Shown one piece after another: positions 1-38,939 of a stretch of 38,939 nucleotides of DNA (position 1 is the stretch's first letter; the number at the start of each line of letters is the position of its first letter). The position numbers and the translations under genes are program-made. Location of the stretch: the NCBI GenBank assembly GCA_945865315.1, contig CAMBDK010000017.1, positions 1-38,939 on the forward strand, in the 5' to 3' direction. The DNA is from Chitinophaga pinensis. Lineage in GTDB: Bacteria > Bacteroidota > Bacteroidia > 2-12-FULL-35-15. The notes under the pieces were generated by a model, which searched no databases, was not told where the DNA came from, and worked only from the letters and a program-made list of their open reading frames with translations.

Positions 1-284
1 CAATGTAGTTTAAATAGATAAAATCTAATATTATAACAATTTCACTTATTAGTGTGGCCCTTTTACACACATATACTTGGGGCACGAAGGCCCGTTTTGA
101 GTCTACTGTTAAACTTTCTCCCAAAGCCCTCCCCTACCCCTTTGCTTATTGTTTTCGGCAATACATTCACTAATCCTTGTTTTATATTCGTTGAGACATT
201 ATACTTGTGGCAAAAAATATTTAGTGAACCTTGCTGCTACAGAATGATTAGCTAAATAATTTTAGCCGCCTTGGTACAACAAAC
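1..284. other. Intergenic start of window, no supported gene
   Basis: I see no convincing gene here. A 67-codon open frame at 52-255 on the plus strand has no signal, domain or composition that suggests a real protein. The stretch is locally richer in C and G runs than the rest of the intergenic DNA. A short hairpin (GCTAAA, loop TAAT, TTTAGC) lies at about 250-265, just downstream of the lipoprotein gene on the minus strand. Confidence 0.5.
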
Positions 285-707
285 TTAATTAAAAATATGC
301 AATACGTTGCCATCAAATACGGTACGGTACACTTTTAATGGGAATACTGCCGGCCCCTGCGTTATAGAGCCATCATACATCGAAAATGTAGAATGACAGC
401 AAGTGTCAGTAGCTAAAATATTACTAGCATCTACAACTACAGTGGCGCAAGGATCACTTGATTGATAGGTACAATTGCGGTCGTAAGCCATAAATTCGGT
501 ATTTGATTTTCTGTAAATCAATATCCCTCTTACACCGCCTGTATAATATAACCATCCGCCAATGCCATTTAAATTTATAAAGCTTGGATTATTTGTATAC
601 AAATAAATATCTACCGAAACATTAGGAACTCCCTGATCGCTATCCTTTTTGCATCCTATTAACCATAATATAAGCAAGCAGCTAATTAAAAACAAGTAAT
701 TTTTCAT
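285..707 (-). CDS. Rieske-fold-like lipoprotein with altered cluster residues
   Basis: A 140-residue exported lipoprotein. Residues 1-18 are a hydrophobic signal ending in the lipobox LIGC, so Cys19 is the likely lipidated residue. The C-terminal part resembles the Rieske [2Fe-2S] fold, with the typical ending DGSITQGPAVFPLKVY at about 112-127. The metal-binding boxes are unusual: box 1 is Cys79-Thr-Tyr81, where a classical Rieske protein has Cys-x-His, and box 2 is Cys103-Cys104-His105-Ser-Thr-Phe. Cys87 is extra. Similar small lipoproteins are, to my knowledge, common and uncharacterised in Bacteroidota. Whether this one binds a cluster or uses disulfides cannot be told from sequence. It stands alone, with no redox operon around it. 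I am confident in the lipoprotein call and moderately so in the fold. Confidence 0.75.
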   Translation of the reverse strand: MKNYLFLISCLLILWLIGCKKDSDQGVPNVSVDIYLYTNNPSFINLNGIGGWLYYTGGVRGILIYRKSNTEFMAYDRNCTYQSSDPCATVVVDASNILATDTCCHSTFSMYDGSITQGPAVFPLKVYRTVFDGNVLHIFN

Positions 708-942
708 TTGAGGGCTTATATATTAATTTGAAGGAGTATATTTAATTTAATAGAATCAATTTTTACATTACGATAGATTATAAATTTTTTAAAAATTAAA
801 TTTCAAAAACATTATTTGTCAAATTAAGTGGCATTTTTTAAAGGAATAACATTCAGAAAATAAAAGATATTAGGATATTGATTAATTAAATTTTTCACTA
901 AGAGTAGAATAAAGCATCAATTATACAGATGAAAAAAATTAT
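708..942. other. AT-rich intergenic region between divergent genes
   Basis: This stretch separates the minus-strand lipoprotein gene from the plus-strand basic protein gene. I found no open frame, no structured RNA and no clear promoter for the lipoprotein. The promoter for the plus-strand gene lies just to the right. Confidence 0.5.
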
Positions 943-975
943 TTTGTATAAATTATTACAAAGTATTTATATTTG
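943..975 (+). promoter_or_regulatory. Bacteroidota-type promoter for the small basic protein gene
   Basis: TTTG at 943-946 and TATATTTG at 968-975 fit the Bacteroidota -33/-7 pattern (TTTG and TAnnTTTG), with a 21-bp spacer. Transcription would start near 982, giving a leader of roughly 65 nt before the ATG at 1048. Inferred from motif match only. Confidence 0.45.
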
Positions 976-1047
976 AAAATAATAAAAAGGCATTAACAGC
1001 AATAAAATATTAAAACAAATATAAGAACAACTATTATAAAATTGATT

Positions 1048-1365
1048 ATGCAAAAAAAAATAAAAATAATAATTTTATTACTTATCTGTTTCTTTCCCTT
1101 TTTAATAGCTGCTCAGGAAGCGAAGCCAGAACAAGATAAAGCACCAGCCTCCTCTCGCATGCAACGAAAGAAAGCAAAACAAAAATGGAAAGAGAATCGT
1201 ATTAATGAAAAGGCTCAGGCAAAAGGGTTAAAAGATTATCATAAAAAGTTACAGACAAAAAAAACAAACAAAAGGATGCGCAAACAAAAGCGCAAATCGG
1301 AAAAGTTGAGAACAAACAAAAAAGAGTTTTTTATTATAAGGTGGTTAAAATATGGCCGCCATTAA
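1048..1365 (+). CDS. Small, very basic exported protein of unknown function
   Basis: A 105-residue protein. I chose the ATG at 1048 over the in-frame TTG at 1042 because it gives a standard signal peptide: a lysine-rich start, a hydrophobic run, then a likely cleavage site after IAAQ near residue 22. The mature part is almost entirely charged, rich in Lys, Arg and Gln, with no hydrophobic core except FFIIRWL near the end. It probably has little stable fold or binds something acidic such as nucleic acid or polyanionic surface glycan, but this is only an inference. I know of similar Lys/Arg-rich exported peptides in Bacteroidota without assigned function. It converges on lepA, with the two stop codons only 13 bp apart. 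Confidence 0.65.
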   Translation: MQKKIKIIILLLICFFPFLIAAQEAKPEQDKAPASSRMQRKKAKQKWKENRINEKAQAKGLKDYHKKLQTKKTNKRMRKQKRKSEKLRTNKKEFFIIRWLKYGRH

Positions 1366-1378
1366 AATTATAATTCAT

Positions 1379-3169
1379 TTAATCATTGAGTTTCAGAACA
1401 GCCATAAATGCGCTTTGAGGAATTTCAACACTACCTACAGACCGCATGCGTTTTTTGCCTTCTTTTTGTTTTTCTAGAAGCTTGCGTTTACGTGAAATAT
1501 CCCCACCATAACATTTGGCAGTAACGTCTTTACGCATTGCTTTTATTGTTTCTCGTGCTATAACTTTAGCCCCTATTGCTGCTTGGATAGGGATTTCAAA
1601 TTGCTGACGAGGGATTAATTCTTTTAGTTTCTCACACATTTTCTTACCAAATTCATAAGCATTATCACGATGTATAAGTGAAGAAAGTGCATCTACAGGT
1701 TCGGCATTAAGTAAAATATCCAATTTCACTAGATAGCTTTGACGGTAATCTAATGGCTGATAGTCAAAAGAAGCATAGCCTTTGGAAATTGTTTTCAGGC
1801 GATCGTAAAAGTCAAAAACAATTTCACCCAATGGCATATCAAACATTAATTCAACACGATCGGTAGTTAAATATACTTGATTTGTTAAAATACCTCTTTT
1901 GCCAATACACAATGTCATGATGTTACCAACAAATTCGGACTTAGTAATTATCTGAGCTTTTATATAAGGCTCCTCTACCCTATCTAGCCTGCTCGGATCG
2001 GGCAAATCCGAAGGATTATTTACTACCAATAATTCTTCTTTTGAAGTATATGCATGGTACGATACATTGGGAACAGTAGTAATAACAGTCATATTAAACT
2101 CACGATCTAATCGTTCCTGTATTATTTCCATGTGCAACATGCCTAGGAATCCACATCGGAAACCAAAACCTAAAGCGGCCGATGATTCTGGCTCCCATGT
2201 TAATGATGCATCATTTAATTGGAGCTTTTCCATAGAATACCGCAACTCTTCAAAATCTTCTGTATCAACAGGGTAAATACCGGCAAACACCATTGGTTTT
2301 ACATCTTCAAAACCTTTAATAGCAGCCAAAGAGGGTCTATGGAAACTGGTTATTGTATCACCAACTTTTACTTCACGGGCATCTTTTATTCCAGAAATAA
2401 TATAACCTACATCGCCTGTTTTAATTTCGTTACGAGGTTCTTGTTTTAATCTTAAAACTCCAATTTCATCAGCATTATACTCTTTGTTGGTAGCCACAAA
2501 TTTAACTTTTTCACCTTTTTTTATGGATCCATTTTGTATTTTAAAATAAGCAATAATTCCCCTGAAAGAATTATAAACAGAATCAAAAATCAATGCCTGT
2601 AGTGGTTTATCAGGATCCCCCTTAGGAGCAGGAACACGATCAATAATGGCACTTAAAATATCATAAACCCCCATACCAGTTTTGCCTGAAGCCGATATAA
2701 TCTCCTCTCGTTCGCAGCCTAATAGTTCTACAATTTGATCTTTAACAGCTTCTGGTTCGGCACTCGGTAAATCAATTTTATTTAATACAGGAATTATTTC
2801 CAAATTATTACCTAATGCCAGGTAAAGGTTAGAAATAGTTTGTGCTTGAATCCCTTGTGCGGCATCTACAATTAATAAGGCTCCTTCACAAGCAGCTATA
2901 GAACGGGACACTTCATAAGAAAAATCTACATGGCCAGGAGTATCAATTAAATTTAAAACATATTTTTTTCCCTGGTATTCATAATCCATTTGTATGGCAT
3001 GACTTTTAATTGTAATGCCTCGCTCCTTTTCCAGCTCCATATCATCCAATACTTGCGCCTGCATATCCCGCTTATTTATTGTATTGGTATATTCCAACAA
3101 TCGGTCGGCAAGCGTACTTTTCCCGTGATCAATGTGGGCAATTATGCAAAAATTTCTGATATTATTCAT
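1379..3169 (-). CDS. lepA: Elongation factor 4 (LepA), ribosome-bound GTPase
   Basis: A full-length LepA/EF4 of 596 residues, close to the family norm. This translational GTPase binds the ribosome and affects back-translocation and ribosome assembly. The N-terminal G domain shows the P-loop AHIDHGKST (about residues 11-19), the switch motif RGITI near 50, DTPGH near 76, and NKID near 130. Beta-barrel domain 2 and EF-G-like domains III and V follow ([22 protein letters not shown] lies in the middle part). The LepA-specific C-terminal domain holds [19 protein letters not shown] near 560-578. It appears to be a single-gene unit: the next gene upstream is aroQ, about 600 bp away across two repeat copies. 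Confidence 0.98.
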
Positions 3170-3208
3170 TCTCTGTCTTTAAATGGATTCCCTATTAAAA
3201 AAGGATTG

Positions 3209-3216
3209 CAAATTTA
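3209..3216 (-). promoter_or_regulatory. Candidate -7 box of the lepA promoter
   Basis: Read on the minus strand this is TAAATTTG, matching the Bacteroidota -7 consensus TAnnTTTG. A weak -33 element, TTCG, lies 19 bp further upstream. The start of transcription would fall near 3200, about 30 nt before the lepA ATG at 3169. Confidence 0.4.
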
Positions 3217-3253
3217 CTAATAATAAACGAATTAACGAATTATACCAATTCTC

Positions 3254-3448
3254 TAAAAACAGATGATTTCATTATTTTTAAAAAACATCCTAATGAAAAC
3301 GCGCGTGAGGAAGGTACAAAAGCGATGCAGGGTTGCAGGTGGGGAAGAATCGTTTGTTCTTGATTTTTTGTTTCTTTTGTATAAAGACAAAAGAAAAACA
3401 CACAGTTTTTAAACAATTTAATTTGCAGTTTTATATCGAAAACTTCAC
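3254..3448 (+). repeat. MITE-like dispersed element, copy 1 (left end missing)
   Basis: This copy matches copy 2 from the motif TAAAAACAGATG onward and ends in CTTCAC at 3448, but lacks about the first 41 bp of the element. It keeps hairpin 2: TTTCTTTTGT, loop ATAAAG, ACAAAAGAAA. The left arm of hairpin 1 has drifted (GGTACAAAAG rather than GAACAAAAG). It shares this drift with copy 2, so the two belong to one subfamily. It is followed by TTA, which is also the left flank of copy 2. Confidence 0.85.
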
Positions 3449-3451
3449 TTA

Positions 3452-3710
3452 GTAAAGCTTTCAAAATAATTTCGACAAAACACATATATAAATAAAAACA
3501 GATGGTTTCATTATTTTAAAAAAACATATTAATGAAAACGCGCGTGAGGAAGGTGCAAAAGCGATGCAGGGTTGCAGGTGGGGAGGAATCGTTTGTTCTT
3601 GGTTTTTTGTTTCTGAAGCCTGCCCTGAGCTTGTCGAAGGGTATCAAGACAAAAGAAAAAAACACAGTTTTTAAACAATTTAATTTGCAGTGTTATATCG
3701 AAAACTTCAC
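3452..3710 (+). repeat. MITE-like dispersed element, copy 2 (full length, with internal replacement)
   Basis: Full element from GTAAAGC to CTTCAC, flanked by an exact TTA direct repeat (3449-3451 and 3711-3713). At 259 bp it is 20 bp longer than copies 3 and 4. The extra length comes from a short motif, CCCTGAGCTTGTCGAAGGG (3623-3641), that replaces the 5' arm of hairpin 2. The open frame at 3532-3714 runs through the element and I do not treat it as a gene. Confidence 0.88.
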
Positions 3711-3781
3711 TTAGGCATTGTTAAAAAAAAACTAATACATTATTGTTCTTTATGAAACAACATAAAACAGACATAAAAAAA

Positions 3782-4198
3782 TCACAACAAAAAACTCTCT
3801 ATAGCCAATCTGTAAGATTCCAGACCAAAGCCACAAATAGAACCCTTACATTTTGGCGCTATTAAGGAGGTGTGACGAAAATCTTCTCTCGCGTAAATGT
3901 TTGAAATATGAACCTCAATAACAGGTGTGGTAATGGCTGCAATTGCATCCAGCAATGAAACGGAAGTGTGAGTATATCCTCCTGCATTAATAATTATCCC
4001 TTCATAGCTAAAACCACATTCATGAAGTTTATTAATTAGTTCTCCTTCTATGTTACTCTGAAAATAGCTTAATTCAACAACTTCGAATTTGCTTTGTAAT
4101 GATTTAAAATACGAATCAAAAGTCTGATTACCATAAACAGAAGTTTCACGCGTACCAAGTAAATTAAGGTTAGGGCCATTAATTATTAATATTTTCAT
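3782..4198 (-). CDS. aroQ: Type II 3-dehydroquinate dehydratase
   Basis: A 138-residue enzyme that removes water from 3-dehydroquinate in the shikimate pathway to aromatic amino acids. The N-terminus shows the family signature INGPNLNLLGTRE (about 6-18), with the catalytic Tyr at position 22. The motif NAGGYTHTSVSLLDA (near 71-85) holds substrate-binding residues, and VHISNIYAREDFRH (near 95-109) holds the active-site His and Arg. The short length and flavodoxin-like pattern are typical of the dodecameric type II class and distinguish it from type I AroD. The gene is divergent from xerD, 189 bp away, an arrangement I recall from other Bacteroidota. Confidence 0.96.
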   Translation of the reverse strand: MKILIINGPNLNLLGTRETSVYGNQTFDSYFKSLQSKFEVVELSYFQSNIEGELINKLHECGFSYEGIIINAGGYTHTSVSLLDAIAAITTPVIEVHISNIYAREDFRHTSLIAPKCKGSICGFGLESYRLAIESFLL

Positions 4199-4328
4199 AG
4201 CAACTAGTATTTCTATTCGAACAGAATTAAATTAAATAAAAAGATACAAAACCTTATATTTAAAAGGTTACGAGATATCTCCATTTTTTCTTAAAGGCGG
4301 CTCAATATATTTTTAATTAAAAAGTTTG

Positions 4329-4336
4329 TACTTTTG
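4329..4336 (+). promoter_or_regulatory. Candidate -7 box of the xerD promoter
   Basis: TACTTTTG fits TAnnTTTG. No good -33 element is visible at the usual distance. Transcription would begin near 4342, giving a leader of about 46 nt to the ATG at 4388. Confidence 0.35.
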
Positions 4337-4387
4337 TATGTGTAAAGATAAACCAAAATTTGAATTTCTAATTTTACAAACAAAATA

Positions 4388-5290
4388 ATGAATTGGGAAA
4401 TTTACAAAGGCGGTTTTAAGTCATTTCTGATACTGGAAAAGTCCTTATCAAAAAACTCAATTGAAGCCTATTTAAGAGATGTAAATAAGCTAATACAATT
4501 TCTTGAAAATAAACAATACACCCTACATCCTAAAGACTTACAATTAAAACATTTACAAGAATTTATAAAATGGATTAATGATTTAGGGATGAGCGCCAGT
4601 TCACAAGCCAGAGTAATTAGCGGTATAAAAGGATTTTACAAATACTTATTATTGGAAAATGTACTAGACAGCGATCCAACATTATTGCTAGAATCGCCCA
4701 AGTTAGGCCGTAAGTTGCCTGATATATTAAGTATTGAAGATATAAATAAAATAATTAATATAATTGATTTAAGCAAACCCGAAAGCCAACGTAATAAAGC
4801 AATGCTTGAAACGCTTTACAGTTGTGGATTGAGAGTTAGCGAATTGATAGAATTAAAAATTTCAAATTTATATTTAAAAGATGGATTTATAAAAGTAATT
4901 GGGAAAGGCAATAAGGAAAGGCTAGTGCCTATTGGAAATGCTGCTGTAAAAGAAATTTTAATTTATAAAAACGAGCTGCGTTGTCGTAATATTATAAAAA
5001 ATGATCATCAAGATTATTTATTTTTAAATAGTCGAGGATCCAAATTATCGCGGGTAATGATATTTATTATATTAAAAAACTTAGTTCGTAAAACTGGATT
5101 AAAAAAGAAAATTAGTCCACACTCGTTCCGCCATTCATTTGCAACTCACTTAATTGAGGGGGGGGCTGATTTACGTGCCGTTCAAGAAATGCTTGGACAT
5201 GAGTCTATCACTACAACTGAAATATACACCCACCTGGATAGGGATTATTTACGACAAACAATTATTCAATACCACCCTAGATCAAAATAA
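4388..5290 (+). CDS. xerD: Site-specific tyrosine recombinase XerD
   Basis: A 300-residue tyrosine recombinase that resolves chromosome dimers at dif, normally with XerC or a second Xer protein. The N-terminal SAM-like DNA-binding domain covers about residues 1-90. The catalytic domain carries the full set of active residues: Arg149 (SCGLRVSEL), Lys173 (GKGNKERLVP), His245 and Arg248 (HSFRHSFATHL), His271 (LGHESI) and the nucleophile Tyr280 (TEIYTHL). Length and spacing are normal for XerD rather than for a phage integrase, and no attachment sites or phage genes lie nearby. The stop codon TAA (5288-5290) is also the left 3-bp direct repeat of element copy 3, so the element begins at the base after this gene. 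Confidence 0.93.
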   Translation: MNWEIYKGGFKSFLILEKSLSKNSIEAYLRDVNKLIQFLENKQYTLHPKDLQLKHLQEFIKWINDLGMSASSQARVISGIKGFYKYLLLENVLDSDPTLLLESPKLGRKLPDILSIEDINKIINIIDLSKPESQRNKAMLETLYSCGLRVSELIELKISNLYLKDGFIKVIGKGNKERLVPIGNAAVKEILIYKNELRCRNIIKNDHQDYLFLNSRGSKLSRVMIFIILKNLVRKTGLKKKISPHSFRHSFATHLIEGGADLRAVQEMLGHESITTTEIYTHLDRDYLRQTIIQYHPRSK

Positions 5291-5529
5291 GTTAAGCTTT
5301 CAAAATAATTTCGACAAAACAGATACATTAATAAAAACAAATGATTCCATTTTTTTTGCAAAAAACATCCTTATGAAAACGCGATTGAGGAATGAACAAA
5401 AGCGATGCAATGTTGCAGGTGTGGAGGAGTCGTTTTTTCTTGATTTTTTGTTTCTTTTGTAGCAAGACAAAAGAAAAACAGACGGTTTTTGAACCATTTA
5501 ATTTGCGGCATTTATTTCGAAAACTTCAC
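5291..5529 (+). repeat. MITE-like dispersed element, copy 3, abutting the xerD stop
   Basis: A 239-bp full-length copy from GTTAAGC to CTTCAC. Its outer 28 bases match each other as an inverted repeat at 21 of 28 positions. It is flanked by an exact TAA repeat, 5288-5290 (the xerD stop codon) and 5530-5532. Hairpin 2 is intact (TTTCTTTTGT, loop AGCAAG, ACAAAAGAAA). Hairpin 1 is weaker than in copies 4 and 5. Confidence 0.9.
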
Positions 5530-5532
5530 TAA

Positions 5533-5774
5533 GTTACTAATTATTGATTCAAAAAATATATCTATGAACTTATTAAAATGGAATAAAGAAATGGAGGGGA
5601 TTATTATTTTTATTATTTTAGTAATTAAAAATATTATCAATTAATTTTCACACAAAATGGTTTCTACTCTGTTTGCAATATTTTAGAATTTTAAAAACAC
5701 TACAAAAAGCTATCATTAACAAGTAAATAATTTACAGACGAACAAAATATAAAACCACTGAAAAAGAACAAATT
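5533..5774. other. AT-rich intergenic region
   Basis: About 240 bp between element copy 3 and the HEAT-like gene. A 26-codon hydrophobic open frame at 5564-5644 is the only coding-like item, and I do not regard it as supported. No clear promoter was seen for the downstream gene. Confidence 0.4.
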
Positions 5775-6287
5775 ATGGAAGAATCAGATGATTTTAAAAA
5801 ATACTTTAATTCAGAAAAATATTTTACGAAAATTTTAGGAAATGATACGGATGAAAACCTATTAGATGTTGGCGAAAGTAAAATTTCAAATCTCATTTCC
5901 CTCTTAACCGACCCAATAAATAAGTCCTTTAAGGAGCTTACACTATTAACATTAAAAAAGGAAAAGTCGGAAGGTATACTTTTATTATCAATTGCAAGCC
6001 CTAAGGCAAAAAATATAAGACATATGCTTATTGCGGCCTGCTGGGAATCAGAGATAAATTTCACGCGCTATTTCCCGTTTTTCATCCTTTTAGCAATAGA
6101 TACCGACTATATGGTTTCCTTAGAGGCTATAACAGTTATTTCGAGTATGGAAGGGCCCTTTAATAAGGTGGAGGTTCAAGAAGCGATAAAAAAAGTGAAA
6201 ATTGCCAGAGATAATAGTACCAGTGAAAGAATTGTTTTATTGAACGATTTATTAGATACTTTGAGCCAATTAGAAACAGAGAAATAA
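5775..6287 (+). CDS. HEAT-repeat-like cytoplasmic protein of unknown function
   Basis: A 170-residue, mostly alpha-helical protein with no signal peptide or membrane segment. Paired amphipathic helices, for example AKNIRHMLIAACWESEINF (about 79-97) followed by FFILLAIDTDYMVSLEAITVI (about 102-122), resemble HEAT-like repeats. HEAT proteins usually serve as protein-binding scaffolds, but no partner is evident here. The gene is monocistronic and is closed by a strong hairpin terminator at 6358-6395. I recognise related proteins as conserved hypotheticals in Bacteroidota and cannot assign a function. Confidence 0.75.
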   Translation: MEESDDFKKYFNSEKYFTKILGNDTDENLLDVGESKISNLISLLTDPINKSFKELTLLTLKKEKSEGILLLSIASPKAKNIRHMLIAACWESEINFTRYFPFFILLAIDTDYMVSLEAITVISSMEGPFNKVEVQEAIKKVKIARDNSTSERIVLLNDLLDTLSQLETEK

Positions 6288-6357
6288 TTAAAAATACAAA
6301 ACTATATTTTGCACTATCACGCAAAAAGCCATTAAAATATGCTGAAGTGGGTATAAT

Positions 6358-6395
6358 AAAAAAGCTAATTGAAAGTCGCTTCAATTAGCTTTTTT
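6358..6395. terminator. Strong bidirectional hairpin terminator
   Basis: A perfect 16-bp stem: AAAAAAGCTAATTGAA (6358-6373), loop AGTCGC, TTCAATTAGCTTTTTT (6380-6395). Each strand ends in a T run, so it can stop transcripts from both the HEAT-like gene on the left and the PLP enzyme gene converging from the right. Confidence 0.85.
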
Positions 6396-6548
6396 ATGAT
6401 AATATTAGAGGATTTCTAAAAAATATAATTAAAATTTTACAAAAAAAGACTTCTTCTTTTATTGGTTTCTATATTAAAATTAATCTATTAAAATTATCAT
6501 ATCCATAATTAATGCTATCCAATGGAATCGGCAAATTATGATTAATAT

Positions 6549-7799
6549 TTAATTTTTTTCAATTGCTTGTTTAATATCATAAATAATGTCTTCATAATGC
6601 TCTACTCCTATCGACAGTCTAATCATTTTACTTGTTATATGTAATTTTTGTTTTAACTTAACATCCACATCCACATGGGTCATAGTTGCAGGATGTTCGG
6701 CTAAACTTTCAGTACTGCCTAAGCTCACAGCAAGTTTAATAAGTTTTAGGGAGTTTAAAAACTTGAATGCTTCATTTTCACCACCCTTCACATCAAATGA
6801 AATCATTCCTCCATTTGTTAAACATTGACGTTTTTTAATATTAAATTGTTCCGTATCTTTTTCCGTAATATTGCCGAGAAAATAAACTTTTTCAACCGAT
6901 GCGTGGTTGTTTAAAAAATCGGCCACTTTATTAGCATTAAATGCTTGAATATCCATTCTTGCTTTTAAGGTTTCTAAACTACGCAGTAATAACCATCCCG
7001 TATTTGGGCTAGCCATATTTCCAAGAAATGTTCTTAAGCCTTTCACACGACTAATCAATTCTTTGGAACCTAGGCATGCGCCAGCAATAACATCGCTGTG
7101 TCCACCAATATATTTTGTTGCAGAATATAAAACTAAATCCGCACCATGCATAAGTGGGTGCTGCCATAGCGGCCCCATATAGGTATTGTCAACAGCTAAA
7201 TAAATTTCTTTTTCTGGTGATGAAAAATGTTTTGCAATTTCTTTACAACAGTTAATATCAATTAAATCATTCGTTGGGTTTGCCGGAGTTTCGATATAAA
7301 CAAGACTTAATTTATCAGCTATTCCTGTTTTATTGATTAAATCAATTATCTCCTCCTTGGATTGGCCCACATAAAATTCTACAACATTAATATTAAATTT
7401 AGGTAATATTTTTTTTATAAAATGATCACTGCCGCCATACAGAGGACTGCTGATGAGAAGCAAATCGCCGGGTTTTAAAAACTCCAATAAAACAGTTGAT
7501 ATTGCCGACATGCCACTTTCAAAAACAGCACACTCCTCAGCTTCATCCCAAAGGGTAAGCCGATTTTCTAAAATCTCAAGGTCGGGATTGTTGATGCGGC
7601 TATAAATTAATCCTAACTCTTCGCCTTCCTTTTTTTGTCTTAGTCCATAAGCAACTTCAAAAAACGCTTTCCCCTCTTCGGCACTTTTAAATACAAAGGT
7701 TGAGGTTTGAAATATAGGACATTTTATTGCACCTTCTGACAGTTCTGGCTTATAACCATATGACATCATCAAGCTTTCGGGTTTCATTTTTCTTTCCAT
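6549..7799 (-). CDS. Cys/Met metabolism PLP enzyme (cystathionine gamma-synthase / methionine gamma-lyase family)
   Basis: A 416-residue PLP-dependent enzyme of the Cys/Met family, which handles cystathionine, methionine, homocysteine or O-acyl-homoserine. The Schiff-base lysine is Lys229 in SATKYIGGHSD. Asp204 (VDNTYMGP) contacts the PLP nitrogen, and Tyr67/Arg69 (IYSRINNP) bind the phosphate from the neighbouring subunit. The segment ESGMSAIS (94-101) and the ending SIGVEHYEDII are family signatures. The N-terminus, with GYKPELSEGAIKCPIFQTST, matches a subgroup usually annotated only as cystathionine gamma-synthase family, often alongside methionine gamma-lyases. The exact reaction cannot be fixed from sequence. 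No sulfur-metabolism genes are adjacent, and the leader shows no SAM riboswitch that I can recognise. ATG at 7799 or 7787 are both possible starts. Confidence 0.88.
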   Translation of the reverse strand: MERKMKPESLMMSYGYKPELSEGAIKCPIFQTSTFVFKSAEEGKAFFEVAYGLRQKKEGEELGLIYSRINNPDLEILENRLTLWDEAEECAVFESGMSAISTVLLEFLKPGDLLLISSPLYGGSDHFIKKILPKFNINVVEFYVGQSKEEIIDLINKTGIADKLSLVYIETPANPTNDLIDINCCKEIAKHFSSPEKEIYLAVDNTYMGPLWQHPLMHGADLVLYSATKYIGGHSDVIAGACLGSKELISRVKGLRTFLGNMASPNTGWLLLRSLETLKARMDIQAFNANKVADFLNNHASVEKVYFLGNITEKDTEQFNIKKRQCLTNGGMISFDVKGGENEAFKFLNSLKLIKLAVSLGSTESLAEHPATMTHVDVDVKLKQKLHITSKMIRLSIGVEHYEDIIYDIKQAIEKN

Positions 7800-7964
7800 A
7801 AAAATTTTATCTTTTTTTATATTTATTTCGTAAAATTTATTTTATCTATTTCTTTAAAGGAATAAAAAAAAGAATTAGAACAGCATTATTTCCTTTTTAA
7901 CAAAATTAATAATTATACATTATTTATAAATCTTTCTAAAAATCATTAATTTATGACAACAAAA

Positions 7965-8354
7965 CTATTGATTCCATTGGATAAATTTTAATTTATTTAA
8001 TAGTTTCAAAAAAACACCCTGTAAAAACTCTTTTAATTTGCTATCCTGCAACTCAAAACGCTTATATATCAAATAGTCTAGACCTATTTTTATAAATATA
8101 TTAAGTATTATAAATGCCAGCAGCTTAAATTTTCTGCAGCAAAACCTAAGTAAATAACAATAATAATAGATAATATTTTTTTTGCAAAACACCAAGAAAG
8201 GCAATGATACCAAAAGAATACAGAGATACGATACTTTTTGACGCTTATCCCTTTTTTCTAAATTTACGAGTTTACTTGGAATATAATGACGAAAATGTAG
8301 GAGTTGTTTGAAAAAACAGCTATATTTGTTATAATAAAAAAAATTACAACTCAA
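7965..8354 (-). pseudogene. Possible C-terminal remnant of a membrane glycosyltransferase
   Basis: An open frame of 129 codons with no ATG; its only possible start is a TTG. The translation has a basic segment (LVNLEKRDKRQKVSYL, about 29-44), then two hydrophobic stretches at about 44-70 and 78-93 and a charged tail. This resembles the C-terminal membrane part of Bacteroidota family 2 glycosyltransferases, without the catalytic N-terminal domain. If so, it is a decayed remnant. The alternative is a chance frame in AT-rich DNA. The surrounding 7800-7964 and 8355-8639 hold nothing else that I can identify. Confidence 0.3.
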
Positions 8355-8639
8355 AACAAATTTTCAATATTTTAATGCTTTCTTTTACTTTTTTTAACTT
8401 TTAGTTTACTCTTAATTTAAAGCATATAATTAAAATCATAAAAAAATATTCTCTGAATTTTGTTGATTGATAATAATTTCATATAATTTAAAATTACATA
8501 TTCAAAACCAACAAAACTCTTAATAATCGTATTAAAATAAATAATTTACAACTTAGAAAAAAGCATCTAAATAAAAAAAAATCACATTTTATTATTATAT
8601 CAAATTCCATTAATATAAACATTAATAAAAAATAAAGCC

Positions 8640-9392
8640 ATGACAAAAACAAATATTTTAATTTGCGAAGATGAATGTATCATTGCTAAAGACATTCAAA
8701 ACAGCTTAAAAGAACTCGGCTATAATGTTGTAGAGATTTGCTCCAGTGGAGAAGATGCAGTAAAAAAAACTGGAGAGTTCAAACCTGATTTAGTACTAAT
8801 GGATATTATGCTAAGTGGAGAAATGAGTGGAATAGATGCTGCCAATGAAATAAGAGAGAAATTTAATATCCCTGTAATATTTATAACTGCTTTTTCTGAT
8901 GATAGCACTATAGATAAGGCTAAAATATCCGAACCATTTGGATATATATTAAAACCATTTAAAAAAACCGACCTGAACACTTCTATTCAGTTGGCGCTAT
9001 ATAAGCACAGCAAAGAATCTGAAGTAAAAAAGGAACTTAATTATTTATATGCTCTTGTTGAAAACAAAGATTCAAAAGACATACTTTTTGTAAAATCAAA
9101 TTCCCGATTGGTGAAAATAAATTCAAATGATATATTTTTTGTAGAGGCTTTAAAAGACTATGTGGTAATAAACACATCAAACATGCGTTATACGCTGCAT
9201 GCTACCATGAAAGAAATCGAGAAAAAATTATCTTCTTATGATTTTGTTCGTGTACACCGTTCATACATAGTTCGTATTGATAAAATAATTTCCGTAGAGC
9301 AACCCAATTTAATTTTGGAAGGTGAGAAAATAGTTATTCCTATTGGTGGTTCATATAAAGAGGCATTATCAAATTGTTTAAATATTGTATAA
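8640..9392 (+). CDS. LytTR-family response regulator (REC + LytTR), orphan
   Basis: A 250-residue two-component response regulator. The receiver domain (about 4-122) has the acidic pair Glu10/Asp11, the phosphorylation site Asp55 (LVLMDIML), Thr83 and Lys105 (LKPFK). The LytTR DNA-binding domain (about 145-248) contains DIFFVEALKDYVVI and FVRVHRSYIV, typical of this fold. Such regulators normally work with a membrane histidine kinase of the LytS/YehU type. None lies in the window on either side, so the partner must be elsewhere. The gene is monocistronic: about 285 bp of AT-rich DNA precedes it and a strong terminator follows at 9405-9447. Confidence 0.93.
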   Translation: MTKTNILICEDECIIAKDIQNSLKELGYNVVEICSSGEDAVKKTGEFKPDLVLMDIMLSGEMSGIDAANEIREKFNIPVIFITAFSDDSTIDKAKISEPFGYILKPFKKTDLNTSIQLALYKHSKESEVKKELNYLYALVENKDSKDILFVKSNSRLVKINSNDIFFVEALKDYVVINTSNMRYTLHATMKEIEKKLSSYDFVRVHRSYIVRIDKIISVEQPNLILEGEKIVIPIGGSYKEALSNCLNIV

Positions 9393-9404
9393 GTATTTTT
9401 ATAA

Positions 9405-9447
9405 AAAAGCAGAAAGTGAATCATTAAAATATTCACTTTCTGCTTTT
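9405..9447. terminator. Hairpin terminator after the LytTR gene
   Basis: A perfect 17-bp stem: AAAAGCAGAAAGTGAAT (9405-9421), 9-nt loop, ATTCACTTTCTGCTTTT (9431-9447). It lies 13 bp past the LytTR stop codon and faces the 3' end of the superoxide dismutase gene about 125 bp away, so it may act in both directions. Confidence 0.85.
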
Positions 9448-9571
9448 AAAAATTAGAATAATTTGTTAGTTTTATTAACTTTTAAAACAAATAAAAAAAA
9501 TTTAAGGAATAAGACCTAAACTGTAACAATAATTTTATTATTAAGAATTTAGATTTTTAAATCTATATAAT

Positions 9572-10339
9572 TTATTTAACGTTTATAGTAAAGAGCGATT
9601 CAACCACCTCCCAGTTCAATACATTCCACCACGAAGCAATATACTCCGCTCTTCGATTTTGATTTTTTAGATAATAAGCATGTTCCCATATATCCAAGGC
9701 CAGTATAGGTGTGCCCTTTATTAAAATACTATCCATGTTCATTAAAGGGTTATCCTGATTAGAAGTGGCGCTAATAGCTAACTTCCCTTTGTTAACAACC
9801 AACCATACCCATCCTGAACCAAAATGTTTTAGTGAAGCATCTGTAAACTGTTTTTTAAACTCATCGAATGAACCCCAAGTAGCATCCATGGTACTTGCTA
9901 ATTTCCCTTTTGGCTTCCCTCCTCCATTTGGCTTCATTATTATCCAAAATAAAGAATGGTTATAATGCCCCCCAGCATTATTGCGAATTGCAGGTGGTAG
10001 GTTTATAATATTATCAAATATCTTTATTAAAGCTTGAGGGCTTTCTAATAATGACTTATCTGATGTTTCTAAAGCTTTATTTAAATTGTTAACATACCCT
10101 TGATGGTGCTTGCTATGGTGAATTTCCATGGTCAATTTATCGATATGTGGCTCTAAACTATCATAGGTATATGGCAATACAGGAAGTAAAAATTTGCCTT
10201 CCTCAAATTTAATCATTTCTGTTTTTGAAAACAATGGAGATGCGAAAATTTTACTTATGACGCTCCAGGATGCTATTGCACCTATAACAAGGGCGTTGCT
10301 CTTTTTTAAAAAAACTCTTCGGGAATTATTGTATTTCAT
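9572..10339 (-). CDS. Tat-exported superoxide dismutase, Mn-type residues
   Basis: A 255-residue Fe/Mn superoxide dismutase with an N-terminal extension of about 50 residues not found in the usual cytoplasmic enzyme of about 200 residues. The extension starts with SRRVFLKKS (6-14), a textbook twin-arginine motif, then a hydrophobic stretch ending near FAS (32-34), so the folded, metal-loaded enzyme should cross the inner membrane by Tat. Metal ligands are His74, His128, Asp216 and His220. GGHYNHSLFW together with Gln195 in SNQDNPLM is the arrangement found in Mn enzymes; Fe enzymes place the key Gln earlier. It would detoxify superoxide in the envelope. The biotin carrier protein gene ends 41 bp upstream on the same strand, so the two may be co-transcribed. 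Confidence 0.93.
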   Translation of the reverse strand: MKYNNSRRVFLKKSNALVIGAIASWSVISKIFASPLFSKTEMIKFEEGKFLLPVLPYTYDSLEPHIDKLTMEIHHSKHHQGYVNNLNKALETSDKSLLESPQALIKIFDNIINLPPAIRNNAGGHYNHSLFWIIMKPNGGGKPKGKLASTMDATWGSFDEFKKQFTDASLKHFGSGWVWLVVNKGKLAISATSNQDNPLMNMDSILIKGTPILALDIWEHAYYLKNQNRRAEYIASWWNVLNWEVVESLFTINVK

Positions 10340-10380
10340 TGCTAGAATAAAACAAAAGGTTGAAAATTGATAAAGAGCGA

Positions 10381-10884
10381 TTATATAAAATTAATAAGTA
10401 TTTGATTTTTTTCTACAGCCATACCTTTCTTAACATTTATTTTTTTAATGATACCATCCGTAGGGGATTTTATAATATTCTCCATTTTCATGGCTTCCAA
10501 AACAATAATTTTATCTCCTTTTTTTATTTTATCGCCCTCTGAAATGCAAACATCAATTACTAAACCAGGCATAGGGGCTTTAATCTCATTTATTTTATTG
10601 GCTTCTAAATTATCAAAACCTAAAGTTTTTAACAATTCATCGTATCTGTTTTCAACAAGAAGCTGATAGTTATTGCCATTTACACTTATCAAAAAACTCT
10701 TTTTTACAAAATCAACTTCAATTACTTCAAGATTATAGGAAATAAAATCTTTAATAATGTGAAAACTCCCTGGCTTTACTGCTATAATATCCCAAGAAAA
10801 GTCTTTTCCATTGATGGTCCCAGTTTCTTTATTCTCAAAAACTATTTTATGTTCCTTTTTGTTATTTACTTTTACTTTTAACAT
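10381..10884 (-). CDS. Biotin carboxyl carrier-type protein (biotinyl domain)
   Basis: A 167-residue protein with a C-terminal biotinyl/lipoyl domain (about 98-167). The biotin site is Lys133 in the classical EAMKMEN motif, preceded by the hinge APMPGLV (103-109). Residues 1-95 form a beta-rich part seen in carrier subunits of acyl-CoA carboxylases and decarboxylases in Bacteroidota. I chose the ATG at 10884; an upstream TTG would add 10 residues with no family support. The carboxylase and carboxyltransferase partners are not in the window. Minus-strand TATATTTG at 10889-10896 could be a -7 box only 4 bp before the ATG, which would give a leaderless or nearly leaderless message. Confidence 0.88.
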   Translation of the reverse strand: MLKVKVNNKKEHKIVFENKETGTINGKDFSWDIIAVKPGSFHIIKDFISYNLEVIEVDFVKKSFLISVNGNNYQLLVENRYDELLKTLGFDNLEANKINEIKAPMPGLVIDVCISEGDKIKKGDKIIVLEAMKMENIIKSPTDGIIKKINVKKGMAVEKNQILINFI

Positions 10885-11210
10885 ATTACAAATATAATTT
10901 TTAATAGAATACAATTGCTTTATTCGACACTATATTTTAATTACCTTACAAATTATAAATACATTTAAATGAATTTAACAATACTATTATTTTGATTACT
11001 TTTAACTTAAATAGTCAAATTGTATTAAAAATAAAAAATATTTGACTGTATTAATAATATTTTAGTGCATTTTTAAAAAAATTAAACTAATTGAAAGCTC
11101 TTGAATAGATCAACATCATTGAAATGACAATACCTTTCAGTTAAAACAATTTCAATAAAAAAACAAGATATTTTATAAATTGATTTTTTATAGTGTGCTA
11201 AAAAATAAAA

Positions 11211-12977
11211 ATGGATATGGAAAAAAGATGGTCGATTAAAAAATTAGCTGATGAGGCAACAGTAAAAAAGTTATCTATTGAATTGAGTATTGACGAATTA
11301 ATAGCGAACATGCTTGTTAACCGAGGCGTAAATAATTTTGAAGCGGCAAAAAAATTTTTTCGCCCTTCTTTAAGTGATTTACACGACCCTTTTTTAATGA
11401 AGGACATGGATAAAGCCGTTTTACGATTGGAGCAAGCAATTAAGAATAAAGAAAAAGTTTTAATATATGGTGATTATGATGTAGATGGAACAACAGCTGT
11501 TGCATTGGTTTATACATTTTTAAAAAAACTTCCCCTTTTTTATTCAACAGAGGATGAAATAGGTGGTTTTTCAAAAGACGAAAATTCTTTTATCGGCTAT
11601 TATATTCCTGATCGGTATACCGAAGGTTATGGGATTTCTTTTCAAGGCATCGATTATGCTAAAGAAAATAATTTCACTTTAATTATTGCACTTGATTGTG
11701 GCATAAAAGCTAATGATAAAGTAGATTACGCAAATAATAAAAATATTGATTTTATTATTTGCGACCACCATCGCCCTGGTAATTTATTGCCAAATGCAAT
11801 TGCTGTTTTAGACCCGAAACGAATTGACTGCAGCTACCCCTTTGATGAACTTTGTGGATGCGGCATTGGTTTTAAATTGATACAAGGATTCGCTCAAAAA
11901 AATAATATTCCTTTTGAAAATCTTTTGGAATATCTTGATTTAACGGCCATTTCCATTGCTTCGGATATGGTACCCATAGTTAATGAAAATCGCATACTTT
12001 GTTTTTTTGGATTAGACCAAATTAATATAAAACCACGCAATGGGATAAAGGCCATATTAGAATTAGCAAACATCAAAAAAAAAATTACCATCAATGAATT
12101 GGTATTTACTATTGGTCCTCGAATAAATGCAGCAGGTAGAATTCAAACAGGTCGTAATGCAGTAGAATTATTAATTTCGGAAAATGATATCCATGCAAAA
12201 AAATCAGGAGTAACTATTGATGCTACTAACATTGAACGCAGAGCGCTTGATTTAACTATTACTGAGCAGGCATTACAGATGATTGATACAGATTCTGAAT
12301 TGATAAAACGAAAATCTACTGTATTATTTCATCCCAATTGGCATAAAGGTGTTATTGGAATTGTAGCTTCTCGATTAATTGAAAAATATTACCGCCCTAC
12401 TATCATACTTACCGAATCAAATGGCAAAGCAACAGGGTCTGCTCGATCTGTTAAAGATTTTGATGTATATAATGCCATTGAATCTTGTTCTGATTTGCTT
12501 GAACAATTTGGAGGACATAAATATGCGGCAGGACTAACAATGAAATTAGAAAATTTAGCAGCGTTCAAAGAGCGTTTTGAGGAAGTTGTAAGCGCTACCA
12601 TTCAAGATTATATGCTAGTTCCTGAAATTATTATTGAAGCAGAAATGGATCTGAAAGATATTACTCCCAAATTTATGCGGATATTAAAACAATTCGCACC
12701 CTTCGGCCCTGAAAACATGTCGCCCGTTTTTATTACAAAAGGATTAATAGATAAAGGAAATGCTCGAATTGTTGGCAACAATCATTTAAAGATGGATTTA
12801 CAAGCACCTGAAATACCGCAGCCCTGTTTTTCATCTATCGCCTTTGCTCAAGCGCATCATTTTGATGATGTGTTTCAAAAAAAACTTTTTAATGCTTGTT
12901 ATGCTATTGAAGAAAATGAGTTCAACGGAAAAACAACTCTTCAATTGAATGTAAAAGACATGAAGGTTTGTTTATAA
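11211..12977 (+). CDS. recJ: Single-stranded-DNA-specific exonuclease RecJ
   Basis: A 588-residue 5'-3' single-strand exonuclease used in recombination and mismatch/base-excision repair. DHH-family motifs are intact: motif I GDYDVDGTTA (Asp88, Asp90, Asp92), LDCG with Asp162, and DHH at 185-187 in CDHHRPG. The DHHA1 domain contains GSARSVKDFDVYNAI and the GGHKYAAG motif, and the RecJ OB domain forms the C-terminus (FAPFGPENMSPVF). Residues about 110-130 (TEDEIGGFSKDENSFIG) look like an extra loop before YIPDRYTEGYG, compared with RecJ proteins I know. ATG at 11211 or 11217 could be the start. It stands alone and converges with the rhodanese gene. Confidence 0.96.
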   Translation: MDMEKRWSIKKLADEATVKKLSIELSIDELIANMLVNRGVNNFEAAKKFFRPSLSDLHDPFLMKDMDKAVLRLEQAIKNKEKVLIYGDYDVDGTTAVALVYTFLKKLPLFYSTEDEIGGFSKDENSFIGYYIPDRYTEGYGISFQGIDYAKENNFTLIIALDCGIKANDKVDYANNKNIDFIICDHHRPGNLLPNAIAVLDPKRIDCSYPFDELCGCGIGFKLIQGFAQKNNIPFENLLEYLDLTAISIASDMVPIVNENRILCFFGLDQINIKPRNGIKAILELANIKKKITINELVFTIGPRINAAGRIQTGRNAVELLISENDIHAKKSGVTIDATNIERRALDLTITEQALQMIDTDSELIKRKSTVLFHPNWHKGVIGIVASRLIEKYYRPTIILTESNGKATGSARSVKDFDVYNAIESCSDLLEQFGGHKYAAGLTMKLENLAAFKERFEEVVSATIQDYMLVPEIIIEAEMDLKDITPKFMRILKQFAPFGPENMSPVFITKGLIDKGNARIVGNNHLKMDLQAPEIPQPCFSSIAFAQAHHFDDVFQKKLFNACYAIEENEFNGKTTLQLNVKDMKVCL

Positions 12978-13081
12978 TTTTTAGATAGTATCATCTGATT
13001 TATAAAAATGATTCTATAAATTGTTTATTGGGAATTTACCACTTTAATCAAAAAAAGACATACTAATTTTTAAACAATATA

Positions 13082-13483
13082 TTATTGTTTTTCAATAGGG
13101 AAGCCCTTTTTCTCCCATTCCGCAAAACCTAGCTCGAAATTATAAACGGACTTAAAATTATGTTTCTCCATATATGCAGCAGCTTCTGCACTGCGTCCCC
13201 CACCAGCACAATAAACATAATAAGTTATATTTTTATCTAATTTATCAATCTGCTGCTCTGCATCCTTTGCCAGAAAATCAAGTTGTACGGATCCTTTAAT
13301 AAATCCATTTTTTATTTCATCCTTTGTACGTAAATCTAATATTACGCCTTTTTTATCATAAGCAATTATTGCCTTAAACCGATCAGCTGACAAGTTTTTA
13401 ACTACCCCCGAGTTTGCTGCTTGAGAAAAAGCTGTGTTTTCAATAGTTATGAGTGCTGCAAAAATTAAGATGTACTTTTTCAT
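13082..13483 (-). CDS. Exported single-domain rhodanese
   Basis: A 133-residue protein with a signal peptide (residues 1-20, cleavage likely near AFSQ) and one rhodanese domain. The active-site loop CAGGGRS starts at Cys92 and has the six-residue form of sulfurtransferases. The motif LDLRTKDEIKNGFIKGSVQLDF near 49-70 matches the CH2A-type region of rhodaneses. It would act in the periplasm on sulfane sulfur or serve as a thiol carrier; its substrate is unknown. It is a single gene, convergent with recJ, with no sulfur-oxidation genes nearby. Confidence 0.9.
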   Translation of the reverse strand: MKKYILIFAALITIENTAFSQAANSGVVKNLSADRFKAIIAYDKKGVILDLRTKDEIKNGFIKGSVQLDFLAKDAEQQIDKLDKNITYYVYCAGGGRSAEAAAYMEKHNFKSVYNFELGFAEWEKKGFPIEKQ

Positions 13484-13768
13484 TATTAATGATTTAAATT
13501 GTTTGTAAATTAAACTTAAAGATAATTACAAATTTATTAAAAAAAAACAAATACTATTAAAAAGTATGCCTATTGAACAAAAAGCTTCTTTATTTAGCCC
13601 CCCACATGCTCTAATTCCATATTTTTAGCAGGAATTACCCATTTACAAGAAATTTAATAACTATTTAATTACCAGAATAATTTTTCAATTATAACTACTA
13701 TTTAAACATTTTAAAATAATATGCTGCTTTTTGAATATAATATTAGATATAATAGTTATAATTTATTA
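13484..13768. other. Intergenic region between divergent rhodanese and TPR genes
   Basis: About 285 bp of AT-rich DNA with no open frame of note. On the minus strand, TAAATTTG lies about 50 bp before the rhodanese ATG and could be its -7 box, but no -33 element stands at the right distance. The TPR gene promoter lies at the right-hand end. Confidence 0.35.
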
Positions 13769-13776
13769 TATATTTG
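13769..13776 (+). promoter_or_regulatory. Candidate -7 box for the TPR protein gene
   Basis: TATATTTG matches TAnnTTTG exactly and sits 28 bp before the ATG, giving a leader of about 20 nt. No TTG-type -33 element stands 19-23 bp upstream. Confidence 0.45.
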
Positions 13777-13804
13777 CATAGTAAAAAAAACAAAAATAAA
13801 TTAA

Positions 13805-14923
13805 ATGAAACGTTTTATTCTGGTATTCTTAATTGCAATTGGTATAATTTCCCCCTCTTTTTCTCAGGAAATTGGTGATAATTATTATAAAAAAGGAACA
13901 GCAAACTCATTAGCAGGAAATTATAAAGAAGCTATTAAAGATTATGATAAAGCAATAAAATATAATCCGGAAGAGTCTTTATATTTTTTTGCACGCGCAT
14001 TAGCAAAAAACGAATTAGAAAATTATGAAGGAGCGATAAAGGATTATACCACTTTTATTAGTCTAAAACCAGACAACTATGAAGGATATTTTTATAGAGG
14101 GTATATAAAAGATCTAATAGGTGATTTTGAAAATGCTATTAAAGATTACGATAAGGCAATAAAATTAAACCCCGATTTTACTCAAGCTTATCATAACAGA
14201 GCTACTGCAAAAGATAAAATAGGTGACTATTCTGGCGCAGTAGAAGATTACAGCAACGCTATTCTTGCCAAACCTGATTATTTCACTTATCTTCATAGAG
14301 GAAATGCTGAATTTCAACTAAAGGAATATGCTAGTGCAATTCGTGATTATGATAAAGCAATGGAAGTAAATCCTACCGACTTTGAAGTGTTTTTTTTACG
14401 AGGGAATGCAAAAAACGGAATTAAAGATTATGCTGGTGCGATGAAAGATTTTGAAAAAGCAATTGATTTCCGGCCTGATGATGCAAAAATATATAATGAA
14501 AAAGCAAAAGCTGGCATCGGATTAAATAATTTCAAATCTGCTTTTCATGACCTTAATATTGCCATAGAACTTAAATGGGATTACCCAGCACCTTATTACA
14601 ATAGAGCATATGCAAGAAGTGAGTTGGAAGACTATTCCTTAGCTTTGCTTGATTGCAACAAAGCAATTGACTTAAATCCGGAATTTTATGAGGTTTATAA
14701 TTTAAGGGGATTAATGAAAGGTAAATTGAACGATTTTAAAGGTGAAATATTCGATTTTAATAAAGCTATTGAATTAAAACCAGATTTCGCCGAAGCATAT
14801 TATAATAGAGGCATTTCTAAAACAAGGACTAATGATAAGGAAGGTGCCTGCCTGGATTTAAATAAATCACAAACATTAGGCAACTTTAAAGCGGAAGAAA
14901 TTATTAAACAATATTGTAAATAA
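13805..14923 (+). CDS. Exported TPR-repeat protein
   Basis: A 372-residue protein with a signal peptide (1-21, ending SFSQ), followed almost entirely by tetratricopeptide repeats, about ten units of 34 residues. Recurring signatures are GNYKEAIKDYDKAIKYNPE (about 38-56), GDFENAIKDYDKAIKLNPDF (near 106-125) and the same pattern near residues 175, 210, 277 and 312. TPR arrays are binding scaffolds. In Bacteroidota many exported ones have unknown partners. The C-terminus (KEGACLDLNKSQTLG) resembles the Sel1-like caps seen in such proteins. It is a single gene with its own promoter. Confidence 0.88.
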   Translation: MKRFILVFLIAIGIISPSFSQEIGDNYYKKGTANSLAGNYKEAIKDYDKAIKYNPEESLYFFARALAKNELENYEGAIKDYTTFISLKPDNYEGYFYRGYIKDLIGDFENAIKDYDKAIKLNPDFTQAYHNRATAKDKIGDYSGAVEDYSNAILAKPDYFTYLHRGNAEFQLKEYASAIRDYDKAMEVNPTDFEVFFLRGNAKNGIKDYAGAMKDFEKAIDFRPDDAKIYNEKAKAGIGLNNFKSAFHDLNIAIELKWDYPAPYYNRAYARSELEDYSLALLDCNKAIDLNPEFYEVYNLRGLMKGKLNDFKGEIFDFNKAIELKPDFAEAYYNRGISKTRTNDKEGACLDLNKSQTLGNFKAEEIIKQYCK

Positions 14924-15630
14924 TTTTATTTTAAAAATCTACCAACCATTTTGGGCCTCAATACCCATTTTTGAAATTATAATTCCCTAAAAGTATTTCA
15001 TAAATTTTTATCCGAAAAAAAAATCCCCTAATATATTATTAAAATATTTTATAATTTGCCTGTACAATTCTTCCTACAAGGCTTTCTTATAAAAAACTAT
15101 TGCTTTTTTCCTTAATATTTGCAGATAAATTAGTAAAAATAGATTGTAAAAAGATGAATTAATTGGTTTGGCGCGTGAGCCAGAAAAGTTAGCGAGGCTG
15201 TGTCAGCCGGAGTTTATCCAGAGCGTTTGTCGAAGGACTTAAAACGATGATATTTTCTTGATTTTTTTGTTGCTTTTTTCATCAAGGGAAAAAGTAACAT
15301 GCTTAAAAGGACTAAAAATTTCATATCGTAGATAAATGTAATTAGGCGCAAAGCCCTATTATTAGACTACCTAAATAGTAATAAAAAAAATCTATAAATT
15401 TGATTTTAATATAAAAGAACGAATGGAATTTGCTTATCAAAAATACAAATGAGCTTAAAAAGTATTACAAATTCAATTATCTTTGATACATCTATTAAAT
15501 TCAATAAAAAAATAAAAAATGACTGATTTTGGACTTGTTAGCGTTCTCCAATTTTTTATCTATTTTTTAATAAAATTAATGGAATTAAGATTGAAATATA
15601 ATTATTTTATAAACCAGAAGATTAAATAAA
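14924..15630. other. Long intergenic region holding a diverged structured repeat
   Basis: About 700 bp without a supported gene. The central part (about 15165-15300) holds the diverged repeat listed separately. The left part is AT-rich 3' flank of the TPR gene and the right part is AT-rich upstream DNA of the HD gene. No tRNA or other RNA gene is visible. Confidence 0.5.
15165..15300 (+). repeat. Diverged relative of the dispersed element
   Basis: It shares the layout of the 239-bp element but not its ends. It begins near GGCGCGTGAG, and later has CTTGAT (15257-15262), a hairpin with arms GTTGCTTTTTTC (15269-15280) and GAAAAAGTAAC (15288-15298), and the loop motif ATCAAG (15281-15286). The text around 15217-15240 includes GAGCGTTTGTCGAAGGACTT, which resembles the short GTCGAAGG motif inside copy 2. 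No terminal inverted repeats or flanking direct repeats were found. Confidence 0.5.
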
Positions 15631-16860
15631 ATGACAAATTCTTCTAACAAGCGAAAAATATTTAACGATCCCATTTATGGTTTCGTATCTACTCCATTTG
15701 AAATAATATTTGATTTAATTGAGCACCCCTACTTTCAGCGTTTACGGAGGATAAAACAGCTAGGACTAACAAATTTAGTTTACCCAGGATCCTTGCATAC
15801 TCGCTTCCATCATGCAATGGGTGCGATGCATTTAATGGGACTAGCCATTGAAGAAATAAGATCAAAAGGTCATGAAATTACCGAGGACGAAGCCAAAGCT
15901 GTAACAATTGCAATTCTTCTGCACGACATAGGCCACGGGCCTTTTTCTCATGCTTTGGAACATAGTATTGTTAATAATATTACCCATGAAGATATTTCAC
16001 AATTATTCATGGATCGCCTAAACATAGAATTTAATGGAGAGCTTACTTTAGCAATTAAAATATTCAAAAATAATTATCACAAAAAATTTTTACATCAATT
16101 GGTTTCAAGTCAGTTAGATATGGATCGGCTAGATTATCTGAAACGCGATAGTTTTTTTACAGGTGTTTCAGAAGGAGTAATCAGTTCCGACCGAATCATT
16201 AAAATGTTGAATGTTGTTAACGACCAGCTAACAATAGAGGCGAAAGGAATATATTCCATCGAAAAATTTATTATTGCTCGCAGGTTGATGTATTGGCAGG
16301 TATATTTACACAAAACAGTTTTGAGTGCCGAAAATTTATTAGTGAATATTTTAAAATATGCCAAAGAATTAGCGAAAAATAACGTAGAACTCTTTTGTAC
16401 CCCCCCTTTAAAAACATTTTTATATAATCAGTTTAGTAAAATTGATTTTACTAATAAACCTGAATTATTAGATGCATTTGCATTGCTTGATGATTACGAT
16501 ATAATGACTTCAATCAAAGTTTGGACCGCCCATACAGACAATGTTCTATCCATGCTTTGCAAACATTTAGTTAACAGAAAATTGTTTAAAGTAGAAATGC
16601 AAGGCATGGCATTCGATAAAATAAAAATTGAAAAACTGAAAAATGAAATAAAAAAAAGACTGAACTTAAACGATAACGAAGTAAACTATTTTGTGCTTTC
16701 TGGCTATGTAGCAAATGATGCATACCGGGGCGACAGAATTAGTATAAATATATTATTTAAAGATGGTACTGTTTTAGACATAGCCAAAGCCTCCGATCAA
16801 TTGAATATTGAGGTTTTAGAAAAAACAGTGAAAAAGTATTATTTGTGTTATCCAAAATAA
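15631..16860 (+). CDS. HD-domain phosphohydrolase (SAMHD1/dGTPase-like)
   Basis: A 409-residue HD-superfamily hydrolase. Metal-binding residues are His60/His61 (RFHHAMG), His98-Asp99 (LLHDIGHGPFSH) and the distal Asp in SQLDMDRLDYLKRD. The start KIFNDPIYGFV and the segment YFQRLRRIKQLGLTNLVYPG are typical of the SAMHD1-like branch, whose members hydrolyse dNTPs or related nucleotides. The C-terminal half (DVEV-type region after about 230) carries LMYWQVYLHKTVLSAENLL, also conserved in this group. It is cytoplasmic. The substrate is not known, and no defence genes are linked to it. It is a single gene. Confidence 0.9.
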   Translation: MTNSSNKRKIFNDPIYGFVSTPFEIIFDLIEHPYFQRLRRIKQLGLTNLVYPGSLHTRFHHAMGAMHLMGLAIEEIRSKGHEITEDEAKAVTIAILLHDIGHGPFSHALEHSIVNNITHEDISQLFMDRLNIEFNGELTLAIKIFKNNYHKKFLHQLVSSQLDMDRLDYLKRDSFFTGVSEGVISSDRIIKMLNVVNDQLTIEAKGIYSIEKFIIARRLMYWQVYLHKTVLSAENLLVNILKYAKELAKNNVELFCTPPLKTFLYNQFSKIDFTNKPELLDAFALLDDYDIMTSIKVWTAHTDNVLSMLCKHLVNRKLFKVEMQGMAFDKIKIEKLKNEIKKRLNLNDNEVNYFVLSGYVANDAYRGDRISINILFKDGTVLDIAKASDQLNIEVLEKTVKKYYLCYPK

Positions 16861-16994
16861 ATCAGAATAGCTTTTTAACAGGATTTAAAAATTATTGCAA
16901 ATTTCACCCGTTCCAAAAATATAACAATACAAGCTGTTTTACACCTTAGATTGCTTATACTATATGTGGTATAAAATAACGCATTTAAAACACG

Positions 16995-17051
16995 AAATTG
17001 GCAATAAGCAAATGGCAATAAGCAATAAATAATAAGCAAAATTGCCAATTT
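16995..17051. repeat. Inverted repeat enclosing short GCAATAAGCAA repeats
   Basis: AAATTGGCAAT (16995-17005) and its exact complement ATTGCCAATTT (17041-17051) flank 35 bp made of near-tandem units of GGCAATAAGCAA type. It lies between the HD gene and element copy 4. It lacks the T run of a terminator. The rest of 16861-17085 holds nothing I recognise. Confidence 0.6.
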
Positions 17052-17085
17052 GTGGAATGCGATAATTTATCCCGTTTTTAGTATA

Positions 17086-17324
17086 GTAAAGCTTTCAAAA
17101 TAATTTCGACAAAATAGATATATCAATAAAAACAGATGACTTCATTTTTTTGCAAAAAAACATCCTTATGAAAACGCGCTTGAGGAATGAACAAAAGCGA
17201 TGAAGTGTTGCAAGTGGGGAGGAATCTTTTGTTCTTGATTTTTTGTTTCTTTTGTATCAAGACAAAAGAAAAACACACAGTTTTTTAACCATTTAATTTG
17301 CGGGAGTTATTTCAAAAACTTCAC
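17086..17324 (+). repeat. MITE-like dispersed element, copy 4, at the rimO promoter
   Basis: A 239-bp copy with ends GTAAAGC and CTTCAC; the terminal 28 bases pair as an inverted repeat at 20 of 28 positions. The flanks are ATA (17083-17085) and TTA (17325-17327), a near but not exact 3-bp repeat. Both hairpins are well formed: hairpin 1 GAACAAAAG (17189-17197) with CTTTTGTTC (17226-17234), and hairpin 2 TTTCTTTTGT (17246-17255), loop ATCAAG, ACAAAAGAAA (17262-17271). Its last bases adjoin the rimO -7 box. Confidence 0.9.
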
Positions 17325-17325
17325 T

Positions 17326-17333
17326 TATCTTTG
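17326..17333 (+). promoter_or_regulatory. rimO -7 box directly beside element copy 4
   Basis: TATCTTTG is a perfect TAnnTTTG box that starts one base past the element's direct-repeat boundary. The only TTTG upstream (17297-17300) is inside the element, at a spacing of 25 bp, longer than usual. Transcription would start near 17339, about 16 nt before the TTG start of rimO at 17355. Confidence 0.5.
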
Positions 17334-17354
17334 TTAGGAAAAACAATAAAACAA

Positions 17355-18665
17355 TTGAAAACAAAAACACTTAAAAAAAATAAAGTCAATGTAGTTACTC
17401 TCGGCTGTTCAAAAAATATTGTGGACAGTGAAGTATTAATGGGACAATTAAAGGCAAATAATTTTGTTGTGCAGCACGAAAGTACAGATGATGATTCAAG
17501 CATTGTAATTATAAATACTTGCGGATTTATTGACAATGCCAAGCAAGAAAGTATCGATACCATCATTCGCTATGCAAACGCAAAAGAAGAAGGCTTGGTT
17601 CATAAAGTTTATGTTACCGGCTGCCTGAGTGAACGCTATAGAACTGAATTAGAAAAAGAAATCCCCAATATCGATGGGTATTTTGGCACCCGAGAGTTGC
17701 CTCGATTATTAAAAACATTAAAAGCGGATTACAAACACGAGTTAATAGGTGAGCGATTATTAACTACCCCTCATCATTATTCTTATTTTAAAATTTCAGA
17801 AGGTTGTGACAGACCCTGTTCTTTTTGTGCAATACCATTAATGCGTGGCGTGCACATTTCTCGACCAATTGAAGATTTAGTAAAAGAGGCGAAACATCTT
17901 GCAAAAAATGGCACCAAAGAGTTAATGCTTATTGCTCAGGACTTAACTTACTATGGTTTGGATATTTACAAAAAACGTAACCTATCCGAATTACTTAAAA
18001 ATCTTTCAGATGTTGAAGGTATTGAATGGATTCGTTTGCATTATGCTTTTCCAAGCGGTTTCCCTATGGATGTTTTAGATGTAATGAATGAACGTAAAAA
18101 TATTTGCAAATACCTGGATATGCCTTTGCAACATATTACTGATAATATGTTGAAAAGCATGCGCAGAGGAACTACCAAGAAAAGAACTATTGATTTGGTG
18201 AATGAAATACGAGATAAAGTTCCTGGAATTACCATTAGAACAACATTGATAGCAGGCTACCCGGGCGAAACAGAAAAAGACCACCAAGAAATGTTGGAAT
18301 GGATAGAACAGACAAAATTCGATCGTTTAGGTATTTTCGCCTATTCACACGAAGAAAATACCAGCGCTTTTTTACTTAAAGATAATGTTTCCGCTAAAGT
18401 TAAACAAAGCCGAACCGAAGCTGTAATGGCTCTTCAGCAAGGTATTTCGCTTAAGCTAAACCAACAAAAAATAGGTAATACTTATAAAGTTCTTTTTGAT
18501 AAAAAGGAAGGGGATTATTTTATTGGCCGTACCGAATTTGATTCTCCCGAAGTAGATAATGAGGTACTTGTAAAAGCAGATCAAAATTATATACGTATTG
18601 GTGATTTTGCAAATGTTGAAATTATCGCTGCCGAGGATTATGATTTATTTGGAAATGCAATTTAA
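17355..18665 (+). CDS. rimO: Ribosomal protein S12 methylthiotransferase RimO
   Basis: A radical-SAM enzyme that methylthiolates an aspartate of ribosomal protein S12. I place the start at the TTG at 17355 (436 residues, MKTKTLKKNK...). The frame stays open upstream to 17298, but that part is element copy 4 and would lie before the predicted transcription start. The UPF0004 domain holds the three cluster cysteines Cys18 (LGCSKN), Cys56 (NTCGF) and Cys90 (VTGC). The radical-SAM motif is Cys151-x3-Cys155-x2-Cys158 (GCDRPCSFC). A TRAM domain forms the C-terminus (FIGRTEFDSPEVDNEV). The sequence LGCSKNIVDSEVLMGQL and RRGTTKKRT distinguish RimO from MiaB. Confidence 0.95.
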   Translation: MKTKTLKKNKVNVVTLGCSKNIVDSEVLMGQLKANNFVVQHESTDDDSSIVIINTCGFIDNAKQESIDTIIRYANAKEEGLVHKVYVTGCLSERYRTELEKEIPNIDGYFGTRELPRLLKTLKADYKHELIGERLLTTPHHYSYFKISEGCDRPCSFCAIPLMRGVHISRPIEDLVKEAKHLAKNGTKELMLIAQDLTYYGLDIYKKRNLSELLKNLSDVEGIEWIRLHYAFPSGFPMDVLDVMNERKNICKYLDMPLQHITDNMLKSMRRGTTKKRTIDLVNEIRDKVPGITIRTTLIAGYPGETEKDHQEMLEWIEQTKFDRLGIFAYSHEENTSAFLLKDNVSAKVKQSRTEAVMALQQGISLKLNQQKIGNTYKVLFDKKEGDYFIGRTEFDSPEVDNEVLVKADQNYIRIGDFANVEIIAAEDYDLFGNAI

Positions 18666-18705
18666 ATTAATTGTGCTTAATACAATAGTTTAATTTATAC
18701 TCTAA

Positions 18706-18901
18706 GTGGAATATAGAGGTTAATCCAATTGAGCCTATCTAAAAGAAAAAGATGTTATTTTAACAAAATAAATTTATACACGTGTGCGGGAGGTCTGAAC
18801 AAACGCAATTATGTGTTGCCTGTGCGGAGGAATTGCTTGTTATTGAATTTTTGTTTCTTTTTTTTAAAGAAAAAATAAAAACACACAATTTTATTTTAAA
18901 A
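18706..18901 (+). repeat. Strongly diverged copy of the dispersed element (core 18778-18890)
   Basis: The core aligns with the element through GTGTGCGGGAGG, TGCGGAGGAATTG and TTTTTGTTTC, ending with AAAACACAC. Hairpin 1 is kept with a changed sequence: AACAA, a 2-nt bulge, then GCAATT (18798-18810) pairs with AATTGCTTGTT (18831-18841). The segment is bracketed by an exact 11-bp direct repeat, TTATACTCTAA (18695-18705 and 18902-18912). The remaining intergenic DNA up to the protease gene (18913-19061) shows nothing recognisable. Confidence 0.55.
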
Positions 18902-19061
18902 TTATACTCTAACTAAAATTGGTATTTCCCAGTATAAATCATAAATTATCTTAATTTATAATCCCCTTTTAAATTTTTGGTTCGAATATTTATACCCATT
19001 GTTTAAATGGAGAAAGCAAGATATTTTTATTGAACACATTATTTTTAGAATTGCCCAGCCC

Positions 19062-21152
19062 CTATTTCTTCAATTCATTCATAATAGCTATTGTTTCATT
19101 AAGATAAATATCTTTCTTAATACTCTTATGCCATTCTTTTGTTTTAGAAGCTTTTGAAGTATCTAATGCTATGGTTATGGCGTCTCTTTTTAATGATATT
19201 ATTTCTATGTCAGAAACTCCTTTATCAAACTCTTCCATTTTTTGCGATTCTGCCTTATTTCTTTTTTGCTCCAAAATATATTTATCAATATTCAAAGATA
19301 CGAGTGTGCTATCTTTTTGTTTTTTAAAACGTAGGGCGGCATTTTCTAAAATTTTAAATCCTGTATTTTTTCTTAGCCGTGATTCGCTATTTGATTTTAG
19401 TTTTGAAATAGAATACAATGGCTCCAATTTTTCATAAATAGCAGGAGGAATTTCATCCCATTTCATTGGGTAATCTTGTTCTTTTTCCCCCTGATCCAAC
19501 AAATAATATGGATCTGGCAAAACAATATCTGGTATCACCCCTTTTAATTGGGTTGCTCCACCATTTATTCTATAAAATTTTTGAGTGGTAATTTTAACCT
19601 GCCCTAATGGTTTAAAACTATCTTCTTGCGCTGTTAACTGTTCGTCTAAATTAAAAAAACGTTGCACAGTACCCTTTCCAAATGTAGAAGGAGAAGTACC
19701 TATTATTATCCCTCGCTTATAATCTTGGATAGCAGCGGCCAATATTTCGGATGCTGATGCTGAATTCGAATTAACCATAATTGTTAATGGTCCATCGTAG
19801 GTGATGGAAGGGTCTGTATCTTCCATTATATGGGGTAGTCCAAACCTGGATTTTACCTGTACTATTGGTCCGCTTTTAATAAATAATCCTGCCATTGTTA
19901 CCACGTCCGATAGGGAGCCTCCTCCATTATAACGCAAATCTAAAATAATACCATCAATTTTTTCGTTTTTTAATTTTTCAAGTTCTTTTTTTACATCTAT
20001 GGAGCAACTGCGGCCATTTTTACCGTTAAAATCTGCATAAAAAGAAGGTAATTTTATATACCCTATATTTTTCTTTCCTTTTAATATTACTGATTGTGCA
20101 TACGTTTCCTCTATTACCACAATATCGCGTATAATTGGAATTACTAAAACACTATTATCAGGTTTTTTTACTGTCAACCGCACTTCTGTTCCTTTTTTTC
20201 CTCTTATTAGTTGAACAGCATCATCCAAGCGCATATCAGTAATATCAACAGGTTCAGCCTCCCCCTGCGCCACTTTTATTAATACATCACCGGCCTTCAA
20301 TTGCCCTTCTCGATAGGAGGCACTACCAGGAACTATATTGGTAACTTTTATTATACCATCTTTTTCTTGGAGTTGCGCTCCAATACCTTCTAACTGACCG
20401 CTCATGCCAATATCAAAATTCGCTTTTTCTTTTGGAGGGAAAAATTCGGTATGAGGGTCAAATATTGCAGTTATAGAATTAAAGTATGTAGTAAGACGAT
20501 CGTTGCGATCTAATTTTTTCAATCTTTTAAACCAATCATTATTACTTTTTAAAATCTTTTTTCGTGCTGCAATTTCAAGCTCCCCCCTCGATTTAATTTT
20601 AACAGTATCGCTTTTTTCTTTTGCCTTTTCCTGGCTATCCATCATTTCGGAAATACGAGATAGGGTTTGATACTTCAGGTATTTCCTCCATTCTTCTTTT
20701 AATTCATCTTTGTCTTTTGTAAAATTAAGCTTGTCAGAATCAAGCTCAACGCTCTCCTCGGCATTAAAGTCAAATGGCACCTCCAGTATTTCCTGACAAT
20801 AATTTTGTGATTCATCCACACGAATTTTTATAATATCCATTGACTTATTAAAAAAAACAAAATGGCCTGAATTAATATCTTCATCTATTGCGTGTTCATA
20901 CTTTTTTAACTCATCTACATCACTTTGAATTAAAAATTTTTTATTAAAATCTAAGCGTTGGATATAAACTTTTAAAAATTTTTCGGAAAATGCATCATCA
21001 ATAACTTTGGGTGCATAATGCGATGTACTTAAACTCTGCATTACAAATTGATCAATGGCTTCTTCTTTTTCATTCTGAAATATATAAGTATATGAAACAA
21101 GCACTAATGCAATAAGAGAAAGCGACAACAGAAGTTTTTTATTTTTTATCAT
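19062..21152 (-). CDS. Tail-specific (C-terminal processing) protease, S41 family
   Basis: A 696-residue periplasmic serine protease of the Prc/Tsp type, which degrades proteins from non-polar C-termini. Residues 8-25 are a membrane anchor or signal. The DUF-type N-terminal region (about 30-220) is followed by a PDZ domain (about 245-330, with GIGAQLQEKDGIIKVTNIVPGSA) and the S41 catalytic domain. The Ser-Lys dyad is Ser466 (NSNSASASEI) and Lys493 (FGKGTVQ), by alignment with E. coli Tsp Ser452/Lys477. The loop GTSPSTFGK is two residues longer than in E. coli. The length suits the long Tsp class, not CtpA. It is divergent from the alpha-2-macroglobulin gene, with 134 bp between the starts, so the two may share control. 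Confidence 0.93.
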   Translation of the reverse strand: MIKNKKLLLSLSLIALVLVSYTYIFQNEKEEAIDQFVMQSLSTSHYAPKVIDDAFSEKFLKVYIQRLDFNKKFLIQSDVDELKKYEHAIDEDINSGHFVFFNKSMDIIKIRVDESQNYCQEILEVPFDFNAEESVELDSDKLNFTKDKDELKEEWRKYLKYQTLSRISEMMDSQEKAKEKSDTVKIKSRGELEIAARKKILKSNNDWFKRLKKLDRNDRLTTYFNSITAIFDPHTEFFPPKEKANFDIGMSGQLEGIGAQLQEKDGIIKVTNIVPGSASYREGQLKAGDVLIKVAQGEAEPVDITDMRLDDAVQLIRGKKGTEVRLTVKKPDNSVLVIPIIRDIVVIEETYAQSVILKGKKNIGYIKLPSFYADFNGKNGRSCSIDVKKELEKLKNEKIDGIILDLRYNGGGSLSDVVTMAGLFIKSGPIVQVKSRFGLPHIMEDTDPSITYDGPLTIMVNSNSASASEILAAAIQDYKRGIIIGTSPSTFGKGTVQRFFNLDEQLTAQEDSFKPLGQVKITTQKFYRINGGATQLKGVIPDIVLPDPYYLLDQGEKEQDYPMKWDEIPPAIYEKLEPLYSISKLKSNSESRLRKNTGFKILENAALRFKKQKDSTLVSLNIDKYILEQKRNKAESQKMEEFDKGVSDIEIISLKRDAITIALDTSKASKTKEWHKSIKKDIYLNETIAIMNELKK

Positions 21153-21286
21153 ACAATTGAATAATTATTTAATCATAAAACTACTAATTATAAATGAAAA
21201 AAATATTTTTTAGAATAATTTTATTAAATTTATTAAAGTGATTAACTTTAGCAAAAGTTTCAAATAGACCTAAAAAATTATTTATT

Positions 21287-24200
21287 ATGTCAAAACGATT
21301 ATTATTATTTATAATAGCTTTTGTGGCTGCTCTCATAACAGCTCTTACATTATTAAACAAGAACTCAAGCCCTTCCAAAAAAACAGAAAATGCAGCCTTT
21401 ATTTCATATATAAACGCCTATACATCAGGAATTATATCAACTGGATCCACTATTCGTATTTTACTTACTAACGAAATTGAAACTCCTATCGAAATTGGTA
21501 AACCAATTGAAAAAACGCTTTTTGATTTTTCTCCCTCAATAAAAGGTGCTGCTGTTTGGTTAGATAGCAGAACGATTGAATTCCGACCAGAAAAACCTTT
21601 GCCAAGTAATATACATTATGATGCAGAATTTTATTTGTCATCTATTTTAAAAGTAACCGATGCGTTTGAAACTTTCAAATTTGATTTCCAAACAATGAAG
21701 CAATCATTTGAGGTATACGTAGATGGTATCACAACTACAGATAAAAAAAGTTTGCGGACACAACGTTTGGATGGATCAATTGCTACAGCAGATATTGCCG
21801 ATCCGCTATTGGTGGAAAAATTATTAACCGTGTCGCAAAACAATAAAAATTTTGCAATCACATGGATTCACGAATCAAATAAAACAACACATCGTTTTTC
21901 TGTGGATGGGCTACAAAGAAACGAAAAGCCTGAGACTGTTGAATTAAAATGGGATGGCGCAGCATTGGATCTTGATATCAAAGGAAGCCAAATTTTTACT
22001 ATACCCGCACTTGGTGATTTCAAAGTAGTGGATGTAAAAGTGTTACAAAGCCCTGAACAACATGTTATAATTCAGTTTTCAGATCCTATTATGGAAGGGC
22101 AAACTCTTGATGGATTAGTTACTTTAAGGAAGGATGTGCCATTAAAATATATTATCGAAGATAATGAAATACGCGTATACCCTCAAACTCGGCAAATTGG
22201 ATCGCAAATGATTGCAGTTGAATTAGGTGTTAAAAATATTTTAGGAACGCCATTGGCTGCTCGTTATGTGATGGAAATATTGTTCAACGAATTAAAACCT
22301 GAAGTTCAGTTAATTGGTAAAGGTGTGATTTTACCAAATTCTAAAGGTTTGATTTTCCCTTTTAAAGCAGTGAGTTTAAAAGCAATTGATGTTAAAATTT
22401 TAAAAATATACGAAAAAAATATCCCTCAGTTTTTACAGGTAAATAATTTTGAAGGTAATCGTGAACTTAGACGTGTAGGGAAGATTGTATTAAAAAAAAC
22501 AGTGCAGCTAAGCCAAAAAAACGCAGTGGATTTGGGTAAATGGAATACCTATTCTTTGGATTTAGCACAATTGATAAAAACTGAACCTGGTGCGATTTAC
22601 AATGTAATTATTAGTTTCAAAAAAGAATATGCTACCTATAAATGTGATAGTAGCGATACAGAAAATATGGAGGAATCTGATTTGCAGGAAGTGATGGAGG
22701 ATGAAACAATGGAGGAGGATAAACACGAATGGGATTATTATGGCGAATATTATTATGATGATTATGAATATTACAATTATGATTATAACGATTTAGAAAA
22801 CCCATGCAAAGCTGCCTATTACAAAAACAAAGAAGTAAAGCGCAATGTATTGGCTTCTGATTTAGGCTTAATAGCAAAATGTGGAACGGATGGTTCTATG
22901 AATTTTATTGTAACCAATTTAATAACAGCAAAGCCCATTGCAGGAGCAACAGTTGAATTATTGGATTATCAACTGCAGGTATTAAAATCTCTTAAAACCA
23001 ATGATGATGGTATGTGTGATGCTATCTTTAAAAAGAAACCTTTTTTGATGCTTGTTAAAAGTGCTGAGCAACGTGGATATTTAAAGTTAGATGACGGCTC
23101 CTCCCTTTCTTTGAGTGCATTTGATATTTCGGGGGAACAAATACAAAAAGGAATTAAAGGATATATTTATGGAGAGCGCGGGGTATGGAGGCCTGGTGAT
23201 ACTTTATTTTTGTCCTTTATCCTTGAAGATAAGTTAAATACCCTGCCTAAAAACCACCCTGTGCAATTTGAATTATTGAATCCACAAGGCCAAGTATTTA
23301 GAAAAATGATTAAAACGATTGGAATGAATGGCTTCTATAATTTTGCTACCACTACTGAAAAAAATTCCCCTACCGGCAACTGGACTGCTCGTGTAAAAGT
23401 TGGTGGAGTATGGTTTACGAAAAGCATTAAGGTGGAAACCATAATGCCGAATCGCTTAAAAATTAAATTGGATTTTGGAACGGAACAACTTTCTGTGGCA
23501 CATAAAGATCAAAATGGGAATTTGGAAGTAAAATGGTTAATGGGGGCAATCGCCAAAAATTTAAATGCAAAAGTAGAAGCTACCTTAACACAGATCCCTA
23601 CTACTTTCAAAAAATATGAGGACTATCATTTTGTAGATGCGTCGCGCAATTTCAGCTCTGAAGCAATAACTGTTTTTGATGGGAATACAAATGAATTAGG
23701 CAAAGCCATTGTAAAACCAAATATATCTGTTAAAGATGCGGCACCAGGTATGCTACGTGCAAACTTTAAAATCAGAGTATTTGAACAAGGCGGTGCTTTT
23801 AGTGTAGATCAATTTTCAATACCTTACTCTCCTTATGCTTCTTACGTAGGGATGAAACTCCCTGAAGGCAGTAAATTTAGCGGTGCCTTACAAACTGATA
23901 CCAATCATATTGTAAAAATTATTACAGTTAACAGTGATGGGAAACCAATTTCAAAAAACAAATTAAAGGTACAAGTTTATAAAGTAAACTGGAGATGGTG
24001 GTGGGATAGCTACGAAGGTGATTTAGCAAACTACGTGGGTAATGAATATAAACAGCCGCTTCAAGAACAATTTATTTCAACTGTTGATGGTAAAGGACAA
24101 TTTATTTTCCGCGTAAATCGACCTGATTGGGGGCGTTTTTATGTTTGTATAACTGACCTAGAGAGTGGACACCGAACAGGGAAAACTGTTTATATTGACT

Positions 24201-26878
24201 GGCCGGCCTGGGCAGGTGTATCTCCCAAAGGCAATGATGGTGCAACACTCCTCTCTTTTTCGAGCGATAAGAAACAATACAATGTTGGTGAAGATGTAAA
24301 TTTAACTATTCCGTCAGGTGATGGAGGACGTGCATTAATTAGTATTGAAAGTGGTTCAAAAGTAATAAAAGCAAATTGGCTAGAAACTAAAAAAGGTGAA
24401 ACACATTACAAATTCCCTGTTACTGCCGAAATGGCTCCTAACGTTTATGTAAATATAACATTGGTACAGCCTCATTCCCAAACGATAAACGACCTACCAA
24501 TACGCTTGTATGGGGTTATTCCAATTTCTGTGGTAGACCCTAAAACACATTTGAATCCAGTTATTAAAACACCAGAAGTATGGAGACCTGAGCAAAAAGC
24601 AAGTTTAAGTATATCGGAGAAAGATGGAAGAGAAATGACTTATACATTGGCTATTGTGGATGAAGGTTTACTTGATTTAACACGTTTTAAAACTCCGGAC
24701 CCTTGGTCGGCATTTTATGCACGCGAAGCTTTAGGTGTAAAAACCTGGGATCTTTTTGATATGGTAATGGGTGCTTATGGTGCTGAACTATCTCGGATAT
24801 TAGCAATAGGTGGCGACGGCGATATAAATAATAAAGCAGGTAATAAAGCCAACCGTTTTAAACCAATGGTAAAATTTATGGGTCCTTTTCATTTGAAAAA
24901 AGGGGAAACGAAAAAGCTAGAATTTATGATGCCACAATATGTGGGTTCTGTGAGAGTGATGGTGGTTGCTGGTTACAATGGCGCCTATGGTGCCGCTGAC
25001 AAAACTATAGCCGTGCGCATGCCATTGATGCTTTTAGGTACATTGCCTAGGGTGCTTGGCCCCGGTGAAGAGGTAGATCTTGCAGTAAACGTTTTTGCTA
25101 TGGAGAAACAAATAAAAAATGTGAAAGTAGAAATTCAAGCAAACAATCTATTCAGTACTTTGGATGGTACCTCTAAAACTATTAACTTCAAAGATGTAGG
25201 TGATGAAGTACTGAATTTTAAATTAAAAGTAAACGCACTATTGGGTGTAGCTAAAGTAAAAATTATTGCTAGCAGCGGCTCTGAAAAAGCTACTTACGAT
25301 ATTGAACTTGATGTTCGCAACCCGAATCCGAAAGTAGTAAATGTATTGGAAACAGTAATTGAAGCAGGTAAAACCTGGAACACTCCTTATACTCCGCCAG
25401 GCATGGCTGGCACAAACAAGGGAACAATTGAATTATCCTCCATACCTCCTATTAATTTGGGTGAACGATTGAAATATTTAATTGGCTACCCGCATGGATG
25501 CGTAGAACAAACTACTTCATCCGTATTTCCTCAATTATTTTTGGCCGATATTATGGAGCTCAACAGTGATTTTAAAATTGCAATTGATAAAAATATCAAA
25601 ATTGGAATTGAACGCTTGAAATCATTTCAGAATTCAAATGGCGGCTTGAGTTATTGGGCTGGACAATATGATGCCGACGATTGGGGGACTAGTTATGCAG
25701 GGCACTTTATGCTGGAAGCCGAAATGAAAGGGTACTCTCTTCCTTCAGGTTTTATTGATAATTGGAAACGTTATCAGCGTAGCAAGGCAAATGACTGGAC
25801 TCCTAAAACAAATGGTAATTATTATTATTACAATAATGATTTGACTCAAGCATATCGTCTTTATACATTAGCATTGGCGAAAGCACCAGAGTTAGGCGCA
25901 ATGAATCGTTTGAAAGAAAACCCTACTCTTTCCGTATCTGCCAAATGGAGATTGGCTGCTGCTTACGCTAAAGCTGGTCAGCCGGAAGTTGCCAAAAATT
26001 TAATTTCAAGTTCCGTAACCTCAATTCCTAAATACTGTGAAATGGGCTATAGCTATGGTTCCAACGATCGTGACGAAGCAATGATTCTTGAGACATTAAC
26101 CTTGCTTGATATGAAAGTAAAAGCAGCGCCTTTAGTTAAAAGTGTTTCAAAAGCCTTGAGTTCCAGCAATTGGATGAGCACCCAATCTACTGCATATTGT
26201 TTAATTGCAGTTTCTAAATTTTTAAGCTCCGGGACTGGCGCAAGTTCTGAAATGAAATATGATGTGAAAATAAATACCAATGCACCTATCAGTTTGAACA
26301 CAAAACTGCCAGTAAAACAAATTGATATGCAATTAAAAGGTGCCAGTATGGGAAATATAAGTATTATCAATAAAGGAACAGGGATTTTATTTGCACGTGT
26401 TGTATTAGAAGGTTTACCTGCAACCGGCGATCAGACCGATGTTGATAATGACTTGAAAATTGCCCTAAACTATACCACAATGGAAGGATCAAAAATTGAT
26501 GTAAGCAAACTGGAACAAGGAACCGATTTTATCGCTGAAGTGCAAATTATGAATCCTGGATTACGTGGCGAATATTTACAAATGGCATTGTCACAAATAT
26601 TTCCTAGCGGTTGGGAGATACACAATACACGAATGGATGACGCCGTAAGCTTGATTAAAAGTGATTCCCCAACTTATCAGGATATACGTGACGACAGGGT
26701 ATATACTTATTTTAACATTTCACCTTACAAAAAAAGCACCTTCCGTATTGTGCTCAATGCGGCTTATATAGGAAGGTACTATTTACCTACCGTTTATTGT
26801 GAAGCAATGTATGATAACACTATTAATTCACGCAAACCAGGTAAATGGATAGAAGTGGTAAAACAGGCCAATAAATAA
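21287..26878 (+). CDS. Bacterial alpha-2-macroglobulin-like protein with thioester motif
   Basis: An 1863-residue envelope protein of the alpha-2-macroglobulin family (YfhM/MagD type), which traps proteases that reach the periplasm. An N-terminal hydrophobic segment (about 4-23) without a lipobox serves as signal or anchor. Macroglobulin beta domains follow; KGYIYGERGVWRPGDTLFLS (about 626-645) is the MG2 signature. The reactive thioester motif is Cys1405-Val-Glu-Gln (YPHGCVEQTTS), followed by the alpha-helical toroid domain (SFQNSNGGLSYWAGQ) to about 1690 and a C-terminal receptor-like domain. An unusual acidic and tyrosine-rich insert (about 460-505, with DYYGEYYYDDYEYYNYDYND) lies between MG domains. 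Related loci often pair with penicillin-binding protein 1C (pbpC); none is here. Confidence 0.93.
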   Translation: MSKRLLLFIIAFVAALITALTLLNKNSSPSKKTENAAFISYINAYTSGIISTGSTIRILLTNEIETPIEIGKPIEKTLFDFSPSIKGAAVWLDSRTIEFRPEKPLPSNIHYDAEFYLSSILKVTDAFETFKFDFQTMKQSFEVYVDGITTTDKKSLRTQRLDGSIATADIADPLLVEKLLTVSQNNKNFAITWIHESNKTTHRFSVDGLQRNEKPETVELKWDGAALDLDIKGSQIFTIPALGDFKVVDVKVLQSPEQHVIIQFSDPIMEGQTLDGLVTLRKDVPLKYIIEDNEIRVYPQTRQIGSQMIAVELGVKNILGTPLAARYVMEILFNELKPEVQLIGKGVILPNSKGLIFPFKAVSLKAIDVKILKIYEKNIPQFLQVNNFEGNRELRRVGKIVLKKTVQLSQKNAVDLGKWNTYSLDLAQLIKTEPGAIYNVIISFKKEYATYKCDSSDTENMEESDLQEVMEDETMEEDKHEWDYYGEYYYDDYEYYNYDYNDLENPCKAAYYKNKEVKRNVLASDLGLIAKCGTDGSMNFIVTNLITAKPIAGATVELLDYQLQVLKSLKTNDDGMCDAIFKKKPFLMLVKSAEQRGYLKLDDGSSLSLSAFDISGEQIQKGIKGYIYGERGVWRPGDTLFLSFILEDKLNTLPKNHPVQFELLNPQGQVFRKMIKTIGMNGFYNFATTTEKNSPTGNWTARVKVGGVWFTKSIKVETIMPNRLKIKLDFGTEQLSVAHKDQNGNLEVKWLMGAIAKNLNAKVEATLTQIPTTFKKYEDYHFVDASRNFSSEAITVFDGNTNELGKAIVKPNISVKDAAPGMLRANFKIRVFEQGGAFSVDQFSIPYSPYASYVGMKLPEGSKFSGALQTDTNHIVKIITVNSDGKPISKNKLKVQVYKVNWRWWWDSYEGDLANYVGNEYKQPLQEQFISTVDGKGQFIFRVNRPDWGRFYVCITDLESGHRTGKTVYIDWPAWAGVSPKGNDGATLLSFSSDKKQYNVGEDVNLTIPSGDGGRALISIESGSKVIKANWLETKKGETHYKFPVTAEMAPNVYVNITLVQPHSQTINDLPIRLYGVIPISVVDPKTHLNPVIKTPEVWRPEQKASLSISEKDGREMTYTLAIVDEGLLDLTRFKTPDPWSAFYAREALGVKTWDLFDMVMGAYGAELSRILAIGGDGDINNKAGNKANRFKPMVKFMGPFHLKKGETKKLEFMMPQYVGSVRVMVVAGYNGAYGAADKTIAVRMPLMLLGTLPRVLGPGEEVDLAVNVFAMEKQIKNVKVEIQANNLFSTLDGTSKTINFKDVGDEVLNFKLKVNALLGVAKVKIIASSGSEKATYDIELDVRNPNPKVVNVLETVIEAGKTWNTPYTPPGMAGTNKGTIELSSIPPINLGERLKYLIGYPHGCVEQTTSSVFPQLFLADIMELNSDFKIAIDKNIKIGIERLKSFQNSNGGLSYWAGQYDADDWGTSYAGHFMLEAEMKGYSLPSGFIDNWKRYQRSKANDWTPKTNGNYYYYNNDLTQAYRLYTLALAKAPELGAMNRLKENPTLSVSAKWRLAAAYAKAGQPEVAKNLISSSVTSIPKYCEMGYSYGSNDRDEAMILETLTLLDMKVKAAPLVKSVSKALSSSNWMSTQSTAYCLIAVSKFLSSGTGASSEMKYDVKINTNAPISLNTKLPVKQIDMQLKGASMGNISIINKGTGILFARVVLEGLPATGDQTDVDNDLKIALNYTTMEGSKIDVSKLEQGTDFIAEVQIMNPGLRGEYLQMALSQIFPSGWEIHNTRMDDAVSLIKSDSPTYQDIRDDRVYTYFNISPYKKSTFRIVLNAAYIGRYYLPTVYCEAMYDNTINSRKPGKWIEVVKQANK

Positions 26879-27096
26879 CAAATGATTGTTTTCTAAAAAA
26901 AAACATAAACAAAGCCACAATACACTAAAATACAGCCATTTAATTGTTTATTTTTGTGAGGCAATTTGTGTATTTACTTGATTGTTTTAAAATCAATTAC
27001 ATATTCAAATTGTTAATTTAGTATAAATTAATACGCCCTCCCAACCCTATATTTCAAGTAAATTACTACTTTTACACTTTAAAAATTTCATATTAA

Positions 27097-27678
27097 ATGG
27101 ACCAAGATTTTTTCGCACATGCAACAGCAATAATTGACGAAGGTTGCAAAATTGGCAAGGGAACAAAAATATGGCATTTTTCTCACCTCATGTCCAATTG
27201 TACCTTAGGCGAAAATTGTAACTTAGGACAAAATGTAGTTGTCTCACCACAAGTTATTTTAGGCAAAAATGTAAAAGTTCAAAACAATGTTTCGATATAT
27301 ACTGGCGTTACTTGTGATGATAATGTTTTCCTAGGCCCTTCTATGGTATTTACAAATGTTATCAATCCACGCAGCGCAATAAATCGTAAAAACGAATATT
27401 CAAAAACCCATGTTGGCACTGGAGCTTCCATTGGAGCAAATGCTACAATAGTTTGCGGTCACAATATTGGCGAATATGCTTTTATTGGTGCTGGGGCTGT
27501 TGTAACTAAAAATGTACCCGCTTATTCACTATGGGTAGGAAACCCGGCGAAACAAGTAGGATGGATAAGTGAATATGGACATCGTTTAAAGTTTGATAAG
27601 GATGCAATTGCTATTTGCCAAGAAAGTAAAGAAAAATATAAACTTGAAAACAATAAAGTAACAAAAATAAATTTATAG
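27097..27678 (+). CDS. Sugar nucleotide N-acetyltransferase, left-handed beta-helix (WbpD/WlbB-like)
   Basis: A 193-residue hexapeptide-repeat acyltransferase. Repeats such as IGKGTKIWHFSHL, LGENCNLGQNVVV, LGKNVKVQNNVSIY and IGANATIVCGHNIGEYAFIGAGAVV (about 17-148) build the left-handed beta-helix. The start WHFSH and the segment VFLGPSMVFTNVINPRS are typical of WbpD/WlbB, which acetylates the 3-amino group of UDP-2-acetamido-3-amino-2,3-dideoxy-glucuronic acid using acetyl-CoA. The next gene encodes the matching Gfo/Idh/MocA oxidoreductase 88 bp downstream, which supports the assignment. It is first in a four-gene plus-strand group. Function is by family similarity. Confidence 0.87.
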   Translation: MDQDFFAHATAIIDEGCKIGKGTKIWHFSHLMSNCTLGENCNLGQNVVVSPQVILGKNVKVQNNVSIYTGVTCDDNVFLGPSMVFTNVINPRSAINRKNEYSKTHVGTGASIGANATIVCGHNIGEYAFIGAGAVVTKNVPAYSLWVGNPAKQVGWISEYGHRLKFDKDAIAICQESKEKYKLENNKVTKINL

Positions 27679-27766
27679 CTTAAATAATAACAATCAAGCT
27701 TTATCCTTTACATTTATATTAAATGTAGAATTAATTAATTTAAAAATTTTTTCCATTATTAACACG

Positions 27767-28795
27767 ATGAATCAGAAAATAAAATTTGCTGTAATAGGTC
27801 AAGGGCATATAGGTAAACGACACGCAGAAATGATTCGAAGGAATGAAGAAGCGGAACTTGTTGCCGTTTGTGATGTCGCTACTAAGGAACAATTGGGAAT
27901 AATTAATTTAAAAGAACACTTTTATACATCGGTTGATAAAATGATTGCTGCGCATCCCGAAGTGGACGTAATTTGCATTTGTACTCCCAATGGATTGCAC
28001 GCACAGCATGCTTTAAAAGCACTAAATGCCCAAAAAAATATTATATGTGAAAAACCTATGGCACTCACAAAAGCAGATTGTGAAACCATTATTTTTAAAT
28101 CATTACAAGTACATAAAATAGTTTTTTGTGTAATGCAAAACAGATATTCCCCACCTTCTATTTGGTTAAAGGATATTTTAGATAATAAAATATTGGGTGA
28201 TATATATATGGTGCAACTTAATTGCTACTGGAATCGAGATGAACGTTATTATAAAAAAGATGGATGGAAAGGATCTCAGAAATTAGATGGTGGAACACTT
28301 TTTACTCAATTTTCGCACTTTGTTGATATTTTATATTGGCTTTTTGGTGATATAAATAATATACAGGCAAAATTTAAAGATTTTAACCATGCTGAATTAA
28401 CAGAATTTGAAGACAGTGGCTTTGTAAATTTCAATTTCATGAATGGTGGTATGGGTAGCATCAATTACTCTACCTCTTTATGGGATAAAAATCTTGAAAG
28501 TAGTATTACAATAATTGGAAGTAAAGGCAGCGTTAAAGTTGGTGGTCAATATTTAGACAAGGTAGAACATTGCCATATAAAAGATTATACCATGCCAGAA
28601 CTCCCTCCTACCAATCCAGCCAATGATTACGGAGCTTACAAAGGGTCGGCCAACAATCATAATTATATTTTTGAAAATGTTATTGATACCTTAAAAGGTA
28701 GAAGTACAATTACAACCAATGCATTGGAAGGCCTAAAGGTGGTAGAGATAATAGAACGAATTTATGCATTAAGAAAAAAAGATAAAAAAAATTAA
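27767..28795 (+). CDS. Gfo/Idh/MocA oxidoreductase (WbpB/WlbA-like, UDP-GlcNAcA 3-oxidation)
   Basis: A 342-residue NAD-dependent oxidoreductase. The Rossmann motif is GQGHIGKRH (residues 11-19) and the catalytic-region motif is CEKPMALT (about 94-101). Its neighbours fit WbpB/WlbA, which oxidises the C3 hydroxyl of UDP-N-acetyl-glucuronic acid before amination. SVDKM and NRYSPPSIWLKDIL are typical of this branch. The product needs a PLP aminotransferase (WbpE/WlbC) to become the substrate of the acetyltransferase encoded upstream, and no such gene is present in the window. The next gene starts 79 bp later on the same strand. Confidence 0.88.
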   Translation: MNQKIKFAVIGQGHIGKRHAEMIRRNEEAELVAVCDVATKEQLGIINLKEHFYTSVDKMIAAHPEVDVICICTPNGLHAQHALKALNAQKNIICEKPMALTKADCETIIFKSLQVHKIVFCVMQNRYSPPSIWLKDILDNKILGDIYMVQLNCYWNRDERYYKKDGWKGSQKLDGGTLFTQFSHFVDILYWLFGDINNIQAKFKDFNHAELTEFEDSGFVNFNFMNGGMGSINYSTSLWDKNLESSITIIGSKGSVKVGGQYLDKVEHCHIKDYTMPELPPTNPANDYGAYKGSANNHNYIFENVIDTLKGRSTITTNALEGLKVVEIIERIYALRKKDKKN

Positions 28796-28874
28796 CAAAA
28801 TTTAGTTTCTGTTTTCCAAAACATTATTTTTCCGCAATATTAATATAGAAAATAAAGATAATAATAACAAAAAA

Positions 28875-30164
28875 ATGTACAATAAATTATTAAAAAAGGA
28901 AGCCACAATTGCAGTTATCGGTCTTGGATATGTTGGATTACCTATAGCTTTAGCTTTTGCAACGAAATTTAAAGTTATTGGCTTCGATATTAATGAAGAG
29001 CGCATAAAGATGATGCAAAATAAAATAGATCCATCGCATGAAATAGAGTCAAAGGATTTTGAAAATTGCGATATTAAATTTACCGCTTCATTAGATATAT
29101 TAAAGCGTGCGAATTTTTTTATTGTTGCGGTTCCCACTCCTATTGATGAACATAACCATCCTGATTTAAAACCTCTGCTAGCTGCCTCTCGTTCAGTTGG
29201 AAAAGTATTAAAACAAGGAGATTACGTGGTATATGAATCCACTGTTTACCCTGGTTGTACCGAAGATGATTGTATTCCTGTTTTGGAAGCTGTTTCAGGA
29301 TTAAAATTCCGATCCGATTTCAAAGTAGGATATTCACCAGAAAGAATTAACCCAGGCGACAAAGAACATACGATTACCAAAATATTAAAAATAGTTTCAG
29401 GTTGCAGCAAAGAATCTTTAAAGACAATTTCAAATGTTTATAAAATGATAATAGAGCCAGGAGTTTATGAAGCTTCTTCTATTAAAGTTGCTGAAGCTGC
29501 AAAAATTATTGAGAACACACAGCGGGATGTAAATATTGCATTGATGAATGAGTTATCGATAATTTTTAATCGTTTGGGAATAAATACTTATGAAGTATTG
29601 GAGGCTGCTGGAACAAAATGGAATTTTCTAAAATTTTCACCCGGACTTGTTGGTGGACACTGCATTGGTGTAGATCCTTATTACTTAACTTATAAAGCCG
29701 AACAACTGGGTTACCATGCACGCGTTATTAATTCTGGACGTTATGTAAATGATTCGATGGGATTTTATATTGCTAAACAAACTGTTAAAAAAATAATTGC
29801 TGCTAAAAAAAACCTTACAGTATCCCGTGTATTGGTTATGGGAGCTACGTTTAAAGAAAATGTAAATGATATTCGCAATTCGAAAATAGCAGATGTAGTA
29901 AAAGAATTCAAATCCTTTGGTGTAGCAGTTGACATTATTGATCCACATGCTTCCTCAACTGAATTAAAACACGAATATGGTTTCGGTTTAACAAAAAATA
30001 TTGGTAAAGGATACGATGCTGTAGTAGTTGCTGTTAATCATAAGGAATATTTAAATTTAGATGAATCCTTTTATAAGGCAATCCTTTCGGAAGGTGGCAT
30101 TGTGGTTGATGTAAAAGGAATTCTGAAAAACAAAATAAATAATTTAACCTATTTTAGTTTGTAA
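28875..30164 (+). CDS. UDP-N-acetylhexosamine 6-dehydrogenase (WbpA/WbpO/TviB type)
   Basis: A 429-residue nucleotide-sugar dehydrogenase that oxidises C6 of UDP-GlcNAc or UDP-GalNAc twice, to the uronic acid, with NAD. The N-terminal NAD domain has GLGYVGLPIALAFA (16-29), the linker holds KVAEAAKIIENTQRDVNIAL (about 204-223), and the catalytic cysteine is Cys263 in GGHCIGVDPYYLTYKAEQLGY. The C-terminal UDP-binding domain shows GATFKENVNDIRNSK. This set resembles TviB/WbpO, which favour UDP-GalNAc or UDP-GlcNAc over UDP-glucose. In this cluster it would supply the UDP-HexNAcA used by the oxidoreductase upstream. The C4 stereochemistry of the substrate is undecided. Confidence 0.92.
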   Translation: MYNKLLKKEATIAVIGLGYVGLPIALAFATKFKVIGFDINEERIKMMQNKIDPSHEIESKDFENCDIKFTASLDILKRANFFIVAVPTPIDEHNHPDLKPLLAASRSVGKVLKQGDYVVYESTVYPGCTEDDCIPVLEAVSGLKFRSDFKVGYSPERINPGDKEHTITKILKIVSGCSKESLKTISNVYKMIIEPGVYEASSIKVAEAAKIIENTQRDVNIALMNELSIIFNRLGINTYEVLEAAGTKWNFLKFSPGLVGGHCIGVDPYYLTYKAEQLGYHARVINSGRYVNDSMGFYIAKQTVKKIIAAKKNLTVSRVLVMGATFKENVNDIRNSKIADVVKEFKSFGVAVDIIDPHASSTELKHEYGFGLTKNIGKGYDAVVVAVNHKEYLNLDESFYKAILSEGGIVVDVKGILKNKINNLTYFSL

Positions 30165-30206
30165 TACGCAAAAATGACACCTATAATTATTTTTTGTTAG
30201 GTCTTT

Positions 30207-30230
30207 AAATAATTAGAATTCTAATTATTT
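30207..30230. promoter_or_regulatory. Perfect 24-bp palindrome upstream of rfbB
   Basis: AAATAATTAGAA followed immediately by its reverse complement TTCTAATTATTT, without a loop, centred on GAATTC. It lies 20 bp before the rfbB ATG at 30251, in the 86-bp gap after the UDP-HexNAc dehydrogenase gene. The symmetry and position suggest an operator for a dimeric regulator. A cruciform or weak terminator is the alternative. No regulator gene adjoins it. Confidence 0.5.
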
Positions 30231-30250
30231 GCTAAAAAAAATTTATAAAA

Positions 30251-31303
30251 ATGGAATTTAAAAAAATATTAATAACAGGAGGTGCTGGTTTTATTGGTTC
30301 ACATTTGGTAAGGTTATTTATTAACAAATATCCGAATTATCATATTGTTAATTTAGATAAACTAACTTATGCCGGCAATTTATCCAACCTACACGATATT
30401 GAAAATAAAACAAATTACGAATTTATAAAAGGAGATATTGTTGATGCTAGCTTCATAAATCAATTGTTTTTAGAACAAAAATTTGATGGCGTCATTCACC
30501 TTGCTGCTGAAAGTCACGTAGATCGCAGTATAAGTAATCCATTAGAGTTTGTGATGACAAATGTTATTGGTACAGTTAATTTATTAAATGCAGCTAAAGC
30601 CAACAAGAAAGAAGATGGCTTTCGTTTTTATCACGTATCTACCGATGAAGTGTATGGCAGCTTAGGAGAAACAAACATGTTTACTGAATCAACTGCTTAC
30701 GACCCTCATAGCCCATATTCTGCTTCTAAAGCAAGTTCCGATCATTTCGTAAGAGCTTATCACGATACATATGGCATGGACATTGTAATTTCAAATTGTT
30801 CAAATAATTATGGCAGCTTTCATTTCCCTGAAAAACTAATTCCTCTTTCTATTTATAATATTAAAAACAATAAACCTATTCCAATTTATGGAAAAGGTGA
30901 AAATATACGTGACTGGTTATGGGTAGAGGATCATGCGCGTGCTATTGATTTGATTTTTCATAATGCTAAAAAAGGTAATACTTATAATATTGGAGGACAT
31001 AACGAATGGACCAACATTGATTTAATTCATTTGCTTTGTAAAATAATGGATAAGAAATTAAATCGGGCAGCAGGAGACTCCGCAAAATTAATTACATACG
31101 TAAAAGATCGCGCGGGCCATGACCTGCGCTACGCCATTGATTCATCAAAACTACAGAATGATTTAGGCTGGATACCTACCTTACAATTTGAAGAAGGTTT
31201 AGAAAAAACAGTGGATTGGTATCTCAACAACGAAGTATGGTTAAACAATGTAACTTCTGGCGATTATGAGAAATATTATAAGGAACAATATTCAAAAAGA
31301 TAA
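30251..31303 (+). CDS. rfbB: dTDP-glucose 4,6-dehydratase
   Basis: A 350-residue short-chain dehydrogenase-type enzyme that makes dTDP-4-keto-6-deoxyglucose, the branch point to dTDP-rhamnose and other deoxysugars. Motifs are the NAD-binding GGAGFIGSHLVRLF (10-23), LAAESHVDRSI (84-94), the catalytic Thr131-Asp132-Glu133 (STDEVYGS) and Tyr156/Lys160 (YSASK). It ends the four-gene sugar group. The other rhamnose genes (rfbA, C, D) are not in the window, so its product may feed a different deoxysugar or genes located elsewhere. A perfect palindrome before the start hints at separate control. An inverted element copy follows 70 bp after the stop. Confidence 0.95.
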   Translation: MEFKKILITGGAGFIGSHLVRLFINKYPNYHIVNLDKLTYAGNLSNLHDIENKTNYEFIKGDIVDASFINQLFLEQKFDGVIHLAAESHVDRSISNPLEFVMTNVIGTVNLLNAAKANKKEDGFRFYHVSTDEVYGSLGETNMFTESTAYDPHSPYSASKASSDHFVRAYHDTYGMDIVISNCSNNYGSFHFPEKLIPLSIYNIKNNKPIPIYGKGENIRDWLWVEDHARAIDLIFHNAKKGNTYNIGGHNEWTNIDLIHLLCKIMDKKLNRAAGDSAKLITYVKDRAGHDLRYAIDSSKLQNDLGWIPTLQFEEGLEKTVDWYLNNEVWLNNVTSGDYEKYYKEQYSKR

Positions 31304-31373
31304 GCATTAGTAATTTTATCTCTTTACCCCAAAATATTACTATACAAAATTATTCCCTAAAAAATTTGTTTAG

Positions 31374-31610
31374 GTGAAGTTTCGAAATAACTCCCGCAAA
31401 TTAAATGGTTCAAAAGCTGTGTGTTTTTCTTTTGTCTTGATACAAAAGAAACAAAAAATCATGAACAAACGATTCCTTCCCGCCTGCAACCCTGCATCGC
31501 GTTTGTTCATTCCTCACGCGCGTTGTCATAAGGATATTTTTTGCAAAAAAATGAAATCATCTGTTTTTATTAATATATCTGTTTTGTTGAAATTATTTTG
31601 AAAGCTTTAC
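31374..31610 (-). repeat. MITE-like dispersed element, copy 5 (inverted)
   Basis: A 237-bp copy in the opposite orientation, with an exact TAG direct repeat on both sides (31371-31373 and 31611-31613). It has the longest hairpin 1 of the family: ATGAACAAACG (31461-31471) and CGTTTGTTCAT (31500-31510) form an 11-bp perfect stem. Hairpin 2 is intact with loop ATCAAG. It lies between convergent rfbB and the beta-barrel protein gene. The open frame 31374-31601 is a by-product of the repeat. Confidence 0.9.
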
Positions 31611-31635
31611 TAGGGATATTTTCCATTGTAAATTT

Positions 31636-32292
31636 TTAGAACTTATAACTTAATCCAACTGTAAAATAGGATACCCCTGTTCCAATCTCACTATAAACAG
31701 CATAACTTTTAGCCAAATACCAGCGAGCACCAGTAAATACAGACAATAATGGAAAAGCATTACCTTGATTTTTTATAATATTATCATTGGCATTGGGTCC
31801 TGGATCATTTGATGCATATTTATACGATTGAATTCTAATACCAACAAGTGCGCCGCCATAAATATCTGCCTTTTCGAAGTTCAATAAATCCCAATGATAA
31901 ACACCCCTGGCAGCAATAGTAATATAATTCCAATTATGTTCATAATAATAATTTTTACTTAAATCGTAAGTGTTTTGATAACGTGCGTTGTCATAACCAA
32001 CATAGGCTCCAACGCCCAAATACCCTGGTCCATACTTTTTAGGAGATGCTTTTTCGTAAGTTAAACTAAATGTAGGACTCTTGCTATATGTATTAGGACC
32101 TATGCCACTGTAATAACTACGGCCATTTAAGCCAATCCCAAAGTTTAGAATACGAGTGTTTTCATCATAACATTTCACAACAGATTCATTGTTAAGCAAA
32201 TTTATTTCCTTTATTGCAAGTGCTTCATATGCTTTTATCCCAGAACTTAGCACTAACAATAGAAAAATCGTATTTAAAATTTTTGTTTTCAT
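31636..32292 (-). CDS. Outer-membrane beta-barrel protein, function unknown
   Basis: A 218-residue protein with a signal peptide (about 1-21). The mature part has alternating hydrophobic and aromatic strands with Gly- and Tyr-rich segments (GLNGRSYYSGIG, YLGVGAYVGYDNARYQ) and ends in a terminal Phe (VGLSYKF), as expected for BAM-inserted barrels. The length suits an 8-stranded barrel. No ligand or partner can be named. Its last codon lies 25 bp from element copy 5, and a good promoter stands just upstream of the ATG. Confidence 0.8.
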   Translation of the reverse strand: MKTKILNTIFLLLVLSSGIKAYEALAIKEINLLNNESVVKCYDENTRILNFGIGLNGRSYYSGIGPNTYSKSPTFSLTYEKASPKKYGPGYLGVGAYVGYDNARYQNTYDLSKNYYYEHNWNYITIAARGVYHWDLLNFEKADIYGGALVGIRIQSYKYASNDPGPNANDNIIKNQGNAFPLLSVFTGARWYLAKSYAVYSEIGTGVSYFTVGLSYKF

Positions 32293-32311
32293 TATTGTAT
32301 ATTTTTAATTA

Positions 32312-32344
32312 CAAAACTAATAAATAATATGAATTCCATTCAAT
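32312..32344 (-). promoter_or_regulatory. Promoter for the beta-barrel protein gene
   Basis: On the minus strand, ATTG (32341-32344) and TAGTTTTG (32312-32319) are separated by 21 bp, fitting the Bacteroidota pattern. Transcription would start near 32306, some 14 nt before the ATG at 32292. Confidence 0.5.
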
Positions 32345-32419
32345 TATAAAATTCAACTTGAATTAAATTTACGAATCTGTTTTATAAAAAATAATTCTTT
32401 AAACTTAACATTTAATATA

Positions 32420-32758
32420 TTAACCACCTGCCTTTTTAACCTTATAAAAAGAATCCGTAAGTAGCTTTAATACTTTATCGCGATGGTCCCCTTGTATTAA
32501 TATTTCTTCGTTTTTAACTCCTCCCCCTACGCCACATTTTTGTTTTAATATTTTCCCTAGACTTTCCAATTCAATGGCATTTCCAACAAATCCATTGACG
32601 CGTGTTACCACTTTTCCACCACCTATACGATCAAGAAATAATTTTAAATTTTGTTGCTGGGGTGGCAAAGTATCTTGAATTTCTTCCTTTTCAAATTCAA
32701 AACTAAAATCTTTATTAGTGGAATAGACAACACCTTTTTTTTTATCTTTTTTTGACAT
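32420..32758 (-). CDS. SUI1/eIF1-family translation factor (YciH-like)
   Basis: A 112-residue protein with the SUI1 domain over about residues 38-108. Characteristic segments are [16 protein letters not shown] (about 42-57) and [34 protein letters not shown] (split across about 67-100), which match the KxCGxGGxxK...IQGD...V signature of eIF1/YciH. The N-terminus is a lysine-rich, flexible tail. Bacterial YciH proteins influence start-codon fidelity and possibly stress translation, but the role here is inferred from the family only. It stands alone between the beta-barrel and the lectin protein genes. Confidence 0.92.
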
Positions 32759-32840
32759 TAATTTAAATATTTAAGAGGATGAATATTACTATTGAATATA
32801 TATTTTCCAAGATAAAAAATGAGAAAAAAATCATTGTTTT

Positions 32841-35387
32841 TTATCTCAATAAAGTAACTTTTCCATTAAAATAGTGAATATCATTTTTTATATCAGTAAC
32901 CTTGAATGAATAAATATAAACATCAACCTCTGCAATGCCACTACCCTTATTTGCTTTGCCATCCCAGGGTTGTTTAATATCTGTTGTTTTAAAAATAAGA
33001 TTTCCCCAACGATCAAATATCATCATTTCATATTCTTCTATAAAAAGACCTTTGCCTGAAAATGTATCATTTTTCAGATCACCATTTGGCGAAAATGCCT
33101 CAGGAATATAAAATACAAATTCAGGTTCAATAATAATGGTTTGATAGCTGGTGTCAATGCAACCATATTGAGTAGCTGCTATAAGTCTAATTATATAGCT
33201 GCCAGTGTCGGCATAGTTGTGAAAAAGCGGGTTTTCAATTAAGGAAGTTTGAAAGTCACCAAAATCCCAATTCCAAAAATCAGCTCCGGTAGTTGAATTT
33301 ACAACTGCTATCACCGGGTCTATGATGCTTGTTTTTGAAGGTTGAACAAAAAAATCAGCAACTGGATTGGGATATGCTGCGATACAATTATTTTTCAATA
33401 ATGTGGTTACACAGCCACTATCAGAGGTAACCGATAAGGAAACAGAAAAATACAGCGTTGAACTTACAGATGTATTCATATAACAATGGTCAAAATTTTC
33501 CGAAGTAATTACAGCGTTTCCATCACCAACACTCCATTCCCACTGCACTATTTCGCCTTGGGTAACAGACGACAAATCCTGAAAGGAAATACAGAGGGGA
33601 GTGCAGCCAATAGTATCACTTGAAGTAAAATTTACGAGCGGGTTAGGGTGAATGATAACTGTTTTAGTAATTGAATCTGAGCAACCGAAATCGGATACCA
33701 CTAATAATTTTACAATATAAGAACCAGGTGAAGCATAAAGATGTGAAGTAGCTTGATTACTATAAACAGCGCTACCATCGCCGAAATCCCATTCCCAGGA
33801 TTGTATCAGATCTGGAGCGGCAATAGAAGATTGATCAGAAAAAGGAACGATAGCTCCATCACAAACGTTGGTAGTGCTTAATTTTACAAAAGGCAGAGGA
33901 TGAACATTCACGTTTTTAATTAGGGTGTCTTTACATCCATTAAGGCTGGTTACTATCAAAGAAACATTATTTGAACCTGCTATGGTATAATTACAACTAG
34001 CATTTTGTATGCTGCTCAATGCACTTCCATCACCAAAATTCCAGGACCAAGCAATAACTGAATCATCTGGCATTGAACTATTAATGGTATCATCTGGCAC
34101 AATCGACAAGTCAATAAAATTCATTGTTTGACTTAAACAGACTTCTGTAAAAACAAAATCAGCAACCGGCAAACAATTAACTACCGCCATTTTGGAAATG
34201 GAATCTTTACATCCATTATTGGATGTTACTATTAATTTAACATTAAAGATTCCGCAGTTTGTATAGGCATGTGTTAACGTTGAAAGTACTGATGAATAGC
34301 CATCTCCAAAGGTCCATTTCCAGGACGCGATATTACCGTTACTGATTGTGGAATTATCGTTAAACGACGTGGCATTTTGAAAGCAAACATTTGTATTAGC
34401 GAAATTTGCAGAAGGGTTAACAAATAATGATACAACCACAGGAGAGGATGTTGCAGTGCATGAATTTGCATCTGTTACAATCACTGTAAATGTTCCATTT
34501 GCATTTGCTGTTATTGATTGTGTGGTGGCCCCATTGCTCCAACTATAAGAACTTGCAGTAGCTGCTGTAAGATCAACTGTTTCTCCGGAGCACAAACTCG
34601 TAGAACCGCTGAGAGCAATAACTACTGAAGGGCTGTTAACTGTAATAATTACAGAACTTTGCGAAAGACAACCATACCTATCGGTAGCTAATACATCGTA
34701 TTGTGTTGTTACTGTTGGAGCAGCTGTTGGGTTGGCAGACGTTGATGTAAAACCAACTGGTATGGATGTCCAGCTATAGGTATAAGGTGATGATCCTAAA
34801 AAAGTGGTAACAGGAAGAGTCACATTATCTCCTGTACAAATAGTTGTTGCGCTTGGAGCAATGGTTGTAACCGGACACAAGTTAACTTCTATCACAGATT
34901 TAGAAGCTCCTGAACTGCAATTAAGGTCGTTCCATTTTCCGTTCGGATATATTTGAACACAATCTTCGTTTCCACCAGAATTATTGGGTTCTCCTCCATT
35001 CCAGTTCGTATAAATAATAGCACTTTGATCATACCATACATGACTTCCTTCGCTTGCTACATCATTAAATCCTATCCAGATAATACCACCAAAACTATTG
35101 GTATTTAATTCCCCAACAATACAAGAATTTTCTGCATCTGATTGCAAAGAAATAAGATTTGCTCCAAAACCTTGAGCCCAAGCTTGAGCAGCATTTCCTG
35201 TTTGTGAGATCGGATTATAAAAATACATACTGCAGGAAGATAAACATGAGGATAATTCCGTACAACCAGCACCAGTAAAGGTGGATCTGATAAGGTTTAA
35301 ATCACATCCTGCCTGCCCTCTAATAGAAATAACATTGCAAAAAAAGGCGTAGAAGACAAAAATAAAAAAGCGGTTGTTTTTTTTCAT
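32841..35387 (-). CDS. Secreted C-type lectin / PKD protein with type IX sorting domain
   Basis: An 848-residue surface protein. After a signal peptide (about 1-25) comes a C-type lectin domain (about 48-168) with the calcium and sugar motif EPN (GGEPNNSGGNEDCVQIY) and WND (GKWNDLNC). The EPN form favours mannose-type sugars in animal lectins. Next is a region of Ser/Thr-rich Ig-like repeats (about 170-315), then about five PKD domains with WTFGDG, WNFGDG, WDFGDG, WSVGDG and WDFGD signatures. The C-terminus (about 752-848) has IPEAFSPNGDLKNDTF, IFDRWGNLIF and PWDGK, the gliding-motility C-terminal domain that directs type B export by the type IX system. It probably binds glycans outside the cell. 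Confidence 0.9.
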   Translation of the reverse strand: MKKNNRFFIFVFYAFFCNVISIRGQAGCDLNLIRSTFTGAGCTELSSCLSSCSMYFYNPISQTGNAAQAWAQGFGANLISLQSDAENSCIVGELNTNSFGGIIWIGFNDVASEGSHVWYDQSAIIYTNWNGGEPNNSGGNEDCVQIYPNGKWNDLNCSSGASKSVIEVNLCPVTTIAPSATTICTGDNVTLPVTTFLGSSPYTYSWTSIPVGFTSTSANPTAAPTVTTQYDVLATDRYGCLSQSSVIITVNSPSVVIALSGSTSLCSGETVDLTAATASSYSWSNGATTQSITANANGTFTVIVTDANSCTATSSPVVVSLFVNPSANFANTNVCFQNATSFNDNSTISNGNIASWKWTFGDGYSSVLSTLTHAYTNCGIFNVKLIVTSNNGCKDSISKMAVVNCLPVADFVFTEVCLSQTMNFIDLSIVPDDTINSSMPDDSVIAWSWNFGDGSALSSIQNASCNYTIAGSNNVSLIVTSLNGCKDTLIKNVNVHPLPFVKLSTTNVCDGAIVPFSDQSSIAAPDLIQSWEWDFGDGSAVYSNQATSHLYASPGSYIVKLLVVSDFGCSDSITKTVIIHPNPLVNFTSSDTIGCTPLCISFQDLSSVTQGEIVQWEWSVGDGNAVITSENFDHCYMNTSVSSTLYFSVSLSVTSDSGCVTTLLKNNCIAAYPNPVADFFVQPSKTSIIDPVIAVVNSTTGADFWNWDFGDFQTSLIENPLFHNYADTGSYIIRLIAATQYGCIDTSYQTIIIEPEFVFYIPEAFSPNGDLKNDTFSGKGLFIEEYEMMIFDRWGNLIFKTTDIKQPWDGKANKGSGIAEVDVYIYSFKVTDIKNDIHYFNGKVTLLR

Positions 35388-35394
35388 GGAATCG

Positions 35395-35402
35395 CAAAGA
35401 TA
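35395..35402 (-). promoter_or_regulatory. -7 box directly before the lectin/PKD gene
   Basis: On the minus strand this is TATCTTTG, matching TAnnTTTG, only 7 bp before the ATG at 35387. Transcription would begin at or just before the start codon, so the message would be almost leaderless. No -33 TTG stands at the expected distance. Confidence 0.5.
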
Positions 35403-35807
35403 CTGTATTTAATCAGCTAAAACCTCCTATAGCTTCTAAAAAACTATTCACTCATCAAGTAAAAAGATGCTAACTTAAATTGGAAAATATTAAATTTAGG
35501 CGGGGTAAATAAAAATATTTTGGTAGGCATAAATTTTATTTTTTTGGAAATCCTGTTTGAATTTAAATTTTAATGTATTTATTTATAAATATAACTATAA
35601 CTATCAGCAATATGTTTGCTTAACCCATTTTCCATAGCACTTACAAATCCGAAAGCGCTATTGAGGAATAACTTGTTAGGCATATTCTCATTTCATGATA
35701 AACCTGAGTTGATATCCTAAAAAAATTACCGAACCATAAATTCTAATAGTATTTTAAAAACACACAGCATATAATTAAAAGATATAAATATTAATTAACT
35801 ATTTATT
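35403..35807. other. Intergenic region with a possible element fragment
   Basis: About 400 bp of AT-rich DNA between the lipid kinase and the lectin gene. The only recognisable feature is at 35650-35671, where GAAAGCGCTATTGAGGAAT closely resembles the GAAAACGCGATTGAGGAAT of element copy 3. This could be a small remnant of another copy. No gene or RNA is visible. Confidence 0.35.
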
Positions 35808-36680
35808 TTAAGGTATTATTACTTTTAAAGATAAGGGATTTACTTTTATTATAATTTCATTACCTATCTCTATTGGCTCTCCATCAATATGTGCAATAGT
35901 ATTGGGCTGTTTAACAATTAATTCTTTGGCCTTGATTATTTTTAAATAAGGTAATTTATGAAGCTTTTTTAAGAATAACCCTACACAAATAGGTAAAGCA
36001 TTAAAAAATGAAATATTTTTTAAAATTGCAATATCCAACAACCCATCGGATATATCTGCTGTGGGAGCAATAGATGCATTATTCCCCCATTGTGAACCAT
36101 TAGCAAAACTAATCAAAAATGCTTTTTCTTGAAGCGGCTCGCCATTAATTATTAGTTCTAAATCCTGAGATTTATAATTGAATAATTCACGCATTACAAC
36201 TTTGATATAAGAGGAAAATCCTCGTTTTCCATATTTAGCAAATTCCGAACTAATATGGGCATCAAAACCTATCCCGGCAATATTAACAAATACTTCCTTA
36301 TTGAATTGTATTGTATCAATAAGCATTTCCTTAGAATCATTTATTATATCCAATGCTTTTTTAGGATCCATTGGAATATTCATATGCCTGGCAAAACCAT
36401 TTCCTGAACCTGCTGGTATAATAGCCATTGCAGTAGCAGATCCTATTAACCCTCTTGCTATTTCATTAATAGACCCATCACCTCCTACAGCAACTACTAC
36501 ATCAAAATTATTTGAAACAGCCTGTTTTGAAATTTCCAAAGCATGTTTAGCGGCTTTTGTATATACTAATTCATAATCAAATTTTGTTTGATTAAGATGC
36601 TTATCTATTAGTTTTTCAATGTTTTTTTTACTGCCAAGCCCAGAAATTGGATTAATAATGAAACAAATTTTTTTTTTCAT
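35808..36680 (-). CDS. Diacylglycerol kinase-like lipid kinase (DagK/YegS family)
   Basis: A 290-residue lipid kinase catalytic-domain protein. I chose the ATG at 36680, which starts MKKKICFIINPISG; the longer frame adds 27 residues with no family match. The nucleotide-binding motif GGDGS is at 66-70 and is followed by PAGSGNGFARH (89-99), both diagnostic. The C-terminal beta-rich domain includes SDGLLDIAIL and AHIDGEP. Family members phosphorylate diacylglycerol to phosphatidic acid (DgkB) or related lipids, with ATP, at the inner face of the membrane. The gene follows the LtaS-like gene on the same strand at 127 bp, which would suit diacylglycerol recycling. Confidence 0.9.
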   Translation of the reverse strand: MKKKICFIINPISGLGSKKNIEKLIDKHLNQTKFDYELVYTKAAKHALEISKQAVSNNFDVVVAVGGDGSINEIARGLIGSATAMAIIPAGSGNGFARHMNIPMDPKKALDIINDSKEMLIDTIQFNKEVFVNIAGIGFDAHISSEFAKYGKRGFSSYIKVVMRELFNYKSQDLELIINGEPLQEKAFLISFANGSQWGNNASIAPTADISDGLLDIAILKNISFFNALPICVGLFLKKLHKLPYLKIIKAKELIVKQPNTIAHIDGEPIEIGNEIIIKVNPLSLKVIIP

Positions 36681-36807
36681 GAATAATATTTTTCTTAAAT
36701 AAACAACTCCAATAGTCTGCACCTGACTTTTTAAAAAGCCAAATGGGAGATAAAAAAACAAAAAAAATTATGTCAAAATAAAAGAATTATTTTAAAAACA
36801 TCCATTA

Positions 36808-38709
36808 TCAATGCATTTTATTCTTTATTAAACTTTGCTGATAGGTTTGAATGATAGCTTTTGTTCTGTTTTCCATTTTTTCGCTAATTACAAGCTCCTT
36901 ATATAGTAAATCTACTTTTAATAAGCTATCCGAAGTATATTGATATAAACTAGTTGAATTATCCCCATCAAATTCAAGTATATGGTCTTTTTCAATTAAA
37001 TGAAAAAGATCGTTTCTAAAGATAAATGCAAAATGCAAAGCCGAGGTATCAAATACGCTAGTTCCAAATGAAAAATAAGTAGAGGGAAAGTTTAACAAAT
37101 CAAGTACTGAAGGCATTATATCTATTTGTTGCGTTATTGTTGAATCTACTCCCTTTAATTTTCCATCAGGCATAAAGTAGATTAAAGGTATGGAATAATT
37201 ACCAATAATATTTGTATAATATGGGTCATTAGAAACCCCTGTATGATCAGCTGTTAAAACAAAAAGTGTGTTTTTATACCAAGGCATTTTTTTTGCCGTT
37301 TCAAAAAATTTCTTTAATGCAAAATCGCTATAGCTAATACTTTTTTCAATTGGTAACAAACCTTCATTAAATTTACTTTTATACCTTTTAGGCACATCAT
37401 AAGGGTGGTGGGATGTTAAAGTAAATATAGTAGCAAAAAATGGTTGTTTTTTAATATTAATACTGTTGGCGCTAAATTGTAAAAACTCTTCATCCCAAAT
37501 CCCCCAATTACCATCGTAATCATTCTCATTATTATATTCGGTTCTACCATAATAATCGTCATATCCTGCAATATTAGCAAACGCATCAAAACCCATAGTT
37601 CCATTGGTACCACCATGAAAAAATGCTGTGGAATATCCTTGTTCTTTTAATAAATTAGCCAAACTATTTATTTGATTACTTCCATAAGGAGAAGTTATGA
37701 AAGGCTCATTCATCCATGTAGGGATGCTGGAGACTATAGCAGGAATACCATCAATAGAAGTTTTCCCATTTGAAAAAGCCTTGGTAAACGTCAAACTTTC
37801 CGAAATTAGTGAATCTAAAAAAGGTGTACAGCCCTTGGACTTACCATTAATAGCACCAATGTATTCTTTCGAAAAACTTTCTAGTGCAATTACTACTACG
37901 TTTAATTTATTAATTTCCCCGCGTTCAGCTAAATGTATTGGATTATATAACTCTTTAAGCATTTCTTTATCTCTGATGCGCCAATTAGCCGAAGGTGTAA
38001 TAGCCGACACATCCATTGTTTTTAAAATACTAAATGGCGTATTCAATACTAGTGGTACAAATTGAGCTGGAGCATATTCCGCGGCACTAACTATACTTAT
38101 AGGCTTAAGTTGAAAACCACCTCGATAAACAATAATTGAAAATGCACAAAATCCAATCAAACTGAACAATTGCAATACATATTGCTTAGTTGTCCAATTT
38201 AATGGGGTGTTTTTTTCAACTTTTTTATATAAATAGTACATTGCCAAAAATAAAATTATCCAAATAGCAAATACATACCAATACTCCTTTAAAAACAAAG
38301 GGAGCAAACGGCCCAGGTCATTACCAATTTCGCCTCCAAAAAAATTGAATACAGTAGCATTTGTGCGTTTTAATGTAAATTGAAAGTACGCTAAATCAAC
38401 ACTATTGGCAAGCATAGCAATGCTGTTAACAAACAAAAACAAACCTTTAAGTAAGGCGCGGTACCAATTTCTCTCCCTGAATGCAAAAGGCAAAAGGTAT
38501 AATGAAATAAAAAGAAAATTAGACAGAATAATAACAGAAAGATCGAACCTGAGACCAAAAATCATTATTGAAAAAAGTGGCCCGATGCTTAGATCTGAAA
38601 AATAAGAAAAGTTAAGAAAATAAAAAAGTAATCGGTAAATAGCATAAATAAGGAGTAAGTAGGCCAGGTGTTTTACTAATCGGGAAAGGTTATCGAGGTA
38701 TTTTAGCAT
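36808..38709 (-). CDS. LtaS-like membrane phosphoglycerol/phosphoethanolamine transferase family protein
   Basis: A 633-residue inner-membrane protein of the alkaline phosphatase/sulfatase superfamily. About five transmembrane helices (residues 12-35, 42-73, 85-110, 140-160, 178-197) come first. The extracytoplasmic catalytic domain starts near 268 with VVVIALESFS (metal ligand Glu277) and has the nucleophile Thr317 in SNGKTSIDGIPAI. Later metal-site segments are TADHTG and SHHPYDVP. This is the LtaS/MdoB-type layout. These enzymes move phosphoglycerol from phosphatidylglycerol onto an acceptor and release diacylglycerol. A Gram-negative cell has no lipoteichoic acid, so the acceptor is unknown and may be an envelope glycan or lipid. 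Confidence 0.9.
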   Translation of the reverse strand: MLKYLDNLSRLVKHLAYLLLIYAIYRLLFYFLNFSYFSDLSIGPLFSIMIFGLRFDLSVIILSNFLFISLYLLPFAFRERNWYRALLKGLFLFVNSIAMLANSVDLAYFQFTLKRTNATVFNFFGGEIGNDLGRLLPLFLKEYWYVFAIWIILFLAMYYLYKKVEKNTPLNWTTKQYVLQLFSLIGFCAFSIIVYRGGFQLKPISIVSAAEYAPAQFVPLVLNTPFSILKTMDVSAITPSANWRIRDKEMLKELYNPIHLAERGEINKLNVVVIALESFSKEYIGAINGKSKGCTPFLDSLISESLTFTKAFSNGKTSIDGIPAIVSSIPTWMNEPFITSPYGSNQINSLANLLKEQGYSTAFFHGGTNGTMGFDAFANIAGYDDYYGRTEYNNENDYDGNWGIWDEEFLQFSANSINIKKQPFFATIFTLTSHHPYDVPKRYKSKFNEGLLPIEKSISYSDFALKKFFETAKKMPWYKNTLFVLTADHTGVSNDPYYTNIIGNYSIPLIYFMPDGKLKGVDSTITQQIDIMPSVLDLLNFPSTYFSFGTSVFDTSALHFAFIFRNDLFHLIEKDHILEFDGDNSTSLYQYTSDSLLKVDLLYKELVISEKMENRTKAIIQTYQQSLIKNKMH

Positions 38710-38785
38710 TCAGGGTTTTTAACGTTTATTCAATTGAAGTCTATCACACAAAGTTAATAAAATAGCTTGATAGAAACTTAATTAC

Positions 38786-38825
38786 AAAAAAAGCGCCCCT
38801 CCGTAAATGGAAGAGCGCTTTTTTT
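38786..38825 (-). terminator. Hairpin terminator of the gene at the right edge
   Basis: Arms AAAAAAAGCGCCCCTCC (38786-38802) and GGAAGAGCGCTTTTTTT (38809-38825) around a 6-nt loop. Two positions are C-A mismatches if transcribed on plus but G-U pairs if transcribed on minus, so it is best read as the terminator for the minus-strand gene that ends at 38842. Confidence 0.8.
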
Positions 38826-38841
38826 ATGTATTAAATATAAA

Positions 38842-38939
38842 TTATTGTTTTACAAAAGTTTCAACGGTGTTTATTGGAGAACCACCAGTTGTTTCAGTAT
38901 ATGTAATATTGAAAGTAGTAGCCGACACAACTGAACCAG
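38842..38939 (-). CDS. 3' end of a gene running off the right edge
   Basis: An open minus-strand frame of 32 codons enters from the window edge and ends at a TAA (38842-38844), 17 bp before a strong terminator. The visible end reads about GSVVSATTFNITYTETTGG, then SPINTVETFVKQ. The Thr/Val-rich alternation suggests a beta-strand-rich, possibly exported protein, but too little is present to name it. Confidence 0.6.
   Translation of the reverse strand, partial: GSVVSATTFNITYTETTGGSPINTVETFVKQ

Follow-up and report, generated by a model that had tools for sequence, protein, structure and literature searches.

The window (the whole stretch of DNA that was analysed, 38,939 nucleotides) is contig C17 of an assembly of 3.27 Mb in 195 contigs. 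A MITE of approximately 239 bp, counted here as copy 4 of the window, lies at 17086-17324 on the + strand, with TIR matches at 17086-17103 and 17307-17324, and is homologous along its entire length to other copies in the genome. The element is intergenic: a + strand ORF ends at 16860, the next + strand ORF is called from a TTG at 17298, and every ORF inside 17086-17297 is shorter than 100 aa. The left TIR, GTAAAGCTTTCAAAATAATT, occupies 17086-17105 on the + strand, and the right TIR, GTGAAGTTTTTGAAATAAC.. when read inward on the - strand, occupies 17305-17324. The target triplets of this copy are ATA on the left (17083-17085) and TTA on the right (17325-17327), with two of the three bases kept.

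The conserved core of the element (17166-17279, + strand), which is common to other species without these TIRs, consists of two modules. Module A is a hairpin with a free stem sequence and a conserved loop, and its stem 1 is formed here by GAACAAAAG (17189-17197) and CTTTTGTTC (17226-17234), the final C of which doubles as the first base of CTTGAT. In module B, CUUGAW is followed by a U-rich linker and then by a hairpin with a loop of six bases, and this loop pairs with CUUGAW to form an H-type pseudoknot. In copy 4, strand S1 of the pseudoknot, CTTGAT (17234-17239), is followed by the T-rich linker L1, TTTTTG (17240-17245), and then by hairpin 2 (S2), whose stem is formed by TTTCTTTTGT (17246-17255) and ACAAAAGAAA (17262-17271). 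The loop between them, ATCAAG (17256-17261), provides the second strand of S1. All of these strands are given on the + strand. The two hairpins had been described in an earlier note on this DNA and are confirmed by the sequence, and that note had missed the 239-bp MITE, its target duplication and the interlocked helix.

A BLAST search of the window with the 141-bp repeat yields six copies, and one core pattern with up to three mismatches has five matches against a shuffle mean of 0.15, in agreement with the earlier description of a recurring element. Copy 1 (3271-3448, + strand) has a right TIR at 3431-3448 and an unrecognisable left TIR, and copy 2 (3452-3710, + strand) adjoins it head to tail, its hairpin 2 broken by a REP-like insert at about 3615-3640. 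Copy 3 (5291-5529, + strand) has the target duplication TAA on both sides, and copy 5 (31373-31610, - strand), the right end of which was placed from the alignment, has CTA on both sides. A diverged core with other flanks lies at 18767-18893 on the + strand; its stem at 18798 can indeed be drawn, as had been proposed, from AACAA plus GCAATT against AATTGCTTGTT with a 2-nt bulge, and its ends and flanks resemble, by eye, those of locus L087 of genome G002. A REP-like sequence of the CCTGAGCTTGTCGAAGG type, or a relative of it, sits in the 5' strand of hairpin 2 and replaces part of the T run in copy 2 and in four further loci of this genome (L317, L325, L327 and L337). Elsewhere in the window, the DNA of a 372-aa ORF (13805-14923) repeats internally at distances of about 102-204 nt, which are multiples of 34 codons.

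Alignment of 51 copies with their flanks reveals a unit of about 239 bp that runs from GTAAAGCTTTCAAAATAATT to TTATTTCGAAAACTTCAC, with imperfect inverted repeats as its ends. The genome search with the repeat gave at least 45 matches, and 40 of 233 first-look candidates were scored. The TIR pattern has 353 matches with up to three mismatches, versus 102 for the reversed control, and the 38-nt 3' module (module B) is present in approximately 139 genomic copies at the same threshold (56 on one strand and 83 on the other; the reversed pattern gives 0). An exact 3-bp target duplication flanks 28 of 45 copies, compared with a mean of 10.3 and a maximum of 19 in 2000 shuffles, and none of the 45 agrees at 4 bp; of the 51 aligned copies, this count omits two L003 entries that repeat L019 and four copies without 8-nt flanks. 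The duplicated triplets are TTA, TAA, CTA and a few others, and tandem copies have a triplet in common. The 239-bp element is therefore a MITE: it is short, non-coding, present in many copies and bounded by TIRs and by a target duplication with a fixed length of 3 bp. Several copies are located at contig ends, and such copies may fragment assemblies.

Substitutions within the genome and covariation between species

The earlier note had based its case for selection on paired changes among the window copies, in particular an A-T pair of stem 1 that had become C-G. When this pair is read in 49 copies of the genome, it is C-G in 36, A-G in nine, and A-T, C-A, A-C and T-G in one copy each, so that the A-T state is that of a single copy and most copies with A at this position are mismatched. 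Because the core had served as the query for these 49 copies, a second set was fetched by perfect TIRs alone, which gave 40 stretches, of which 39 near-full copies were used. In these 39 copies, the change rates are 6.4% in stem 1, 8.9% in loop 1, 5.5% in the arms and 3.9% in hairpin 2, and the comparison of paired with unpaired sites, which the earlier note had named as a refuting test, gives similar rates (odds ratio 0.80, p = 0.06) and does not bear out selection on each copy. Pairing after a change on both sides is found in 1 of 349 cells of stem 1, 1 of 229 of the CTTGAT stem and 0 of 389 of hairpin 2, or 2 of 967 in total. The strong conservation of hairpin 2 that the 49 core-found copies had suggested (0.8% versus 5.0% in the arms) was biased by the core query and was discarded. 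Inside the genome, there is thus little sign that each copy stays folded. The linker L1 is the only segment that resists change in the 39 copies: none of its 195 A/T cells is altered, whereas 107 of 2398 are altered in the arms (p = 0.0005).

Comparison between species was carried out on an alignment (A1) of 54 cores, which were found by sequence profile and not by folding. Two of them are window copies and the other 52 represent 17 further genomes, which makes 18 genomes in all; of 58 full-length cores, six were excluded for disruptive inserts or poor ends. From the 54 cores, RNAalifold predicts both stem 1 and hairpin 2 unprompted, and 10 of the 17 pairs show double changes. The third helix was spotted by eye, as the hairpin 2 loop WTCAAG complements CTTGAW just upstream. 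With the pseudoknot included, 96.8% of the cells of the structure are paired, compared with 81.9% after shuffling and 54-66% when the structure is slid along the alignment, and 175 cells are doubly changed versus 54 in the control.

The covariation was also examined with our own tree-aware script in place of R-scape, using a FastTree tree, 120 simulated alignments in which the per-column change counts were kept, and a G statistic with average-product correction. Of the 7,503 column pairs, only three are significant at E < 0.05 (the test does not resolve E below 0.008). All three fall within the structure, and each helix contains one of them: 97-118 in the pseudoknot, 42-89 in stem 1 and 117-124 in hairpin 2. 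Two more pairs have E = 0.05, and the remaining structure pairs are non-significant, many of them because their columns hardly vary. The fold is therefore strongly supported across species, and the earlier conclusion of selection on a folded RNA or DNA stands on this covariation between species, not on the window copies from which it was drawn.

Separate support for the fold comes from 116 module-B motifs of named genomes, which comprise 15 distinct sequences and so do not represent 116 independent events. The last S1 pair, both sides of which the search pattern left free, is T-A in 71 motifs, A-T in 43 and mismatched in two, and the two inner pairs of hairpin 2 match in 114 and 112 of the 116 (113 if G-U is allowed in the latter). 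Further S1 types, CTTGAC/GTCAAG and CTTGGC/GCCAAG, also occur. A second alignment (A2) was left out of the covariation evidence, as the regular expression that chose most of its sequences required partial pairing. Because the linker between S1' and S2' is only 0-1 nt, a full textbook pseudoknot would be tight, and S1 and S2 may alternate.

Distribution of the core in Bacteroidota

In a search of this genome and its relatives, 47 of 99 genomes and 17 of 58 genera match. Outside this genome, among the matches listed, only positions of about 57-216 of the 244-position query are covered and its ends are not. In alignments within individual genomes, conservation starts near TTAYGAAG.CGCGCGTGAGG and stops after AAAAGAAA or AACACACAG. 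In two loci (L047 of G023 and L093 of G028), the core lies between inverted repeats of a different sequence, about 255 bp apart. From this distribution, we infer that the core predates this MITE and is a structured cassette dispersed over Bacteroidota, and we judge the element to be an unnamed structured repeat that is carried here inside a MITE.

A covariance model of module B finds matches in 68 of 247 genomes of the phylum and 41 of 122 genera, and a scan of one genome per species gives at least 106 stretches; among the matches listed, there are 80 titles, all Bacteroidota save one Balneolaceae record. Several different hairpin bodies, that of the window among them, are situated upstream of module B. 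A second body type, which combines a repeated internal loop, GCGTTAAGAAA / TTTTTAGC, with an apical GTTTGAG...CGAGTT, is found in Chryseobacterium, Pedobacter and Bacteroides luti. A long form of module A, with an extra structured insert of about 75 nt in the loop of hairpin 1, is present in several genomes (L114, L115, L120, L122 and L103). The BOX elements of Streptococcus pneumoniae are likewise modular, with fixed ends and a variable insert, as module A has short and long forms; they belong to another phylum and have another sequence, whereas the element described here has a pseudoknot at its 3' end.

Module B also forms head-to-tail arrays with a spacing of 300-460 bp. In L301, L296, L293 and L282, each array lies in a single intergenic region and has partly unique spacers. 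The arrays were considered as autonomous elements and rejected, as the genes inside differ between arrays; no recurrent cassette gene was found between array copies, where spacers are present. No recurrent neighbour gene stands out among 771 ORFs. In L210, L237 and L247, which are Flavobacteriaceae-type records with similar element bodies, a protein of about 127-166 aa that belongs to no Pfam family begins 15-40 nt after module B.

The plasmid and phage collections contain no match to the 129-nt core of G002, and the viral contigs contain only four stretches with module B. No Rfam family reaches its gathering score in the window or in the loci of 15 relatives (0 in each). At loose E-values, the Rfam matches are at chance level and were dismissed, and the two matches at 12 named loci, BTnc231 and Flavo-1, proved to be neighbours, both lying away from module B. 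No description of the module-B pseudoknot repeat was found in open-licence PMC papers, PMC3733652 included.

Maintenance of the fold and alternative explanations

The best overall explanation, to which we assign a probability of roughly 55%, is an ancient structured core that is borne by a MITE and whose fold is kept for propagation, with RNA as the more likely acting molecule. A putative cut-and-paste (DDE-type) transposase acting in trans would have copied the MITE about 139 times, cutting at the TIRs and duplicating a 3-bp TNA-like target. The fold would be kept since source copies could not spread or last without it, and the host would not need it at each site. The fold is probably kept for propagation and not for a task at each site because the lineages keep every helix by paired changes, whereas in the MITE copies pairs are lost at nearly the rate at which unpaired sites change. 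This contrast is weakened by the choice of the cross-species cores by sequence profile, since such a profile favours copies that are well preserved.

No autonomous element or mobilising enzyme was found among the DDE and Y1 genes that were examined, as their flanks contain no TIR pair and no core, with one exception: of the five DDE_Tnp_1 (PF01609) loci, none has a TIR pair around it, apart from a MITE beside one degenerate gene. The bacterial MITEs covered in PMC3733652 include RUP, NEMIS/Correia, ERIC and Nezha, and the present element resembles the MITEs described there in being short and non-coding and in having TIRs, a target duplication, many intergenic copies and hairpin potential. It differs from them in that its core, which can also have different ends or no such ends at all, is better conserved between species than its TIRs and contains a covarying pseudoknot; its parent IS was not found.

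A role for the host, in which an RNA element transcribed within 3' UTRs or in intergenic stretches would be retained at the sites where it is useful, its pseudoknot blocking 3'-to-5' exonucleases or setting mRNA ends, is an unlikely alternative. REPs in E. coli act in this manner. Naive gene calls place the upstream gene on the same strand for 59 of 89 module-B motifs and the motif between divergent genes for only 8 of 89 (27 of the 116 motifs, which had no called gene on both sides, were dropped), an arrangement that would suit such an element. At a Chryseobacterium orthologous convergent site, moreover, several species keep the element in one to three or more copies, and this persistence also fits a role at the site. 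However, the copies of this genome decay almost neutrally, the genes that adjoin them are mutually unrelated, and no intrinsic terminator or terminator-like site is called in 16800-17420.

Rather unlikely is a signal in single-stranded DNA, in which the hairpins would be read by a Y1/HUH enzyme or a tyrosine recombinase, as REPs are by RAYTs or attC sites by an integron integrase. The free stems and fixed loops would be compatible with this type of recognition, as would the head-to-tail arrays and the inverted pairs found in G026. The folding of single strands is divided: the - strand folds stem 1 well, with stem 1 in the single-sequence minimum free energy structure of 39 of 54 cores compared with 22 of 54 on the + strand, and the 92-nt stretch has a z score of -3.3 against shuffles on the - strand and -1.1 on the + strand, whereas the alignment energy (-14.9 versus -10.9) and the mean folding energy (-31.5 versus -24.8) favour the + strand. 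In the stem cells, G-T exceeds A-C in 36 versus 11 genome-pair events (p = 0.0003; 20 versus 5 in stem 1 and S1), a pattern expected if the + strand pairs as RNA, with the caveat that these counts partly reflect misaligned hairpin-2 columns and few pairs. The same comparison on whole bodies (45 versus 19) was set aside as confounded, since an excess is partly expected from base composition.

The distribution of Y1 genes also speaks against a single-stranded DNA signal. The core is found at 0 of 35 Y1 loci in 12 genomes, and 4 of 15 core-bearing genomes are without a Y1 match. The one strong Y1 (RAYT-like) gene of this genome (L077, 1405-2040) has its own CCCGAAGGG hairpins, which are unrelated to the MITE, and the RAYT was rejected as the mobiliser on these grounds. 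In the definition given by PMC3733652, REPs are palindromes of 20-40 bp with an unpaired GTAG or CGTC foot, and some of the families treated there are without a known transposase; neither tetranucleotide is present at the stem foot in the MITE consensus. The element shares with the REP/BIME sequences and RAYTs of that source the intergenic dispersed palindromes, dimers and arrays, but it is about 110-130 nt long, lacks a tagged foot and a link to Y1, and has interlocked stems.

An RNA of the + strand is thus more likely than single-stranded DNA to be the acting molecule. In such an RNA, the U-rich linker would contact the A-rich strand of hairpin 2. Telomerase RNA provides an example of a pseudoknot in which a U-rich loop lies along an A-rich stem, and the order of S1, U-rich linker, U-rich strand, S1' and A-rich strand is the same here; the likeness lies in this order of strands, and the present element is a genomic repeat and not a single gene.

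A broader proposal, which we consider highly improbable, is that module B represents the 3' tag of phylum-wide short elements mobilised through RNA, as bacterial analogues of SINEs. Different bodies would end in one pseudoknot, possibly with a U-A-U triple helix, a shared machinery would copy or protect the RNA, and MITEs would have captured some of these elements. It is similarly very doubtful that no selection is involved and that strand switching in replication corrects the inverted repeats while the MITE copies them passively, a process with which the covariation alone and the near-neutral decay inside the MITE family are compatible, but which leaves A-G mismatches uncorrected in 9 of 49 copies and does not account for the persistence of a conserved loop, a linker and interlocked S1 and S2 in 41 of 122 genera.

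The element also provides a caution, in that paired changes in a handful of copies can mislead. A compact pseudoknot that is dispersed over Bacteroidota, in up to well over a hundred copies per genome, and for which no match in Rfam or the literature was found, provides a defined target for asking whether small bacterial repeats spread or persist via a folded RNA.
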